The translations under genes and the position numbers were made by a program. The notes below the pieces were generated by a model. It was not told where the DNA came from and made no database searches. It was given only the letters and a program-made list of their open reading frames with translations. Below, in pieces: positions 1-64,000 of a stretch of DNA of 64,000 nucleotides. Position 1 is the stretch's first letter. Every line of letters starts with the position of its first letter. The DNA comes from Leptolyngbya ohadii IS1 (GTDB lineage Bacteria; Cyanobacteriota; Cyanobacteriia; Elainellales; Elainellaceae): positions 3,067,080-3,131,079 of the forward strand of contig NZ_NKFP01000006.1 of assembly GCF_002215035.1 (NCBI RefSeq). Reading direction: 5' to 3'.

Positions 1-100
1 CATTCCCTTCCAGTTCCACGGACAGTATTTTCCGGCGATCGAACCTGCGATCGTTCTAAGCCAGGTGCATCGATAAATATACCCATGAAGCTGGCTTTAG

Positions 101-1494
101 CCCTCTTCCATCATTTAAGCAGAGTTAAAGAGGACGCGCCGTAGCAAAAGGTCATGCATGATGGGGCAATAAAACTGCTGCATCCGCTGGATTAATTGGA
201 TAAATCCCTGGATGAAGGATGGGATTTCAAACACCTCAAGCCAGGGTTTGAGTCGGTTTAAAGCAATCCAGGGCTCAATCACTAAGCGCAGGTTGTTCAG
301 CAGGTGTTTCCAACCCCGTTGGCTATTCCACCAAGAGTGTTGGGCAAATATCTGGTGAGACAAAGGGCATTCCCGATTGAAGGCATCAGCGAACAAACTC
401 ACCATCGTGAAAGCACTCATGACAATCTCCCACCATCGCTCAATCTGCTTGTAATGGGTCACGCGAAAATCCGCCCATCCCAGAGCATCTTTACTCTGCT
501 TGAGTCCATACTCAATCCAGGTTCGTTCGCCGTAGCGATCCCCAATCTCATCGAGTTTGACCTCCGGCGCATTGCTCATTACATAAGTGGTTGAGTTGTC
601 CGGTAACGTTTGTGGGTTAGTCGTTAACAACCAGTAGCGAACCGTTCGACGTTTCCCATAAATAATCTCGCTGCGATAGCGAACTTCGGTTTTGCCATTG
701 CTAAAGGTCCGCCGAAAGGCTTGCCAGGGTTCACAGGTTACCTCTTGGTCTTGGGGCAACCACATCCCGTGGTTCGACCGGATCGCCACGATGTAGGGCA
801 GATTCAACGACTCCAATACACGGATAAAGTTGACTTTACTTTCGCCGTACAGACTATCGGCAAGCACTAATTCAAACCGAAATCCCAGCGATAGCAGTTC
901 ACGGATCATCTCCGCAGCAATCTGCGGTTTCGTTTTGTACTCATCACCCGCTTTGAGCCGCTCTTTGGGCTTGTAAACCTCAAACGATAGGGGCAATATC
1001 ATGCCACGAAATAGGGCATAAGCGGTCACTGCCACGATGCCATTTTCCTTCTTACCCACATTGCCGATGTATTGTCGCTTGACGTAATCGGTGTGCTTCC
1101 CCTTTTTACAGTCGCCCGTTTCGTCAATCAACAGAATCACGGCTTGCCCGTCTAGGAGCTTGAGGATGAGCTTTAAGCGAATCTGTCGCAATCGCGTCAC
1201 CGACCAGGGCGATTTCGTCAATAGGTGGTGTAAGCCTTGCTCATTGTCTAAGCCCACTGCTTTCGCAATGGCTGGTAGCGTTTTGCGTTTTAGTTCTGAG
1301 ATCATGCCCACATGCAGGTATTTGAAGGCTTCAAAGCTTCGCACTTCGGGAAACAACGGGGCATACCATTCACAATATTCATCGACAAAGCGCAGGGTAG
1401 GACGAGCCGCACGAGGTTCTACCATCACCGCCTCCACGTCTGCAAGAACCACCCTTCTAGTCTAATTTTTCCTCTCCAATATGATGGAAGAGGG
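101..1494 (-). mobile_element. Intact IS701-type insertion sequence
   Basis: The element is 1394 bp long. Its ends are perfect 14-bp inverted repeats (CCCTCTTCCATCAT at 101-114, its reverse complement at 1481-1494). It is flanked on both sides by the tetranucleotide TTAG (97-100 and 1495-1498), which fits the 4-bp YTAG target duplication typical of the IS701 family. It carries a single transposase gene that fills most of its length, with no frameshift visible, so it could still be mobile. Exact ends and an exact duplication suggest recent insertion. The pre-insertion site lies in a stretch where I recognise no gene. Confidence 0.9.
115..1452 (-). CDS. IS701 family DDE transposase
   Basis: This 445-residue transposase catalyses cut-and-paste movement of the surrounding element. 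A DDE-type catalytic set can be read: the first Asp in LLIDETGDCKKG, the second in LVLADSLYGES, and the Glu in the RTWIEYGLKQSKDALGW block near the C-terminus. The length matches the IS701 family. The gene starts just inside the right inverted repeat and ends just inside the left one. The reading frame is intact. No accessory gene is carried. Family assignment rests on the motif layout, the single-gene organisation and the YTAG-type target site. Confidence 0.9.
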   Translation of the reverse strand: MVLADVEAVMVEPRAARPTLRFVDEYCEWYAPLFPEVRSFEAFKYLHVGMISELKRKTLPAIAKAVGLDNEQGLHHLLTKSPWSVTRLRQIRLKLILKLLDGQAVILLIDETGDCKKGKHTDYVKRQYIGNVGKKENGIVAVTAYALFRGMILPLSFEVYKPKERLKAGDEYKTKPQIAAEMIRELLSLGFRFELVLADSLYGESKVNFIRVLESLNLPYIVAIRSNHGMWLPQDQEVTCEPWQAFRRTFSNGKTEVRYRSEIIYGKRRTVRYWLLTTNPQTLPDNSTTYVMSNAPEVKLDEIGDRYGERTWIEYGLKQSKDALGWADFRVTHYKQIERWWEIVMSAFTMVSLFADAFNRECPLSHQIFAQHSWWNSQRGWKHLLNNLRLVIEPWIALNRLKPWLEVFEIPSFIQGFIQLIQRMQQFYCPIMHDLLLRRVLFNSA

Positions 1495-1684
1495 TTAGGC
1501 TAGAAGCACGCTACGCGTTCAAGCAAAGGGATGCCAGCGTGAAAAAGGAACTGCCTGTGTTTGATAAAGAGAGCATTGGGCGTGACATCGAACGTAATGG
1601 CAACGGTTAATCCTGTGTTGATGCGGATGGAACAGAGATTACTGGTGAGCGTTCAAGGTTATTGGCTGCCTCACAACTTCACCG
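1495..1684. other. Intergenic stretch after the IS, no gene recognised
   Basis: A short GTG-initiated frame at about 1539-1610 encodes 23 residues and ends in TAA. I do not recognise it. It could be the tail of a gene damaged in the past. No promoter or RNA is evident. Confidence 0.3.
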
Positions 1685-2311
1685 CTAACTTCTTTTTCTT
1701 CGCTTATTTCTTCCTTGCTCTGCTTTAATTGCCCTTGATTCTAGTTGAAGTTCTGGGATTTCCCTGAGCTGAGTATCATCCAGGTTGTATTGTTCACAAA
1801 CAAGGCTGAGGCGAGTACCTGGATTTTTGACAGGATTCACGGAATGAGTCAAATCTCCCTGGAAAAATAGCAGCGTATTGGCTTGGGGGCGAATTTGTCC
1901 AACTTGACGTTTGTGCGATCGCAGTACCAGTTCTCCTCCCTCTAAACCTGTAGCAACCTTGACATACAAAACGCTGACGACCAGAGGAGGGGCGATCGTT
2001 TCGCAGTAGGAGCGCAGGGAGCGATCGATGTGAGGGTCTACCCGCGAGCCAAATTCTAGGAGTAGGGGATTCAGGTAAAAAGCATTGCACTCTTGCTGCA
2101 AGACCCGATTCAAGTAGAGCTTCAGGTAAGGGAAACGCTGCTCGACCTCTGCGAGATGGGAGCGCCGAAATACGATGGAAAACCCCTTTGTTCCTACAAA
2201 ATCACGATTCAGATTATTTACGGCAAAGTAGGGACAGGCTAAGATTTGTCCCTGCAATTCGCTGAGGTAGGTTTGAGAAAACGCTTGGGGATGTTGATGA
2301 TAGTAGGACAA
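1685..2311 (-). CDS. 2-oxoglutarate/Fe(II)-dependent oxygenase
   Basis: This 208-residue protein belongs to the 2OG-Fe(II) dioxygenase fold, which couples oxidation of a substrate to decarboxylation of 2-oxoglutarate. The iron-binding triad is visible: His94 and Asp96 in DPHIDRS, and the distal His156 in LTHSVNP. Arg167 in GTRLSLVCEQ fits the residue that binds the 2-oxoglutarate carboxylate. The double-stranded beta-helix core occupies about residues 75-175. The C-terminus is basic and probably disordered (ends NKRRKRS). The substrate cannot be inferred; it could be a peptidyl or small-molecule hydroxylase. A direct repeat of GGTTGAGCTATT lies just upstream at about 2331-2353. It is on the same strand as the downstream transporter but separated by about 90 bp, so it is probably its own transcript. 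Confidence 0.8.
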   Translation of the reverse strand: MSYYHQHPQAFSQTYLSELQGQILACPYFAVNNLNRDFVGTKGFSIVFRRSHLAEVEQRFPYLKLYLNRVLQQECNAFYLNPLLLEFGSRVDPHIDRSLRSYCETIAPPLVVSVLYVKVATGLEGGELVLRSHKRQVGQIRPQANTLLFFQGDLTHSVNPVKNPGTRLSLVCEQYNLDDTQLREIPELQLESRAIKAEQGRNKRRKRS

Positions 2312-2398
2312 GGGAAGAGGGGTGCTTTAGGTTGAGCTATTGGTTGAGCTATTTATAGTTTAATCTCCTCTCCCCAGTCTTCATCCCGGCAAACCCGT

Positions 2399-3271
2399 TC
2401 AACTCATTCGACCGCTCGCTATTCTCCTGCCGTACAGAATTGCCCCGAATCCTGTCAGATACATCAGCAGACTGTAAACCGCAGCAGGCACCGCCATATC
2501 GGGATTGTTGAGCAAACCTGCCGTAATCGCGATCGCCAGGGTTCCGTTTTGAATGCCGACTTCGATCGCAATGCAAATCTGCTGAGCCAGCGGTAGCCGA
2601 AACAGCTTTCCGGCAAAAAATCCTGCCAGCATCGCTCCCAAATTCAGCAGCAGCACACCCACGCCGACCTGCACAATAAATCCGGGAAGTTTACTGCCCT
2701 CGCGAATCAGCAGTAGCCCAATAATCAGCACCAGCAGCCCGATCGCCAGCCGACTCATGGACTTTTCCAGCCGACGTGCCGTATTGGGAAATTTCTCGCG
2801 AATTGCCATCCCGATCGCCGTAGGCAGCAGCGTAATCAGGAAAATTTGCAGCATTGTTGGTCCGATCGGCAGGGCGATCGCGGCATTCTGTCCCAGAAAA
2901 TGCTGAAGTGCCAGATTCGCAAAGATTGGAATCGTGAAGACCGTAATCAGGCTGCTGAGAGCAGTTAGCGTCACGGAAAGCGCAACGTCCCCTTTTGCCA
3001 GATAGGTGATGAGATTAGAAGAAGGACCTCCGGGACACACCGCCAGGACAATCAAACCCACCGCGATCGCAGGCTGCATGGGCACCACCCACGTAATCAA
3101 TGCCCCAATTAGCGGCAGCAATAGCACCTGGCAAACTGTCCCGATCGCCACTGCCTTCGGATAGCGCGTGATCCGTCGAAAATCCTCTGGAACCAGACTC
3201 AGCCCCATTCCCAGCATGACGACTGCCAGGGCAAGCGGCAGCAAAACCGCCGTAAAGAGATTGCTTTGCAT
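2399..3271 (-). CDS. Bile acid:sodium symporter (BASS) family transporter
   Basis: This 290-residue inner-membrane protein is almost entirely hydrophobic, with about nine to ten membrane segments, matching the BASS/ASBT family. Two diagnostic crossover motifs are visible: AVCPGGPSSNLITYLAKGD near residue 80 and EVGIQNGTLAIAI near residue 240. In this family they form the sodium and substrate site. Known members carry organic anions such as pyruvate, bicarbonate-like acids or bile acids with sodium. The substrate here is unknown. The start ATG follows closely on the preceding intergenic region. Nothing in the sequence suggests damage. Confidence 0.85.
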   Translation of the reverse strand: MQSNLFTAVLLPLALAVVMLGMGLSLVPEDFRRITRYPKAVAIGTVCQVLLLPLIGALITWVVPMQPAIAVGLIVLAVCPGGPSSNLITYLAKGDVALSVTLTALSSLITVFTIPIFANLALQHFLGQNAAIALPIGPTMLQIFLITLLPTAIGMAIREKFPNTARRLEKSMSRLAIGLLVLIIGLLLIREGSKLPGFIVQVGVGVLLLNLGAMLAGFFAGKLFRLPLAQQICIAIEVGIQNGTLAIAITAGLLNNPDMAVPAAVYSLLMYLTGFGAILYGRRIASGRMS

Positions 3272-3401
3272 AGTCGATCGCGTTTGACATCGCGCTTGAT
3301 AAAGGTGGAGTCATTATAGAGGGTTAGCAAGGCGGATCTCATCTCCTGTCAGCAACCCTCCTTAACTCAGAGACTTCTCAGTTGCGCTTTGGGGCGATCG
3401 G

Positions 3402-3617
3402 CTATCGTTCCAGGACGCTCATAAACTTACCCCTGGCAAAGGGAGCCGGAATAATGGGCGTGAACTGAACCCGGTCTGTGGCAATCCGCCTGACGTAGAA
3501 CTCGTTGATCTGATGCGCTACCCATTCCCGTGAACCAATAATCCAAATTTGCCCTTTCTCGTCATGCATTTTTTCGTCATACGAAATGGGCAGCAGTTCG
3601 TTGAACTCTGTGTTCAT
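3402..3617 (-). CDS. Conserved hypothetical protein, 71 residues
   Basis: A small soluble protein starting MNTEFNELLPISYDEK. I prefer this internal ATG over a longer frame because the 36 extra upstream residues are Cys- and His-rich and look non-coding. The core contains the patterns IWIIGSREWVAHQINEF and FTPIIPAP, which I associate with small uncharacterised cyanobacterial proteins, though I cannot name the family. It is predicted cytoplasmic, without membrane segments. It stands alone, transcribed away from the accessory region to its right. Confidence 0.6.
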   Translation of the reverse strand: MNTEFNELLPISYDEKMHDEKGQIWIIGSREWVAHQINEFYVRRIATDRVQFTPIIPAPFARGKFMSVLER

Positions 3618-4034
3618 GATATTTTTTGCCTTACTATGCGATCGTGCTGTGCAATTACATTCTGTGATTACACAATGCGCGTGAACTGTAGAGAGGAAAA
3701 GCTTAAGGCGTGGTTTCCTAACCACATATTCCGCATTAGTAAGGCGATCGGCTTGCCGCTGCGCGTGCGCCGTAGCGCGTCGCGATCGACTAAAATCGAC
3801 ACAGCCTCGCTCCTGCTCATTCCAGGAGTTAGGTTAGCTGATTAGACAGTGTTGGTAGCACTTCTAGTCAGCGTCCTTACCTTAAGCCTTATCCACTGGC
3901 ACGAAACCAGTATTGCTGAGCATAGAGGAAATTTTCTTCGCAGACAAGCGTACTGAAAACTTTTTGGCAATTTCCGGGAAATGGAGACAGTCAGCAGTTT
4001 CAAGGCAATGTCAGGAGAGTTATGCCGAAGTTTT
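3618..4034. other. 417-bp stretch without a convincing gene
   Basis: Only short frames with unnatural composition are present. It holds the promoter side of the 71-residue gene and leads into the palindromic repeats. It includes a run of HIP1-like CGATCG words near 3745-3790. Confidence 0.5.
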
Positions 4035-4120
4035 CTGCCTAAACACCTATGTTGGAATATTAGGCGGACGTATTTTAAACACCCAAAATCGGGATCTTAG
4101 GCAGAAAGATTTCAGTCTAA
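4035..4120. repeat. Palindromic repeat cluster, inverted relative of the 13.8-kb copy
   Basis: Two hairpin units, 4035-4067 and 4072-4104, each have arms of the type CTGCCTAA and TTAGGCAG around a CCC/GGG inner stem. A partial third unit (GATTTCAGTCTAA) follows at 4109-4120. Read on the minus strand, the stretch aligns over about 95 bases with 13851-13940, including TGAAATCTTTCTGCC and GATTTTGGGTGTTTA. The units are too short for terminal repeats of an IS. They could be REP-like elements or folded RNA. Confidence 0.75.
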
Positions 4121-4127
4121 TCAATTG

Positions 4128-4785
4128 TTATATAGCTTGAACAGTAAGCATGCTGATATGGAAATCGTAACCAAAAGATTTCTGCTACGTGATTTCGTTG
4201 AGTCAGATCGATCGCCATTCCTGAGCTATCAAGCTGACCCTCGTAGCCAGATCTTTTACGAACCCAGTGCAGCCAGTCCCGAAAATTCAACCCGTTTGTT
4301 TGAGACATTTTGTACATGGGCTACTGAGCATCCTCGACTCAACTACCAACTTGCGATCGTGCAACGGCGTGAACCTTACGTGCTCGTCGGCTGCTGCGGA
4401 CTACGGGGAAAGGATTATGATGCGGGTGAGATGGAACTGGGGATCGAGCTTGCACCAGACTATTGGGGGCGATATGCATACGCGATCGAGGTTGGACGCG
4501 CCCTGCTCGACTTCGGGTTTAGGGAACTAGGGCTAGACGAGATCTCTGGCTCCACTGTAAGTGCAAACGTACGGATTGCTCGGTTGGCAGAGTGGATAGG
4601 AGCAGAAGTAGTTGCCATCCGTCCGGGTTCCGCATGGATGTCTGAACGAAGTTGGAGTGAGGTAGATTGGCGAATCACGAGAGAGCAATGGGATCGTCGC
4701 ACCACTGTATAACAATCCGGCTGGAGCGGACTATCAGAGTTGGCTGGTGTTGTAGCATAAGTATTGAAAGTCGCTCAGCCCCTGG
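4128..4785 (+). mobile_element. Probable integron-type gene cassette 1 (GNAT cassette)
   Basis: The proposed cassette starts at a GTTATAT core (4127-4133). That core is complementary, with one wobble, to the R''-like box GTATAAC at 4707-4713. It ends at the R'-like box near 4785. It holds one gene whose TAA stop codon lies inside the R'' box, the usual arrangement in integron cassettes. No integrase gene is in this window, so this would be a cluster of attC sites lacking an integrase. Confidence 0.5.
4158..4712 (+). CDS. GNAT family N-acetyltransferase (RimJ/RimL-like)
   Basis: A 184-residue acetyltransferase reading MEIVTKRFLLRDFVESD, the standard opening of the RimJ/RimL-type GNAT branch that transfers acetyl from acetyl-CoA to an amine. 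The beta-strand pattern GEMELGIELAPDYWGRYAYAIEVGRALLDFGF is the acetyl-CoA-binding motif A region, followed by SANVRIARLAEWIGAE. I chose ATG 4158 because the family normally begins a few residues before RFLLR; an in-frame codon at 4125 would place the start inside the proposed cassette boundary. The substrate is unknown. Genes of this type are frequent cargo of integron cassettes, which agrees with the attC-like site overlapping its stop codon. Confidence 0.8.
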   Translation: MEIVTKRFLLRDFVESDRSPFLSYQADPRSQIFYEPSAASPENSTRLFETFCTWATEHPRLNYQLAIVQRREPYVLVGCCGLRGKDYDAGEMELGIELAPDYWGRYAYAIEVGRALLDFGFRELGLDEISGSTVSANVRIARLAEWIGAEVVAIRPGSAWMSERSWSEVDWRITREQWDRRTTV

Positions 4786-4790
4786 TAGAG
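4707..4790 (+). other. attC-like recombination site 1
   Basis: The order of elements is R'' GTATAAC (4707-4713), a 5-bp spacer, L'' GGCTGGAGCGGAC (4719-4731), a variable centre, L' GTCGCTCAGCC (4770-4780), a spacer, then GTAGAG (4785-4790). L'' pairs with L' apart from two extra G residues in L'', matching the extrahelical bases known from attC sites. The R' box looks like GTTAGAG with one T lost. The stop codon of the GNAT gene sits within R''. Confidence 0.55.
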
Positions 4791-5605
4791 GCAGTGATTG
4801 AAATCTCCTTGTTTAGACATTTCACTTTCTGCTCAAGGTGTCGTTTTCATTTGTTTACAGTGTAAAAACTCTCTTATTTTGCAAGTGTCTATGGGATTCA
4901 GTCAAGACTTTTTAGAAAAAGCGTTTCTCTTGCTTCTCACTGCTGGATTGAGTGGTTTCTCAATACCTTACATTCTCAAGCAAATTGATGATAGAAAGTT
5001 GAGAGAACAGAAAATCGTAGATGCGCGTAGGATTGAGGAACAGAAGGAGTTTGATGCCCGAAAGCTCCAAGAACAGAAAGAGTTTGATGCTAGTTTAATA
5101 CGAGAGAATAATATACTTGATGCTCAAATAAAGCTTTTAGAAAACTTGTCAGCAGCGTTGTGGGAGCTACAACTTCTATCTCTAGCTGTTTCGTATTACA
5201 AAGTTCATCCCAATCAGGAGAGGTATGAATTATCCCTTAAAAATTACGATGAGAAATCGTGGAGCTTATTTAAGGATGTCCGGTGTGAAATTAGTAAGGC
5301 TTCGCGTTTAGTCTCTAAAAAAAGTATAACGATTTATTGGAGTTTTTTAGTATAAAACTTATACAAGAAGTAGATGAGGAGTTAATGTATCTTGTTGATA
5401 ATAATGCTCCGTTAGGAGAGTGGAAGAAGTATTATGATTGGGTACTCAAAAAGTTTCCACAGGAAATTGACAATATCATCACTCCATTAGCAGAAGAATT
5501 AAGATTAGCGTCACCAAAAGCGCGGTCTAACAATTCGGGTGCAGCGGATTGAGCGAAGCCGCTTAGGGTAGATATAAAGGTATCGGCAACCGCTGACGCG
5601 AACCG
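4786..5605 (+). mobile_element. Probable integron-type gene cassette 2
   Basis: The 820-bp segment runs from the first attC-like junction to the G of the second (GTTAGAT at 5605). It contains one frameshifted gene and is visibly A+T-richer than the flanking core genes. The second attC-like site overlaps the end of its gene. Confidence 0.5.
4891..5552 (+). CDS. Membrane-anchored coiled-coil protein, needs a -1 frameshift
   Basis: Unknown function. The first frame (4891-5358) encodes an N-terminal membrane segment (about residues 10-28). A charged coiled coil follows, with near-repeats of EEQKEFDARKLQ and EQKEFDASLIRE, and then a helical domain. It ends shortly after a T TTT TTA heptamer at 5343-5349. 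A -1 slip there joins it smoothly to a second frame that continues SIKLIQEVDEELMYLV and ends at 5552. The joined product would be about 220 residues. The heptamer is a classic slippery sequence, so programmed frameshifting is possible; a lost base in the T run would look the same. I chose ATG 4891 because the longer TTG start adds a Cys-rich leader that looks non-coding. The last codons run into the attC-like site. Confidence 0.6.
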
Positions 5606-5611
5606 TTAGAT
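5525..5611 (+). other. attC-like recombination site 2
   Basis: R'' GTCTAAC (5525-5531) fits RYYYAAC and R' GTTAGAT (5605-5611) fits GTTRRRY. The first 13 bases, GTCTAACAATTCG, match the start of well-known attC sites such as that of the aadA cassette. L'' near 5537-5547 pairs with L' CCGCTGACGCG (5590-5600) with one extrahelical G and one mismatch. The total length of 87 bp is in the normal attC range. Confidence 0.65.
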
Positions 5612-5888
5612 TTTGTGGAAAGTAAGCAGGGAAGATATCAGTGCTTGATTTATCAGAGGACGATCGCCATCCATCTTTCTTCAGAATCTAGGTAAGCCGA
5701 TCAACTTTCGCTGAATCCAACAGGTTGCCAACGGCGGGTAGGCGGGGACGTTAGCACTTAATTTTCCGGTTGGGGCTGCTCATAAAGCTTGTCCGTCAGC
5801 GGCGGGACTAAATTGCTCTCAAACCTCATCTGAACGGCTGTTTTGGAAGATCATAGAGGAAATAAAGTTAACAGACGTTGCTCCTGAT
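5612..5888. other. Non-coding stretch between the cassette and brnT
   Basis: No gene, RNA or further complete attC-like site is visible. A GTTAGCAC word near 5750 lacks a partner box. Confidence 0.4.
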
Positions 5889-5915
5889 AGTATGTACAGG
5901 TGTGCATACTATAAT
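5889..5915 (+). promoter_or_regulatory. Candidate brnTA operator and -10 box
   Basis: An inverted repeat with 10-bp arms AGTATGTACA and TGTGCATACT (9 of 10 paired) occupies 5889-5910. It overlaps a TATAAT at 5910-5915, five bases before the brnT ATG. In BrnTA systems the antitoxin represses its own promoter, so this is the natural candidate site. A TATAAT so close would give an almost leaderless transcript. Confidence 0.5.
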
Positions 5916-6121
5916 TGAGATGGTTTACCAATGGAATCGAGACAAGGCAGCAGCCAATCTCCGTAAGCATGGTATTGACTTTGCCGATGCAGTGTCCGTT
6001 TTCTCGGATGATCTGGCAATTACTATTCCAGATGAACGATTTGATGAAGAACGGTTTATCACGATCGGTGTTGATGCACTTGCACGAATTTTGGTAGTAG
6101 TCTACACGATGCGGGACGATG

Positions 6122-7541
6122 CAGCAATTCTCAGTATGGCGATTCAACTGGTATTGGGCGGAATGTCTAGCTCTAGCCCTTCGAGCATGAAGGTGAGCAG
6201 ATGATCCCAACTGTCGAAATACATGTAACGGGTTAACGCCCGCAAGTCATCAAAAAAGGTCTTACGTGTCGGCAAGTGAGATCGCAGCAGCTTGTACTTC
6301 TGGTCGAGCAACTCCAACAACGTGTGGAATAGCAGGGACAGGATATTCAGGGTCGCAAGCAGTGAGGAGAGGTGCTGTTTCCCGTGCCCGAAATTGTGTT
6401 CCAGATTGTAGCCCTTAGTCTTAAGCGTGTTGTTATTCTCGTTTTCGACCTTCCAACGGGTACGCCCTGCCAGAACGATCTGGGCTACGTTTTCATTGCT
6501 CAGAGAGTGATTGGTGGCAAACGAATTCTGATACGTCACCTTGCCGTCAGGACGACTGACTGTGACCTCACACCAGTTAACCAACAAAGCATCCTCGCTA
6601 TCTCTTAGAGGCACTGAGTTGAGATAGCGGTAGGTATAGGTCTCCTCAACTTTCCCGGTCCACCGCTTGGTCGTGACGGTTGGCAGAGCAATGCCTGCAA
6701 GATGCTCATAGAGGGTGGTGTGGGATTCGGGACGACACACCAGGATAAAGTTGAACTGCTGGTCTAAAAGCTGCTGGCATAAGGGCTGGCGGCAATAAAG
6801 GTCGTCCCCTAGAACAGTGACGTTCAAGCCACTCCAGCGTTGCCCCTGCTGCGCCAACCAGCGTTTCGCGGCGGCATTCTCACAGTCCTGCTTGTCATGT
6901 CCATCCTGCGGCACGATGAACTCAGGAACCAAGGGGATCACGTGGCTCTGTCCCGGACAGACGATGACCGGCGTGATAACGCTATGGAAGTAGTGAGTTT
7001 CTCCCGACTTCAGCGTGCGCTTTGAACAGTTAGCGCAGTGAATTTGGCTTGAACTGAAGTATTCGGTGCCATCCAAGGCAATCAACAGAGTATCCGCAGT
7101 AGAGCGGAAGTCCGCTAACTGCCCCTGCTGCTCTAACCCCTGCAAGATTTCCTCAAACACCGGAAACACGTGCTCAGGTGCTACCGAATCTAACAAGTCC
7201 CGGATTTGGTTGTCGCTGGGAATCTGATGGACACCAAACAGGCTTTGAGCATTGCTTTTGCCTTTGCTGCCCTCCATCATCCGCTGATATGCCAGAAATG
7301 AAGGGGTCTGGGTGAAAAACACGCTAAACGCGCTTAAAGCTGCATCTTCCATTCCATAGCGAGTATTCTTGCCAGTCCGTTTGTCCGGTAGCGAGGACAG
7401 TCGCTGGCGAAAAGAACCGACTATTATGTCAAACAACCCCCGTTCTTTCAACGGTTCTGGCTCTCTTGGCTCTCTCAGATGTCCTCACAATACAGGCATT
7501 TCCATGACTTGAACAGCTTTTCGCCAAAATGAGAATTGCTG
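6122..7541 (-). mobile_element. Insertion sequence inside brnT, 9-bp target duplication
   Basis: The element is 1420 bp. Its terminal inverted repeats start CAGCAATTCTCA (6122-6133 and the complement at 7530-7541), with further similarity through TGGCGA. GGGACGATG is present immediately outside both ends (6113-6121 and 7542-7550). The perfect duplication and intact transposase suggest a recent event. A 9-bp duplication is compatible with the IS4 or ISNCY groups. Confidence 0.9.
6144..7451 (-). CDS. DDE transposase (IS4/ISNCY-like)
   Basis: A 435-residue transposase transcribed opposite to the brnTA operon. Candidate catalytic residues are Asp in LIALDGTEYFSS, Asp in VTVLGDDLYCRQ, and Glu in RTRWKVENENNNTLKTKGY, which resembles the E-containing RW-IE-F-LK motif of IS4-type enzymes. 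A Cys pair (CANCSK) follows the first Asp. The reading frame is intact from just inside the right end to just inside the left end. I am sure it is a transposase; the subgroup is not certain. Confidence 0.85.
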   Translation of the reverse strand: MKERGLFDIIVGSFRQRLSSLPDKRTGKNTRYGMEDAALSAFSVFFTQTPSFLAYQRMMEGSKGKSNAQSLFGVHQIPSDNQIRDLLDSVAPEHVFPVFEEILQGLEQQGQLADFRSTADTLLIALDGTEYFSSSQIHCANCSKRTLKSGETHYFHSVITPVIVCPGQSHVIPLVPEFIVPQDGHDKQDCENAAAKRWLAQQGQRWSGLNVTVLGDDLYCRQPLCQQLLDQQFNFILVCRPESHTTLYEHLAGIALPTVTTKRWTGKVEETYTYRYLNSVPLRDSEDALLVNWCEVTVSRPDGKVTYQNSFATNHSLSNENVAQIVLAGRTRWKVENENNNTLKTKGYNLEHNFGHGKQHLSSLLATLNILSLLFHTLLELLDQKYKLLRSHLPTRKTFFDDLRALTRYMYFDSWDHLLTFMLEGLELDIPPNTS

Positions 7542-7617
7542 GGGACGATGAGATTCGGATCATTTCTGCCCGCAAAGCAACTCGACAAGAACGACACCAG
7601 TACGAGGAAGGATAACT

Positions 7618-7875
7618 ATGGAAGCTGAATATGATTTTAGTCAGGGTAAACGAGGAGCGATCGATCCTACACCCCCTGGAAAAACGCGCATCACTATCCG
7701 GTTAGATGACGAAGTTTTGGAATGGTTTCGTGAACAAGCTCATTGTGCAGGCGGAGGAAATTATCAAACGATGATTAACGAAGCTTTACGTCAGCACATT
7801 CATCAAAGCCGCGAACCTTTAGAGGAAACGCTACGCAGAGTTGTAAGGGAAGAACTTGAACGTATTGAGCGGTGA
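7618..7875 (+). CDS. brnA: BrnA family antitoxin
   Basis: This 85-residue protein has the ribbon-helix-helix core of BrnA: KTRITIRLDDEVLEWFREQA followed by GGNYQTMINEALRQHI. The N-terminal half of BrnA is thought to bind DNA as a dimer, and the rest neutralises BrnT. It starts two bases after the stop codon of the interrupted toxin gene, the normal order toxin then antitoxin. Because the upstream copy is split by a transposon on the opposite strand, the native promoter no longer reads directly through; any expression now depends on sequence in the element or the 76 bp after it. An antitoxin without its toxin may persist as a harmless remnant. Confidence 0.85.
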   Translation: MEAEYDFSQGKRGAIDPTPPGKTRITIRLDDEVLEWFREQAHCAGGGNYQTMINEALRQHIHQSREPLEETLRRVVREELERIER

Positions 7876-8005
7876 GGTGTTTACTGAGGGGCTAACACTT
7901 CATATAAGGAAAGAGCCAGTGTTCCCTTTTGCTTGTTGCTCTTGAGCGATCCTGCCCTGATTGCTCAAGGTAAAATAAAAACTATGTTCAAACCGAGTGA
8001 AACCG

Positions 8006-8281
8006 ATGTCAACTCGACAACGACGCTACAGCAAGGAAGAAATGGCTCGACGAGGGCAAGAACTCTATGAGTCTGGCATTCGACAGCAAATTGCCTCAGG
8101 TAACGAAGGAAAAATCGTGGCGATCGACATCGAAACCGGAGCGTTTGAGATCGGTGATACCGTTATAGCTGCAACAGATCGCCTGTTTGAACGCAACCCC
8201 GATGCTCAGCCTTGGGGGATTCGGATTGGACACCGTGCCGTTTATCATTTCGGATCGCGGAGTCTGAAGCAGAATAAATGA
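8006..8281 (+). CDS. Small protein paired with a retropepsin-like protease gene
   Basis: A 91-residue protein starting MSTRQRRYSKEEMARRGQ. Its C-terminal half, with KIVAIDIETGAFEIGD and RIGHRAVYHFGSRS, is a pattern I know from small cyanobacterial proteins encoded just before a clan AA aspartic protease gene. A GTG three codons upstream is possible, but ATG 8006 fits the family start better. The function is unknown; a toxin-antitoxin-like pair has been a reasonable guess for such doublets, without proof here. Its TGA overlaps an ATG at 8278 (ATGA), which would be the ancestral start of the protease gene. Confidence 0.65.
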   Translation: MSTRQRRYSKEEMARRGQELYESGIRQQIASGNEGKIVAIDIETGAFEIGDTVIAATDRLFERNPDAQPWGIRIGHRAVYHFGSRSLKQNK

Positions 8282-8645
8282 TTTACAGAGTTGTGATGTG
8301 CGTCGTGAAGCAACGCTTCCCCTGGTAATTGGCAACTCATCTGGACAACGAGAAGTCATCGATACCGTAATAGACACTGGATTTGATGGGTTTCTATCTT
8401 TGCCATCGGAAATTATCATTCGCTTTGGGTTGCCTTGGACAATTTCCAATGCGGCAACTCTGGGCGATGGCAGTGAAATCGTGTTTGATTTTTACACTGG
8501 ACAAGTGATTTGGGATGGGCAATACCGCACGATCGATATTGCGGCATCAGAGACAGAACCCCTGCTAGGAATGGCAATGCTCTATGGTTATCGATTGCAG
8601 GTTGATAATATTGAGGGTGGCAGGGTTGCGATCGAAGAGTTGTGA
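8278..8645 (+). pseudogene. Clan AA (retropepsin-like) aspartic protease, start region frameshifted
   Basis: The intact frame from GTG 8298 reads VRREATLPLVIGNSSGQ and then the active-site motif VIDTGFDGFLSLP, with LLGMAMLYGY near the end. This is the single-domain pepsin fold that dimerises like retropepsin. Family members normally begin MI-GVVN--REA. Here ATG 8278, coupled by ATGA to the gene before, gives MIYRVV and then needs one extra base to join VRREA. A one-base loss near 8296 explains this. Translation from GTG 8298 could still give a protein short by only about seven residues, so the gene may or may not be dead. Confidence 0.65.
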
Positions 8646-8853
8646 TTCTAATCGGAAGCGATCGGTGAAGTGTGGAGCTAGAGTAGCGATCGATAGATTA
8701 AGATTTATAACGAACTTTGGACTTTCCCTGACTCCTGGGCTTTCCGCCGTGTCAATTGACCCTTAACCCCCGAAAATAGGATATGTAGGGTTCGGATGCC
8801 CCTATTTCTGGCTCTGCTGAACTCTGCGTAAAGTGCGAAAGGGGTCCATAATT

Positions 8854-11838
8854 GTGGTTTTACAAGCTTCTCAGGGAACCGATAATCGCTACGAGTCCTT
8901 AACCCAGACGATCGCCAAACAGTTGCTTTCGGCAACTCGGCAGAATCGATCGGTCTTTGCCCAGCTCCGTGATCAGATGCGCTGGGACGATAAGCTGCTG
9001 GGCTGGGCGATGGAGAATCCCGGTTTGCGGGTGCAGCTATTCCGCTTCATTGACTGTTTGCCCGCGCTCCGAAGTAAGGCAGAAATTGCGCGGCACATGC
9101 AGGAGTATCTGGGACAGGAAAATGTGGAACTGCCCGCCGCATTGAAGGGAATGCTGGGCTTTGCCGCACCCGATTCGCTTCCCGGACAAATGGCTGCTAC
9201 GACGGTTTCCACGGCGGTCGAAACGCTGGCGCACAAATACATCTCCGGCGAAACGATCAAGCAGGTGATTAAGACGATCGAGCAGTTGCGGAAGGAGAAA
9301 ATGACCTTTACCGTCGATCTGCTGGGCGAAGCGGTGATCACGGAAGCCGAAGCGCAGTCCTATCTGCAACGCTACCTGGATCTGATGGAGGAGTTGACGG
9401 AAGCCTCCAAGCGGTGGTCTACGGTGGAACAGATCGATCGCGCCGATGGAGAGGAACTGCCCAAAGTTCAGGTGTCCGTGAAGCTGACCGCTTTCTATTC
9501 CCAGTTCGATCCGCTGGACGAGAAAGGCAGTCAGGAAAAGGTGACGGAACGGGCGAGAACCCTGCTGCGCCGCGCCGGAGAACTGGGAGCCTCGGTTCAC
9601 TTCGACATGGAGCAGTACCAGTACAAGGACATCACGATCGCCATCCTGAAGCAGCTTTTGATGGAGCCGGAATTCCGCGATCGCAGCAACATCGGCGTGA
9701 CGCTCCAGGCATACCTCAAGGATACGGAGGAAGACCTGCGCGGCTGGATCGAGTGGGCAAAACAGCGGGGCAAACCGATTACGATCCGTCTGGTGAAAGG
9801 CGCGTACTGGGATCAGGAAACGATTAAGGCAAATCAGCACGAATGGGATGTGCCCGTCTACTCGCACAAGATTTCTACCGACGCAAACTTTGAGAAACTG
9901 ACGCGCATCCTGCTGGAAAATCACGAATATCTGAATGCGGCGATCGGCTCCCACAACGTCAGATCTCAGGCATTTGCAATGGCGATCGCCCGTGAGCTGA
10001 ACATTCCCCGCAAGCGGGTCGAACTGCAAGTGCTGTACGGCATGGCGGATAAGCTGGCGAAAGCGTTGGTGGATCAGGGTTTCCGGGTGCGGGTCTACTG
10101 TCCCTACGGCGAACTGATTCCCGGCATGGCATACCTGATTCGTCGTCTGCTGGAGAATACGGCTAACACCTCTTTCCTGCGGCAAAACCTGGAGGAACGC
10201 CCGATCGAGGAGCTGCTTGCGCCGCCGAATTTTGCAGATGAAAACGGGGCAGCAATCAAAAACGGCAAATTCCATAACGCGCCGGATACAGACTATGCGA
10301 TCGTCGAAAAACGCGATGCGGCGTTAGATGCAGTCCAATCAGTCCGTCAGCAGTTGGGTAAGAGCTATCTGCCGTTAATTAATGGCGATCGGGTCAACAC
10401 CCTGGAAACCTTTAACTCCCTGAATCCCTCCAATCCGTCTGAGATTATCGGACAGGTGGGACTTGCCAGCACGGAACAGGCAGAACTGGCAATCCAGGCG
10501 GCAAAGGCAGCATTCCCGGCATGGAAGAAAACTCCCGCAAGACAACGCGCCAACATTCTCCGTAAAGCAGCGGATTTGATGGAGCAGCGGCGGACGGAGT
10601 TAGCAGGCTGGATGGTGCTGGAAACCGGGAAGCCACTGGGTCAGGCAGACCCCGAAATTTCTGAGGCGATCGACTTCTGCCGTTTCTATGCGGACGAAAT
10701 GGAAAGACTCGATCGGGGCACGAACTACGATGTCGTCGGCGAAACCAACCGCTACCACTACCAACCGCGCGGCATTTCCCTGATTATCTCCCCCTGGAAC
10801 TTCCCCCTGGCGATTCCCACTGGGATGACCGTTGCCTCCCTCGTGGCGGGGAACTGCACGATCCTCAAGCCTGCGGAACCATCTTCCGTGATTGCGGCAA
10901 AGCTAGCGGAAATTCTGGTCGAGGCAGGAATGCCCAAAGGCGTGTTCCAGTATGTGCCCTGTAAGGGTTCGACGACCGCCGCCTACATGGTGAAACATCC
11001 CGACGTTCACATGATCACCTTTACCGGATCGCAGGAGGTCGGCTGCTGGATCTACCGCGAGGCAGCAAACCTTCAGCCCGGACAGAAGCACCTGAAGCGC
11101 GTGGTCGCAGAGATGGGCGGCAAGAATGCCATCATTGTGGATGAAAGTGCCGATCTGGATCAGGCGGTGGCAGGCGTGGTTTACTCTGCGTTTGGCTACA
11201 GCGGTCAGAAATGCTCTGCCTGTTCGCGGGTAATCGTGATGGAGCCGATCTACGAGACGTTCGTGAATCGTCTGATTGAGGCAACGCGATCGCTCAACGT
11301 CGGAGCCGCCGAATCCCCCAGCACCCAGGTCGGACCCGTGATCGATGCCTCGGCACAGAAGCGCATCCGCGAGTACATCGAGAAGGGCAAACAGGAATCG
11401 ACCCTTGCCCTGGAACTGGCCTCCCCTGAACCGGGCTACTTTGTTGGACCCGTCATCTTCACGGACGTTTCGCCCACCAGCACGATCGCCCAGGAAGAAA
11501 TCTTCGGACCCGTCCTGGCAGTGATGAAGGCACAAACCTTCGATCAGGCGATCGACTATGCCAACGGCACAAACTTTGCGCTCACGGGCGGACTCTACTC
11601 CCGCACCCCGTCCCACATCGCCAAAGCCGAAGCCGATTTCGAGGTGGGCAACCTGTACATCAACCGTCACATCACCGGGGCGATCGTGGCACGTCAGCCC
11701 TTCGGCGGCTTCAAACTCTCCGGCGTAGGCTCCAAAGCAGGCGGACCCGACTACCTGCTGCAATTCCTCGAACCCCGCCACATCAGCGAAAACATCCAGC
11801 GTCAGGGATTTGCCCCGATCGAGGGTGCGGAACAATAG
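8854..11838 (+). CDS. putA: Bifunctional proline dehydrogenase / L-glutamate gamma-semialdehyde dehydrogenase
   Basis: The enzyme oxidises proline to P5C with FAD and then to glutamate with NAD. The first half is the PRODH barrel (about residues 60-460), with RLVKGAYWD and the C-terminal Arg-rich flavin/substrate motif YLIRRLLENTANTSF. The second half is an aldehyde dehydrogenase (about 505-985), with SPWNFPLAIPTG, the Glu motif VAEMGGKNAI and the catalytic Cys in SGQKCSACSRV. There is no N-terminal ribbon-helix-helix domain, so unlike E. coli PutA it should not be a repressor. I chose GTG 8854 because GGGG at 8841-8844 gives a suitable ribosome site and homologues open close to VVLQA; a GTG at 8833 is also in frame. 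It stands alone between accessory genes, and the codon use looks core-like. Confidence 0.93.
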   Translation: MVLQASQGTDNRYESLTQTIAKQLLSATRQNRSVFAQLRDQMRWDDKLLGWAMENPGLRVQLFRFIDCLPALRSKAEIARHMQEYLGQENVELPAALKGMLGFAAPDSLPGQMAATTVSTAVETLAHKYISGETIKQVIKTIEQLRKEKMTFTVDLLGEAVITEAEAQSYLQRYLDLMEELTEASKRWSTVEQIDRADGEELPKVQVSVKLTAFYSQFDPLDEKGSQEKVTERARTLLRRAGELGASVHFDMEQYQYKDITIAILKQLLMEPEFRDRSNIGVTLQAYLKDTEEDLRGWIEWAKQRGKPITIRLVKGAYWDQETIKANQHEWDVPVYSHKISTDANFEKLTRILLENHEYLNAAIGSHNVRSQAFAMAIARELNIPRKRVELQVLYGMADKLAKALVDQGFRVRVYCPYGELIPGMAYLIRRLLENTANTSFLRQNLEERPIEELLAPPNFADENGAAIKNGKFHNAPDTDYAIVEKRDAALDAVQSVRQQLGKSYLPLINGDRVNTLETFNSLNPSNPSEIIGQVGLASTEQAELAIQAAKAAFPAWKKTPARQRANILRKAADLMEQRRTELAGWMVLETGKPLGQADPEISEAIDFCRFYADEMERLDRGTNYDVVGETNRYHYQPRGISLIISPWNFPLAIPTGMTVASLVAGNCTILKPAEPSSVIAAKLAEILVEAGMPKGVFQYVPCKGSTTAAYMVKHPDVHMITFTGSQEVGCWIYREAANLQPGQKHLKRVVAEMGGKNAIIVDESADLDQAVAGVVYSAFGYSGQKCSACSRVIVMEPIYETFVNRLIEATRSLNVGAAESPSTQVGPVIDASAQKRIREYIEKGKQESTLALELASPEPGYFVGPVIFTDVSPTSTIAQEEIFGPVLAVMKAQTFDQAIDYANGTNFALTGGLYSRTPSHIAKAEADFEVGNLYINRHITGAIVARQPFGGFKLSGVGSKAGGPDYLLQFLEPRHISENIQRQGFAPIEGAEQ

Positions 11839-11873
11839 ATTCGTTGATGGCTTGGTGAATGGTTTAGTGAATA

Positions 11874-11895
11874 GGGAGTGGGGAGTAGGGAGTAG
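11874..11895. repeat. Short tandem GGGAGTG/GGGAGTA heptamers
   Basis: Tandem heptamer-like units GGGAGTGG and GGAGTAGG follow putA. The same family recurs at 18.48, 18.65, 30.17 and 30.46 kb, like the short tandemly repeated sequences (STRR) of filamentous cyanobacteria. Confidence 0.7.
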
Positions 11896-12088
11896 TTAAG
11901 TGAAGCGATCGTTCTGATCTTTTGGGGTTAGGGCGATCGCCATTCACTGCTGAGTAACGATCCCAATCACCCGTCGCAGATAACCTTGAACTCCAACCGA
12001 TAACCTCTCAACGGTCAGGTGCATGGGCTTTTTTATGTTGCGATCTCTACACGTATTTAGAAGATTACATTAGAGTAAATTGACAAGC

Positions 12089-13618
12089 TTATATGGCAAT
12101 GCTTATCTCATTGCTTTCTAGAGGAATTTTATCTATGAATGGTTGTGTAATAGACTTCACTTCATCCGGAAATGTACGCGCCCAGAGAGTAATGAATGCT
12201 TCTCTTACCCTCGCTTCTGGAATAAGCCCAAGCCTTTTACCTACCTGTGAGTAGAGTAAGTGAGGATCTCGGTTTGTGTTACGCACACTCCGAATAATCT
12301 CCGCAACTTTTGCTTCTTCTTCATAAGGACGCAATAAAGCAACAGCTAGTTCTCCCGATATTTCATCCAGTTTCTCCGCCACTTTGTCGTAGATGTAGGA
12401 TTCTGGGCTTTGCCCTGGAAGTCTATATATAGAGTCTGTTGGGGAGTCTTGTTGTTTGGAATCACCATCAATTAGACAAACGGAGGGTTGCGATACACTA
12501 GGATCAAGTTTGCGCCCCCGATGTACAGTCACTGCCGTCCCATCTCCTTCCATTGGATGAACGCTAACAGCATCCATAGCCACTCCCGGCAGAGAACGTA
12601 GAATTTCTTCTACCCAAGTTCGAGCAAAACTATCTTCAACAAATACAACAAGCTGAGAATCTATTTGACCACTGATTGCACGGAGAGAAGCAATATCTAG
12701 CTTACCCTGATATAAATTGCCATTTGCGGCTGCCCATATTGCTTTGTCAGGCAATGGCTTAAGCGCATCATTTGAATGCGTAGTAAAAATAACCTGAATT
12801 TTTCTTCGTAGAGCTAAATCAATTAAGTATTCAACCATACGAACAGTTGCAACAGGATGAAGCCCGTTCTCTATCTCTTCAATAAGTACGAGTGAATTCT
12901 CTGGTATGGTTTCTAATTTAATTGCCATACGAATTACACTGGATTCTCCAGCACCAAAATGGAACTCGGAGTATGAATCTCCTACTGAAGTTTGTCCAGC
13001 AAGTAGCGTAACGCGACCGCGAGTATCCACACGCAGAAATGAGAATGCAGATATATCCTTATCGAGAATACTGGCTACTGCTCCTGCAACACCTGAACTA
13101 ATTTCATCAATAAACTCTGGATCTACATCAAAAGAATTAGATGCACATCGCTGAAGTTCTGGACGTTCATTTGCTGGCACAGTACGAGATACACCAAATA
13201 CAGCTACTGTCCTTTCATTTTCCTTAATTCCATCGACTGTCCATTCACGTGACCATTTAGAACGAGCAAATTTAGCGGTACGTCGAACAGTATCTGACGA
13301 CTTTATTTGTTTATCTATCAACTCATACTCAAATTTCCAGTTCTGCATACTTGAATCAAATCGACCACTTTTTGCAAAAAACAATGATGGCTTAACTGTT
13401 TTATATGCACAGGCCGCCGCACCTAATACTGTTGTCTTGCCGCCGCCATTTATCCCTACGATAGCCGTTACAGGAAAATCAAAATTTATCGATCTTCCTT
13501 GAAAAGCTCGTGCCTTCTCAATGGATATCTTAAGTAAATACTTACCATAATTTTTGTTCTGAACCTTCTCAAGAAGGTCATTGACTTGAGAAGGTCTAAT
13601 TTCACTTTGGAACGGCAC
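12089..13618 (-). CDS. OLD-like AAA ATPase with C-terminal TOPRIM-type domain, candidate defence nuclease
   Basis: A 509-residue protein with an ABC/SMC-type ATPase: Walker A GINGGGKT at 55-62, signature-like FGAGES at 221-226, Walker B SLVLIEEIEN at 242-251 and H-loop His281 in IFTTHS. The C-terminal part has the acidic pattern of a TOPRIM fold: Glu328 in VVFVEDS and DGD at 384-386 in CLIDGDS. This ATPase-TOPRIM order is that of overcoming-lysogenization-defect (OLD) nucleases, which occur alone or in Gabija, PARIS and some retron systems as antiphage effectors. No UvrD-like, AriB-like or reverse transcriptase partner is adjacent, so it would be a single-gene (class 1-like) protein. The gene is A+T-rich compared with putA, suggesting transfer. 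A palindromic repeat array lies about 200 bp upstream. Confidence 0.75.
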   Translation of the reverse strand: MPFQSEIRPSQVNDLLEKVQNKNYGKYLLKISIEKARAFQGRSINFDFPVTAIVGINGGGKTTVLGAAACAYKTVKPSLFFAKSGRFDSSMQNWKFEYELIDKQIKSSDTVRRTAKFARSKWSREWTVDGIKENERTVAVFGVSRTVPANERPELQRCASNSFDVDPEFIDEISSGVAGAVASILDKDISAFSFLRVDTRGRVTLLAGQTSVGDSYSEFHFGAGESSVIRMAIKLETIPENSLVLIEEIENGLHPVATVRMVEYLIDLALRRKIQVIFTTHSNDALKPLPDKAIWAAANGNLYQGKLDIASLRAISGQIDSQLVVFVEDSFARTWVEEILRSLPGVAMDAVSVHPMEGDGTAVTVHRGRKLDPSVSQPSVCLIDGDSKQQDSPTDSIYRLPGQSPESYIYDKVAEKLDEISGELAVALLRPYEEEAKVAEIIRSVRNTNRDPHLLYSQVGKRLGLIPEARVREAFITLWARTFPDEVKSITQPFIDKIPLESNEISIAI

Positions 13619-13821
13619 TCTTAAGAAAACTCCCTGTGCTTTTTGAGACTGCTTAGCTACTAGCGTAACTCAAATAAAAATCGCTTTACAACCAAACTCA
13701 AAGTTTGATCCTGCCAGTGAGCTTGCGATAAACTCACATTGAAGACTAAATAGGTAACTTTGCACTACGTCCTAACCAATAGCCTAAGCAGCATAACTAT
13801 TATTATTTAGACTGGCTGTCT
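13619..13821. other. Upstream region of the OLD-like gene
   Basis: A+T-rich non-coding DNA holding the presumed promoter of the minus-strand OLD-like gene. No recognised RNA. It leads into the palindromic array. Confidence 0.4.
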
Positions 13822-13940
13822 CCGCCTAAGATCCCAATTTGGCGATATAGGCTGAAATCTTTCTGCCCAAGATCCTGATTTTGGGTGTTTAGCTAGAAAT
13901 CCGTCTACCTAAGATCCCATTTTGGGTATTTAGGTAGAAA
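13822..13940. repeat. Tandem array of three palindromic units, period 41-42 bp
   Basis: Units lie at 13822-13854, 13863-13896 and 13905-13937. The CCTAAG (CCCAAG) word recurs at 13825, 13866 and 13908. Each unit can fold as a hairpin: unit 3 has CTACCTAA pairing with TTAGGTAG around ATCCC/TTTGGG. Linkers between units are eight to nine bases, for example AAATCTTT and AAATCCGT. The same family is present in inverted orientation at 4035-4120. Linkers are too short and too alike to be CRISPR spacers. Confidence 0.8.
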
Positions 13941-14116
13941 AATTCTTTATAACCGCCTTATTTTGAGACTTGTCAGCTTTGCCTAAAACTTCCGTAGGTA
14001 ATACAGTGCATCAGGTGCTGGCGAATCTCTTGATGGGTTGCCATACGGGTTACTCTGCGGGTTCTATGGCTGATTGTGCCATACTTTACTTGGAAGCAAA
14101 TCGGTCAAGAAGGGCA

Positions 14117-14506
14117 ATGAGTACCCAAATTACAATTACTTTGCCAGATGAGGTTTACCGACGGGCAGAACGGTTCGCTCGACTGGCAAATCGGGATGTT
14201 GCGGATGTTTTGGCAGATACCCTTTACCTTTCCATTCCTGCGGTCAGCCCTGAAGTTACGGATCTGGAACCGATTTCTACGCTTTCAGATGAGCAAGTCC
14301 TGGCACTCACCGACCTTCAGATGGAGCCAGACCAGGATTCGGAGTTAAGCGAACTGCTCGATCGCCAGCAAGCCGGACTGCTCACAGAAGATGAGCGTCA
14401 AACGCTGCAAGTGCTGATGCAGATCTACCAGGAAAGCCTCCTCCGAAAGGCGACTGCGCTGAGTGAAGCAGTTAAACGTGGATTGATAGAGCCATTACAA
14501 TCGTGA
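14117..14506 (+). CDS. Antitoxin-like/DNA-binding-like hypothetical protein upstream of an HNH remnant
   Basis: A 129-residue protein starting MSTQITITLPDEVYRRAERFA, an opening like ribbon-helix-helix or AbrB-fold antitoxins, followed by a helical region with LSDEQVLALTDLQM and LLDRQQAGLLTEDERQTLQ. I chose ATG 14117 because about 49 upstream in-frame residues overlap non-coding repeat-flank sequence and lack family character. In cyanobacteria this type of gene commonly precedes an HNH endonuclease gene starting with a coupled GTG or ATG. Here the TGA overlaps a GTG (14503-14505) that opens just such a frame, now cut short. Confidence 0.65.
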   Translation: MSTQITITLPDEVYRRAERFARLANRDVADVLADTLYLSIPAVSPEVTDLEPISTLSDEQVLALTDLQMEPDQDSELSELLDRQQAGLLTEDERQTLQVLMQIYQESLLRKATALSEAVKRGLIEPLQS

Positions 14507-14571
14507 GCCTAAACGAAGAAATTCGATCGAGAGTTCGTATTCAGGCAGGCGATTGCCCTCCATACCAATAA
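14503..14571 (+). pseudogene. 5' stub of an HNH endonuclease gene
   Basis: The frame from GTG 14503 reads VSLNEEIRSRVRIQAGDC and stops after 22 residues. This is the N-terminal helix of small HNH nucleases, which continue with a Cys-x2-Cys and the HNH core. Everything after the first Cys is missing; the sequence runs straight into the tail of the convergent deaminase gene. A deletion removed most of the gene. Confidence 0.5.
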
Positions 14572-14577
14572 CGTATG

Positions 14578-16149
14578 CTAAAGCCAGTTTTGCAGCGTTT
14601 CAAATCGGGTAAATTCTGATTCAAGCTGCCACTGGTTTCTGGCGCGATCGTTTTCCTGTAGGAAGGCGCTACAGCTGGGGGAAAGGGAATTGAAGCCGGG
14701 AACATCATTGGCGCAGGCGGGAACCACTGCCTTAAACTCTGGGGATTGCCACAGGCTTTCACCCTCTGCGAAGCTGTATTCCAGGCTGTTTCGTGCCAGT
14801 CGCTTTAGATCGCGGTATCCCAGTTCGTATCGCGTGGCGGCTAACAGATACTCGTTGCTCAGGTCAATCCGGGAAATGCCCTCATCATCCGTTGCCAGCG
14901 CCATCGGCACACCCGCTGCCCAGTATTCGCGGAACGGATGCTCCTCACCCTCTACATTCAAAATCACCTCATTGCTGGTCAGGCAAATTTCCACCAGCAC
15001 GCCGCGCCGCTTCATTTCTTCCAAAAGCTGAAACGGACGATCCTCATATAGCACATCTACCCCATGCCCAATGCGGTCGGCTCCCGCCACTTCCACCGCC
15101 TGACGAATATGAAACCGCAGATCATCGGGGGGAACCAGTCCCAGGGTTAGTTCGCCTGCATGGAGGGCAATTTTGACATCGGGATTCTGACGGCTGAGGA
15201 ATTGCAGCATTTGCATTTGCAGCGTATAGTCCCGCAGGGCGATCGGGTGATCCTCCGGTGCAACCAGATTAATCCCCACCACCGAGGGGTCTGCCTTCGC
15301 TAGCTCAAACGCATAGACAAACTGGGCAAACACTTCAGCGGGCGATCGGGTGCGGCTGGTTTGCTGCAAAAAGTGGACTGTGACGCTACAGCCTGGCTGG
15401 GCAGAGGGTGTGCCGCAGCCCATTGTATTTGTGACCTGCTGGGTTAGCTCCGCAAACTGCTGGCTCCCTTTTGCCACCAGATCCATCAATCCCCGTTCCA
15501 TCAACTGCCGCTGTGTTCCGGCAAAATCTCCGTTCCAGCCGACCTCTCGACCCAATTGCCGCGCCGCACTGCCCTGGACGGTCATCATCAGTTCCAGATA
15601 GTTAATGTGCTGGGAAGCTGCCCGATTTGCCACCTCTGCAACCATATCGTCTAAACGGGTGGGTGAACTGGAGATGGCATCAAATCCCGCAAATGCCTCG
15701 AAAAACTGGTCATGTCCGGGCTGTCCGGCAAACTCCAGATAGCGCGTAGACCAGCGGTTAATCACCGCATCATACACAGAAGTCCGGTTCAGCAGTTCCG
15801 AGGCTGGGATGTAATCGCTGTCCTGACTACAGGCACTCGGCTCCACCAGCACTTCTGTTTCAGGGTCAATACAGTAACCGTCTGCCGCAGCCCACTCTAG
15901 ATAATGTTCGGCATAGACCGCACCTGCTAAGTGGCTGTGAATATCCCCGCCCTTTGGCATTCGCTGCACAAAAGCCCGGAGCGCTGGGGGACGATCGCGA
16001 TTAGCATCAAACCATGCCGCAGTCTGGGCTTCACGCTGAGTCAGAGATTGCAGAGAGGGGGACGCGACTTGAGCGGATACGCCAGAAGCAATACAGGCAG
16101 AGCTGGTTAAAATTCCGAGAAACAGCGACAGACGGGAGAACTTGGGCAT
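14578..16149 (-). CDS. Secreted adenosine deaminase-like (ADGF-type) amidohydrolase
   Basis: A 523-residue metal-dependent hydrolase predicted to deaminate adenosine or a related nucleoside outside the cytoplasm. It has a signal peptide (MPKFSRLSLFLGILTSSACIAS, cleaved near VSAQ). The TIM-barrel zinc motifs are in order: HSHLAG (metal His pair), ALHAGE (catalytic Glu follows the third ligand), RIGHGVD and ATDDEGIS. An insert with Cys residues (CSQDSDY, MGCGTPSAQPGC) fits an oxidising compartment. I start at MPKFSR because the upstream 16 residues do not form part of the signal. Family members act as growth factors in animals and as periplasmic or lipoprotein enzymes in bacteria. No purine salvage neighbour is present. 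Confidence 0.85.
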   Translation of the reverse strand: MPKFSRLSLFLGILTSSACIASGVSAQVASPSLQSLTQREAQTAAWFDANRDRPPALRAFVQRMPKGGDIHSHLAGAVYAEHYLEWAAADGYCIDPETEVLVEPSACSQDSDYIPASELLNRTSVYDAVINRWSTRYLEFAGQPGHDQFFEAFAGFDAISSSPTRLDDMVAEVANRAASQHINYLELMMTVQGSAARQLGREVGWNGDFAGTQRQLMERGLMDLVAKGSQQFAELTQQVTNTMGCGTPSAQPGCSVTVHFLQQTSRTRSPAEVFAQFVYAFELAKADPSVVGINLVAPEDHPIALRDYTLQMQMLQFLSRQNPDVKIALHAGELTLGLVPPDDLRFHIRQAVEVAGADRIGHGVDVLYEDRPFQLLEEMKRRGVLVEICLTSNEVILNVEGEEHPFREYWAAGVPMALATDDEGISRIDLSNEYLLAATRYELGYRDLKRLARNSLEYSFAEGESLWQSPEFKAVVPACANDVPGFNSLSPSCSAFLQENDRARNQWQLESEFTRFETLQNWL

Positions 16150-16326
16150 CGGTGCGTTTGGCAGATGAAGGGGTAGGTGAAAGCAATGCTGTATCAAACC
16201 TTACTGCCCGATTCACAGATCTAATTTGCCTTTCAAGAAAAACTTAAGATCTCGCGATCGACTTAACGCTAAATCACCGATGATTAACTAATGCAATAAC
16301 TCTACAAAAACGGTTTCCTTGCCTGG

Positions 16327-16536
16327 ATGAACACCATTCTTCTCATTGGCGCGATCGTCATTCTCTTTTTGCTCATTGGCTTCCTGCTGAAGGTCGTGCG
16401 GGCTGCCATTACAACGGCGATCGGAATTGTCCTGATTGTGCTGGTCTTGCAATTTGTGTTTGGGGTAGAGCCGCAGGAAATTTGGGGAGAGGTGATGAAG
16501 GTCTGGGAAAATATTACCCAGGTGTTTAGGAGATAA
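16327..16536 (+). CDS. Small two-helix membrane protein
   Basis: A 69-residue protein. The first 50 residues are almost all hydrophobic and form one long or two short membrane helices (LLIGAIVILFLLIGFLLK, then ITTAIGIVLIVLVLQFVF). A short amphipathic tail reads EIWGEVMKVWENITQVF. I recognise it only as a small conserved-looking cyanobacterial membrane protein. It lies between the deaminase gene and a convergent gene for a disordered protein. Confidence 0.6.
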   Translation: MNTILLIGAIVILFLLIGFLLKVVRAAITTAIGIVLIVLVLQFVFGVEPQEIWGEVMKVWENITQVFRR

Positions 16537-16543
16537 AAGAAAG

Positions 16544-16575
16544 GCGGGCAAGATGCCCACCCCACAAGAATTTTT
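16544..16575. terminator. Hairpin between convergent genes
   Basis: GGGC-AAGAT-GCCC forms a short stem, with an A- and T-rich stretch (GAATTTTT) after it. It probably ends transcription of the small membrane protein gene and perhaps of the convergent gene. The stem is short. Confidence 0.35.
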
Positions 16576-16602
16576 ACTGACTGAATTTCGGTATTTCAGT
16601 TT

Positions 16603-16992
16603 TTATGCTTCGGTTGCTTCAGCAGCTTCTTCGCTGGCTTCCGTTGCTTCTTCGGTCGATTCTGCTTCAGCCGATTCCTCGACAACGGGTTCCTCTTCCT
16701 TCACGACAGGCTGCACGGGTTTGGGTCCGCGCACGAATGCCATATTCACCGGAGCTGGAGCTTCCCGATCGCCCCGTCCCCCTTTACCGCGACCCTTACC
16801 CCGATCGCGACCGCCCGATCGCTCTCCTCGTCCACCTTCCTCACCGTCCCGATTCGATCTTTCTCCTCTGGGTTTTGGCTGGGGACGCGCAGTGCGGGTT
16901 TCAGTCTGAGTCTCAGTCTGAGTTTCTGTTGCTTCTCCGCCCTCGGCTGCGGCTGCTTGCCGTTCCGATTTTTTAATTGGACGCTCCACCAT
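16603..16992 (-). CDS. Low-complexity basic/acidic cyanobacterial protein
   Basis: A 129-residue disordered protein. The ends of the conserved layout are visible: MVERPIKKSERQ at the start and NMAFVRGPKP near residue 88. Between them is an Arg/Gly-rich stretch (GERSGGRDRGKGRGKGGRGDR) like nucleic-acid-binding RGG regions. The last 30 residues are Glu/Ala-rich repeats (EATEASEEAAEATEA). RNA binding is a reasonable inference from composition only. Tandem DNA repeats underlie the TETQTETQTE and Glu/Ala stretches, so the length may vary between strains. Confidence 0.65.
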   Translation of the reverse strand: MVERPIKKSERQAAAAEGGEATETQTETQTETRTARPQPKPRGERSNRDGEEGGRGERSGGRDRGKGRGKGGRGDREAPAPVNMAFVRGPKPVQPVVKEEEPVVEESAEAESTEEATEASEEAAEATEA

Positions 16993-17549
16993 CTGTCTGC
17001 CTCGCCTGTTACAAATTCTTAATCTTTATCATACCCTGTACGGGGAGCCGATCGCTCCACAGTTTCCACCTTTCCTGGAGTAAAGCGGAGTATCCCGCAG
17101 GAGCAGCTCGTAAACTGCCCTTACCAGTAGCCCTGCAACAGGAAATTTATCCGATATATGAATCTGAAACTCGTATTTTAAATTGTTGCAATCGTATTCT
17201 AATCTGTGTCTTTATAAATTTCTAATAACATCATCTTTAGTGTCTTAAATGTATTGTCGGAATGTTTTAGAGGTTAGAGAAGTAGGTCAGTTTGGGAGAA
17301 CGGACTGGGAGATGAGGGCAGTCCAGAATTTCCTTCCCTAACCGCCCCAAAGCCATAGCTCTTTAGTGTGACTGACTTTACATTTCGTTAGAGTCTGTCC
17401 TGCGGCAGAAGAAAAAGCCGGGAAGCTGGACAACGATCGGATAGGTAAACATCGAACATCTCGATTTCGCTGCAAGATTCTGTGACTGCACAGATTCACT
17501 GCACGGTCCAGGACAGTTAGGCAATTTGATGAACGGGAGTGGGGAAGTT
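16993..17549. other. 557-bp intergenic region
   Basis: Divergent promoters for the disordered protein and the SDR gene are expected here. I see no RNA gene, repeat or long open frame. Confidence 0.4.
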
Positions 17550-18494
17550 ATGCGATCGATTCAGGAATCCGTCATTGTCATCACCGGAGCCTCCAGCGGC
17601 ATCGGACGCGCTACGGCATTAATGTTTGCCCAGCAGCAAGCCAAACTCGTATTAGCCGCAAGACGGGGAGAGGCTTTGCAGGACGTGGCAGAAACCTGTG
17701 CCGCCGCCGGAGCCACTGCGATCGCCGTTCCCACCGATGTGACGCAGGAAGAACAGGTACAAACCCTGGCACAAAAAGCGATCGATACCTTCGGACGAAT
17801 TGATGTTTGGGTGAACAATGCAGCCGTTTCGCTGTTCGCCAAATTTGAAGACGCTCCCGCTGATGCCTTCCGGCGCGTGATTGAAACCAATCTGTTTGGC
17901 TATATCCACGGGGCACGGGCAGCCATGAAACAGTTTCGCCAGCAGGGCAGCGGCAATCTCATTAACGTTGCCTCGATCGTCGGATTAGGCGCACAGCCCT
18001 ACACCAGTGCCTACGTGATCTCGAAGCACGGCATCCGGGCAATGGCAGAATGTCTGCGAATGGAGCTTCACCTCGACAACGCCTCCAATATTCACGTCTG
18101 TACCGTTCTGCCTGCGACGATCGACACCCCCATTTTCCAGCAAGCCGCTAACTACACCGGACGCAAAGTGAAAGCAATGGACCCGGTTTACGCCGCCGAT
18201 GATGTGGCAGATGCGATCGTCGGTCTGGTGAAAAAGCCACAGCGGGAAGTGATTGTGGGCACGGCTGGCTACCTGATGGCACTGCAAAGCACTCTCACCC
18301 CCGATCTATACGAACGGATGATGGCAGAGCAGGTCGATCAAAACCATCTGTCCGATCAGCCCACTATCCCCTCCGAGGGCAACCTGTTTGAACCCATGCC
18401 CGAACACGCCAAACTCAGCGGCGGCTGGAAACACACGGGAGAACTGAGCGAAATTCTTAGTAGCCTTATTCCTAAAGGGGGGAGTGGGGAGTAG
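17550..18494 (+). CDS. SDR family NAD(P)-dependent oxidoreductase
   Basis: A 314-residue short-chain dehydrogenase. The nucleotide-binding motif TGASSGIGRA is near residue 14, NNAA near residue 90, and the catalytic Ser-Tyr-Lys set reads NVASIVG ... SAYVISKHG. A C-terminal extension of about 60 residues follows the usual 250-residue core, ending EILSSLIPKGG. The basic residues ARR after the second strand suggest NADP preference. I chose ATG 17550 because a GGGGAA ribosome site precedes it and the family starts just before VIVITGAS; earlier ATG and TTG codons are also in frame. The substrate is unknown. The gene runs into a tandem heptamer repeat. Confidence 0.85.
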   Translation: MRSIQESVIVITGASSGIGRATALMFAQQQAKLVLAARRGEALQDVAETCAAAGATAIAVPTDVTQEEQVQTLAQKAIDTFGRIDVWVNNAAVSLFAKFEDAPADAFRRVIETNLFGYIHGARAAMKQFRQQGSGNLINVASIVGLGAQPYTSAYVISKHGIRAMAECLRMELHLDNASNIHVCTVLPATIDTPIFQQAANYTGRKVKAMDPVYAADDVADAIVGLVKKPQREVIVGTAGYLMALQSTLTPDLYERMMAEQVDQNHLSDQPTIPSEGNLFEPMPEHAKLSGGWKHTGELSEILSSLIPKGGSGE

Positions 18495-18525
18495 GGAGTG
18501 GGGAGCAGGGGAGCAGGGGAGTGGA
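18476..18525. repeat. STRR heptamer array
   Basis: GGGGAGT/GGGAGCA-type units are repeated about seven times at and after the end of the SDR gene. A related opposite-strand array (CCACTCATCCACTCATTCACCC) is at about 18635-18680. Confidence 0.75.
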
Positions 18526-18676
18526 AGTAACTGTATGTCCTGTGGGGTGAGCATTTTGTCCGCCAATCGGGAGTTTAACTACCGCTCCAGGTAATCGATC
18601 GCTGCTCCTTAATATCTCCTCTGACTCATCCCCCCATCCACTCATCCACTCATTCACCCACTCCCTACGCCCCCTC

Positions 18677-20323
18677 TCACCCAAGCTCACACTCCAACAA
18701 CGACACCAGCTTCAACCCATACGCCTCCTCAAACTCGCCCTTCTTCTGTCCCAAACTCCACAGTTCTAAGGCACAGTCATCATTGGGATCGCTTGCCTTG
18801 AGGTGCAGCCGCATTTCCTGGAGGTCTGCCCGATGCTCGCAGCGGACTTTCTGGATTGCGCCAATCTGTCGGCGATCGAGTGCCACTGCCAATCTTAGGA
18901 GCGGACTGAGCTGATCCACCATGCGGCGATGCTTTTTGCTGGTGATATTCCGGTAGGACTCGTGCTTTTTCTTGGGACTGCTGCGCCGATGGTAGCGAGC
19001 AAGATTGGCGATCGTCTCGATTTCGACTTCGGGATAGCCCAGCAGTTCACCGTTGCGAATCAGGTAGTAGGAATGTTTGTGGTGGGAGGAATGGCTGATG
19101 AAGTGTCCGCAGTTGTGCAGAATTGCCGCTGCCCAGAGGAGCTGTCGTTCGGTTTCGCCCCAGTCGTGCAAAATGCCCTGGGTCTGGTCAAACAGGCTGG
19201 TGGCAAAGTCGGCAACCCGTTCGCTGTGCGCCAGATCGACCTGATACTTGTGGGCAATTTTGATCACGCTGCGATCGCGAATTGAACTCTGGTAGCGCAG
19301 CCGATCCTCAATCAAATGGTGAGATAGCATCCAGTCTACGACCACGCCTTCGCGCAGTGCCCGTTCGCAGATGGTAATGCTATCCAGCTCCAGCAAAGCC
19401 ATTGCTTCCTGGAGAATCACTGCCCCTGCCAGGATAATTTCCGATCGCCGATCGCTCATGCCGGGAATTGCCGCCCGTTCCGCATAGTTGAGCTTTCGCA
19501 GCCGATTCACGATTTCGCGCAGGTCGCGCAAGCTAAACTGATAGCCGTTCAGCGGAGAGGGAACCATCCCCAGCTTTTCTCTGGCGTGGATCGTTGCCAG
19601 GGTTTCGATCGTCCCGGATGTCCCGACTAGGCGAGGCTGTTCTCCGGGCTGGAGCTGAGAGCGCAGTTCATCCACCGATCGTTCCAGCATTCCCCGCACG
19701 TATGCCTGCAAGTAGTGAAACTCGCTGTTGCTGATCGGGTCGGTGCTGACCATCTCGGCAGTGAGGCGGACGGCTCCAATTTTGGTGCTGCTGAGGGTAC
19801 GCGGTTCATGTCCATCGCCCAGAATCAGTTCCGTTGAACCGCCGCCAATATCGATCATGACGTGGGGCTGGTTGTTGAACTCCATGCCGGACAGCACACC
19901 CAGATAAATCCGGCGGGCTTCCTCCTGTCCCGAAATCAGATCGACCGTTAAGCCCAGTTCTTCCTCGATTTGCTGCAAAAATGCCTGTCCGTTGGGCGCT
20001 TCCCGCACGGCGCTAGTGGCAACCGCAATAATGTCGTCGGCTTGCAGGCCTTTGGCAATTTTCTGACACCGTTTCAGCGCCTCGATCGCCCGCTGCATTG
20101 CCTGAAGCGTCAGCCGTCCTGTTTTGCGTTCTCGATCGCCCAGCCGCACCGTAGACTTTTCCCTGGCGATAATTGTAAAAGCAGGGAGATCCGGCTGAAT
20201 TTTGACGACTGCCATATGGATCGAGTTTGTACCGACATCGATCGCGGCAAGGATGTGATTTTGCTTGAGCGGCTCTGAAAGTTGAGGCAAATTCGCTATA
20301 CCAAACTGCGTCAAATAAACCAT
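18677..20323 (-). CDS. ppx: Exopolyphosphatase / guanosine pentaphosphate phosphohydrolase family
   Basis: A 548-residue enzyme that removes terminal phosphates from polyphosphate, with possible pppGpp activity. The actin-like ATPase fold has phosphate-1 motif AAIDVGTNSIHM (near 26-37), phosphate-2 motif MIDIGGGSTELI (near 155) and the adenosine-type glycine stretch VGTSGTIETLA. After about residue 320 comes the HD-type helical domain, with ILHNCGHFISHSSHHKHSYY. Length and order match cyanobacterial Ppx. The gene is convergent with the SDR gene and separated from it by heptamer repeats. Regulation is not evident. Confidence 0.9.
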   Translation of the reverse strand: MVYLTQFGIANLPQLSEPLKQNHILAAIDVGTNSIHMAVVKIQPDLPAFTIIAREKSTVRLGDRERKTGRLTLQAMQRAIEALKRCQKIAKGLQADDIIAVATSAVREAPNGQAFLQQIEEELGLTVDLISGQEEARRIYLGVLSGMEFNNQPHVMIDIGGGSTELILGDGHEPRTLSSTKIGAVRLTAEMVSTDPISNSEFHYLQAYVRGMLERSVDELRSQLQPGEQPRLVGTSGTIETLATIHAREKLGMVPSPLNGYQFSLRDLREIVNRLRKLNYAERAAIPGMSDRRSEIILAGAVILQEAMALLELDSITICERALREGVVVDWMLSHHLIEDRLRYQSSIRDRSVIKIAHKYQVDLAHSERVADFATSLFDQTQGILHDWGETERQLLWAAAILHNCGHFISHSSHHKHSYYLIRNGELLGYPEVEIETIANLARYHRRSSPKKKHESYRNITSKKHRRMVDQLSPLLRLAVALDRRQIGAIQKVRCEHRADLQEMRLHLKASDPNDDCALELWSLGQKKGEFEEAYGLKLVSLLECELG

Positions 20324-20465
20324 TGGGGGAGAAGGCGAGAGAGTAAGGGCGGCAGGAATGCACCGCTGCCAATCTGTCGAAACAAATCTGCCTAAATCTT
20401 ACCCTGACGGTTTCCGCTTAATGTAGATAGAAAATAAAGATTACATTTAAGAAACAGAACTTTTC

Positions 20466-20930
20466 TCAAAACTGTGCATCAGTCTCGGAAACAGTGGGGA
20501 GGACTTGCCGAAACACGATCGATCGCTTAATTTCCCGATAGCCCGCTCGCTGATAAAACTGATGGGCATCGCTGCGCTGCACTTTTGACCGGACGACGAT
20601 CGCGCTGCATTCCTGCTTCTGCGCCCAAAGTTCCGCCCGCTGCACAAGCTGTTTTCCAACCCCCTGCCCGCGAAATTCTTTGGCAACAACCAGTCCGCCA
20701 ATCTCTGCTTCCTGCCCCTCCTGAAGCGTGCAGTGCAGATGAACGTGAACCCACCCGCCAATCACGCGATCGGTCATCGCTTCCGCCACAAACACCGCAT
20801 GATCCGGATGGGACTGAAACGCTTCTAGCTGTCGCAATAGCATCTCTGCGGAAGTCCGATAGCCCAACTCATGGCACAGCGCCACCAGATCATCGCAGTC
20901 CGTAAGCTGAGCCGATCGAACTTTAAACAT
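20466..20930 (-). CDS. GNAT family N-acetyltransferase
   Basis: A 154-residue single-domain acetyltransferase. Motif A reads IGGLVVAKEFRGQGVGKQLVQRAELWA, containing the acetyl-CoA pyrophosphate loop RGQGVG. Motif B follows with AHQFYQRAGYREIKRSIVF. The substrate is unknown; the closest well-known relatives are aminoglycoside- or amino-acid-type GNATs, but nothing here points to one. The downstream gene on the same strand for a small membrane protein is 21 bp away in genome order, so the two could share a transcript. Confidence 0.8.
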   Translation of the reverse strand: MFKVRSAQLTDCDDLVALCHELGYRTSAEMLLRQLEAFQSHPDHAVFVAEAMTDRVIGGWVHVHLHCTLQEGQEAEIGGLVVAKEFRGQGVGKQLVQRAELWAQKQECSAIVVRSKVQRSDAHQFYQRAGYREIKRSIVFRQVLPTVSETDAQF

Positions 20931-20951
20931 CGCAGCAGCCCTGAATCTCGA

Positions 20952-21203
20952 TTAGGCAGAGGTTTTAGAGAAAAAGCGTTTGTTGACCCAGCTAATCACA
21001 CCGCTGAGAATCGCCCCCGCCATCAAAATGCCGATCGCAGGCTGAAAGAAGGGAATCCATAGCTTGTACCACAGATCCAGCCCCAGCGGCACATTCATCG
21101 ATCGCCCTACGACTGCCGCCGCAAACCACAGGAAGCTTGCCAGCACCAGGAAGATATCGATCATCAGGACTAAGTTGAGCCAGTCTAAAAGTTTTTCTTT
21201 CAT
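20952..21203 (-). CDS. Small two-TM membrane protein
   Basis: An 83-residue protein starting MKEKLLDWLNLVLMIDIFLVLASFL. Two membrane helices (about 8-32 and 52-72) are separated by a loop with GLDLWYKLWIPFF. I start at this ATG rather than at one 26 codons upstream because the upstream residues are basic and unlike a membrane protein leader. It appears to be a conserved cyanobacterial hypothetical. The end of the gene lies 21 bp before the GNAT gene start. Confidence 0.6.
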   Translation of the reverse strand: MKEKLLDWLNLVLMIDIFLVLASFLWFAAAVVGRSMNVPLGLDLWYKLWIPFFQPAIGILMAGAILSGVISWVNKRFFSKTSA

Positions 21204-21655
21204 GGGTCGATCGTGGGTGAACGGATAGATGTAGTCGAATAATAAAAACCTTCTACCCCTATTATTCAATGCCAGGGGCAATGTGCGTGTATGAGGAAGG
21301 TAGGGTCAATAAGAAAAGGACTGAAGCTCCCCTAAATCTCCCTTGAGAAGGGGGACTTGGAACCTCAGGCTTTATTATTATTTGTCAATAATCTATCTAC
21401 ATCAGCTCGGTTTCTCCTTTCTAAGGAGGCTGGGGGGAATCCGAAAGGTCTTCAACACGCATCAATTGCTTCTTCATTGCAATTTTGAATAATAACGATC
21501 GCGCAAAATTTCCACTTATCTCACTCCGCAGTCTGCAACTAAAATTAACAGAAAAATAAGACATAAATCGCAAAAAAGATGGCTGAACCAGAACAGGACA
21601 GCCACAAGATAGAATTCAATTTTAACCGGAATGTATTGCCGGGATTAGCTAGAAA
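21204..21655. other. 452-bp intergenic region with C/G-run repeats
   Basis: Two stretches resembling the scattered CCCCTAAATC / GGGGGACTT repeat common between cyanobacterial genes occur at about 21330-21362 and 21420-21440. No gene is seen. Confidence 0.45.
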
Positions 21656-21847
21656 TTAACCCTCGACAAGCTCAGGAATCTTTTTCAGATTATCTGGATC
21701 GACATAGTGGCACGAAGCATCATCCACGCAAATTAACGCCCAACCGGACTGATCGATACCGACGAACTTGTACGAACCCTGCTGCACAAAAAATCCTTTG
21801 TGATTGCGGGTTTCAGGCTTAACATCAACGCTATTTTGTCCCTGCAT
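21656..21847 (-). CDS. Small hypothetical protein
   Basis: A 63-residue frame with MQGQNSVDVKPETRN and a core GSYKFVGIDQSGWALICVDD. It has no membrane segment. An AAGGAGT-like ribosome site lies before the ATG, which supports translation. I do not recognise a family. It stands alone between two long non-coding stretches. Confidence 0.5.
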   Translation of the reverse strand: MQGQNSVDVKPETRNHKGFFVQQGSYKFVGIDQSGWALICVDDASCHYVDPDNLKKIPELVEG

Positions 21848-22193
21848 AGTTCCACTCCTTGAATTTTCTTGGGGCTTGTTATTTCGGAGTTTGATATAAC
21901 CAACTCGATCGTAACCAACCGAAAATCACGAACTGATAGTCCCGAACCTAAAGTAACAACTCAGCGATCGCCCTTAAGCAGAACTTATCCCTGAGTTGAT
22001 TAAATCTTATCACTGATATTCTGAGATTTTCCTTTAAGTATTTTGATTATTCGTGAAGCGGTATAAACTCCTAACAAAAAAAGCTGCCTCCGAGCAGTTT
22101 GCTCTTTGAGCAGCAAATTAAATTCCTGAAGTTTTTGATAGATACGGAGTTGAAGGTTTAACAGAAACGCTACAGGTCAATTGTTTCTGAACC
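21848..22193. other. 346-bp intergenic region
   Basis: A possible weak hairpin, GCTGCCTCCGAGCAG with GAGCAGC, lies at about 22080-22120. It may terminate transcription from the TPR gene. Nothing else is recognised. Confidence 0.35.
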
Positions 22194-22616
22194 TTAACCT
22201 TCCGTGAGCCACTGTTTGACGCGCAGCAAACTCTTCCATTCCGGCTTGCGGCTTAACCCATCTTCAAAGTTGCGCTCAACTTCTTCCTTCAGTTCCTCAG
22301 AAACCATAATGATCTGGGAAGCTGTTTCAACGTGCTGCCGGACTCCCGTTTGTGCCGTTTCCAGCATGGCGATCGCCAGGTTTACTCGCGCCTGTGGATC
22401 TTGAGGATTCAGCTTAACCGCTTTCTGAGCTGCCTTCATTGCCTGAGAGGGTTTGCTGTCCAGCAGATAGAGCCAGGCGAGACAAGTCCAGGCAGGACTG
22501 CTTTTTGGCGAGCGTTCACAGACTTCTTTAAACAGAGGCAGCAAGTTTGCCGGAGCCTCTCCAGCGTTATAGCGTTGTAACCCTTGCTCAAACAGGGCTT
22601 CTACCGTTTCAGCCAT
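22194..22616 (-). CDS. Tetratricopeptide-repeat protein
   Basis: A 140-residue helical protein with two to three TPR units. The clearest is SSPAWTCLAWLYLLDSKPSQAMKAAQKAVKLNPQDPQA, followed by VNLAIAMLETAQTGVRQHVE. The last 40 residues, EELKEEVERNFEDGLSRKPEW, form a further helical pair. Such proteins act as interaction scaffolds, often in photosystem or pilus assembly in cyanobacteria, but no partner is indicated. It is divergent from speA with about 180 bp between. Confidence 0.75.
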   Translation of the reverse strand: MAETVEALFEQGLQRYNAGEAPANLLPLFKEVCERSPKSSPAWTCLAWLYLLDSKPSQAMKAAQKAVKLNPQDPQARVNLAIAMLETAQTGVRQHVETASQIIMVSEELKEEVERNFEDGLSRKPEWKSLLRVKQWLTEG

Positions 22617-22796
22617 AGCCTCTCTGACTTTCGCAAACCAATACGACCCAAAAACTATAGCATTTTAGGGTATCAAGCCTTGCGGATCTTCCCCTTCCCT
22701 CGATCGGCTTTCCTCTCGTCTGCAATACACAGTTTTCTTAGCAGATAGGATAGACTGTCATTCTGTGAATTTCTGTGAACTCGGAGCATTAGAAGA

Positions 22797-24929
22797 ATGG
22801 GGAAAAAGCCGATCGACTCAGGTATTGGCGCGGACAAACTGAACGGGAAGAAAGCGGATAAGGCAGGCAAAAAGCAGCGTGAGATTCTGACTGAACCCTC
22901 AGCGGGTGCTCAGACGGAAACTTACGAGACGCGAGATATCCAAGAAAGTAAACCCGTCACGCCCAAGAAGACCTGGACGATCGAAGACAGCGAGGAACTG
23001 TATCGCATCAATGGCTGGGGAGAGCCGTATTTCTCGATTAACGCTGCGGGACATATAACAGTGTCTCCGAGGGGCGATCGGGGCGGTTCGCTGGATTTGT
23101 ATGATCTGGTGCAGGCGTTGAAACAGCGCAATCTCGGTTTGCCTCTGCTGATTCGCTTTTCCGATATTCTGGAAGACCGCATCGAACGGCTGAATGCTTG
23201 CTTCTCACGGGCGATTGCCAAGTATCGCTATCCGGGCGTGTATCGCGGCGTGTTTCCGGTGAAGTGTAACCAGCAGCGGCATCTGGTGGAGGATTTGGTG
23301 CGCTTCGGCAAACCCCATCAGTTTGGACTGGAGGCAGGCTCGAAGCCGGAGCTCATGATTGCCCTGGCAACGCTAGATACTCCGGGCGCACTGCTAATTT
23401 GCAACGGCTATAAGGATCGGGAGTACGTTGAAACGGCGATTCTGGCGCAGCGGTTGGGACATACGCCGATTATTGTGCTGGAGCAGCTAGAGGAAGTGGA
23501 TCTGGCGATCGAAGCCGGACGGAAACTGAACATTCAGCCGATTCTGGGAGTCCGGGCAAAGCTGAGCGCGAAGGGGATCGGTCGCTGGGGCACGTCGGCA
23601 GGCGATCGGGCAAAGTTTGGGCTAACGGTGCCGGAAATTATTCAGACGGTAGAAAAACTGCGGCAGGCAGGAATGCTGGATTCGCTTCAGTTGCTCCATT
23701 TCCATATTGGTTCACAGATTTCGGCGATCAGCGTCGTTAAAGATGCCTTGCGGGAAGCCAGCCAGATCTACGTGGAGCTTTCCCGCCTGGGAGCAAACAT
23801 GAAATATATGGACGTGGGCGGCGGTTTGGGTGTGGACTACGACGGCTCCAAAACCAACTTCTACGCTTCCAAAAACTACAATATGCAGAACTACGCCAAC
23901 GATGTAGTCGCTGCAATCAAGGATGCCTGCGAAGCCGCTAAACTTTCCGTACCAACCCTGGTGAGTGAGAGCGGACGGGCGATCGCCTCCCATCAGTCAG
24001 TTCTGGTGTTTGATGTGCTGAGTACGAGCGAAGTGGTAATTGAGCAGCCGGAGCCGCCCCAGGATGATGACCCGCTGGTGATTCGCAACATCTACGAAAC
24101 CTATCGATCGATCACGCCTGAGAACTATCAGGAGATGTACCACGACGCGACCCAGTTTAAGGAAGAAGCCGTCAGTCTGTTTGGCTTTGGCTATTTGAGC
24201 ATGACCGATCGCGCCCGTGCGGAGCGAGTGTACTGGGCTTGCTGCGGCAAAATTTTGGAAATTGCGAGACAGCAGGACTACGTGCCGGATGATCTGGAAG
24301 ATCTGGAAAAGATCATGGCATCGATCTACTACGTCAATCTGTCTGTCTTTCAGTCGGCTCCCGATAGCTGGGCGATCGATCAGCTTTTCCCGATCATGCC
24401 GATTCACCGTTTGAATGAGGAACCGACCGAGCGGGCAACCCTGGCAGATCTCACCTGCGACAGCGACGGCAAAATTGACCAGTTCATCGACCTGCGCGAC
24501 GTGAAATACGTCCTGGAACTGCATGACCTGGAGACGATTACCCCGAAGGGGGAACAGCTTCGCACCGAGCAGCCAGACAACCCGGACGGCACAAAACCCG
24601 CGCCCCGCTACGAGCCGTACTATTTGGGAATGTTCCTCAGCGGAGCCTATCAGGAAATTATGGGCAACCTGCATAACCTGTTCGGCGACACGAATGCCGT
24701 GCATATTAAACTGACGCCGAAGGGCTATCAGATTGTCCATGTCGTGAAGGGCGACACTATGACCGAAGTGTTGGGCTATGTCCAGTACGACTCAGAAGAT
24801 CTGGTGGAGAAGATTCGGATGCGATCGGAACACGCCCTTCAGGAGAACCGAATCACGATCCAGGAGGCACAGCTTTTGCTGCAAAACTATGAGCGCAGCT
24901 TGAGCGGCTATACCTATCTGTCGCTGTAA
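22797..24929 (+). CDS. speA: Biosynthetic arginine decarboxylase
   Basis: This PLP enzyme converts arginine to agmatine, the first step to putrescine and other polyamines. The 710-residue length fits. After a variable basic N-terminus of about 58 residues, the conserved part begins TWTIEDSEELYRINGWGEPYFSI. Lys156 in FPVKCNQQRH is the PLP Schiff-base lysine. The phosphate-binding glycine motif is VGGGLGVDYDG, and the C-terminal substrate Asp region reads GDTNAVHI. The ATG at 22797 is the only sensible start. A CCCCCA-ATTC-TGGGGG hairpin 30 bp after the stop may terminate it. Confidence 0.95.
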   Translation: MGKKPIDSGIGADKLNGKKADKAGKKQREILTEPSAGAQTETYETRDIQESKPVTPKKTWTIEDSEELYRINGWGEPYFSINAAGHITVSPRGDRGGSLDLYDLVQALKQRNLGLPLLIRFSDILEDRIERLNACFSRAIAKYRYPGVYRGVFPVKCNQQRHLVEDLVRFGKPHQFGLEAGSKPELMIALATLDTPGALLICNGYKDREYVETAILAQRLGHTPIIVLEQLEEVDLAIEAGRKLNIQPILGVRAKLSAKGIGRWGTSAGDRAKFGLTVPEIIQTVEKLRQAGMLDSLQLLHFHIGSQISAISVVKDALREASQIYVELSRLGANMKYMDVGGGLGVDYDGSKTNFYASKNYNMQNYANDVVAAIKDACEAAKLSVPTLVSESGRAIASHQSVLVFDVLSTSEVVIEQPEPPQDDDPLVIRNIYETYRSITPENYQEMYHDATQFKEEAVSLFGFGYLSMTDRARAERVYWACCGKILEIARQQDYVPDDLEDLEKIMASIYYVNLSVFQSAPDSWAIDQLFPIMPIHRLNEEPTERATLADLTCDSDGKIDQFIDLRDVKYVLELHDLETITPKGEQLRTEQPDNPDGTKPAPRYEPYYLGMFLSGAYQEIMGNLHNLFGDTNAVHIKLTPKGYQIVHVVKGDTMTEVLGYVQYDSEDLVEKIRMRSEHALQENRITIQEAQLLLQNYERSLSGYTYLSL

Positions 24930-24962
24930 TTCCTGTTGCGGTAGGTTGCAATCGTTCCTTTG

Positions 24963-24981
24963 ATCCCCCAATTCTGGGGGA
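24963..24981 (+). terminator. Possible speA terminator hairpin
   Basis: A perfect six-base stem CCCCCA / TGGGGG with an ATTC loop follows the speA stop codon. No long T tract follows, so termination is only plausible. Confidence 0.4.
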
Positions 24982-25013
24982 ATGGAATTCATTTTCCCTG
25001 ATGAGTTGAACGT

Positions 25014-25122
25014 CTGGTGTCTAGGCTCCGCCTGGATACTGCCTGGAGGCGGCTCTGCCGCTCATATTGTTTGGAAGCAGAGCCTCCTGTACTGTGATCC
25101 AACGCAGAGCATTGGAACGAGG
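25014..25122 (-). repeat. Dispersed repeat copy 1 (CGTTCCAATGCTCTGCG family)
   Basis: Read on the minus strand it begins CCTCGTTCCAATGCTCTGCG and ends GCGGAGCCTAGACACCAG. It contains two internal hairpins around GAGGCTCTGC and GCGGCAGAGCCGC. A second copy with the same order of blocks is at 41181-41350. Such palindromic elements are common between cyanobacterial genes. Confidence 0.75.
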
Positions 25123-25163
25123 AAAACTCTGACGAAACCGACTTGTGTGTTGCGCCTTAGCAA

Positions 25164-25526
25164 TTAAAACGTTCCCAGCAGCGGCAAGACTTTCTTTTTC
25201 AGGAGTTCGATCAAAGCTGGCTCCATGTAGTCATACTTATCTGGAATATTCAGACAAATAATCCGCTTTTGTTTTAGCCAGGGCTGAAAGTTTTGGGTTA
25301 GCTTGCGGCGGTGGGCTGACTCCATCACAAAAATAATATCTGCCCACTCCACGGCTTTGCTGCTCCACGGCATTTCTGCATCGCGATCGAGTCCGGCGGA
25401 TTCGACTTCCAAGCCTTCGTACTCGGAAAAGATAGCTTCGGCGGTGGGGCTACGGAGGCGATCGAGGATTAGACGATCGAGGATAACCTGCCCCAAAAGC
25501 AATAGGGCGCATCTGCTGCGCCCCAA
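25164..25526 (-). pseudogene. Low-molecular-weight protein tyrosine phosphatase-like, P-loop destroyed
   Basis: From RLRSPTAEAIFSEY onward the sequence follows small cyanobacterial LMW-PTP-like proteins, including WADIIFVMESAHRRKL and ICLNIPDKYDYMEPAL. The family opens with LLF(V/I)C-S-x-N-x-x-R-S-P-T-A, where Cys is the nucleophile. Here the residues before RSPTA are VILDRLILDRL, generated by a tandem CTCGATCG duplication, and the Cys is absent. No other frame supplies it. I infer that the active site is lost; the product is either dead or repurposed. Confidence 0.6.
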
Positions 25527-25603
25527 ACCTTACAATTCGTGAATGAATCCGTGAATAAGTTTGTGAATGAATTCGTGAATAAAACTGTGCATGAATCAGC
25601 GAA

Positions 25604-25876
25604 TTAATAGACTCTGCGGCTCACAAAGGCATAGTACAGCCACAGGGCAATGACGGCACCAATGACAGCGATCGCCAGTCCACCAAAGGTAAATCCAACA
25701 CCCGTGAGGGATAGCGATCCCGTGGTGAGTAAGGTGTACAGCGTACCGCCGACAAAAGCACCAATAATCCCCAGAATCATTGTCCCCAGGATGCTGCTGT
25801 CCTGGTAGCCGGGATAAATTGCCTTTGCGATCGCGCCTGCCAGTAGACCTAAAACAATCCAAGCCAGGATACCCAT
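25604..25876 (-). CDS. GlsB/YeaQ/YmgE family membrane protein
   Basis: A 90-residue very hydrophobic protein with three membrane helices and many small residues. It shows the family pattern WIVLGLLAGAIAK, then GTMILGIIGAFVGG, then GLAIAVIGAVIALWLY. This family is known as transglycosylase-associated or stress-response membrane proteins of unknown mechanism. It is probably a single-gene transcript; the region upstream contains an A/T-rich tract. Confidence 0.85.
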   Translation of the reverse strand: MGILAWIVLGLLAGAIAKAIYPGYQDSSILGTMILGIIGAFVGGTLYTLLTTGSLSLTGVGFTFGGLAIAVIGAVIALWLYYAFVSRRVY

Positions 25877-26115
25877 ATTCAGAATCTCCTTTTTAATGTT
25901 TCGACAACGGGTTCAACAAACAAATGGTTTAACTAAATGCTCAAAGTCGCTGCGTGATCGTTTATTCGATCGCTGCTTTGGCTTTCTGCTTTTATAAATC
26001 GATATCAATCTTGTACAGTTGCAGTTTACGAAATCAAAGTGGCTGAATTCTCCTCTCCTAGGAGAGAAAGTGGCTCTGAGGAAGGATAGAGCTTGCCGAT
26101 CGCATTTCTCCCGTT

Positions 26116-26652
26116 CTATTGGGTCTGTTCCTCATCCAGCAGCGTCCCTTCAAGATTTGCGCCTTCCAAATTTGCGCCGCTCAGGTTTGCCTGGTGCAGG
26201 TCGGCTTCATGCAGATTGGCTTGAGTCAGATCGGCGATCGCCAGATCCGCCCCAGTGAGGTCGGCATGGTCGAGGTTCGCAGCACTGAGATTGGCTTCAT
26301 GCAGATTGGCATCGCACAGGTTCGTCGCAGTCATATTAGCAACGGTCATTTCGGCGTGGCTCAGGTCAGCATGGTCGAGCAGTGCGCCATCTAAAATTGC
26401 CCCGTCCAGAATCGCGCCGTTTAAGTTTGCGCCTCGCAAATCGGCATTCCTCAAGGTCGCGCCATTGAGATCAGCATGGTTCAGACTGGCACGGCTGAGG
26501 TTTGCTCCAGACAAATTGGCTCCGTCCAGAATTGCCCGATCGAACACCGCGTCTTGCAGGTCGGCAGATTCCAAATTGGCTTCACTCAAATCCATTCCTG
26601 TAAAGTCTCGATCGCCCGCACGATAGCGCATCAGGAGTTCATCTACGGTCAT
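26116..26652 (-). CDS. Pentapeptide-repeat protein
   Basis: A 178-residue protein made almost entirely of A(D/N)LXX pentapeptides, from about residue 18 (DFTGMDLSEANLESADL) to about 172. This gives some 29 to 30 repeats, which fold as a right-handed beta helix. No signal peptide or membrane helix is seen. Such proteins are numerous in cyanobacteria and mostly of unknown role; a few mimic DNA and inhibit gyrase. Near-identical repeat codons on the opposite strand give long apparent frames, which are not genes. Confidence 0.85.
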   Translation of the reverse strand: MTVDELLMRYRAGDRDFTGMDLSEANLESADLQDAVFDRAILDGANLSGANLSRASLNHADLNGATLRNADLRGANLNGAILDGAILDGALLDHADLSHAEMTVANMTATNLCDANLHEANLSAANLDHADLTGADLAIADLTQANLHEADLHQANLSGANLEGANLEGTLLDEEQTQ

Positions 26653-26921
26653 GCGTTTGCTCCTTAATTAATTCTGACTGCGATAATTGTGGCTGCACGA
26701 TCGGCTGCACTCAGGTTTCCCCAATCCTGTACAGCGTTTCTGAGCTTGGGACAGTAACCTTCAAATTAACCAAATTAGCGTGAGATCACCTCTTCCCAAC
26801 GACCTCTGCCGCAGGTATGGGTTAGGATGATTCCCCTCTACCCTGAGACACAAGCTCTTTGTATTGATTTTCGGTTCAGTGACTCTTGCCCTGCTTCCGC
26901 GCCACTCATTCCTCTTCGCTA
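26653..26921. other. Intergenic DNA upstream of the pentapeptide-repeat gene
   Basis: No gene or RNA recognised. It leads into a palindromic element. Confidence 0.35.
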
Positions 26922-27022
26922 AGGAACCTTACAAAAATAACTTGAGTAACTCCCGAAGCACTTTGCTTGCTACACAAGGCTTTTGAGGCTTCGGTAGTGC
27001 AATTTAAATTTGTAAGGCTCCT
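26922..27022. mobile_element. 101-bp palindromic MITE-like element
   Basis: Terminal inverted repeats are AGGAACCTTACAAA and the complement of AGGAGCCTTACAAA (13 of 14 match). An inner inverted repeat CCGAAGC / GCTTCGG lies at 26953-26959 and 26988-26994. The whole element can fold on itself and contains no open frame. Size and structure suggest a non-autonomous element, but no second copy is in this window. Confidence 0.5.
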
Positions 27023-27177
27023 AATTATCTAGATCTGAAGGACTATGCTGCCGCTCTGGATTTTGATCATTGACCTTACCACACCCCGATTTTCTTTCTG
27101 CACAGCGCAGCTGAGACAAACAGCGGGACTGCGACAATAATAAGGAAAGTAAAGAAAGTCTTTCGGGAAACCCTGCA

Positions 27178-27939
27178 ATGTATCTGACCTGGCTCAACAG
27201 CAACTCCTGGCTGATTGAAATGGCAGGACAAAAAATCCTGCTCGATCCCTGGCTAGTGGGGTCACTGGTGTTTGGTAATCTGTCCTGGCTGATCAAAATC
27301 GATCGCCTGTCAGAGCTGCCAATTCCAGACGCGATCGATTTGATTCTGCTGTCTCAGGGACTCGAAGACCATGCCCATCCCGAAACTCTAGAACAGCTCG
27401 ATCGCCAGATTCCGGTCGTGGCTTCCCCCAATGCGGCAAAGGTCGTCAATCGCCTGGGCTATCAGCAAGTAACCGCTCTGGCACATGGCGAAAGTTTTAC
27501 CCTGGCAAACAGGCTCAAAATTCAGGCAGTTCCCGGTTCGCTGGTCGGTCCTACCCTGGTCGAAAATGGCTATGTGCTGACCGATCTTCAGCAGGGCACT
27601 TCGCTCTACTATGAACCACACGGCAACCATGCTCCAATGCTAAAAGACCTTGCGCCGATCGATGTGGTGATTGCGCCGATCGTGGATTTGCAGTTGCCTG
27701 TCGTTGGAGCGATTATTCGCGGCAGAAAAGCCACCGTGGAACTGGCAAAGCTGCTGAAGCCAAAGGTAATTTTGCCCACCGCAGCCGGAGGCGATGTGGA
27801 GATGACAGGTTTTCTGCCCAAATTCCTGAAGGCAGAAGGAACCGCAGCCGAATTGCAGTCTCGCCTTGCTGCTGCCCAGCTCACAACTCAGGTAATTGAA
27901 CCGAAACCGGGCAGTCGATTTGAGGTAGCAGTAGCCTGA
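27178..27939 (+). CDS. MBL-fold metallo-hydrolase-like protein (degenerate metal motif)
   Basis: A 253-residue protein of the beta-lactamase-fold hydrolase group (UlaG/YtkL-like). The usual HxHxDH motif reads SQGLEDHAH, so two metal-binding His are replaced by Gln and Leu while the Asp-His pair remains. LLDPWLVG, YEPHGNHAP and VILPTAAGGDVEM match later conserved strands. I recall this SQGL-DHAH form as normal for a cyanobacterial subgroup, so it is probably a real variant and not damage. The reaction is unknown. It ends three bases before the end of the convergent plsC-like gene. Confidence 0.75.
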   Translation: MYLTWLNSNSWLIEMAGQKILLDPWLVGSLVFGNLSWLIKIDRLSELPIPDAIDLILLSQGLEDHAHPETLEQLDRQIPVVASPNAAKVVNRLGYQQVTALAHGESFTLANRLKIQAVPGSLVGPTLVENGYVLTDLQQGTSLYYEPHGNHAPMLKDLAPIDVVIAPIVDLQLPVVGAIIRGRKATVELAKLLKPKVILPTAAGGDVEMTGFLPKFLKAEGTAAELQSRLAAAQLTTQVIEPKPGSRFEVAVA

Positions 27940-27942
27940 TCT

Positions 27943-28770
27943 CTACGAAGCAGGGACAGAAACACAGTCTGTTGAATCCTCCGCAATTTCGCCGCCGAGA
28001 TAACGCAGGGAGTACTCCAGATCGTCCGTTAGCTTTTGGGCACGCTGTTTAACGCTGCCCTGCTGATACTGATTCACCTCGATCGGTTTGCCGATCGCAA
28101 TTTTTGCCGGACAGCCCCAGGTCGGAATTTCCTGCCCATACTCCAGATGAATCGGCACAATCTTGACGCCCAGTCCGGGCTGGCTGCTTTCTGCTTGAAG
28201 TGCCAGTCTTGCTAAACCAGGCTTCAGCGGATGCACTTGCCGATCGCGGAAAATGCCACCCTCCGGGAAAATCACCAGCATCTCGCGGTTGTGCAGCACT
28301 TCCACTCCAAATCGCAAGCTGGCGATCGCAGGCTGACGCGGATTCACTGGAAAGCCACCGAGCCGCTGAATCATCCAGCCCTGAAGCCCCTTCACCTCGT
28401 CGGCAGTCACCATAAAGCGGATATCCCGTCCCGTCACAAATCGTCCTGCCGCATAGGGCACGAGTAATGCGTCCCAGCGCGATCGATGGGTGGGAGCCAG
28501 AATCACAGGTCCTTCATGGGGTAAATTTTCCTGTCCCGTAATCTCAATCCGAAAATAGTTCGGCAGTACAAACCAGCAGCCCAGTCGATAAGCCAGCGGC
28601 GTCAGCCAGGGAGAAAGCCGCGATCGAATTGTGGTGATGGGCGCTTCAGCAGATTCTTGAGGAGCGGGTGCTGGAGGCTCAGACATTTGCGGGGCAGCGG
28701 ATGGAATGACGTCAGACACAGCGGGGCGAGCGGAGAAGGAGTGGAGCAAAACCATAGCTAAGCAGTTCAA
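27943..28770 (-). CDS. 1-acyl-sn-glycerol-3-phosphate acyltransferase (PlsC-like)
   Basis: The enzyme transfers a second acyl chain to lysophosphatidate in phospholipid and glycolipid synthesis. The HX4D motif is THRSRWD, the acceptor motif is IFPEGGIFR, and FPVNPR lies between. The domain covers about residues 75-260. An N-terminal Pro/Ala-rich stretch (PPAPAPQESAEAP) precedes it; an in-frame ATG 28 codons later is an alternative start. Membrane association is expected through the hydrophobic segment LAYRLGCWFVLPNYF. The gene ends against the metallo-hydrolase gene and begins 86 bp before the inverted duplication at 28.86 kb. Confidence 0.85.
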   Translation of the reverse strand: MNCLAMVLLHSFSARPAVSDVIPSAAPQMSEPPAPAPQESAEAPITTIRSRLSPWLTPLAYRLGCWFVLPNYFRIEITGQENLPHEGPVILAPTHRSRWDALLVPYAAGRFVTGRDIRFMVTADEVKGLQGWMIQRLGGFPVNPRQPAIASLRFGVEVLHNREMLVIFPEGGIFRDRQVHPLKPGLARLALQAESSQPGLGVKIVPIHLEYGQEIPTWGCPAKIAIGKPIEVNQYQQGSVKQRAQKLTDDLEYSLRYLGGEIAEDSTDCVSVPAS

Positions 28771-28874
28771 TTAATGCCGTCACTGGGCGTATTGTATATC
28801 CACCTTAATCGTTCACGGCGAATCCCTTCCTCCTTCAGGGGACAGTTCCCCCGCCGTCTATTGGTTGAGTTGCT

Positions 28875-29432
28875 CTAATCCGATCGACGACGATTTTGCG
28901 CTCGTATCTGCCGACGCTCTGTAAACCAGTTCTGCAACTGCTGACGGCAAGTTTGCTCCCGAATCCCGCCAATCACCGGAAGCCGATGAAACGAGCAGGC
29001 GCTATCGGGCAAATTGGCAACTGTCCGAACTGCCCCCGTTTTTGGGTCGTCTGCTCCGTACACCAGCAAGCCCAAACGCGATTGGACGATCGCCCCCGCA
29101 CACATGGGACAGGGTTCTAGCGTCACGTACAGCACACAGGACTCCAGATGCCACGAACCCAAGTGCTGACCCGCCTGCCGCAGTGCCAAAATTTCTGCGT
29201 GAGCCGTCGGATCGCAGTCCCGCTCTTTCCGATTCTCCCCCGTCGCAATAATTCGATCGCCCTGAAGAATGACCGCACCGACCGGAATTTCTCCTGCTTC
29301 TCCGGCAGATTGGGCAAGGGCGATCGAATTATTGCGACGGGGGAGAATCGGAAAGAGCGGGACTGCGATCCGACGGCTCACGCAGAAATTTTGGCACTGC
29401 GGCAGGCGGGTCAGCACTTGGGTTCGTGGCAT
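28875..29432 (-). CDS. tadA: tRNA adenosine(34) deaminase TadA, chimeric N-terminus (copy 1)
   Basis: TadA converts adenosine 34 to inosine in tRNA-Arg and is usually essential. From residue 37 the sequence is canonical: IALAQSAGEAGEIPVGAVIL, catalytic HAE (78-80) and zinc PCPMCAGA (Cys108, Cys111). The first 36 residues (MPRTQVLTRL...) are not TadA sequence. They are read from the opposite strand of the duplicated gene because the inverted repeat replaces the natural 5' end. The usual first 10-20 residues of TadA are therefore missing. The deaminase core is complete and might work if translated. If this locus is real, it is the only near-complete TadA here. Confidence 0.75.
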   Translation of the reverse strand: MPRTQVLTRLPQCQNFCVSRRIAVPLFPILPRRNNSIALAQSAGEAGEIPVGAVILQGDRIIATGENRKERDCDPTAHAEILALRQAGQHLGSWHLESCVLYVTLEPCPMCAGAIVQSRLGLLVYGADDPKTGAVRTVANLPDSACSFHRLPVIGGIREQTCRQQLQNWFTERRQIRAQNRRRSD

Positions 29433-29705
29433 CTGGAGTCCTGTGTGCTGTACGTGACGCTAGAACCCTGTCCCATGTGTGCGGGGGCGATCGTCCAATC
29501 GCGTTTGGGCTTGCTGGTGTACGGAGCAGACGACCCAAAAACGGGGGCAGTTCGGACAGTTGCCAATTTGCCCGATAGCGCCTGCTCGTTTCATCGGCTT
29601 CCGGTGATTGGCGGGATTCGGGAGCAAACTTGCCGTCAGCAGTTGCAGAACTGGTTTACAGAGCGTCGGCAGATACGAGCGCAAAATCGTCGTCGATCGG
29701 ATTAG
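29148..29705 (+). pseudogene. tadA: Second, inverted tadA copy lacking the N-terminal core
   Basis: Residues from GDRIIATGENRKERD to the end are identical to copy 1. The segment that should read AQSAGEAGEIPVGAVIL is replaced by KNDRTDRNFSCFSGRLG, the antisense of the same bases in the 53-bp spacer. This removes the first helix and first strand of the deaminase fold, so the product should not fold properly. It overlaps copy 1 head to head. Confidence 0.75.
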
Positions 29706-29721
29706 AGCAACTCAACCAATA

Positions 29722-30164
29722 GAGACGATCGCTACATCGCCCCAACTGTCCTGGATTCCGTAAATCTGGACTCTCCGCTGATGCAGGAAGAAATCTTTGG
29801 TCCGCTGCTCCCCGTGATTGAGTATGGGGACATCCAAGAGGCGATCGATCTGATTCTGTCGAAGCCCAAGCCCCTTGCCCTCTACCTCTTCTCCCGCAAT
29901 TCCCAGCTTCAGCAGCGCATCCTGCAAGAAACCTCATCCGGCGGCGTCTGCCTCAACGAAACGGTCATGCACGTCGGCGTTGCCCAACTGCCCTTTGGTG
30001 GCGTCGGCGAAAGCGGCATCGGCAAATATCACGGCAAAGCCAGCTTCGACACCTTCTCCCACTACAAGAGCGTCCTCGCAAAACCCTTCTGGCTCGATTT
30101 GCCCTGGCGGTACGCGCCGTATGAGGGGAAGTTGGAGCAGATTAAGAAGTTGTTGAAGAAGTGA
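29722..30164 (+). pseudogene. Inverted 3' fragment of the aldehyde dehydrogenase gene
   Basis: The fragment reads RDDRYIAPTVLDSVNL through MQEEIFGPLLPVIEYGD to the end KKLLKK, identical to the last 146 or so residues of the full gene on the other strand. It lacks the NAD-binding domain and catalytic Cys. An internal ATG at 29781 would give 127 residues, but no function is expected. Confidence 0.85.
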
Positions 30165-30221
30165 GGGGAGTAGGGAGTGGATGGGTGGATGGGTGGATGA
30201 GTAGATGAGTGGGTGAGTGGG
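30165..30221. repeat. STRR-type tandem repeats (left copy)
   Basis: Units of GGATGGGT and GAGTGGGT type follow GGGGAGTAGGGAGT. They are mirrored by the complementary array at about 30390-30476, because both belong to the arms of inverted duplication B. Confidence 0.75.
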
Positions 30222-30476
30222 TGATCTTTTGAGCTGTGTTTAATGAAAACGCTGGTTTTAGGATAATTTCTCTATCAGAAAAGTCCTATTTATCAGAAGC
30301 GCAGGGTATGTAGCCCTTGTTAGCAAACCCGACCGCTTCGCACAACTGCCATAGGCGGATCACTCACCCTCTCAAACTCCTATACATTCACCATCTACCC
30401 ACCCATCCACTCACTCTCCCCCACTCACCCACTCATCTACTCATCCACCCATCCACCCATCCACTCCCTACTCCCC

Positions 30477-31883
30477 TCACTTCTTCAACAACTTCTTAAT
30501 CTGCTCCAACTTCCCCTCATACGGCGCGTACCGCCAGGGCAAATCGAGCCAGAAGGGTTTTGCGAGGACGCTCTTGTAGTGGGAGAAGGTGTCGAAGCTG
30601 GCTTTGCCGTGATATTTGCCGATGCCGCTTTCGCCGACGCCACCAAAGGGCAGTTGGGCAACGCCGACGTGCATGACCGTTTCGTTGAGGCAGACGCCGC
30701 CGGATGAGGTTTCTTGCAGGATGCGCTGCTGAAGCTGGGAATTGCGGGAGAAGAGGTAGAGGGCAAGGGGCTTGGGCTTCGACAGAATCAGATCGATCGC
30801 CTCTTGGATGTCCCCATACTCAATCACGGGGAGCAGCGGACCAAAGATTTCTTCCTGCATCAGCGGAGAGTCCAGATTTACGGAATCCAGGACAGTTGGG
30901 GCGATGTAGCGATCGTCTCTATTGGTTTGACCGCCCAGAATTGCCTGACCACCCTGCATCAGGTGAACCAGTCGTTCGTAGTGCCGATCGCTAATGATGC
31001 GTCCGTAGTCGGGACTGTTCGCCGGATCTTCTCCGTAGAGTTCGCGCAGGGTGGCGGTGATTGCCTCGATCACCTGGGGCTTGATGCGGCGATCGACCAG
31101 CAGATAATCGGGGGCGATGCAGGTTTGTCCGGCGTTGATAAATTTGCCCCAGACGATGCGCTTGACGGCTGTTTGTAGATCAATATCGGTATCCACAATG
31201 CAGGGACTCTTGCCGCCCAGTTCCAGGGTGACGGGCGTGAGATGCTTTGCTGCCGCAGACATCACAATTTTGCCGATCGCCGTGCCGCCTGTGAAAAAGA
31301 TGTGGTCAAACTTTTCGTTCAAGACTGCCTGACTCACATCCACTCCCCCTTCGATCGCGGCAATGTATTGGGGGTCAAAGGTGGTTTCGATGAGATCAGC
31401 CACGACCCGCGAGGTATGGGACGCCACTTCCGAGGGCTTTACTAAGGCGCAGTTTCCGGCGGCGATCGCGCCCACCAGGGGAGAAATCACCAGCTGAAAC
31501 GGATAGTTCCAGGGACCAATAATTAGCACTACGCCCAGCGGTTCCGGAACAATCTGTGCCTTTGCCGGAAACTGTTCGGGAGGCGTTCCGACGCTCTTGG
31601 GCTTCATCCAGCGACGCAGATTTTTGATTGCCGCATCAATTTCCTGCACGACGCCCATTTCAAAGAATGCCTCGAAGTCGGGCTTCCTCAGGTCTGCCTG
31701 AACTGCCTGCATGATTGCCGCTTCCCGGTCTAAAACTGCCTGCCGCAGTCGCTTAAGCTGTTCCAGCCGAAACTCGATCGATCGCGTTGCCCCCGATCGG
31801 AAGTAGACCCGCTGCCGCTGGGCAATATCCTCGATCTTGGTCTGAATTGCGCTTGCTTCAGAATTCACCGCAAACTGCACCAT
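30477..31883 (-). CDS. Aldehyde dehydrogenase (class 3 / fatty aldehyde type)
   Basis: This 468-residue enzyme oxidises an aldehyde to the acid with NAD(P). IGPWNYPFQL, the catalytic Glu in TLELGGKSPCI and nucleophile Cys in NAGQTCIAPD are present, with EEIFGPLLPV near the end. The short length and absence of an N-terminal extension match class 3-type enzymes; cyanobacterial relatives oxidise fatty and apocarotenoid aldehydes. I chose ATG 31883 because AGGAGGTC lies seven bases before it; an upstream ATG 20 codons earlier has a poor context. The last 450 bp are duplicated in inverted orientation at 29.72-30.16 kb. Confidence 0.9.
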   Translation of the reverse strand: MVQFAVNSEASAIQTKIEDIAQRQRVYFRSGATRSIEFRLEQLKRLRQAVLDREAAIMQAVQADLRKPDFEAFFEMGVVQEIDAAIKNLRRWMKPKSVGTPPEQFPAKAQIVPEPLGVVLIIGPWNYPFQLVISPLVGAIAAGNCALVKPSEVASHTSRVVADLIETTFDPQYIAAIEGGVDVSQAVLNEKFDHIFFTGGTAIGKIVMSAAAKHLTPVTLELGGKSPCIVDTDIDLQTAVKRIVWGKFINAGQTCIAPDYLLVDRRIKPQVIEAITATLRELYGEDPANSPDYGRIISDRHYERLVHLMQGGQAILGGQTNRDDRYIAPTVLDSVNLDSPLMQEEIFGPLLPVIEYGDIQEAIDLILSKPKPLALYLFSRNSQLQQRILQETSSGGVCLNETVMHVGVAQLPFGGVGESGIGKYHGKASFDTFSHYKSVLAKPFWLDLPWRYAPYEGKLEQIKKLLKK

Positions 31884-32004
31884 CGGAAGCGACCTCCTGC
31901 ACTCTCTTTCCTCTACCCTAAAGTCTTCGTAACAAATCGACAAGATTTTAGGAACGATCGATCGAACTGAGGTAGCTTAACTTGAGTTATTCGCTAGTTC
32001 CGCC

Positions 32005-32445
32005 ATGCGCGATCTAGACCAGCAGAAGGCACTATCAATTATCTGTCATGCGTCGGTGCTGTTTAGTGCGGCGATCGTTTCGCTCCTGGTTCCGATCAGC
32101 ATTCTGGTTGCGAGCGAAAATCCGATTGTGAAAGCCAATGCCAGGGAGTCAATTAATTTTCACCTCAGCCTGTTTATCTATGCGATCGCCACGTTTACGG
32201 TTGGATTTTTTGGCTTAAGTCTTTTTATTCCCTTTGTGATGGACGACTCCTTGGTGACGCTACATCTGCCGTCCGGTATTCTTCGATTTCTCTTTCCGCT
32301 CTCGCTGGTTATTATGGCGGGGGCTTGGCTGATTCTGGTGCTGCTCTGGCTTGCCAGCCTGCTTTTGCCCATTGTTGCGATCGTCCGAGTTTCCAAACGT
32401 CCTGAAGTGCCTTTTCGCTATCCCTTTATTTTCCGATTCGTCTAA
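32005..32445 (+). CDS. DUF4870 family membrane protein
   Basis: A 146-residue protein with four membrane segments. It opens QQKALSIICHASVLFSAAIVSLLVPI, with NPIVKANARESINFHLSLFIYA as the family signature, and ends PFRYPFIFRFV. The function of DUF4870 (Tic20-like) proteins is unknown. The next gene, 23 bp downstream, encodes a shorter paralogue, so the two are a tandem duplication and probably one operon. Confidence 0.8.
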   Translation: MRDLDQQKALSIICHASVLFSAAIVSLLVPISILVASENPIVKANARESINFHLSLFIYAIATFTVGFFGLSLFIPFVMDDSLVTLHLPSGILRFLFPLSLVIMAGAWLILVLLWLASLLLPIVAIVRVSKRPEVPFRYPFIFRFV

Positions 32446-32468
32446 ACCCTGCTTTCCTATAGCCCGAT

Positions 32469-32807
32469 ATGCAAACCCAAACTAACCAACGCAAGCTTCT
32501 CTCCGCCCTCTGTCACGGTGCAATTTTCCTCAGTTCTACGATCGTTTCCGTTTCTATTCCGATCATTATTCTCCTGGTAAGTGAAGATCCGGTTGTGAAG
32601 GCAAATGCGATCGAATCTCTCAACTTCCATATCAATCTGTATCTCTACGCGATTATCTTTGGCATTCTGGTTTTTGTACTGATTGGGATTCCCCTTCTGG
32701 TTCTGCTGGGAGTTGCCAGCATTGTGCTGCCGATTATCGCGATCGTCAAAGTTCTCGAACGTCCTGACCAGCCCTACCGCTATCCGTTTATCTTCCGCCT
32801 GCTGTAA
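32469..32807 (+). CDS. DUF4870 family membrane protein (paralogue)
   Basis: A 112-residue paralogue of the preceding gene. It has the same pattern, LSALCHGAIFLSSTIVSVSIPI, then DPVVKANAIESLNFHINLYLYA, and ends PYRYPFIFRLL. It lacks about 30 residues between the second and third helices that the larger copy has. Separated by 23 bp, the pair probably acts together, perhaps as a hetero-oligomer, though nothing proves this. Confidence 0.8.
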   Translation: MQTQTNQRKLLSALCHGAIFLSSTIVSVSIPIIILLVSEDPVVKANAIESLNFHINLYLYAIIFGILVFVLIGIPLLVLLGVASIVLPIIAIVKVLERPDQPYRYPFIFRLL

Positions 32808-32890
32808 GGGTTCTCACGCTAAACTTTCAACCTAAACGCCCCGCAGCAAGGGTGCCACATCGGAGTATGCTATAACGCAGTCGAACATTG

Positions 32891-32942
32891 CTGGTTAATA
32901 TTACTGACCAGTATGACTGGTTAATATGACTGGCTCATATTT
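32891..32942. repeat. Four tandem 13-bp repeats upstream of exbB
   Basis: CTGGTTAATAT-type words start at 32891, 32904 (CTGACCAGTAT), 32917 and 32930 (CTGGCTCATAT), exactly 13 bp apart. The first two also form the inverted repeat CTGGT...ACCAG (32891-32911). The array ends about 33 bp before the exbB start, where a regulator such as an iron-responsive factor could bind. Confidence 0.65.
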
Positions 32943-32974
32943 CGCGCTTACCTTGCAGTCAACGAGGACTTCTC

Positions 32975-33622
32975 ATGTCGATCGCTCGCATATTTGCCCT
33001 GGGCGGAGTCGTCATGTATCCCCTGCTGGGGCTGTCGATTCTGGCAATGGCTCTGATCCTGGAGCGGCTCATTTTCTGGTTTCAGGTGGCACGCAAGCAG
33101 GATGCTGTTGTGCGGGATGTGCTGGCACTCTATCGCCGCAGCCCCAAAGCTGCCTTTCAGAAGCTCGAACAGAATGTCCATTTGCCGATCGCCCGAATCT
33201 TCCTTGCCGCGATCGAGCTAGAGCAAGCAACCCCAGAAGAATTTCGTCTGGCGCTAGAAAGTGCGGCACAGGCAGAAATCCCGCTACTCAAGCGATTCAA
33301 CACCGTTTTTGAAACCGTGATCAGTGTTTCACCCCTGTTAGGACTGCTGGGGACGATTCTGGGACTGATTGCGTCCTTTGCTTCTTTGCGAATTGGTGAA
33401 CTGGGCGGGCAGGCAACCACCAATGTAACTGCGGGAATTAGTGAGGCATTAATCTCGACTGCGTCCGGTCTGGTGGTTGCTATTTTTACCCTGCTGTTTG
33501 CCAACCTGTTTCGCGGACTGTATCTGCGCCAAATTGCCCTGATTCAGGAATATGGCGGACAGCTAGAGCTGATTCATCGTCGTCGCTATGAGCGTGGAGG
33601 AGTTTCCAATGCGTCTGCCTGA
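32975..33622 (+). CDS. exbB: MotA/TolQ/ExbB proton channel family protein
   Basis: A 215-residue inner-membrane protein with three helices. One is near residues 10-32 (GGVVMYPLLGLSILAMALILERLIFW). The other two, near 115-140 and 155-180, lie in the family core TVISVSPLLGLLGTILGLI and GISEALISTASGLVVAIFTLLFANLF. With ExbD it uses the proton gradient to drive TonB-dependent uptake or a similar envelope process. It overlaps the exbD-like gene by 14 bp. There is no TonB gene adjacent. Confidence 0.87.
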   Translation: MSIARIFALGGVVMYPLLGLSILAMALILERLIFWFQVARKQDAVVRDVLALYRRSPKAAFQKLEQNVHLPIARIFLAAIELEQATPEEFRLALESAAQAEIPLLKRFNTVFETVISVSPLLGLLGTILGLIASFASLRIGELGGQATTNVTAGISEALISTASGLVVAIFTLLFANLFRGLYLRQIALIQEYGGQLELIHRRRYERGGVSNASA

Positions 33623-34010
33623 TGATCCAGAACCCCCCTTTCAGATCAATATTGTGCCGATGATCGATGTGATCTTCGCCATTCTCACCTTTTTCATCAT
33701 GTCTACCCTGTTCCTCACCCGATCGCAGGGTTTACCCGTCAACCTGCCCCAAGCCGGAACCACCGAACAGCAGTCCCAGGAACAGTTCGTAATTACGATC
33801 GACCCCAGCGGCAATCTCGCCCTCAATAGAACCGCCATGTCCCTGGAAACGATCGAGGCACAGGTACGCGCTAATGCCGCCACAGGTCAACAGCCCCTTG
33901 TGGTGATTAATGCCGATACTTCTGTCAGCCACGGTACGGTTGTTCAGGTTATGGATCGGATGCGGGCGATCGAGGGAGTGCGGTTGGCGATCGCGACGGA
34001 GAAGCCGTAA
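33609..34010 (+). CDS. exbD: ExbD/TolR family biopolymer transport protein
   Basis: A 133-residue protein with one N-terminal membrane helix containing the functionally important Asp in PMIDVIFAILTFFIMS, then a periplasmic domain with LPQAGT and VVINADTSVSHGTVVQVMD. It forms the energy-transducing complex with ExbB. I chose ATG 33609 because GGAGG at 33596-33600 is well placed; seven codons upstream there is another possible ATG. The overlap with exbB suggests translational coupling. Confidence 0.87.
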   Translation: MRLPDDPEPPFQINIVPMIDVIFAILTFFIMSTLFLTRSQGLPVNLPQAGTTEQQSQEQFVITIDPSGNLALNRTAMSLETIEAQVRANAATGQQPLVVINADTSVSHGTVVQVMDRMRAIEGVRLAIATEKP

Positions 34011-34026
34011 TGATTTAAGGGATTGT

Positions 34027-34626
34027 CTAGGGACGATTGATCGATCGCAGGAGCCACAGGGTTGCGATTAATCCAATGAAGTGAGCCAGGATCGCGTTGG
34101 TGTTGGACTGGACGACCAGCAGATCCAGGGGCGTGATAAAGCGGAGGGGATTGCCTGAAAAGAGGACAAATCCCTGTTCAAAGGATTTCAGGAGGAGCGA
34201 TCCGGCGATCGCCTGTGCGCCTAGAACCGTCACCAGCAGTCCACCAAGATTAATCAGCAGTCCGATTTCCAGAATCCGAACGGCATCTCCACGCCGGGGA
34301 CGCTGGGCACTGTTGGTAACGGTAAGCTTACGGGCAAGGCGGGTGTAGCGAAATGCCCAATAAATACTGCCTGCCAGGGCAACCAGACCGATAAAGGCAA
34401 AAAAGAGTCCAGCACCAGTTCCAGGATTCGCCGCAACGGGAGCGGTAGGGTTCGCGGGATTAGGAATCGGGGCGCGTAAACTGCCTCCGGCAAAAATAAG
34501 AACGATCGCCGCAACCGTTCCCAGAATGACCTGTGACCAGAAACTCACCCAGCCTACAATTCTCAGCGACAGCGCCACCCGCCGAATCGCCGGAGAGACA
34601 GACACAGAACTCGATCGATTTGCCAT
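34027..34626 (-). CDS. DUF3611 family membrane protein
   Basis: A 199-residue protein with four membrane helices. The family marks are VALSLRIVGWVSFWSQVILG, GLFFAFIGLVALAGSIYWAFRYTR and ALVVQSNTNAILAHFIGL (near the end). Members occur in cyanobacteria and plastids, without known function. The first helix is followed by a Pro-rich loop facing outside (APIPNPANPTAPVAANP). It converges on the exbD gene, separated by 16 bp. Confidence 0.8.
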   Translation of the reverse strand: MANRSSSVSVSPAIRRVALSLRIVGWVSFWSQVILGTVAAIVLIFAGGSLRAPIPNPANPTAPVAANPGTGAGLFFAFIGLVALAGSIYWAFRYTRLARKLTVTNSAQRPRRGDAVRILEIGLLINLGGLLVTVLGAQAIAGSLLLKSFEQGFVLFSGNPLRFITPLDLLVVQSNTNAILAHFIGLIATLWLLRSINRP

Positions 34627-34691
34627 AGCCTGAACGTCAACAAGATTGATTCCAGTTTAGCCGAATCGCGAAATCCCTATGCCATCTGACT

Positions 34692-35567
34692 TTAGCGATC
34701 GACCAGAAACCCACCTCTTTGCGATCGCCACGCCATTAACCTTGCTAAACCACAGAGGAACAGTAGCCCGATGATTCCTGCCAGCGGATTGCGATCGATT
34801 CCGGTTAGCAGTTGCGGGATGCGATCGGCGTAGCGGATTAAATTACCCACGTTGACGATGTAATAGCCCCAGACCAGTCCGGCATGGAGTCCGATCGAAA
34901 GTCCCAGTCTGCCCTGAGGACAGCGAGGATCGGCGGTAAGGTGCGGAACGGCAGTCGATCGTTTTGCCCAAACTAATGCCAAGCCCAGCAGCACCAGTCC
35001 GGGAAACTGGGGAAAGGTGCGGACAATTTCAGCGGGGGATTTGATGAAGTGCAGGCAGGCAAAAGTCAAGACATTTCCCCAAAGCACGGTTTTAGGCGAG
35101 TAGTCGCGCCGTAGCTCGTCGTAGATCCAGCCGCGAAACACCAGCTCTTCCGCAAAGCCAACGCCTAACGCCATGATGCCGCCTTCCAGCACAATTCGGG
35201 GAGGAGGACTCAATTTCTGCCATGCAACCCAGCCCAGACTGCTCTGTACCCAAAATAGCAGGAGTAAGCTTACAAGCCCGATAGCCAGCCCCAGCAGCAG
35301 CTCCAGCCCATTCCATCTGCCAAACACCAGCCCATAGGTTTGAAAGGTGTGCCGCTCTCCGTGAACTCTCCTGCCCCAAACCCGGATCAGCAGCAGAAAT
35401 GCCACCAGCATCAGAGACATGGTGAAAATTGTCACCTGATTCGCATCCCTGACCAGGAGGGCGATCGGCACAGCAAAGGGCAGCCAGACTCCCAGCACCA
35501 GGAGCAAAAAAGCGATGATTCGCACAGGTGCAGGATAACGGGCAAGGCGAGAGAGAAATTGTTTCAA
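34692..35567 (-). CDS. CPBP family intramembrane glutamic endopeptidase
   Basis: A 291-residue membrane protein with about eight helices. The CAAX-protease/bacteriocin-processing (CPBP) motif 1 EExxxR is Glu140-Glu141 and Arg145 in GFAEELVFRG. Motif 2 (FxxxH) is present as FACLHF. Motif 3 is in GLSIGLHAGLVWGYY. The substrate is unknown; relatives process signal peptides or prenyl proteins. It starts 22 bp after the clpS stop, so the two are likely cotranscribed. Confidence 0.85.
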   Translation of the reverse strand: MKQFLSRLARYPAPVRIIAFLLLVLGVWLPFAVPIALLVRDANQVTIFTMSLMLVAFLLLIRVWGRRVHGERHTFQTYGLVFGRWNGLELLLGLAIGLVSLLLLFWVQSSLGWVAWQKLSPPPRIVLEGGIMALGVGFAEELVFRGWIYDELRRDYSPKTVLWGNVLTFACLHFIKSPAEIVRTFPQFPGLVLLGLALVWAKRSTAVPHLTADPRCPQGRLGLSIGLHAGLVWGYYIVNVGNLIRYADRIPQLLTGIDRNPLAGIIGLLFLCGLARLMAWRSQRGGFLVDR

Positions 35568-35589
35568 GTGGGCAAAGGGTGACGTAAGT

Positions 35590-35877
35590 TTACTCGTCGG
35601 GTTCGATCGTGCTGGTCAACCCGCGACTTTTTAAACCTTCGCAGTAAAATTCGGCGTGTTCTTGGGCGCAGGTAATCACCAGAGCAATGCCGTTAACATG
35701 AGCCTCCATCATAATGCTGACGGCTTGAGGCATGGTCAGGCTGCTCACGGTTTCCATGAGTGATTTGACGACATGTTCCATCGAATTAAAGTCGTCGTTG
35801 TGCAGCAGCACCTTATAGCGGGGAGCAGGTTTACGGACGGTTGACGTAGAACGCTCTTGAATCGTTTCAACTGCCAC
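35590..35877 (-). CDS. clpS: ATP-dependent Clp protease adaptor ClpS
   Basis: A 95-residue adaptor that delivers N-degron substrates to ClpC/ClpA. The ClpS core reads YKVLLHNDDFNSMEHVVKSLM, including the Asp residues that bind the substrate N-terminal amino group, and MMEAHVNGIALVITCAQEHAEFYCEGL. The N-terminal 20 residues are the flexible tail. A CPBP protease gene follows closely on the same strand. Confidence 0.93.
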   Translation of the reverse strand: MAVETIQERSTSTVRKPAPRYKVLLHNDDFNSMEHVVKSLMETVSSLTMPQAVSIMMEAHVNGIALVITCAQEHAEFYCEGLKSRGLTSTIEPDE

Positions 35878-36254
35878 AGGCTATCTCCTCCAATCGAAAT
35901 GCAAATCGGGAACAGGCGGTTTTGTGAAGGGTGGCAAAAAACTCACACGGTTTCCATGTTACAGAATCTAAACCAATCCGTATCCGCGATCGGCTCAAGG
36001 TGTTGAATAAATTGATCTGAGCAGTCACCCCATTATCCTGGACAACTCTCCTGAACAACTGCTCGGATAACGCCAGGGATAGCGGCAGTTTTTCTAGAAC
36101 GTAATAAAATTACTCTACATATCGCTTTATGGCGTACCCTATGGGTACTGTACGACTGCCTCCCTTTCCTTGCTGCGAAAAGCCAAAGCCAATAAGCAAA
36201 AAACTTTTCTGAATCAATATCACTTCCTCGTGTAAGCCCCCTGAAGAAGCTCCA
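35878..36254. other. 377-bp intergenic region
   Basis: Divergent promoters for clpS and the RTX-type gene must lie here. No RNA or repeat is recognised. A long minus-strand frame here continues antisense into the next gene and is not coding. Confidence 0.4.
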
Positions 36255-38072
36255 ATGAAAGCAACTCCTAGAAACATTCTCCGGATTAATTCTGCCACCG
36301 CAGGCAATCAGCAGAACCCATCGATCGCCATTGATAACAGCGGCAACTTTGTCATTGCTTGGCAGGGTGAAGGGTTTGAGAACGGTCAGGATATTTTTGC
36401 CCGCTTCTACTCCAAGCGCGGTAGCCCATACGCCCCAGAGATTTTTTTGAACACCCTCCAGTCGGGGGAGCAGACCCGTCCTGCGATCGCGGTAGATAAC
36501 AACAGCAGCAACAGCAGCAACAGGTTGCTCACAGTATGGCAAAACCAGCTTCAAAATCAGCGTAACTCGAACAGCTCAGAAGATTCAGACAGCAGCATTA
36601 TTGCTCAGCTTTACTCTTTCAATACCAGTCCCACCCCCACTACCAGTCCCGCCACACAGATTGGCTCAGGGTTTCCGATCAATTTCATTAGCGGTGTCCA
36701 GCAGCGCAATCCTGACATAGCATTTAACCTGCCACCTGCAACTCAGACGCAAACCCCAGCGACCCCTGCTCCTGTCCGAGGGTACGTCGTGGTCTGGCAG
36801 GCTGAGGGATCAACCACCAACGATGTCATTGGACGGGACGACAGTGGCTTTGGCATTTTTGCCCAACGCTACGACATCAACAGCACCCCTGTTGGTAAAC
36901 CTTTTCTGGTCAATACTAGGCTGACCGATCGCGATCAAACTAATCCAGCGGTTGCAGTGGATGACGAAGGCAATTTCGTCGTGGTCTGGCAAAGCCGAAC
37001 GAACAATGGGTTTGACATCTTCGGACAGCGATACAGGAGTGATGGCACAGCGAACGGCAGTGAGTTTCAGGTCAATTTTTTCGTGGCGGGCGATCAGGTT
37101 AACCCGGATGTGGCGATCGATCGCAACGGTAATTTTGTCGTCACCTGGCAAAACAATAACGGCGATGGCGATGGTTCAGGAATCTATGCTCGCCGCTATA
37201 ACGGTTTAGGAAACCCTGTAGGGGCAGCCAATTTGCGCGTGAATTCTGTCACCCAGGGCGATCAGGAAACCCCTTCGATCGCTTCTGATAAAGACGGAAA
37301 TTTCACGATCGTTTGGGCAAGCAACAGCAGGGCTAATAGCGATAGCCGGGATAACAGCAATAGCGGAGACGATAGCGACAGCGACGATAATTTTGATATC
37401 AAGGGGCAGCAGTTCACGCCAAGGGGCAAGCGCATCGAGCAGGAGTTTCAGATTAATAGGAATACGAACAGAAACCAGACCCGTCCTCAGATTGCGGTAC
37501 AGCAAAGCGGCGATTTTGTAGTCACTTGGCAGAGCGAGGAGGGTGGCGCACGCGGCACAGATATTCTGGCAAGACGCTTCACAATGCCGAAACCGAATAA
37601 TGGCGGTAATGGCGGTAACGGCGGCAATGGCGGTAACGGTAGTAATGGTGGCAACGGCGGCAACGGCGGCAATGGCTCAAACCCAAACCCCCGTCCTTCC
37701 CGATCGCTTTCCCGAACTGCCTCTGTCTCCGGTCAATCTAATTCCAACGAGTCTGTCTCTGGTCTCATTGTGGGCACCGCAGGCGATGATCTGCTGGGCG
37801 GTGGGGTTGGCAATGATACGATGCGCGGCAAGCAGGGACGGGATGGTTTTGTAATTGGCAGGGGACTGGGGACGGAGACGATTCTGGATTTTCAGCCGGG
37901 AGTCGATAGCCTGGTGCTGTCGGGCAATCTGAACTTCGAGGATCTGAGTTTTGTGCGCCGGGGGACAAATACGGTGGTTAAGGCAGATGACCGCAGCCTT
38001 GCCGTTTTGCGGGGCGTTCAACTTTCCTCGCCCGTCCCGCTGAATCTCACATCAGACCGTCCATTTCTCTAA
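36255..38072 (+). CDS. Repeat protein with RTX-like C-terminus (putative type I secreted)
   Basis: A 605-residue protein without a signal peptide. About seven imperfect repeats of 50-60 residues each carry GNFVVxWQ (for example GNFVIAWQ, GYVVVWQ, GNFVVVWQ, GNFVVTWQ, GDFVVTWQ), preceded by Q-x2-P-x-IA-x-D. This suggests a seven-bladed propeller-like domain. A Gly/Asn-rich linker (NGG repeats, about residues 450-475) follows. The C-terminus has GTAGDDLLGGGVGNDTMRG, a calcium-binding RTX nonapeptide motif, then the beta-roll cap ILDFQPGVDSLVLSG. RTX proteins are usually exported by type I systems and act at the cell surface. None is nearby. Confidence 0.75.
   Translation: MKATPRNILRINSATAGNQQNPSIAIDNSGNFVIAWQGEGFENGQDIFARFYSKRGSPYAPEIFLNTLQSGEQTRPAIAVDNNSSNSSNRLLTVWQNQLQNQRNSNSSEDSDSSIIAQLYSFNTSPTPTTSPATQIGSGFPINFISGVQQRNPDIAFNLPPATQTQTPATPAPVRGYVVVWQAEGSTTNDVIGRDDSGFGIFAQRYDINSTPVGKPFLVNTRLTDRDQTNPAVAVDDEGNFVVVWQSRTNNGFDIFGQRYRSDGTANGSEFQVNFFVAGDQVNPDVAIDRNGNFVVTWQNNNGDGDGSGIYARRYNGLGNPVGAANLRVNSVTQGDQETPSIASDKDGNFTIVWASNSRANSDSRDNSNSGDDSDSDDNFDIKGQQFTPRGKRIEQEFQINRNTNRNQTRPQIAVQQSGDFVVTWQSEEGGARGTDILARRFTMPKPNNGGNGGNGGNGGNGSNGGNGGNGGNGSNPNPRPSRSLSRTASVSGQSNSNESVSGLIVGTAGDDLLGGGVGNDTMRGKQGRDGFVIGRGLGTETILDFQPGVDSLVLSGNLNFEDLSFVRRGTNTVVKADDRSLAVLRGVQLSSPVPLNLTSDRPFL
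37605..37680 (+). repeat. Tandem GGYAAYGGC microsatellite inside the RTX-type gene
   Basis: Nine-base GGTAATGGC/GGTAACGGC units are repeated about eight times, encoding the NGG linker. Length variation by slippage would preserve the reading frame. Confidence 0.75.
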
Positions 38073-38192
38073 TCCATTGTTCTAGGGTTTCGCTCTCTAT
38101 CTTCTGGCGGGAATCTCGCCTGCACGCTGGACACCCTCGCGGAGGGAGCTATCATAATAGGCAGTTGATATTTCTTAACGAATCATAACTGA

Positions 38193-39599
38193 ATGGTTGC
38201 TTCCTCCCCCGGCTTGCGGGTCAAGGTCAAAACGCTGCTCACAGAAAAGGTTCTGTTTGGAAACGAACCGAGTCCAGAACTGGCGGCGATCCTGCTGGTG
38301 TACTTTGTGCAGGGCATTCTAGGACTGGCGCGGCTGGCAGTCAGTTTCTTCCTGAAGGATGACCTAGGCATGAGTCCGGCACAGGTTTCGGCGCTGCTGG
38401 GTGTGGCGGCACTGCCCTGGATGGTCAAACCGCTGTTTGGCTTCATTTCCGATGGACTGCCCCTATTTGGCTATCGGCGTCGTCCCTATTTGATTCTGTC
38501 CGGTTTGCTGGGTACGGCGGCATGGCTGGCACTGGCAACGATCGTCCATAACGTCTGGACGGCAACGGCGGCGATCGCGCTGGGTTCCCTTTCGGTTGCC
38601 TTTAGCGACGTAATTGTCGATTCCCTTGTGGTTGAGCGGGCAAGGGGCGAGTCGGTACAGGATGCGGGATCGCTGCAATCGGTGTGCTGGGGGGCTTCGG
38701 CGCTGGGCGGTTTGTTGACGGCGTACCTGAGCGGCATTCTGCTTGAGCAGTTCAGCAACCAGACGGTTTTTGCAATTACGGCAACCTTTCCGCTGATCGT
38801 GTCTCTGGTAGCATGGCTGATTGCAGAATCATCGATCGAGCATTCTACCGATTGGTCAGCTGTGCGCGATCAAATTGGTCAGCTGCGAAAAGCGGTGACT
38901 CAAAAGGCAATCTGGCTGCCAACGGCATTCCTGTTTGTGTTTCAGGCAACCCCGACCGCCGATGCCGCGTTCTTCTTCTTCACCACGAACGAATTGGGCT
39001 TTCAGCCGGAATTTCTGGGGCGGGTGCGGCTGGTTACCAGTCTGGCTTCTTTGCTCGGTGTGTGGATGTTCCAGCGGTTCTTTAAATCAGTTCCGTTCCG
39101 GGTCATCTTTGGTTGGACAACGGTAATTTCAACCGTCCTGGGAATGACTATGCTGCTGCTCGTTACCCATGCGAATCGGGCGATCGGCATTGATGACCAC
39201 TGGTTCAGTCTGGGCGATAGCCTCATCCTGACGGTGATGGGACAAATTGCCTACATGCCGATTCTGGTGCTAGCAGCACGGCTCTGTCCGGCGGGGGTAG
39301 AAGCCACCCTGTTTGCCCTGCTAATGTCGGTGGTAAATCTGGCAGGCTTGCTGTCCTACGAATTTGGCGCAGTCCTGATGCACTGGCTGGGCGTTACAGA
39401 AACCAACTTCGATCGCCTCTGGCTGCTGGTGCTAATCACGAACTTGAGTACCCTGATACCCCTGCCCTTCCTGGGATGGTTGCCCTCCGCACAGGAAAGC
39501 CAGATGCCCCAGACCGCGATTCTGCCGGAGTCCTCCGCGACGCCGATCGAAAATCTGGGCGCAACGAATTCTGAACTAGTCGCCGAACTGAATCAATAG
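38193..39599 (+). CDS. BT1-type folate/biopterin MFS transporter
   Basis: A 468-residue 12-helix carrier. The FBT/BT1 signature is in WMVKPLFGFISDGLPLFGYRRRPYL (loop after helix 2), with SDVIVDSLVVERAR in helix 4. It is similar to the cyanobacterial folate carrier subgroup whose plant relative imports folates into plastids. The last 35 residues are a hydrophilic tail. The carotenoid oxygenase gene starts 18 bp downstream, so they probably form an operon, though no functional link is obvious. Confidence 0.85.
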   Translation: MVASSPGLRVKVKTLLTEKVLFGNEPSPELAAILLVYFVQGILGLARLAVSFFLKDDLGMSPAQVSALLGVAALPWMVKPLFGFISDGLPLFGYRRRPYLILSGLLGTAAWLALATIVHNVWTATAAIALGSLSVAFSDVIVDSLVVERARGESVQDAGSLQSVCWGASALGGLLTAYLSGILLEQFSNQTVFAITATFPLIVSLVAWLIAESSIEHSTDWSAVRDQIGQLRKAVTQKAIWLPTAFLFVFQATPTADAAFFFFTTNELGFQPEFLGRVRLVTSLASLLGVWMFQRFFKSVPFRVIFGWTTVISTVLGMTMLLLVTHANRAIGIDDHWFSLGDSLILTVMGQIAYMPILVLAARLCPAGVEATLFALLMSVVNLAGLLSYEFGAVLMHWLGVTETNFDRLWLLVLITNLSTLIPLPFLGWLPSAQESQMPQTAILPESSATPIENLGATNSELVAELNQ

Positions 39600-39617
39600 C
39601 TTCACCCCCCCGTTAAT

Positions 39618-41111
39618 ATGCAGCTTGAAACGAATCTATCCACAAAAAATACTCTGTCCTACGACCTGAACCAGTGGCAGAAAGGCTATCGCTCCCTCAA
39701 GCAGGAATACGACTATCCGATCGATGAAATCGAAGGGCAAATTCCCGCTGAGCTAGAGGGAACGCTGTTTCGTAATGGTCCCGGACTGCTAGACATTAAC
39801 GGACAGCAAATTCATCACCCGTTTGATGGCGACGGCATGATCAGTGCCATTACTTTTCAGAACGGACGTGCCTACTACCGCAACCGCTTTGTCCGCACCC
39901 AGGCATTTTTAGAGGAACAGCAGGCAGGCAAAATTCTCTACCGGGGCGTGTTTGGCACCCAGAAGCCCGGCGGCTGGATGGCGAATTTCATGGATCTGCG
40001 GCTGAAGAATATTGCCAATACGCAGGTGATCTACTGGGGCGGCAGACTGCTGGCACTCTGGGAAGCGGCAGAACCCCATCGCCTTGATCCCGCCACGCTG
40101 GAAACGATCGGCTTGGACTATCTAGACGGTATTTTGGAACCGGGAGAAGCGTTTGGAGCGCACCCTCGCGTCGATCCTGCCTGTGCATTTGATAACGGTG
40201 CACCCTGCCTGGTGAATTTCTCGATTAAGCCCAAGGGACTCTCGACCACGATCACGATTTATGAGCTTGATCCGGCAGGCAAACTGCTGCGAAAACAGGC
40301 GCGATCGGTTCCTGGCTTTGCCTTCATCCACGACTTTGCGCTGACTCCGAACTACTGCATCTTTTTCCAGAATCCGGTGGACTTCAATCCGCTGCCGTTT
40401 GTGGCGGGGCTGCGCGGTGCGGGTCAATGTCTGGAGTTTAAGGGCGATCGTCCCACCCAGGCACTTATCATTCCGCGTCAGGGATCGGCACCCATTCAAA
40501 CCATTCCGATTCAGGCGGGCTTTGTCTTCCACCATGCCAACGCCTTCGAGCAGGAAGGCGACCTGTTCGTAGATTCCATCTGCTACGACGCTCTGCCCAG
40601 CATTGAGCCGGGGGATGACTATCGCCAAGTTGATTTTGCCGCCCTTGCACCGGGACAGCTCTGGCGCTTCCGGTTTAACCTTGCCCAAAACAGCGTGACG
40701 CGGGAACTGCTGGAAAGCCGCTGCTGCGAATTCCCCTCCCTCCATCCCGATCGCGAAGCACGCCCCTACCGCTATGTCTACATGGGAGCCGCCCATGATG
40801 CGATCGGCAATGCCCCCCTTCAGGCAGTCCTAAAACTTGACATTCAGACGGGAGAACGCCAACTCTGGACGGCTGCGCCCACCGGATTTACGGGAGAGCC
40901 AGTCTTTGTGCCGCGCCCCAATGCCACTGCCGAGGACGATGGCTGGCTGCTAACCCTGATCTTTGACGCCAAGCAGGAGCGATCGCAACTCGTTATCCTG
41001 AACGCCCAGGATCTCACCCAGCCAATTGCCCGCCTGCATCTGAAGCACCACGTTCCCTATGGACTGCACGGCACCTTTACGCCAGAGTGCTTTATTTCTG
41101 TCAACGAGTAA
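39618..41111 (+). CDS. Carotenoid oxygenase (RPE65/ACO family)
   Basis: A 497-residue non-heme iron enzyme that cleaves carotenoids or apocarotenoids. The four iron-binding His are in GAHPRVDP, FIHDFALT, FHHANAFEQ and PYGLHGTF. Family marks FRNGPG (as LFRNGPGLLD) and FDGDGM near the start are present. Sequence such as EYDYPIDEIEGQIPAELEGTLFRNGPG is like cyanobacterial apocarotenoid 15,15'-oxygenases, which make retinal. Which substrate it uses is an inference. It follows a BT1 carrier gene. Confidence 0.9.
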   Translation: MQLETNLSTKNTLSYDLNQWQKGYRSLKQEYDYPIDEIEGQIPAELEGTLFRNGPGLLDINGQQIHHPFDGDGMISAITFQNGRAYYRNRFVRTQAFLEEQQAGKILYRGVFGTQKPGGWMANFMDLRLKNIANTQVIYWGGRLLALWEAAEPHRLDPATLETIGLDYLDGILEPGEAFGAHPRVDPACAFDNGAPCLVNFSIKPKGLSTTITIYELDPAGKLLRKQARSVPGFAFIHDFALTPNYCIFFQNPVDFNPLPFVAGLRGAGQCLEFKGDRPTQALIIPRQGSAPIQTIPIQAGFVFHHANAFEQEGDLFVDSICYDALPSIEPGDDYRQVDFAALAPGQLWRFRFNLAQNSVTRELLESRCCEFPSLHPDREARPYRYVYMGAAHDAIGNAPLQAVLKLDIQTGERQLWTAAPTGFTGEPVFVPRPNATAEDDGWLLTLIFDAKQERSQLVILNAQDLTQPIARLHLKHHVPYGLHGTFTPECFISVNE

Positions 41112-41180
41112 GGCAATCGGTAGAGCGATCGTCCTTGGTACATCCCATTTCTTGAGTTCTTTGTCGAGTCCCCTCGTTCC

Positions 41181-41350
41181 CCTCGTTCCAATACTCTGCG
41201 TTGGAATGCTCCTTGGGAGGCTCTGCCTCCTCCTGACTACAAACGATCGCTCTCCCTGTCCTAATGCTCTGATCGGCAAAGAATTTTGCTTCTATAGCAA
41301 TAGCGGCAGAGCCGTATCCAAGCAGCATCCAGGTTGAGCCTAGACACCAG
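41181..41350 (+). repeat. Dispersed repeat copy 2 (with extra 60-70 bp)
   Basis: It begins CCTCGTTCCAATACTCTGCG and ends GAGCCTAGACACCAG, in the same block order as the minus-strand copy at 25014-25122. The middle holds an additional stretch (about 41235-41300) absent from copy 1. Confidence 0.7.
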
Positions 41351-41394
41351 GGAGGGGGAAATTAGCCCTCACAAATGATGCTTGAAGGAGGGAA

Positions 41395-42375
41395 CTACAC
41401 AGGCAGCGGTTCGGTTTCGGATTTACCTTCGGGCAGATCGTCCTCACTATCCTGCCAGGGCAGAGCCATGTAAGCGTTAGAGAGCCTTTGTGCTGCGTCC
41501 TGCAAGTATTCCAGGAAGGTATTTGCCACGACGGAAAGCTGTTTGCCTGCCAGATAAACCACGTACCACTGCCGCTGAATCGGAAAGCCTTCTACGTCCA
41601 AAATCGCTAATTCGTTGCTGGTGGCATCGATCGCTAAGGTATGGCGAGACAGAACGGACAAACCCAGTCCTCCGGCGATCGCCTGCTTGATCGCTTCATT
41701 GCTGCCCAGCTCTAGGCGCACTTTAACTGAAAGCTTGTGTTCATCCAGGAGTTTCTGAAAAGCGCCCCTGGTACCCGATCCCGGCTCCCGCATGATGAAC
41801 GGCTCCTCCGCCAAACGCTTGATCGGAATATGCTTCTCCTTTGCCAGCGGGTGATTGTGGGGCGCAACGACCACCAGTGGATTGTCCAGAAACGGATAGG
41901 TTTTAATGTCCAGATGCTCTGGAACCTGGCTCATTACATAAATATCGTCCTGGTTGTTGGCAAGCCGTTCGATGACGCGCTCGTGGTTTGTGACCGTCAG
42001 CGACACATCAATGCCGGGATATTCCTGACAGAATGGACCCAGCAGGCGTGGCATAAAGTATTTCGTGGTCGTAATCACGGCAATTCTTAACCGTCCCTGT
42101 TTCATGCCTTTCAGGTTGGCAACGGTCATTTCAAGCTGCTCCAACCGCTGGAAAATTTCCTGGCAGGCAGCAAACAGCTCCCGTCCGGCTTCCGTCAGGT
42201 ACAGACGCTTACCCACCTGCTCAAACAAAGGAAGACCGATCGCCTTGGTCAACTGTTTGACCTGCATGGATACCGTGGGCTGAGTCAAAAAGAGTTCTTC
42301 TGCGGCGCGGGTAAAGCTGCCGTGGCGGGCAGTTGCCTCAAAGACTTTGAGTTGGTGTAGGGTCGCGTGAATCAA
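41395..42375 (-). CDS. LysR family transcriptional regulator (CbbR/CmpR-like)
   Basis: A 326-residue regulator. The N-terminal winged helix reads LHQLKVFEATARHGSFTRAAEELFLTQPTVSMQVKQLTKAIG. The effector domain contains ITTTKYFMPRLLGPFCQEYPG and SNEAIKQAIAGGLGLSVLS, patterns of the carbon-metabolism LysR subgroup (CbbR, CmpR, RbcR). Which operon it controls cannot be seen here; no Rubisco or bicarbonate transporter genes are adjacent. Its 5' side is an 837-bp non-coding region, which may hold its own operator (T-N11-A), but I cannot pick one with confidence. Confidence 0.8.
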   Translation of the reverse strand: MIHATLHQLKVFEATARHGSFTRAAEELFLTQPTVSMQVKQLTKAIGLPLFEQVGKRLYLTEAGRELFAACQEIFQRLEQLEMTVANLKGMKQGRLRIAVITTTKYFMPRLLGPFCQEYPGIDVSLTVTNHERVIERLANNQDDIYVMSQVPEHLDIKTYPFLDNPLVVVAPHNHPLAKEKHIPIKRLAEEPFIMREPGSGTRGAFQKLLDEHKLSVKVRLELGSNEAIKQAIAGGLGLSVLSRHTLAIDATSNELAILDVEGFPIQRQWYVVYLAGKQLSVVANTFLEYLQDAAQRLSNAYMALPWQDSEDDLPEGKSETEPLPV

Positions 42376-43212
42376 CTGCGAGTTCTCCTAACGAACGGGG
42401 ACAAAAACATTGATGCAAACGAAAACTGGTGCAATCTAAAACACGATGCAGAACAGCCCCTTAAACAACCTGCGGTACGAAGCAGTTTCCCCTCCGGGGT
42501 AATTGACGTTCAAGCTTTCCTCAAGGCAATCCTTAGCTCAGTAAGGTGATTCGCGAGGTTGATGCAGAGCACTGCGGGGCTTCCTCAGGTAGGGATAGAG
42601 GAATGTCTACCAACCTCGATCAGAAGCGAAGACACCACTCTTGATAGAACCAAGTCTATCATGAATATTTGAACTAATGATTTTTATCTATAGAATTCGA
42701 GGTTAATATATTACGCAATGGCAACTACATGAGTTCCCTTCCAGAAAGCGTTGCACGCTGGAAAAAGGATGAGGTTGGGTTTAGGTAACACCTTAATTCC
42801 CATTTTGGCAGTCAATCGTTAAGAGTTGTCTCCGGCTAAGCGGACGGTGCGCGTCTCTGCCCTTCCGTTGCTCAGTGAGAAACTGCTGAAGATCTAAGAT
42901 TGCTCCAGCCTCGCCTCCATATCAGAGTGCAGCGCTTTTTCCTATGACTTGTCCTGTGGCTTGCTTTATGGCTTATGTTCTTCTCCTTATAGAACTGCCC
43001 TTCTGAAGTTGCTTTTAGAATCGATCGCTTTCAAAAACATTTGAGAGGCTATCCAGAATTTTGTATCGTGGTGCTGATATGGTGATGCTAAGACGCGAGT
43101 TGCAGCTTGCATTTCTGATGGCTGAGAGCCAATCTACTCTCTGCCTCACAGTTCGCTTGTAAACGCTGTTTGTAGCGCTATATCTGTATTGTACGCAGTT
43201 AGGTAATCTGAT
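42376..43212. other. 837-bp intergenic region
   Basis: Divergent upstream region of the LysR and fasciclin genes. No open frame, tRNA, repeat or clear hairpin. Long enough to hide an unannotated small RNA. Confidence 0.4.
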
Positions 43213-43614
43213 ATGCCAGACATTGTTGATATTGCAGTCGGTGCGGGTTCGTTCAACACACTTGTCACCGCAGTGAAAGCAGCCAATCTGGTCGATGTGC
43301 TGAAAAGTCCCGGTCCCTTCACCGTTTTTGCGCCCAATGACGACGCATTTGCCAAGCTGCCGCCGGGAACTATTACGACGCTGGTGCAAAACATTCCCCA
43401 ACTGACGCGCATCCTCACGTTTCACGTTGTTCCGGGGCGGTTGAAGAAGGAAGACCTGGCAAAGCTGGGCACTGTAACGTCTGTGGAGGGGTCTCCCATC
43501 CCCATCGACTGTTCTGACGGATTTGAAGTGAAAAACGCTACGGTGCTTGCCGCCGATATTGAGGCAGACAATGGGATTATTCACGTCCTCGATCGCGTTA
43601 TTTTGATGGGGTAG
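43213..43614 (+). CDS. Fasciclin domain protein
   Basis: A 133-residue single FAS1 domain. The two conserved blocks are [17 protein letters not shown] (H1 region) and [15 protein letters not shown], followed by [13 protein letters not shown] at the end. There is no signal peptide at the start [15 protein letters not shown], so it may be cytoplasmic or exported in another way, as often seen in cyanobacteria. FAS1 domains mediate adhesion. It is monocistronic. Confidence 0.85.
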
Positions 43615-44325
43615 AAGATTCCCGATCGTTTTCACGCAGCTTCCAGGCGTTTGTCTGGAAGTTTTTACAATTTTTGTAGGAATCGGGTTAGGACGTGAAA
43701 AATTCCCAGGATTGGGGAACTGTATTTTGAGTAACGCTCGTTTTCCTGTTATGTGAATTCAGGCTTGGGACTGGCGGATTGATCTGCTAAATTTGAGGGA
43801 CAAATATAAATTCAAATAACTCACCTGAGCTGCCCAGCAGAACTGCTTTCATGGCAGCACTGTTAAGCTCTTGTGCATCTGGCGGGAGAAGCTATTTTCC
43901 AGCGTTAGATTTCTACTTCTGTATCGTTTCTTCCCACATCGGCTGGAAAAAGTCCCTTATTCTTGCTGTGATGAATCAGGCAAAGAGTTGAGTTAACGGT
44001 TCGATCGTCCCAGTCAACTGCGATTTTGCTGATCTCTCGTCGCGACTTTACGGGTCAAAATCAGCTTTGTCGAGCAAATATCCGTGCTATGTCGGGTAAT
44101 CTCACAACTTAGTGGCTTAAATCTCAGTGAAAAACCTGATCCTCTGTTTATTGCAATTCAACATACTAGAAGGTACAGACTGGGAAGTATTTCAGCAGGA
44201 AGTCGCTGAGTCAGAACTGGCTGTTGCCCGAAAGGCGTTGCGAGTCGCCGACTGCTGTTTTTAGTGTCGAAGAAACCACTCAATCCTCACTCGTCACTGT
44301 TTATTTTTAAAAGTGAGCAATTCTC
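43615..44325. other. 711-bp intergenic region
   Basis: No gene, tRNA or repeat recognised. It separates fasciclin from the HD-GYP regulator. Confidence 0.4.
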
Positions 44326-45303
44326 GTGAACCGCTTCGATTCAGATAAACCCAAAATTCTGGTTGTTGACGATCACCCCTCCAGCCGAATGACGGCGGTT
44401 GCCCTGCTTTCGGTCGAAGGATACGACGTCCTGGAAGCAGAGAATGGGCAGGCTGCCTTGAACTGTCTGGCGGAGGCTAACCCTGATCTAATCCTGCTGG
44501 ATGTGATGATGCCCGGCATGGATGGCTATGAGGTCTGCCGAAGACTCAAGCAGGATGAGCAAACTCGTCTAACGCCAGTTGTGTTTGTCACAGCTTTGAA
44601 CGATCGCCGTGCCCGCCTGCGGGGAATTGAAGCGGGAGGGGATGACTTTCTCTCGAAGCCCTTCGACCAGCTGGAGCTATCGGCACGGGTTAAGTCGCTG
44701 ATTCACCAGAAGCGTTTGAACGAAGATCTGGATCATGCAGGCAAAGTGCTGTTCTCCATTGCTCGCACGATCGAAAGCCGTGATCCTAATACGGGCGACC
44801 ACTGCGAACGGCTGGTGCAGCAGGGCAGGGCATTTGGCGAATTTCTCCGGCTTCCCCGCAACGAAGTGCGTGACCTAATGTGGGGCGGTTATCTGCACGA
44901 TATTGGTAAGGTTGGGATTCCCGATGCGGTGCTGCTGAAGACGGGTGGACTGACTGACGTGGAGTGGCAGACGATGCGCCAGCACGTTTTAATTGGGGAG
45001 CAAATTTGCCAGCCGCTCAGAACGATGCGGGGCGTGATTCCAATTATTCGCCACCACCACGAACGCTGGGACGGTTCTGGCTATCCGGATGGGCTGGTTG
45101 GCGATGAGATTCCCTTCCTGGCGCAGGTGTTTCAGCTGATTGACATCTACGATGCCCTTACGAGCGAACGTCCCTATAAGCGTGCCTATACTCCCCAGGA
45201 GTCGCTGGAAATTATGCTAGAGGAGACCAGTAAGGGCTGGCGCAATCCAGATTTGATGCAGCGGTTTACTGATTTTGTTTGTTCTCAGTCTGCTGCTGCC
45301 TGA
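44326..45303 (+). CDS. Response regulator with HD-GYP domain (RpfG-type)
   Basis: A 325-residue two-domain protein. The receiver domain (about residues 9-125) has the acidic pair VVDDH, phosphoacceptor Asp in LILLDVMMPGMDGYEV and Lys in LSKPF. The HD-GYP domain (about 140-320) has HDIGK in GGYLHDIGKVGIP, HH in IIRHHHERWDGSGYPDGL and IYDALTSERPYK. HD-GYP enzymes hydrolyse cyclic di-GMP. The GTG start at 44326 gives MNRFDSDKPKILVVDDH. No cognate kinase is adjacent. Confidence 0.9.
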   Translation: MNRFDSDKPKILVVDDHPSSRMTAVALLSVEGYDVLEAENGQAALNCLAEANPDLILLDVMMPGMDGYEVCRRLKQDEQTRLTPVVFVTALNDRRARLRGIEAGGDDFLSKPFDQLELSARVKSLIHQKRLNEDLDHAGKVLFSIARTIESRDPNTGDHCERLVQQGRAFGEFLRLPRNEVRDLMWGGYLHDIGKVGIPDAVLLKTGGLTDVEWQTMRQHVLIGEQICQPLRTMRGVIPIIRHHHERWDGSGYPDGLVGDEIPFLAQVFQLIDIYDALTSERPYKRAYTPQESLEIMLEETSKGWRNPDLMQRFTDFVCSQSAAA

Positions 45304-45363
45304 CGGCGTCGCGGACTCTGGCACGCTTGTCGGGTTGCTAAATTGCGCCAACAGAGCGATATA

Positions 45364-45412
45364 AATTTCGCACGAATTTCGTGCAGATTTCGCACAAGTT
45401 TTGTACAAATTT
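45364..45412. repeat. Four tandem 12-bp repeats with a perfect palindrome upstream of glmU
   Basis: AATTTCGCAC-type units begin at 45364, 45375, 45387 and 45399. The first two together form the perfect palindrome GCACGAATTTCGTGC (45370-45384). They lie 80-125 bp before the glmU start, in the promoter zone. Confidence 0.6.
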
Positions 45413-45488
45413 ACGGCTGCGCCTCGCTGAAACCGCTTCAGATCCAGCTATACTCCGTTGGAATGTATCCTTAACGAGCAGGCAGTCA

Positions 45489-46889
45489 ATGGTCGCGGTA
45501 GCAATTCTGGCAGCGGGGCGGGGAACTCGCATGAAGTCCCAGTTACCTAAGGTGCTGCATTCCCTCAGCGGACGATCGCTTTTAGAGCGAGTTCTCAACT
45601 GTGCAGCATCCGTTCAGCCCAGTCGCCGATTAGTCATTGTGGGATTTGGAGCGGATCAGGTCAGTCAATCGATCGCCCATCTTGCAGATGTGGAATTAGT
45701 GGAGCAGCGGGAGCAGCTTGGAACCGGACACGCGGTACAGCAGTTGATGCCGCACTTGCAGGGATTTGAGGATGACCTGATTGTCTTGAATGGGGATGTG
45801 CCGCTGCTGCGTCCGAAAACGCTACAGGCTCTACTGGAGACCCATAAAACGAACGGCAATGCCGCCACGATTCTTACGGCGCAGTTGGACGACCCTAAAG
45901 GCTACGGCAGGGTTTTTTGCGACAGTGCGAATCGGGTGACGCAGATGGTAGAAGACAAGGACTGCTCTCCGGAGCAGAAGCAGAATCGACGCATCAATGC
46001 CGGAATTTACTGCTTTAACTGGGCGAAGCTGGCACAGGTCTTGCCGACGCTCCAAAACAATAACAACCAGCAGGAATACTATCTAACCGATGCGGTGACT
46101 GCCCTCTCGCCCGTCATGGCAGTGGATGTCGAGGACTGTCAGGAGATTCTGGGCATTAACGATCGCCAGCAGCTTGCCGATGCCGATCGAATTTTGCAGA
46201 CTCGTATTAAGCAGGACTGGATGAAAGCCGGGGTGACGCTGGTTGATCCGGACAGTATCCGCATTGAGGATGAGGTGCGGCTTGAACCGGATGTGATTAT
46301 CGAACCCCAGACCCACCTACGCGGTAAAACCCTGATTCGATCGGGAAGTCGAATTGGGCCGGGCAGTCTGATTGAAAACAGCGAAATCGGAGAGAACACG
46401 ATCGTGCTGTTCTCGGTAATTAGCGACAGCGTGGTGCAGGCAACTAGCCGGATCGGTCCCTATAGCCACCTGCGGGGTCATGTGGACGTGGGGCAGGGCT
46501 GCCGGATCGGGAACTTTGTGGAGCTAAAGAATGCGCGTCTGGGCGATCGAACCAATGTTGCCCATCTTTCTTATATCGGCGATGCCACTTTAGGAAATCG
46601 GGTCAATATTGGTGCCGGAACGATTACGGCAAATTATGATGGGGTGCAAAAGCACCGGACGGAGATTGGCGATCGATCGAAAACCGGATCAAACAGTGTG
46701 CTGGTGGCTCCGCTGAAGCTAGGGGCTGATGTTACGGTAGCGGCAGGATCGGTGGTGACGGACAGTGTACCGGATGATTGTTTAGTGGTTGCCCGTGCTC
46801 GTCAGGTGGTGAAACCGGGCTGGCGCTTGAACCGATCGAATGGGGTTAGCGAACCGTTACCGAAGTCCAACTCGTCGCCCGAAGCCTAG
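45489..46889 (+). CDS. glmU: Bifunctional GlmU (UDP-N-acetylglucosamine pyrophosphorylase / glucosamine-1-phosphate acetyltransferase)
   Basis: The 466-residue enzyme acetylates glucosamine-1-phosphate and then uridylylates it to UDP-GlcNAc for peptidoglycan and lipopolysaccharide. The N-terminal pyrophosphorylase has [11 protein letters not shown] (residues 7-17), NGDVPLL and RINAGIYCF. The C-terminal half is the left-handed beta helix with hexapeptides, including [23 protein letters not shown] and [24 protein letters not shown] chose ATG 45489 since the family starts just before LAAGRGTRM; 36 upstream in-frame codons run through the tandem 12-bp repeat. A terminator hairpin follows at 47006. 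Confidence 0.95.
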
Positions 46890-47005
46890 AATTCTGCTGC
46901 TTCTACATGATCCCTTCATATTTCGATAAGAAAAAATCAAATAGGGGGTTACACCCCTCACCCCTTTAATGGCATAATCTGTTATGTAGATGCACCCTGA
47001 TGGTT

Positions 47006-47037
47006 GGGAGAGTTTTCCAAATGGCTCTCCCTTTTTT
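47006..47037 (+). terminator. Rho-independent terminator after glmU
   Basis: GGGAGAG (47006-47012) pairs with CTCTCCC (47025-47031) around a 12-base loop and is followed by six T residues. It may serve glmU on the plus strand; the opposite gene panE ends at 47077. Confidence 0.75.
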
Positions 47038-47076
47038 CTTTTTTATCCCTTCCTCTTTATCCCTTCCTCTATAGAG

Positions 47077-48072
47077 TCAGCGGTTCTGACTATCCAGGAA
47101 TTTAAGCTGCTGATAGAGCATCTGCACGAGAGGTAAATGAATTCCGGTGTTCTGTGCCATCCGCAAGGGATTCCCAAAGATGGCTTCGACTTCTAGAGGG
47201 CGGCGATCGTCGTAGTCGAGCTTCATGCTGGTGCGGTAGGGCTTCATTTTTTCGGTGTAGTCCAGCATGGTTTGGACAAAATCGGCGAAAATAGCGCGAT
47301 CGCTTCCTGAGGGCTTTATAGAAGCGGGAAGGGGTTGCTGGAGACAGGCGTTTGCGCCCCGGAGGACTTCCTGCATCAGGTCAGTAGCAAGCTGTCGCGC
47401 GTGGGGGTCTGCCATCATGCGATCGGTCGTAGCATCCAGAACAACCGATAAGCCGTTAAAGGGAATGTTCCACATTAGCTTTTTCCAGCGTGCCAGCAGC
47501 AGATCCTCGGATTGAACAATGGGGATTCCGGCTTGCTCGAAGTCCTGGGCAATTTGCTTCTGGCGATCGGTAATGCCACAGGGAGCGTAGCCGTCCGCAT
47601 AGTCGCCCATCGTGATTTGCTTGTAGTCCAGGTGGTGAATTACACCGGGCGCGATTTTGTTGGAGCAAAGGAAGCACATTCCGCCCATGACGCGGTGACT
47701 TCCCACAATTTCCGCGACTTCCGGTTCAATGCCCAGTCCGTTTTGCAGAACCAGCACGACTCCACCGGGTTTGACGATCGACGGTAGGAGTTCAGGCAGC
47801 AGATCATTTTGCGTTGTTTTGAGCGCAACGATCACGACATCGCAGGCGGGCATTTCTGCTACGTCCCGGTAGGCGTTGACCTGGGGCAGGGTAAAGTCTC
47901 CGTCGATCGATTTGACGACCAATCCCTTTTGTCGCACCACTTCATAGTCGCTTCGCAGCAGAAAATGAACTTCGCAGCCCGCCTGCTGAAGTCTAGCGCC
48001 ATAGAATCCGCCTAGTGCCCCGGTTCCGATAACAGCGTAGGTGCGGCGATGGGGCAGGGTAGGGTAGGTCAT
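47077..48072 (-). CDS. Putative 2-dehydropantoate 2-reductase
   Basis: A 331-residue ketopantoate reductase-type enzyme, which would make pantoate for coenzyme A with NADPH. The Rossmann motif YAVIGTGALGGFYGARL is at residues 13-29. VALKTTQN and LQNGLG follow, with the C-terminal domain LMWNIPFNGLSVVLDATTDRMM holding the catalytic Lys region (KKLMWN). The C-terminal DYDDRRPLEVEAIFGNPL matches the family well. Several paralogues exist in bacteria, so PanE activity is an inference. It lies downstream of an alpha/beta hydrolase gene on the same strand with 76 bp between. Confidence 0.85.
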   Translation of the reverse strand: MTYPTLPHRRTYAVIGTGALGGFYGARLQQAGCEVHFLLRSDYEVVRQKGLVVKSIDGDFTLPQVNAYRDVAEMPACDVVIVALKTTQNDLLPELLPSIVKPGGVVLVLQNGLGIEPEVAEIVGSHRVMGGMCFLCSNKIAPGVIHHLDYKQITMGDYADGYAPCGITDRQKQIAQDFEQAGIPIVQSEDLLLARWKKLMWNIPFNGLSVVLDATTDRMMADPHARQLATDLMQEVLRGANACLQQPLPASIKPSGSDRAIFADFVQTMLDYTEKMKPYRTSMKLDYDDRRPLEVEAIFGNPLRMAQNTGIHLPLVQMLYQQLKFLDSQNR

Positions 48073-48148
48073 GGTGGATTGGAGGAGAGGGATACAAGAA
48101 CTGTTTCTATCTTCTCCGATTGCTTGCCCCTTCCATTACCTTCTGGGG

Positions 48149-49087
48149 TTAGGGTGAATCCGTTGCAAAATCAGGCTCGATCGCTGAAGTAGTCCTTTGC
48201 GACAAGCTGACTACCCAGTCGCGCACCAGAGCGTTGAATTGATGGGGGACTTCATCGTGCGGGCAGTGTCCGGCTTGCAGGTAGTATTCGGTGAGGGTGG
48301 GATAGTGCTGACGGAATCTTGCGCCTCGCTCTCGTGCATTCATCCAGGGGTCGCCTTCGCCCCAGACCATCAGCAGGGGACAGGTCAACTGCTCGATCAG
48401 CACATCGTTTTTCTCGCCGGAGGGCGCTTTGAACACGGCGGCAAAGACTTTGGCGGCTCCCTCATCGCAGGACGGACGGTAGATATCTTCCACCAGTTCA
48501 TCGGTCACAGCACTCTGATCGAGATAGACCTGGGAGAGGGTTCGACGAATGAGCGATCGCTGCCGCACATACTGAAACAGCAGATAGCTCGGTACAGGCA
48601 GCAGAATCATCGATCGCGCCAGGTTAAAGAAGACCTCCCGGAACGGGTCGGGCTTGGTGGGCGAGGGAGCTTCGGTAAACGATCCGGCAGGGTTGACCAG
48701 AATCAGTCCGGCAACAGCATCCGATCGGGTTGCGCCAGTGAGGAGAGAGACATAGCCGCCGATCGAATTTCCTGCCAGTACCGCAGGCTGACCCATCACC
48801 TGAGTCACAAAGTCATGAATCTGATCGCGCCAAACGTCTGCGCTGTATTCCCATTCCGGCTTAGCAGAGCGACCAAACCCCAGCAGATCGATCGCCCACA
48901 CTTCAAACTCGTTGCAGAGTCCTTCGACGTTTTTGCGCCAGTGGTCGGTAGATGCGCCGAATCCGTGAATCAGCAGTAAGGGAGGCTTGTTCGTCTGTCT
49001 CTGTCCAGCTTTGACGTAGTAAATCGACTGTCCGCGCCACTGCCAGTAAGCTCCTGTGGAGGAGGTGATCCGAACCTGCATAGTCAT
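48149..49087 (-). CDS. Alpha/beta hydrolase
   Basis: A 312-residue hydrolase. HGFGASTDHWRKN is the oxyanion-hole segment, AGNSIGGYVS contains the nucleophile Ser, and AGHCPHDE holds the catalytic His. Asp in VWGEGDPWM completes the triad. This family (pheophytinase/ epoxide-hydrolase-like) is widespread in cyanobacteria; one relative is chlorophyll-linked, but the substrate here is unknown. Same-strand neighbour is the PanE-like gene. Confidence 0.8.
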   Translation of the reverse strand: MTMQVRITSSTGAYWQWRGQSIYYVKAGQRQTNKPPLLLIHGFGASTDHWRKNVEGLCNEFEVWAIDLLGFGRSAKPEWEYSADVWRDQIHDFVTQVMGQPAVLAGNSIGGYVSLLTGATRSDAVAGLILVNPAGSFTEAPSPTKPDPFREVFFNLARSMILLPVPSYLLFQYVRQRSLIRRTLSQVYLDQSAVTDELVEDIYRPSCDEGAAKVFAAVFKAPSGEKNDVLIEQLTCPLLMVWGEGDPWMNARERGARFRQHYPTLTEYYLQAGHCPHDEVPHQFNALVRDWVVSLSQRTTSAIEPDFATDSP

Positions 49088-49293
49088 TTGGAGAATAATT
49101 TTTTAAGAGATGTCTGTGAGCAAAAATGAGCGAAGCGATCGTAAGCAACCGTAAATTATTGTACTTCAAGCGTTTAGGCGACCGCTCTGGGCTACGACGC
49201 GAAGTGCAGCGACAAGTCGATTGGGAAAGCAAAAAAGCAGCGTCAGAATAGAGAGATATAGATACGGCTAGAGATCCGGCGAAGGATGGGACG

Positions 49294-50736
49294 ATGGCAA
49301 TTGATGTGCGGGCGAGACAGCCCAGGAGATCTGGGGGGCAATCGGTGCGGCAAAGACCCCGCGGCAGGCTGTGGTTTGAAAAGCTGATGGCGATCGTTGT
49401 GCTGGTGAACTTCCTGCTGGTGCTGGTGAACTGGAGCTTTGTGCCGCTGCGAGACTATTATCTGCGCTGGTTTCCGGCATTCACGCAAAGCTATGGCTAC
49501 ACGATTAAAGGGATTGAACCGCATCGCACGACCACTGCCTATTTGCAGGAAGTCGATCGCCTGACGGAGCAAGTTTCCCAGACCGGACTGCAATCTCCTC
49601 AAACGGCAGGAATGCTCCAGGATTTGCGGCAAAGCAGCGAGGAAATGATTGACGAAAATCCCTTTGAAAGTGCCGGGAAGTCTGGTTCGCTGGAACGGAT
49701 TAAAAACCGGATGCGCGACCATCTGCGGCAGGACTCGGCAAAGGAAGCTTTCAATCTCTTCTGGAGCCAGCCCTATCTCACCCGAACAGGCTTGAGTAAC
49801 TCCATAAATTTCTTTAATCGAGAAATTCGTCCCCTCATTGCCAGCAACTATTACCGGGGCATTGGGGAAAACGGGGAGCCGATCGATCGGTTCTGGCGGA
49901 TTGATATGTGGTTCATGGGGCTATTTGCGATCGAGCTAGCCGCCCGGATTCTGTACCTGACTCGCCGCCATCCCGGACTCACCTGGCTGGATGCTCTGGT
50001 GCTGCGATGGTATGACTTGCTGCTGCTGCTTCCCTTCTGGCGACTGCTGCGGATAATTCCCTTGGCGGTGCGGCTCCATCGATCGCGGTTGGTGAATCTC
50101 AGTCCGGTGAGTAAGCGGGTGGTGCGGTTGGGCGTATCCAGTATTGCCGTGGAATTGACCGAAATGGTCGTGCTGCGAATCGTTGATCAGATGCAGGAAC
50201 TCATCCAGAGCGGTGCGCTCAAACGCTGGCTCTATCAAGCCGATCGTCCCTATATCGATCTAAATAACATTGACGAAATAGCAGTCCTGTCGCGTCATCT
50301 AACCGATTTGCTGGTTCATCGCGTTTTCCCGAAAATCCAGCCCGATTTGGATGCGCTGCTGCAACACAGTATTTCCCAGGCGATTCATACTACGCCCATT
50401 TATGCCGGACTGCATCAAATTCCGGGCATGAAGCAATGGTCGGAGCAGTTAAGTCGCGAGATTGCCACTCAAGTTTCCCAGAATGCCTACAAAGCAGTTA
50501 CATCTGCCCTCCAGGACGAAGTAGGCGCAGCCCTGATGCAGAAACTTGTCAGCAACTTCAGCCAGACCTTCCGCAGCGAGGCGCAGCAGCACGAGGCACT
50601 GAACGAAATCCAGACCCTCCTGATCGCCCTCCTGGACGAGGTGAAGGTCAACTACGTGGAGCGGATTAACGACGCGGATAACGACAGCTTGCGATCGATG
50701 ACCCAACGCCTATACCAGATTCCGGAGAGCAGATAG
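49294..50736 (+). CDS. Large cyanobacterial membrane protein, ion-channel-like segment
   Basis: A 480-residue protein. A first helix is near residues 30-52 (EKLMAIVVLVNFLLVLVNWSF). After a hydrophilic domain come two to three helices near 200-260, with WLDALVLRWYDLLLLLPFWRLLRIIPLAVRLHRSRLV resembling the voltage-sensor S3-S4 region of ion channels. The C-terminal 200 residues are helical and soluble. No pore signature is present. I do not recognise a functional family; the gene looks conserved and intact. It stands upstream of uvrA on the same strand, about 200 bp apart. Confidence 0.65.
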   Translation: MAIDVRARQPRRSGGQSVRQRPRGRLWFEKLMAIVVLVNFLLVLVNWSFVPLRDYYLRWFPAFTQSYGYTIKGIEPHRTTTAYLQEVDRLTEQVSQTGLQSPQTAGMLQDLRQSSEEMIDENPFESAGKSGSLERIKNRMRDHLRQDSAKEAFNLFWSQPYLTRTGLSNSINFFNREIRPLIASNYYRGIGENGEPIDRFWRIDMWFMGLFAIELAARILYLTRRHPGLTWLDALVLRWYDLLLLLPFWRLLRIIPLAVRLHRSRLVNLSPVSKRVVRLGVSSIAVELTEMVVLRIVDQMQELIQSGALKRWLYQADRPYIDLNNIDEIAVLSRHLTDLLVHRVFPKIQPDLDALLQHSISQAIHTTPIYAGLHQIPGMKQWSEQLSREIATQVSQNAYKAVTSALQDEVGAALMQKLVSNFSQTFRSEAQQHEALNEIQTLLIALLDEVKVNYVERINDADNDSLRSMTQRLYQIPESR

Positions 50737-50944
50737 CCCCCTGCTCAATTAAAGCAAATGTACTAAGGCATCCGATCGCGCTAACATAAAGGTTTGGAAG
50801 ATATTTTCTGCTTCGTTCCTGAGAGAATTTTTGAGAAAACGGTAGCACTGTGAAGTTTTATTGCCCTAAGATGACTTCTGACTGTGCTGTTTGCCGCTCT
50901 ACTGCGTTCCTTTTTTCTAGCCCCTTCTGCCATCCAATTTTCCT

Positions 50945-53900
50945 ATGATTCAGCGCGTTGACCCCGCCGACCGCCTGCCTGCTGCGGTTGCTCCGCTCAA
51001 TGGAAGCCAGTCCCTTTCCGATTCGCTGGAGGATTTGCAGGACACGATTCGGATTCGAGGGGCACGACAGCACAATCTAAAAAATATCGATCTGGAACTG
51101 CCGCGCGATCGCCTGATTGTGTTCACGGGGGTTTCCGGGTCGGGTAAGTCTTCCCTGGCGTTTGACACGATTTTTGCCGAGGGTCAGCGGCGCTATGTGG
51201 AATCCCTTAGTGCCTACGCCCGTCAGTTTTTGGGACAGGTGGACAAACCGGACGTAGACGCGATCGAGGGCTTGAGTCCTGCGATTTCGATCGACCAGAA
51301 ATCCACTTCTCATAACCCCCGTTCCACCGTCGGTACAGTCACAGAAATCTACGACTATTTGCGGCTGCTCTACGGACGCGCAGGCGAACCCCACTGCCCC
51401 CACTGCGATCGATCGATTGTGCCCCAGACGATTGATCAAATGGTCGATCGGATTATGGAACTCCCCGATCGCACGAAGTTTCAGATTCTTTCTCCCGTGG
51501 TGCGCGGCAAGAAAGGAACCCACAAAAAGCTGCTGTCGGGGCTGGCATCCGAGGGGTTTGTGCGGGTGCGGGTTGATGGAGAGGTGCGCGAACTGTCCGA
51601 CAATATTGAGCTGGAGAAAAATCAGTTTCACGATATCGAAATCGTGGTCGATCGCCTGGTCAAAAAGGACGGCATCCAGGAACGCTTAGTCGATTCCCTG
51701 GCAACCTGTCTGAAGCGATCGGAGGGAATTGCGATCGTGGAGGTGTTCCAGGACGAGAATAAGGTGATTGCGCTGCCGACGAATCCCGATTTGCAGCTAG
51801 CCGTTCTGCCTACGATGGCGGCGGAGCCTGCGGGACGCTACGGCAAGGAAGAGGAAGACGATCGGAAATCGGTAGACCTGGTTTTCTCAGAGAACTTTGC
51901 CTGCCCGGAACATGGTGCGGTAATGGAGGAGCTTTCCCCCCGTCTGTTCTCCTTTAACTCTCCCTACGGAGCCTGCCCCCACTGCCACGGACTGGGAACG
52001 CTGCGAACCTTTTCTCCCGATCTGGTCATCCCCGATCCGAAGCTGCCCGTCTATGCAGCGGTGGCTCCCTGGTCGGAGAAAGACAACACCTACTATTTCT
52101 CGTTGCTCTACAGCGTGGGTCAGGCATTTGGCTTCGAGATTCAGACCCCGTGGAATCAGCTGACGCGGGAACAGCAGGAAATTTTGCTCCACGGTTCGCA
52201 GGAAAAAATCTACATCGAAGCGGATTCGCGCTACCGGGATAACAAGGGCTACCACCGCCGCTATGAAGGCATTATCCCGATGCTTGATCGCCAGTACAAG
52301 GAATCGACTTCGGATCTGTACAAGCAAAAGCTGGAGCAATACCTGATCGATCAGCCCTGCGAGGTCTGCGGTGGTAATCGCCTGAAGCCAGAAGCTCTCC
52401 ATGTGCGGGTCGGACAGTTTCGCATTCGGGAACTTACGGGCGTTTCTGTTTTAGACTGTCTCGATCGCGTTAACCAAATGAACCTCACTCCCCGACAGGC
52501 GCAAATTGGCGATCTCGTACTCCGAGAAATTAAGGCGCGGCTGCAATTCCTGCTGGATGTCGGACTGGATTATCTGACGCTCGATCGCACTGCCATGACC
52601 CTGAGCGGCGGTGAAGCACAGCGGATTCGACTCGCCACCCAGATCGGCGCGGGACTAACGGGCGTTTTGTATGTCCTCGACGAACCCAGTATTGGACTGC
52701 ATCAGCGGGACAACGATCGCCTCTTGAATACGCTGATTAAACTCCGCGACCTGGGCAATACGCTGATCGTGGTGGAACACGACGAAGATACGATCCGGGC
52801 GGCGGATCATCTGGTGGATATTGGTCCGGGTGCCGGAATTCACGGCGGCTCGGTTGTGGCGCAGGGCGATCTGAACGATTTGCTGACGGCAGAAGATTCC
52901 CTTACGGGGGCTTACCTGTCGAGTCGCAGAGTGATCGAAACGCCAACCGAGCGTCGGCAGGGCAATGGGCGATCGCTCCTGCTCAAAAATGCCCACCGGA
53001 ATAACCTGCGCCATATTGACATAGAAATCCCTTTGGGCAAGCTAGTTTGTATTACGGGCGTCTCCGGTTCCGGGAAGTCCACTCTAATTAACGAACTGCT
53101 CTACCCGTCGCTTCAGCACCACTTTGGTCACAAAGTTCCCTTCCCGAAGGAACTCCAGGAAATCAAAGGACTGAATGCCCTGGATAAGGCGATCGTCATC
53201 GACCAATCTCCGATCGGACGCACCCCGCGATCGAATCCTGCTACCTATACGGGCGTGTTTGATTGCATTCGCGATCTGTTTTCGGAGACGATCGAGGCAA
53301 AGGCGCGGGGTTATAAGCCGGGACAGTTTTCATTTAACGTCAAAGGCGGACGCTGCGAAGCCTGTAGCGGTCAGGGCGTGAATGTAATTGAGATGAACTT
53401 CCTGCCGGATGTGTACGTGCAGTGCGAGGTTTGCAAAGGGGCACGCTACAACCGGGAAACGCTTCAGGTGAAGTACAAGAACAAGACGATCGCCGACGTC
53501 CTAAACATGACCGCCGAGGAGGCTCTGCCGCTGTTCGAGAACATTCCCAAACTGAATGCTCGTCTGCAAACGATGGTGGATGTGGGGCTGGGCTATGTCC
53601 GCTTGGGTCAAACTGCTCCCACGCTGTCGGGTGGAGAAGCACAGCGGCTCAAATTAGCTTCGGAACTCTCGCGTCGCGCCACAGGCAAAACCCTCTACCT
53701 GATCGACGAACCCACTACTGGGCTGTCCTTCTACGACGTTCACAAGCTGCTGGACGTGCTGCAACGGCTCGCCGACATGGGGAATTCGATCGTCGTCATC
53801 GAACACAACCTGGACGTGATTCGCTGCTCGGACTGGGTAATTGATCTGGGTCCAGAAGGCGGCAGTCGGGGCGGTGAACTCATTGCCGCAGGCACTCCAG

Positions 53901-53989
53901 AAGAAGTGGCGCAAAATTCGCGATCGTACACGGGGCAGTATTTGAAGAAAGTGCTGGCACAGCATCCTCCGGCAAGGGCAACGGCTTAG
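50945..53989 (+). CDS. uvrA: Excinuclease ABC subunit UvrA
   Basis: The damage-recognition ATPase of nucleotide excision repair, 1014 residues. It has two ABC modules: Walker A GVSGSGKS at 62-69 and again near residue 703, signature LSGGEAQRIRLA near 557 and LSGGEAQRLKLA near 898, and Walker B YVLDEPSIGL and YLIDEPTTGL. The zinc modules are visible as CPHCHGLGT and GRCEACSGQGV with CEVCKGARYN. A variable N-terminal 30 residues precede the core. No LexA box like the one before lexA is visible upstream. Confidence 0.97.
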   Translation: MIQRVDPADRLPAAVAPLNGSQSLSDSLEDLQDTIRIRGARQHNLKNIDLELPRDRLIVFTGVSGSGKSSLAFDTIFAEGQRRYVESLSAYARQFLGQVDKPDVDAIEGLSPAISIDQKSTSHNPRSTVGTVTEIYDYLRLLYGRAGEPHCPHCDRSIVPQTIDQMVDRIMELPDRTKFQILSPVVRGKKGTHKKLLSGLASEGFVRVRVDGEVRELSDNIELEKNQFHDIEIVVDRLVKKDGIQERLVDSLATCLKRSEGIAIVEVFQDENKVIALPTNPDLQLAVLPTMAAEPAGRYGKEEEDDRKSVDLVFSENFACPEHGAVMEELSPRLFSFNSPYGACPHCHGLGTLRTFSPDLVIPDPKLPVYAAVAPWSEKDNTYYFSLLYSVGQAFGFEIQTPWNQLTREQQEILLHGSQEKIYIEADSRYRDNKGYHRRYEGIIPMLDRQYKESTSDLYKQKLEQYLIDQPCEVCGGNRLKPEALHVRVGQFRIRELTGVSVLDCLDRVNQMNLTPRQAQIGDLVLREIKARLQFLLDVGLDYLTLDRTAMTLSGGEAQRIRLATQIGAGLTGVLYVLDEPSIGLHQRDNDRLLNTLIKLRDLGNTLIVVEHDEDTIRAADHLVDIGPGAGIHGGSVVAQGDLNDLLTAEDSLTGAYLSSRRVIETPTERRQGNGRSLLLKNAHRNNLRHIDIEIPLGKLVCITGVSGSGKSTLINELLYPSLQHHFGHKVPFPKELQEIKGLNALDKAIVIDQSPIGRTPRSNPATYTGVFDCIRDLFSETIEAKARGYKPGQFSFNVKGGRCEACSGQGVNVIEMNFLPDVYVQCEVCKGARYNRETLQVKYKNKTIADVLNMTAEEALPLFENIPKLNARLQTMVDVGLGYVRLGQTAPTLSGGEAQRLKLASELSRRATGKTLYLIDEPTTGLSFYDVHKLLDVLQRLADMGNSIVVIEHNLDVIRCSDWVIDLGPEGGSRGGELIAAGTPEEVAQNSRSYTGQYLKKVLAQHPPARATA

Positions 53990-54030
53990 GGGTTGAGGGT
54001 AGGGCGATTGTTTCCCACCCATTACTGCTT

Positions 54031-54315
54031 TCACGCCCCTGCGATGCTCTCTAGCTGATAGTGCAGGACAATAAACTCATCAGCCTGCAAAACTGCCATT
54101 GCATATTCACGCCCTTGCAAGTCTGCAAACTCGATTAAATATCGCGGTTCTTGTGCCTCGTAAATTTCAACGATGGTTCCGACTTGACCAACGGGTAAAT
54201 GCTCGATCACTTCATATTCCGGCTCAACTAAGGTCAGACGATCGACAGGGATAGGTTTGAGGTTGGCGATCGGGTTGAGGAGCTGTAAATCTGCCATATC
54301 ACTTTGCCATGTCAT
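54031..54315 (-). CDS. DUF4926 domain protein
   Basis: A 94-residue protein with the DUF4926 core VDRLTLVEPEYEVIEHLPVGQVGTIVEIYEAQEPRYLIEFADLQG, a small beta-barrel type. ATG 54315 overlaps the stop of the gene before (ATGA), which supports this start; ATG 54297 is possible too. It is the second gene of a doublet with a DUF6883 gene, which I recall as a common accessory pair in cyanobacteria. A toxin-antitoxin-like role is only a guess. Confidence 0.75.
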   Translation of the reverse strand: MTWQSDMADLQLLNPIANLKPIPVDRLTLVEPEYEVIEHLPVGQVGTIVEIYEAQEPRYLIEFADLQGREYAMAVLQADEFIVLHYQLESIAGA

Positions 54316-54641
54316 TTTATGAATGCGGAAACTAGACGCGGATTAGAATTTTCTGATTTGATTTCCCATAAGGTACGCAGGACAACCTGACCAGAATCAG
54401 GAACAGTCCAATCAACCTTGAATAATTGACCAAACTCGGTGCTGTTCTGCTGTGTTACCTCCCCTTCAACGGCAGCGATCGCAATCAATGCGCGTAGCTC
54501 ATCTACCTGCTCAACCGTAATTCCTAATGCTGAGGCAAACACTCTTGCTTTGTGCTTTCCAGAGGGATGATCGGGATTGAGACAATAGCTTAGGAGCTTT
54601 GCGACTGGAATTTCAGCTCGATCGCCGTTTGGTAACTTCAT
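54312..54641 (-). CDS. DUF6883-like protein
   Basis: A 109-residue protein: MKLPNGDRAEIPVAKLLSYCLNPDHPSGKHKARVF, with the PSGKHKARVF block as the recognisable core, then GITVEQVDELRALI and WEIKSENSNPRLVSAFIK. These small proteins resemble nuclease-fold or toxin-domain families in accessory regions. It overlaps the DUF4926 gene by four bases, so the two are co-translated. Function unknown. Confidence 0.7.
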   Translation of the reverse strand: MKLPNGDRAEIPVAKLLSYCLNPDHPSGKHKARVFASALGITVEQVDELRALIAIAAVEGEVTQQNSTEFGQLFKVDWTVPDSGQVVLRTLWEIKSENSNPRLVSAFIK

Positions 54642-54687
54642 ACTGAGATGATAAGCGATTATCCCTCGTCATCCAGCGATCGCCCCT

Positions 54688-55177
54688 TCACTCGCCCGAC
54701 TGCCCCCGCTCCCTCATTGCCTCACGCAAAGCTTCTAAATTCGATCGAACTTTCTGCGTGGAAGGATGATTTGCACCTAATTTCTGCTCGAATCACAAAC
54801 GGAATATGCTCGCTAATTGCTTCTGCCTGAACTTTGGAATAGCAGGCATTGAGCAGCACACAGTCTACCTCTGCCGAAAAAAGCTTGAACAATCCTGCCA
54901 ACGCTGTTGCCGTGACCCGTTTTTCCTGACCTGCTTCATCTTCTAGAACTAATCCCTCGTCTCCAGCACCATCACCACAAAAATGAACGATATTTGGACG
55001 CTCATCTAGAATTGCCCGGTGAATATCTCCAGGACGAGTTGCCCACCGATGTTTCAGTTCAAAGTCATCCCGCAGCTTAGCGCGGTTCATTCCTGCCTGG
55101 ATTTCCCGAACCTCCTCATCCAGGCGACGCGAATTTGTGTTTCTGGGATTTGCTGCAAAGATCAGAATACGTTTCAC
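54688..55177 (-). pseudogene. CHAT-domain gene with internal deletion, fused out of frame to a TPR tail
   Basis: The start (GTG 55177) reads VKRILIFAANPRNTN, then DIHRAILDERPNIVHFCGDG, with candidate catalytic His, and LLNACYSKVQAEAI, with candidate Cys. These are marks of a CHAT caspase-like peptidase domain. After IPFVI the CHAT sequence breaks off. In another frame the final 30 residues read LGANHPSTQKVRSNLEALRE, the end of a kinesin-light-chain-type TPR array. I infer that a longer CHAT-(NB-ARC)-TPR gene lost its middle part. The current frame gives about 151 residues with a nonsense tail. Confidence 0.65.
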
Positions 55178-55429
55178 TAAGCAATTACCCGTATTTTCCC
55201 CTGCTTCCAACTATAGCGGCTGTAATCCAAACCACTGCCCCTGCAAACGGTGAGCCAAAAGACGATCGCCTCTTCAGCGTCAGGATAATGTACTGCTCTA
55301 CGCTAACCTATTCGACGGAACTACAAAATATTGAACGCTTTCCGCCGGTTCAGGGAATCCTTGCAGGTGGGTAAGATTGAAATACCCTTTTTACTGATTC
55401 GATCGAACTACTGTTCTGCGTGAGTCCCT

Positions 55430-56209
55430 ATGAACCCCAGCCGCACCCTTGTCATCGCCGCAAACGTTTTCCGGGAAGTAATCCGCGATCGCGTCCTTTA
55501 CCTGATTGCTTTTTTTGCGGTGGTGATGCTTGCCGCGACGATGCTGATTCCTGAAGTAGCTGCCAGTACGGAAAACAAAATTATTCCCGATGTTGGAATG
55601 GGGGCGATCGGGCTGCTGAGTCTGGTGATTGCAGTGTTTGTGGGCACGGGGTTAATCAACAAGGAAATCGAAAAGCGCACCGTCTTTGTGATGATCGCCA
55701 AGCCGATCAGCCGCGCTGAGTTCATCGTGGGTAAACACTGGGGACTTTCTGCCGTGCTGGGTGTTCTGGTCGTCGCGATGACTGCCATCTTTTTGGCGAT
55801 CATGACCCTGCTGCGGATTCCCGTCCCGATTGCCAGCATTTCCCTCGCTGCCCTGTTTCAAATTCTGGAGCTGTCGTTGATTACTGCTGTCGCGATTTTG
55901 TTTGGCGTTTTCACCAGTTCTCTGCTGGCAACCCTGCTGACGATCGCCGTGTATCTCATGGGTCACTTTAGCCGCGACTTGGTGACGCTTAGCCGCATCT
56001 CCACCGACCCGAATATTCGCCGCCTTAGCGAAGGGCTGTATTTGGCACTGCCCGACCTGTCTCGCTTTAACTTCAAAAATGAAGCGGTCTACGGCATGGC
56101 TGCTCTACCCCAGGCAAACGAACTAGCGATGAGTCTTGCCTATGGTCTGCTCTACATTGCGGTGCTGCTAACGATCGCCACAGTCGTATTCACACGGCGA
56201 GAATTCTAG
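55430..56209 (+). CDS. ABC-2 type transporter permease
   Basis: A 259-residue permease with six helices. It starts TLVIAANVFREVIRDRVLYLIAFFAVVMLAAT and has the conserved loop KEIEKRTVFVMIAKPISRAEFIVGKHWG, typical of NosY/GldF-type subunits. No ATPase gene is adjacent in the window, so its partner must lie elsewhere. The TAG stop codon (56207-56209) lies in the CTAG that was duplicated by the IS5-type element. Confidence 0.8.
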   Translation: MNPSRTLVIAANVFREVIRDRVLYLIAFFAVVMLAATMLIPEVAASTENKIIPDVGMGAIGLLSLVIAVFVGTGLINKEIEKRTVFVMIAKPISRAEFIVGKHWGLSAVLGVLVVAMTAIFLAIMTLLRIPVPIASISLAALFQILELSLITAVAILFGVFTSSLLATLLTIAVYLMGHFSRDLVTLSRISTDPNIRRLSEGLYLALPDLSRFNFKNEAVYGMAALPQANELAMSLAYGLLYIAVLLTIATVVFTRREF

Positions 56210-57040
56210 GGCGTGTCATCAATTAAGCCAGATGACGGAAGCCGCCATGTAGGTGGCACTGAGAAACGTTTCAGCCAACTTGTCGTAGCGCGTTGCAATC
56301 GCTCGATACTGCTTGAGCTTGACAAAGAAATTCTCAATTCCGTTGCCGCGCTTTGCACAGATCCTTGTCGTAGTCTCGCGGGTGCTTGCGGTTGCGCTTG
56401 GGCGGAATCACACAACGCTTGCCCTGTTGCTGCAATCGCTCAATCCCCCGTTGGTCGGCATCATACCCCTTATCGGCAAGCACGGTATCAGCAGCAATCT
56501 CTTCGAGCAGCCCATCCGCTCCGTCTAAATCACACGCTTGTCCTCCAGTAAGGTGAAAGCCCATCGGATTGCCCAGTGCATCGACCATCGCGTGAATCTT
56601 GGTACTCAGTCCCCCTTTGCTGCGTCCAATTGCTTGGGCATTGGCATCCCCCCCTTTGCCCCGGCACAGTGCTGATGGGCGTTCACAGTAGTCAAGTCAA
56701 TCATGGCATATTCGTGATCGGCATCCTCGGCTAGGGCTGTCAACACCCGCTCCCACACCCCCGTTTTTGCCCAGCGTCGAAAGCGCGTATGGACTTTGCG
56801 ATAATTGCCGAATCGTTCGGGTAAGTCGCGCCAGGGAATGCCTGCTCGATACCGATACAGCACTGCTTCGACAAACAACCGATTGTTCCTTGCCGCCACC
56901 CCTACATGTCCTTGGCGTCCGGGTAGCAGGTCGTGGATGCGTTCCCATTGGGCATCGCGTAGACCATAGCGTCGTGTCGTCATTGTTCTGGAGTCTGATA
57001 AGATTGTCCCTACCCCAGCCTACCTAATTGATGACGCGCT
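56210..57040 (-). mobile_element. IS5-type insertion sequence in a CTAG shared by two stop codons
   Basis: An 831-bp element with inverted ends GGCGTGTCATCAATTA and the complement of AGCGCGTCATCAATTA. CTAG is duplicated at 56206-56209 and 57041-57044. The target was the palindrome CTAG in which the plus-strand permease gene and the minus-strand dehydratase gene both had their TAG stop. The duplication leaves both genes complete. Confidence 0.85.
56219..56983 (-). pseudogene. IS5 family (IS427/IS1031-type) transposase, two frame changes
   Basis: The first part (MTTRRYGLRDAQWERIHDLLPGR, then MIDLTTVNAHQH with the first Asp) ends after a run of seven G (minus strand, 56648-56654). A -1 shift there restores GDANAQAIGRSKGGLST and joins it to VDALGNPMGFHLTGGQ and ADKGYDAD (second Asp). 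Such a shift is normal and programmed in this group. A second change near 56343-56345 looks like one extra base: KARQRN stop where KARHGIENFFVKLKQ (with the catalytic Glu) continues. The second lesion should inactivate the enzyme. Confidence 0.75.
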
Positions 57041-58021
57041 CTAGAGCGCATCGACCATCATCTGAGCGACATCCTTCATGGTGTACTTTGCCTGCCAGCC
57101 CAGAATTTGCTTTGCCTTTGCCGCATTGCCGCAGCTCACCGCAATATCTGTGGGGCGAAATAAACTGCGATCGATCTCTACCCGATTGCGCCAGTCTAAC
57201 CCCAGGTAAGCAAATACTTCGGCGACAAAGTCCTGGAGGCTGTGGCTCTGTCCGGTGGCGATCACAAAATCGTCTGGCTGATCCTGCTGCAAAATGCGGT
57301 GCATTGCCTCCACATATTCCGGAGACCAGCCCCAGTCTCGCTGAATCGAGATATCCCCCAGGTACAGCTTTTCTGCTTTGCCCGCCGCAATATCCGCCGC
57401 CGTTTGCACAATCTTTTGCGTTACAAACCGCTTGGGACGCAAAGGCGATTCATGGTTGAACAAAATCCCTGAGCAGGCAAAGAGATCGTATGCTTCACGG
57501 TAGTTTGCCACCTGCCAGAAGGCCGCCGACTTTGCCACCGCATAGGGACTGCGCGGACGAAAGGGCGTATTTTCATCCGCGGGCGTATTGCCCGTATCTC
57601 CGAAACATTCGCTAGAGCCTGCGTTATATAACCGAATCGGTGCGCCGATAAACCGAATTGCCTCCAGCAAATTTAGCGTGCCCAGCGTGATACTTTCCAT
57701 CGTTTCCACGGGCAGATCGAACGACAGCCCCACGGAAGTTTGTCCCGCTAGATTGTAAATTTCGTTCGGCTGCACTTTGTTGATGACCTGAAGCACACTG
57801 CGAAAATCGTTCAGCGCCATCGAGCAGGTTTTAATCCGATCACGAATTCCCAGACGCACCAGATTCCGAAACGTCGAGATTTGTGCGTCCCGCGAAGTGC
57901 CCACAACCGTATAGCCATGACTCAGCAATAGCTGGGCGAGGTAGGCTCCGTCCTGTCCGGAAACTCCGCAGATGAGGGCTGTTTTAGCCTGAGCTGTTTC
58001 AATCTGAGCTGTTTTAACCAT
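57041..58021 (-). CDS. gmd: GDP-mannose 4,6-dehydratase-like NAD-dependent epimerase/dehydratase
   Basis: The enzyme makes GDP-4-keto-6-deoxymannose for fucose- or rhamnose-type sugars of envelope polysaccharides. The 326-residue sequence has ALICGVSGQDGAYLAQLLL (NAD-binding Rossmann), YNLAGQTSVGLSFD, SSECFGDT, and the catalytic SPYAVAKSAAFW (Tyr-x3-Lys). LFNHESPLRPKRFVTQKI and GDISIQRDWGW are Gmd-specific. An N-terminal 10-residue tail (MVKTAQIETA) contains short ETAQAKTA repeats. Its stop codon is in the duplicated CTAG at the IS5-type element. Confidence 0.9.
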   Translation of the reverse strand: MVKTAQIETAQAKTALICGVSGQDGAYLAQLLLSHGYTVVGTSRDAQISTFRNLVRLGIRDRIKTCSMALNDFRSVLQVINKVQPNEIYNLAGQTSVGLSFDLPVETMESITLGTLNLLEAIRFIGAPIRLYNAGSSECFGDTGNTPADENTPFRPRSPYAVAKSAAFWQVANYREAYDLFACSGILFNHESPLRPKRFVTQKIVQTAADIAAGKAEKLYLGDISIQRDWGWSPEYVEAMHRILQQDQPDDFVIATGQSHSLQDFVAEVFAYLGLDWRNRVEIDRSLFRPTDIAVSCGNAAKAKQILGWQAKYTMKDVAQMMVDAL

Positions 58022-58182
58022 AAGTCAGGGCGATCGTGAGGGAAAGCGTGAGTGCAAAAGTAAGAGCGTCCTCTAAGTGTGCCCAAACCAGGCATCCGCT
58101 TCGCACCTTGAGATGACGATCGCAGAATTAGATTTTATTTTCTCCCTACTTTCCCCGTCCTCAAAGTTGAACCCTGGGCGAA

Positions 58183-58614
58183 TCAATCTGCATCCGCAAT
58201 TTTCTTCTGGGGCGTTTGGGTTATCGGACGATCGCTTTGATTCAGCGTAAACGAGATTGATTTTTGCGGTTGAGGGACAGCAGGTGGTGCGAATGTTGGA
58301 AGTTGAGGATCAGCAACGGGACGCGGTTCCACGGCAGGACGAATATCTGGCGGCAGGACGGCAGGGGGAGCAGGTTGGCTTGTAACAGCTTGACCCGGAA
58401 TAGCTTGACCCGGAATAGCTTGACCCGGAATAGAGACAGCCCGGATATCCTGGGTAGACAATTCTAGCGATCGACGTTCCTTCAGATTGGAAACCACTGC
58501 CAAGCCTGCTCCCGCCAAGAGCAACACAGGAAACGGCAAAGTTAGATCGCTCGACCACTGATAAAGCTGAGCTACCGCAAAAAATAGAACCACGCAAACG
58601 AGTAAAAGCGGCAT
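58183..58614 (-). CDS. Hypothetical membrane protein with IPGQA repeats
   Basis: A 143-residue protein. Two membrane helices lie at residues 2-19 (LLLVCVVLFFAVAQLY) and about 25-42. A Pro-rich cytoplasmic or periplasmic tail contains three direct SIPGQA/IPGQAIPGQA repeats and ends TQTPQKKIADAD. The 15-bp DNA repeat (GGAATAGCTTGACCC) is tandem, so the number of PGQAI units may vary. No family is recognised. Confidence 0.55.
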   Translation of the reverse strand: MPLLLVCVVLFFAVAQLYQWSSDLTLPFPVLLLAGAGLAVVSNLKERRSLELSTQDIRAVSIPGQAIPGQAIPGQAVTSQPAPPAVLPPDIRPAVEPRPVADPQLPTFAPPAVPQPQKSISFTLNQSDRPITQTPQKKIADAD

Positions 58615-58692
58615 CTCTGCTCCTTTGCTAACCCTTTCCTAATCCTGTTTTCCGATACTGCCTTTTTCCCTGACGATTCGCCCACACCTGGA

Positions 58693-59649
58693 TTAAGCCG
58701 AGCAGTTCCCTGTCCCCATCGATCGATCCATATCGAGGGTATCCCCGATCGTTTGTCCATCGTGATATGCCGCCAGCAACACTTCGCTGGTTTTGCCCCA
58801 GGCGATCGTTCCTGTTGCGTCAATGCCGATCGCGCCCAAATCGCGGTTGCGCTGGTATGCCTCTCGGAAGGATCGCTCAAAGGCAGCGGAAAGGGGCAGA
58901 CCGTCTGAGGTGCGAATCACAATCCTTGCTGCCAGACATTCCTCAATGATGTCTTCCCCAATGCCCGTACAGCTTACCGCAGCTTCGGCAGTGGCATAGT
59001 TTCCGGCAGGCATGGCAGAGTCGCTAACACGCCCAATTCGCTCAAATCCTTTGCCTCCAGTTGAGGTACCTGCGGCAAGTCGCCCTTCCGCGTCGCGTAC
59101 CACCACCCCGATCGTCCCCCGTCCGGCTTCGCTTACGAGTTCTTTCTCAGCAACCACTCCTGCCATTGCTTTGTCGAAATTGCCTTCTCGCTCCAGAATC
59201 CACTCCTGAAGCCGCAGCTTGGTTAGGGGATCAAAGGCAGGCAGTTGCAGTTCGCGCACCAGTTCCATCGCGCCATTGTCCGACAGTACGCGATCGTCCG
59301 AATCCTGAAGAAACTGCGCAAGCTGAATCGGATTTTGAATGCGCGAAACATTAATGACGCCGCTAAACCGCTGTGCCGTGCCGTCCATCAAAGAGGCGCT
59401 CATGCGAATCTGACCATCCGACTGAAGCACCGAACCCGTTCCGGCATTGAAGCGCGGATCATCCTCCAGCATTTGACAGCCTAGAATCACCGCTGACTTG
59501 GCATCCAAGCCTGACAGCAGCTTGTCGTATACCGTTTCAATCACCTGATAGAGGGACTGCCGCACCAGATCCGCACCCTTTTCCCCCTTAAGCGAACTGC
59601 CCGCGCCCCCATGAATAATCAGCTTGGGCTGCCCATCTGCGATCGCCAT
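58693..59649 (-). CDS. Isoaspartyl peptidase / plant-type L-asparaginase (Ntn hydrolase)
   Basis: A 318-residue precursor that cleaves itself before the catalytic Thr179 in RGTIGVVVRD to give alpha and beta chains. It hydrolyses isoaspartyl dipeptides and asparagine. IIHGGAGS near the start, NAGTGSVLQSDGQI, and GRLAAGTSTGGKGFERIGRVSDS after the cleavage point are the family motifs. Cytoplasmic. It may share a transcript with the downstream hypothetical membrane protein 78 bp away. Confidence 0.9.
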   Translation of the reverse strand: MAIADGQPKLIIHGGAGSSLKGEKGADLVRQSLYQVIETVYDKLLSGLDAKSAVILGCQMLEDDPRFNAGTGSVLQSDGQIRMSASLMDGTAQRFSGVINVSRIQNPIQLAQFLQDSDDRVLSDNGAMELVRELQLPAFDPLTKLRLQEWILEREGNFDKAMAGVVAEKELVSEAGRGTIGVVVRDAEGRLAAGTSTGGKGFERIGRVSDSAMPAGNYATAEAAVSCTGIGEDIIEECLAARIVIRTSDGLPLSAAFERSFREAYQRNRDLGAIGIDATGTIAWGKTSEVLLAAYHDGQTIGDTLDMDRSMGTGNCSA

Positions 59650-59801
59650 CTCTCAAAAACCCCCAATCCCAGTGTGAATCCTGTAAAACCTGATGCAATT
59701 TAACCAAAATCAGTTATTCGTCAACCCTTTGGATTCACTCGATCGAATCCTAAACGCTAATCCTAGCTGGAAATGGCGATCGTGGTATAAATCCTGCTCG
59801 A

Positions 59802-59978
59802 TTAATCCATCGATTCAACTCCCTCCGGTTTTGCCGAAGCCCGCCGCCGCCGACAGCGATCGGAGCAGTATTTCACCTCGTCCCAGCAGTCTGCCCATTT
59901 TTTCCGCCAGGTAAACGGACGATCGCACACAGGACAGATTTTCGTCGGCAGGTCAGATTTCGATCGCGATTTCGCCAT
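59802..59978 (-). CDS. DUF2256 domain zinc-binding protein
   Basis: A 58-residue protein with the family signature [31 protein letters not shown], four Cys that likely bind zinc. I start at [10 protein letters not shown] (59978), which is the usual length of this family; an upstream ATG adds residues with no similarity. Function unknown; widespread in cyanobacteria and marine bacteria. It is 150 bp after the asparaginase gene on the same strand. Confidence 0.8.
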
Positions 59979-60162
59979 AGAGTTTGTCCTTAATTGACCG
60001 GATAACAAAAATTGATTGGATAACAAAGATTGGATGACAAATTAGTTGAATGGCAAATTGCGCTGATGTTAGCGGTTGTGGTTACTGTGGGTTTATCTGT
60101 GTCTTTACCTGGATCTATTCCACCTAAATCTATTTCACCTGAGCTTATTCTCTATTCTGCCC

Positions 60163-60936
60163 ATGCCCAATGATTTGTCCGGTGTCCGAATTGTCCTGAT
60201 GGAGCCTGCGGGGTCTTTGAACGTGGGATCGGTGGCTCGCGTCATGAAAAATATGGGACTGCGGGATCTGGTTCTCGTCAGCCCTCGCTGTGATCCCCTG
60301 AGCGACGAAGCCCGCAAAATGGCAGTTCATGCCGCCGATGTGCTGGAAGCGGCTCAACAGGTGCAAACCCTCCCCGAAGCCCTGCAACATTGTCGGCGCG
60401 TGGTTGCCACAACGGGACGCAGCGATACTACCCTGAGAATTCCGCTGGAACTACCCCGAACCGTACTGCCCTGGCTAGTAATGTCCGAGGATGACGCCCC
60501 AGCCCAGACGGCTCTGATTTTCGGACGAGAGGATCGGGGATTAACCAATGAGGAATTGAACTACGCCCAGCGGCTAATTTTCATTCCTGCTCATCCCGCT
60601 TATCCCTCGCTGAATCTAGCGCAGGCTGTGGCAATTTGCTGCTACGAGTTAGCCATGATTAAGAACCTTGGAGAGGCAGCGATCGCCCCCGTTTCCCCCT
60701 CCCTTCCCACTGACCTGCCGCCCTTTGAAACCCTGGAAGCCTTCTACCAGCAGCTCGAAGCATTCCTCCTCAAAATTGGCTATCTTTACCCCCATACCGC
60801 TCCTAGCCGCATGGAAAAATTCCGCAGGCTACTGCATCGAGCCTACCCCTTGACGGAAGAAGTCGCCATGCTGCGGGGAATTCTGCGCCAGGCAGAGTGG
60901 GCTTTACGACAGCAAATGCCTCCGGACAAACGCTAA
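60163..60936 (+). CDS. TrmH/SpoU family RNA 2'-O-methyltransferase (TrmJ-like)
   Basis: A 257-residue SPOUT methyltransferase. The SAM-binding knot is visible in the three motifs: LMEPAGSLNVGSVARVMKNMGL, ALIFGREDRGLTNEELN and IPAHPAYPSLNLAQAVAICCYEL. A C-terminal helical extension reads AFYQQLEAFLLKIGYLYPHTA, the TrmJ type that modifies tRNA position 32. I chose ATG 60163 since family members start just before the first motif; an earlier in-frame start adds Leu-rich residues. Confidence 0.85.
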   Translation: MPNDLSGVRIVLMEPAGSLNVGSVARVMKNMGLRDLVLVSPRCDPLSDEARKMAVHAADVLEAAQQVQTLPEALQHCRRVVATTGRSDTTLRIPLELPRTVLPWLVMSEDDAPAQTALIFGREDRGLTNEELNYAQRLIFIPAHPAYPSLNLAQAVAICCYELAMIKNLGEAAIAPVSPSLPTDLPPFETLEAFYQQLEAFLLKIGYLYPHTAPSRMEKFRRLLHRAYPLTEEVAMLRGILRQAEWALRQQMPPDKR

Positions 60937-61342
60937 AGAAATGCGGAGATCGGGAAGGGCTTAGGGAATGACCCGCTATGCTTATCAAGATTCATAAAGC
61001 AGCGTTTTGCTGTCCTTTCCCATCGTTTACGCTTGAGGGCTAATATTTCTTCCTAAAAATTTCTATGGATTTTGGGCTTGTCAGAACTGCAAATTAGGAT
61101 TAAAAATAAACAGCGAAACTCCAGATGTAGCGTTAGACCTTAGAAAAAATAGCTCCGCAGGCAATATTGATTGGCTGAGCGGGAGTTTTATAAATCAACC
61201 CTTTAGTGCCCTGTAGTCCATTTTCTTAGAACAAACTGTCCAGTTCATCGTTTGAACACGCTATTTACGCTATTTCGGTCTGTTTTCTGGTTTTTTCCTT
61301 TACCGTCAAAGTATCAAGCTATTTGTTGCCGAGGTATCGCCC
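60937..61342. other. 406-bp intergenic region
   Basis: A+T-rich in the middle; no RNA gene, repeat or open frame recognised. It must contain the promoter of the beta-lactamase-like gene. Confidence 0.4.
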
Positions 61343-62917
61343 GTGCTTGAACCCAGTCATCGTTCTCCTGAGTCGCAGCGTCGCCACTCATCTCGTCGTT
61401 CTCGTCGCCCATCATCAGCTCAAGAAGCTCGATCGGGGCAAACGTCCTCCCAAAGAACAAATTCAAGAACGAACAGACAGGCAGCTCCATCAGATCTACG
61501 ATCGGCTGCTCGTGCTTCTGCCCCTGCCAATCGTTTTGATTCCCCTGGAACCCCTGGAACCCATTATGGAGCCGATCAGCCTTTTGATCGGTCTGGTACA
61601 GTTTCAGTGCGGCAACCGTCCCCTCGTCCAGGAGATAACCTTCGGCGATCGACCTCAACTGCCCCCCAGCAGAGTGCTGCTCAGCCCCGTCGTAGCCGTA
61701 AGCCCCGCTCCAAGCGTCGTCCAACTCCACCACTAGTTCAGGGAATCCGGTTACTGATTTTGGGAGTTGGGATCTGGGCAATTGCCGGAACAGCCCTATC
61801 GATCTGGGAACCCACGGTGCGATCGGCGCAGGCAAACCAGGAGAATCCTGCTTCCCAGGACAGTAGCGCAACCGCAGCTCCAATCAGCAGCCCCATTGGT
61901 CAAGCCTTCAAACCGGGACAGGAAATGACTGCCCTGGTAGCCAGAATTCAGCCCCTCACCAAAGATCTCACCGATCTAACGCCCGGCGTCTTTCTTGCCG
62001 ACCTCGACAACGGCAACTACTACAGCCTGAATGGAACGGCAACGTTTGCGGCAGCCAGTACGATTAAAGTCCCGCTCCTCATTGCTTTCTTCCAGGACGT
62101 GGACGCAGGCAAGATCCGGCTGGACGAAACGATGATCATGCTGCAAAACGATGTTGCGGGCGGGTCAGGCGATATGCAGTTCATGGAGGTTGGCACGGAG
62201 TTCTCGGCTCTGGAAGTTGCCACAAACATGATTGTGATTAGCGACAATACAGCCACCAATATGGTCATCCGGCGTTTGGGTGGCATCGAAGCTGTGAATC
62301 AACGGTTCAAGGAATGGGGACTGGAGCAAACGATCGTTCGCAATCTTTTGCCGGATCTGGAGGGCACCAACACCACCTCTCCTAAGGAATTGGCTGCGGT
62401 TATGTCTTTGCTCAGCCAGGGCGAACTTCTGTCTTTGAAATCCCGCGATCGCGCCATTGAGATTATGCAGGGGACGCTGACCGATACGCTGCTGCCCACT
62501 TCCATTGGTCCCGGTGCCACGATCGCCCACAAGACCGGAGACATCGGCTCCCTGGTTGGGGATACCGGGCTGATCGATATGCCAAGCGGCAGACGCTATG
62601 CAATTACAGCAATGGTGAAACGCCCCCACAATGACGATCGGGCACAGGAACTCATTCGCCAGATTGCTGCAACTGCCTACGACTATCTGAAGCAGCCCAA
62701 TCCAGCCGCCAACCCAACTTTGTCTACCCCTGGCGCTTCTCCAACCACGGATTCGGCACCTGCGGATTCCCTTACCCCGAATTCTGCTCCAAACTCTGCC
62801 CCAAACTCTCAGACGGGTGAACCCACTCCTGCCACGACTGGAACAGGAACTCCTGCACAAGACATTCCCGGAGTCAATGCATCGCCAGCGTTAAACCCCG
62901 CCGAACAGCAGAACTGA
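61343..62917 (+). CDS. Class A beta-lactamase-like serine hydrolase with disordered extensions
   Basis: A 524-residue protein. The first 125 residues are Ser/Arg/Pro-rich and disordered, ending in a membrane anchor (IRLLILGVGIWAIAGTALSIW, about 133-154). The hydrolase domain (about 190-450) has all class A marks: SxxK as Ser239 and Lys242 in ASTIKVPLL, SDN in VISDNTATN, the omega-loop Glu in LEGTNTTSP and KTG in AHKTGDIG. The last 60 residues are Pro/Ser/Thr-rich with SAPNSAPNS repeats. Architecture suggests a membrane-anchored periplasmic enzyme; it may act on peptidoglycan fragments or beta-lactams. The GTG start at 61343 is uncertain. Confidence 0.8.
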   Translation: MLEPSHRSPESQRRHSSRRSRRPSSAQEARSGQTSSQRTNSRTNRQAAPSDLRSAARASAPANRFDSPGTPGTHYGADQPFDRSGTVSVRQPSPRPGDNLRRSTSTAPQQSAAQPRRSRKPRSKRRPTPPLVQGIRLLILGVGIWAIAGTALSIWEPTVRSAQANQENPASQDSSATAAPISSPIGQAFKPGQEMTALVARIQPLTKDLTDLTPGVFLADLDNGNYYSLNGTATFAAASTIKVPLLIAFFQDVDAGKIRLDETMIMLQNDVAGGSGDMQFMEVGTEFSALEVATNMIVISDNTATNMVIRRLGGIEAVNQRFKEWGLEQTIVRNLLPDLEGTNTTSPKELAAVMSLLSQGELLSLKSRDRAIEIMQGTLTDTLLPTSIGPGATIAHKTGDIGSLVGDTGLIDMPSGRRYAITAMVKRPHNDDRAQELIRQIAATAYDYLKQPNPAANPTLSTPGASPTTDSAPADSLTPNSAPNSAPNSQTGEPTPATTGTGTPAQDIPGVNASPALNPAEQQN

Positions 62918-62994
62918 ACAGCAGGGCTATTGCGCCAACCTATGAAATACCCGTTCAGGGATTTGCGAGCTGCGTCAAAAGAAAATCCTGAATT

Positions 62995-63606
62995 TTAGGA
63001 AGCCAAATGACCGTAGCCCCGCCAGACGGCAACCAGCAATCCCTGAACTTCAACATCGGTTGCGGCTGCTTCGATGACGTTGTAGTTGGGGTTTGCAGGT
63101 TTGAGCGTGACCTGATTGCCCTTACGGTGGTAGTACTTGAGCGTTGTACCCTCACTGTTAACCCGTGCAGCGACGATCGCACCGTTCTTCAGCGTTTTGG
63201 GGTCTTGAACCGGCCGCATAATGACCACGTCGCCTTCGCCAATTAGTGCCCCAATCATACTGTCGCCTCGGACGCGCAGCGCATAATCCCCTGGCTTGAG
63301 CATAGAGCAGGAGAAATCGAGCTGTTCAACAGAGTCGGTGTAGGACTCAACCACGGAACCTGCGGCGATCGCACCGAGAATGGGCAGTCCTTGCGGTTTG
63401 AGAATGCGAATGGTTCTGGCTCTGCCCTCCGTCCAGTCGATGTATCCCTTCGCCCGTAAATGCTCTAAACGGCTCTGAATGGGAGCAGGAGATTTTAACC
63501 CCATTGCTCGCATCATCTGACGAATGGAGGGAGAATGCTGATTTTCTTTGATATAGTCCACAAGCCAGTCAAAAAGCTGCTGCTGGACTTCTGTTAGGGA
63601 TTCCAT
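62995..63606 (-). CDS. lexA: LexA-type repressor
   Basis: A 203-residue repressor. The winged helix is in VQQQLFDWLVDYIKENQHSPSIRQMMRAMGLKSPAPIQSRLEHL. The cleavage site Ala82-Gly83 (in IAAGSVVE) and catalytic dyad Ser116 (GDSMIGAL) with Lys157 (TTLKYY) are intact, so it should be self-cleaving. In cyanobacteria LexA controls DNA repair in some species and carbon or hydrogenase genes in others. I chose ATG 63606 (MESLTEVQQQLFDWL) because the 19 extra upstream residues do not match the family. A LexA box lies 39 bp upstream of the start. Confidence 0.93.
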   Translation of the reverse strand: MESLTEVQQQLFDWLVDYIKENQHSPSIRQMMRAMGLKSPAPIQSRLEHLRAKGYIDWTEGRARTIRILKPQGLPILGAIAAGSVVESYTDSVEQLDFSCSMLKPGDYALRVRGDSMIGALIGEGDVVIMRPVQDPKTLKNGAIVAARVNSEGTTLKYYHRKGNQVTLKPANPNYNVIEAAATDVEVQGLLVAVWRGYGHLAS

Positions 63607-63644
63607 AGTTGGTGGGCTAGATGTAGAACAAATAGATCGCTCCT

Positions 63645-63658
63645 GGAACAGATGTACC
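63645..63658 (-). promoter_or_regulatory. LexA box upstream of lexA
   Basis: On the minus strand the site reads GGTACATCTGTTCC, a perfect fit to the cyanobacterial LexA consensus RGTACNNNDGTWCB that I recall from Anabaena. It is 39 bp before the lexA ATG, which suggests autoregulation. Confidence 0.75.
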
Positions 63659-64000
63659 ACCAAATTGAGGTCTTTGTCCAGTCCTTTAGGAGATTTATTT
63701 CTAGAGATTTGTAACGTTCTGAGTTTTATGTCTCGGTTTGTTCCCAGCGATCGCAGACAGTTGGTTGAACTGTCCTCCTGGAGTGCCTGAAAACCCGCTT
63801 TTTCCCGACCTGAATGCCCCCATTAGACAACCAATTGCAAAACCTGACTCGCCCCCACAGCAGACCAATTCAATGTCCTGGCAGGATAAAACCAGGTTCA
63901 TTGAGATCCGTTATGCCCCTTTGCTCTGGCAGGGGGCTTTTCTTTACGGATTACGATGCATTCTCCGCGAGAATATTTACCTTTGCTTGACTTCAAGCTG
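63659..64000. other. Window-end stretch without a firm gene
   Basis: An open plus-strand frame from ATG 63872 (MSWQDKTRFIEIRY) runs off the end, crosses the hairpin and has no family I recognise, so I do not call it. Otherwise non-coding. Confidence 0.35.
63915..63944 (+). terminator. Terminator-like hairpin near the window end
   Basis: GCCCCT (63915-63920) pairs with AGGGGGC (63931-63937) and is followed by TTTTCTTT. Which gene it would terminate is unclear; no plus-strand gene precedes it within 300 bp. It may belong to a small RNA. Confidence 0.45.

What the first reader, a model, noticed from the sequence alone, without database searches (positions are those of the whole stretch)
28857..30927. 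Two abutting inverted duplications with microhomology at every junction
Seen: arms of 407 bp (spacer 53 bp) and 508 bp (spacer 198 bp) that appear identical. Junction 1 is at a HIP1-like CGATCGCCCT palindrome in tadA. Junction 2 is the shared word AACCAATAGA (29714-29723), which occurs both downstream of tadA and inside the aldehyde dehydrogenase gene. Junction 3 is in a GGGTGAGTGGG repeat. Known: serial template switching produces this pattern. Inference: a recent replication-based rearrangement, with HIP1 and STRR words as switch points, or a chimeric assembly.
Basis: partly seen in the sequence, partly recalled or inferred. Interest (0 to 1): 0.7.

Follow-up and report, generated by a model that had tools for sequence, protein, structure and literature searches.

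The report
Fold-back gap-filling artefact at tadA
The two mirror-image duplications are really written in this cyanobacterial sequence, but similar fold-backs recur in the genome with a telltale 10-letter overlap at many joins, so they are most likely a genome-assembly error that swallowed the start of one gene and a whole neighbouring gene.

Summary
In detail: two abutting inverted duplications (407-bp arms, 53-bp spacer; 508-bp perfect arms, 198-bp spacer) share exactly 10 nt, AACCAATAGA, at 29714-29723. The same-genus genome G001 has a plain tadA-grxC-ALDH locus. In the window the tadA 5' end and the tadA-linked grxC are missing, replaced by inverted copies of the two flanks.

It is not a single event. 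In 2.0 Mb of this 7.9-Mb genome I found 25 clusters of perfect fold-back repeats; in 0.4 Mb of three relatives, none. Where fold-backs abut, the overlap is exactly 10 nt at 7 of 18 junctions, seven different words. Ten nucleotides is the default merge threshold of the gap closer GapFiller. In 3 of 5 other clusters queried, flanks are colinear in G001 and the interval between them is replaced by inverted flank copies. HIP1-like words are no commoner at junctions than in chance-shared words.

Verdict: most likely a gap-filling artefact (0.78; any artefact about 0.9). Raw reads, which I could not see, would settle it.

The parts
28857..29263 (-). Left flank, tadA 3' part (arm 1a)
   Evidence: homologous to G001 tadA
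29264..29316 (-). Spacer 1: further genuine-looking tadA sequence, no inverted copy
   Evidence: BLAST homology to G001 runs to 29306
29317..29723 (+). Inverted copy of the left flank (arm 1b), begins with AGGGCGATCG, the complement of CGATCGCCCT
29714..29723 (.). 10-nt overlap AACCAATAGA where the two inverted copies meet; read here as the merge point of two extensions
29714..30224 (+). Inverted copy of the ALDH 3' end and downstream STRR (arm 2b)
30225..30416 (.). Spacer 2 beside STRR-type repeats
30417..30927 (-). Right flank: ALDH 3' end and downstream STRR (arm 2a)
28875..29432 (-). Chimeric tadA ORF, 185 aa: N-terminus read from the antisense copy
   Evidence: (147.6 bits, model positions 13-160 of 165, cut-off 150)
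29148..29705 (+). Second chimeric tadA ORF in the inverted copy, 185 aa
   Evidence: 121.6 bits, model positions 34-160
30477..31943 (-). Aldehyde dehydrogenase ORF, 488 aa, apparently intact

Best explanation
A gap-closing artefact of genome assembly. The true locus is most likely tadA-grxC-ALDH on the - strand, as in G001. The scaffold had a gap between the tadA 5' part and the ALDH 3' end. A gap closer grew both edges; each extension turned back onto the reverse complement of its own flank (left at a CGATCG word in tadA, right inside STRR-type repeats), and the gap was declared closed when the two extensions shared 10 nt (AACCAATAGA). Shown: the arms, the interval absent relative to G001, the recurrence in the assembly, the mode of 10 nt, and the equality of that number with a published default. 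Inferred: the program used, the position of the original gap, and why reverse-strand sequence was in the read pool (wrongly oriented or chimeric pairs).
For: G001 has tadA-grx-ALDH with 629 bp between the homology ends where the window has 1170. The G001 interval finds no tadA 5' end elsewhere in G000, and the only strong glutaredoxin found elsewhere is the orthologue of another G001 gene (92% to G001:C44). 25 clusters of perfect fold-backs in 2.0 Mb, 21 with a segment of 100 nt or more, against 0 in 0.4 Mb of G001, G003 and G008. Overlap exactly 10 nt at 7 of 18 junctions, with seven different words; two more become 10 with mismatch-tolerant arms and one more by BLAST ends. GapFiller extends from both edges one nucleotide at a time and closes on an overlap of 'at least 10 nucleotides' by default. 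In 3 of 5 other clusters queried the flanks are colinear in G001 and inverted flank copies stand in the interval. Perfect palindromes with no spacer reach 1444 bp.
Against: 11 of 18 overlaps are not 10 nt (2, 2, 3, 3, 4, 5, 9, 11, 13, 16, 29). With GapFiller's default 29-nt extension overlap and its gap-length check a walk should not turn at a 10-nt word, so chimeric reads, looser settings or another program are needed. The assembly method and reads are unknown to me. The genome is rated 100% complete in 8 contigs. One queried cluster had no match in G001 and one had flanks about 90 kb apart there. No N run marks the locus.
Confidence: 0.78

Rival explanations
1. Chimeric molecules rather than the gap closer: phi29 whole-genome amplification (MDA) or library fold-back reads joined strands to their own complement, and the assembler kept them where coverage was poor.
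For: 406 of 475 MDA chimeras were inverted, typically with an intervening deletion, and most junctions used 2-21 nt of complementarity (PMC1855051, passages). That resembles the geometry here, and such reads could also supply the turns in the gap-closing model.
Against: MDA complementarity is spread over 2-21 nt, not concentrated at 10 (7 of 18). A near-complete 7.9-Mb assembly in 8 contigs is unusual for amplified DNA (general knowledge). Two fold-backs at one locus need several chimeric events kept in one consensus.
Confidence: 0.13
2. A real rearrangement: a break in the tadA-grxC-ALDH interval whose two ends folded back, were copied, and were joined at a 10-nt microhomology (serial template switching, or hairpin-capped ends followed by a deletion).
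For: The geometry of this one locus fits: each flank is followed by its own inverse and the inverses meet at a 10-nt word. The chimeric tadA keeps an open frame and most of the TadA model. tadA is listed as non-essential in some bacteria (PMC10027721, passages).
Against: 25 clusters in 2.0 Mb, none in 0.4 Mb of relatives, a mode of exactly 10 nt with unrelated words, palindromes of up to 1444 bp without spacer, and loss of conserved gene parts here and, as I read it, at L146.
Confidence: 0.06

Closest known systems
False gap closure by paired-read edge extension (GapFiller, Boetzer and Pirovano 2012, PMC3446322)
   Same: Extension from both edges and merging at an overlap whose default minimum is 10 nt (passages); the commonest overlap here is 10 nt.
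   Different: The passages seen do not describe fold-back fills, and the default 29-nt extension overlap does not by itself explain the turns.
MDA chimeras (Lasken and Stockwell, PMC1855051; author names recalled)
   Same: Inverted joins with an intervening deletion and short complementarity (passages).
   Different: No fixed overlap length; each chimera is a single molecule, not a consensus.
Tandem inversion duplication / serial template switching (TID, FoSTeS/MMBIR)
   Same: Inverted copies, short spacers, junction microhomology.
   Different: A TID has one continuous inverted copy between two direct copies (recalled). Here two inverted pieces are joined and the middle of the locus is lost. 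Only search listings and abstract starts were seen.

Membership tests
Gap-closing assembly artefact | Recurs in this assembly and not in related assemblies | tested here: met
   25 clusters in 2.0 Mb of G000; 0 in 0.4 Mb of three relatives; 1 of 115 other-genome loci with arms of 40 nt or more, a 41-nt one
Gap-closing assembly artefact | Junction overlaps sit at an algorithm's threshold | tested here: met
   10 nt is the mode, 7 of 18; the other 11 range from 2 to 29; default n = 10
Gap-closing assembly artefact | Sequence present in relatives is missing at the join | tested here: met
   tadA 5' end and grxC here; 3 of 5 other clusters colinear with inverted copies in the interval
Gap-closing assembly artefact | No reads span the junctions | not testable with these tools
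   no reads held
Template-switch rearrangement (TID/MMBIR) | Junctions present in the organism's DNA | not testable with these tools
   needs reads or PCR
Template-switch rearrangement at HIP1 words | Junction words enriched in HIP1-like CGATCG | tested here: not met
   3 of 18 overlap words against 538 of 1995 chance-shared 10-mers; 4 of 14 palindrome centres against 26 of 51 natural 10-nt palindromes
Template-switch rearrangement at STRR | Turn points enriched in STRR | not tested
   STRR seen at the turn here and in L146; not counted
MDA chimera | Complementarity spread over 2-21 nt | tested here: inconclusive
   overlaps range 2-29 nt but peak at 10; the distribution in the paper's figure was not seen

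The most novel reading that the evidence does not exclude
The cell really carries dozens of perfect fold-back duplications, made by an unknown end-joining process that folds both ends of a break back on themselves and joins them at about 10 nt of identity, remodelling genes such as tadA.
Probability: 0.03. Interest if true: 0.9.

Novelty: not a real feature. Interest (0 to 1): 0.12.

Why it matters
Anyone using this genome would annotate two chimeric tadA genes, miss a glutaredoxin gene and count many false long palindromes. A pile-up of junction overlaps at exactly 10 nt is a cheap test for false gap closure and could flag deposited assemblies before perfect inverted repeats or microhomology-mediated rearrangements are counted in them. 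As biology the locus is probably ordinary.

Tried and rejected
Considered and set aside: a tandem duplication followed by inversion; two hairpin-capped ends followed by a 10-nt deletion; a TID. The first two fit the geometry of this locus, but not its recurrence with a mode of 10 nt. Considered: grxC moved elsewhere. The candidate at C4:953421-953675 is 92% identical to a different G001 gene (G001:C44) and 67% to the tadA-linked one, so it is the paralogue. Considered: HIP1 as the switch; not enriched.

Led nowhere: the genome-contig scan did not return the window's own record; its best hit was 66% identical. Cluster L186 had no match in G001. The listings of four literature searches showed me no paper on fold-back fills with a 10-nt overlap; I opened passages of PMC3446322, PMC7111523 and PMC5596377 only. 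No structure was predicted.

Caveats on counts: clusters are perfect inverted matches of 40 nt or more within 2.5 kb; four of the 25 have no segment of 100 nt and may be natural hairpins, as may some others. In one search overlaps above 30 nt were left out, and one place is counted twice (10 and 16 nt at C6:605598). One search lists more rows because it splits palindromes at their centres; its row count was not used. The scanned 2.0 Mb includes 5668 N. The DNA search for the tadA 5' end could miss a diverged stretch of under 90 nt.

Full report
What is there. The window contains two abutting inverted duplications: 28857-29263/29317-29723 (407 nt, spacer 53) and 29714-30224/30417-30927 (511 nt, 99.8% by BLAST; perfect core 508 nt with spacer 198). 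They overlap by AACCAATAGA (29714-29723), the only 10-mer the two arms share. The order is: tadA 3' part, inverted tadA, inverted ALDH 3' end, spacer, ALDH.

What should be there. The window is G000:C6:3067080-3131079 of a 7.9-Mb, 8-contig genome. In the same-genus genome G001 the order is tadA (181 aa), glutaredoxin 3 (TIGR02181, 120.9 bits) and ALDH on one strand, with 629 bp between the ends of BLAST homology where the window has 1170. In G002, G006 and G014 a Grx3 also lies between the tadA and ALDH matches; in G003 and G008 it does not, so the linkage holds in 4 of the 6 relatives searched. G005 and G023 have tadA and ALDH matches at similar spacing; the list was cut, so I give no total. 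In the window the tadA start and about 20 codons are gone. The chimeric ORF takes its N-terminus from the antisense copy and scores 147.6 bits against the TadA model (cut-off 150; G001 scores 169.9). A DNA search with the G001 interval found no tadA 5' end elsewhere in G000, and apart from the two copies here the TadA-model hits in G000 score 53 bits or less. The one strong glutaredoxin elsewhere, C4:953421-953675, is 92% identical to G001:C44 and 67% to the tadA-linked G001 gene. All 6 relatives searched carry two strong Grx3 matches, and one search found only this one strong match in G000, so G000 appears to lack the tadA-linked gene.

It recurs. I scanned 2.0 Mb of G000 (C6 0.2-1.4 and 3.0-3.4 Mb; 0.2 Mb each of C1 and C4), about a quarter of the genome, for perfect inverted matches of 40 nt or more within 2.5 kb: 25 clusters, 21 of them with a segment of 100 nt or more. 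In 0.4 Mb of three relatives (G003 0.2, G001 0.1, G008 0.1) there were none. A simpler scan of loci held at the time found arms of 40 nt or more in 1 of 115 loci from other genomes, a 41-nt one. The abutting double architecture is seen again, for example, at C6:3209654-3211118 (499- and 70-nt arms, 11-nt overlap) and C6:462540-463838, and in a triple form at C4:509525-510618. Perfect palindromes without spacer reach 1444 bp; long perfect palindromes are poorly tolerated in bacteria (general knowledge).

The 10-nt signature. With the strict perfect-arm rule, 18 junctions between abutting segments overlap by 30 nt or less: 10 nt in 7, and 2, 2, 3, 3, 4, 5, 9, 11, 13, 16 and 29 in the other 11. 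The 16-nt row starts at the same place as one of the 10-nt rows, and three of the short ones (2, 2, 3) lie in one array at C6:753-755 kb. If 10 had a one-in-ten chance per junction, 7 or more of 18 would have probability 0.0012; rows in one cluster are not independent, so this is rough. Two junctions given as 4 and 3 become 10 when mismatches in the arms are allowed (ATTCTACGAA, TGGGTGCCGC), and C6:309582-309591 is 10 by BLAST ends. At the finding's own first turn the word CGATCGCCCT is also 10 nt, if the base before it in the true gene is the G that G001 has there; this is inference from the codon alignment.

HIP1. CGATCG is in 3 of the 18 overlap words (a 9-, a 10- and a 29-nt one) and in 4 of the 14 palindrome centres printed. 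In the window, 538 of 1995 chance-shared 10-mers and 26 of 51 natural 10-nt palindromes contain it. So HIP1-like words appear at joins no more than chance-shared words would.

Mechanism. [quoted passage not shown] Chance sharing of a 10-mer is easy at these lengths: 862 of 3000 random pairs from the window. Two extensions that have wrongly run back along their own flanks can therefore be merged. A review notes that GapFiller needs the library's read orientation (PMC5596377, passages); wrongly oriented pairs would bring reverse-strand flank sequence into the gap pool (inference). The weak point is the turn itself: with the default 29-nt extension overlap a walk should not turn at a 10-nt word, so reads must already contain fold-backs, or other settings or another program were used. 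MDA or library chimeras could supply such reads: 406 of 475 MDA chimeras were inverted (PMC1855051, passages).

Other clusters against G001. Of five queried, three show both flanks colinear in G001 with inverted flank copies in the G000 interval: L146, 213 bp between matches in G001 against 557 in G000; L148, 743 against 776; L193, 398 against 606. One had no match and one had flanks about 90 kb apart and in opposite orientation in G001. At L146, which I read as modA/modB-like from recall without a family search, the start of the downstream gene is present in G001 and not seen in G000.

Weighing. A real double fold-back repair event fits this locus and would be a fair reading if it stood alone. 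The recurrence at about one cluster per 80 kb with perfect arms, the absence from the relatives scanned, the loss of conserved sequence and the mode at a software default make an artefact about nine times out of ten. The damaged tadA is only suggestive: it is essential in E. coli but listed as non-essential in some bacteria (PMC10027721, passages).

Noticed in passing
G000 C6, C1, C4 (loci L138-L197, L218-L257): 25 clusters of perfect fold-back inverted repeats in 2.0 Mb, several with the same abutting architecture and 10-nt overlaps. The rest of the genome, about three quarters, was not scanned.
   Followed up: partly
window 30177-30222 and 30417-30463: STRR-type G/T-rich repeats beside ALDH; the 2.4-kb locus gave 111 matches in the genome, most of them to this repeat.
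   Followed up: no
L144:13037-13492 (G000:C6:3133037-3133492): A nested pair of inverted repeats, 144-nt palindrome inside 83-nt arms, 13-nt overlap; it could be natural or another artefact.
   Followed up: no
L255:3200-5700 (G000 C6 near 1344 kb): Flanks of a 628-bp palindrome map about 90 kb apart in G001, so this may be a false scaffold join or a real rearrangement.
   Followed up: no
G001, G002, G003, G006, G008, G014: All six relatives searched have two strong Grx3 matches; in four of them one lies between tadA and ALDH.
   Followed up: partly
window 26116-26652: A 178-aa ORF with repeated A(N/D)L-type motifs, by eye a pentapeptide-repeat protein (no family search).
   Followed up: no
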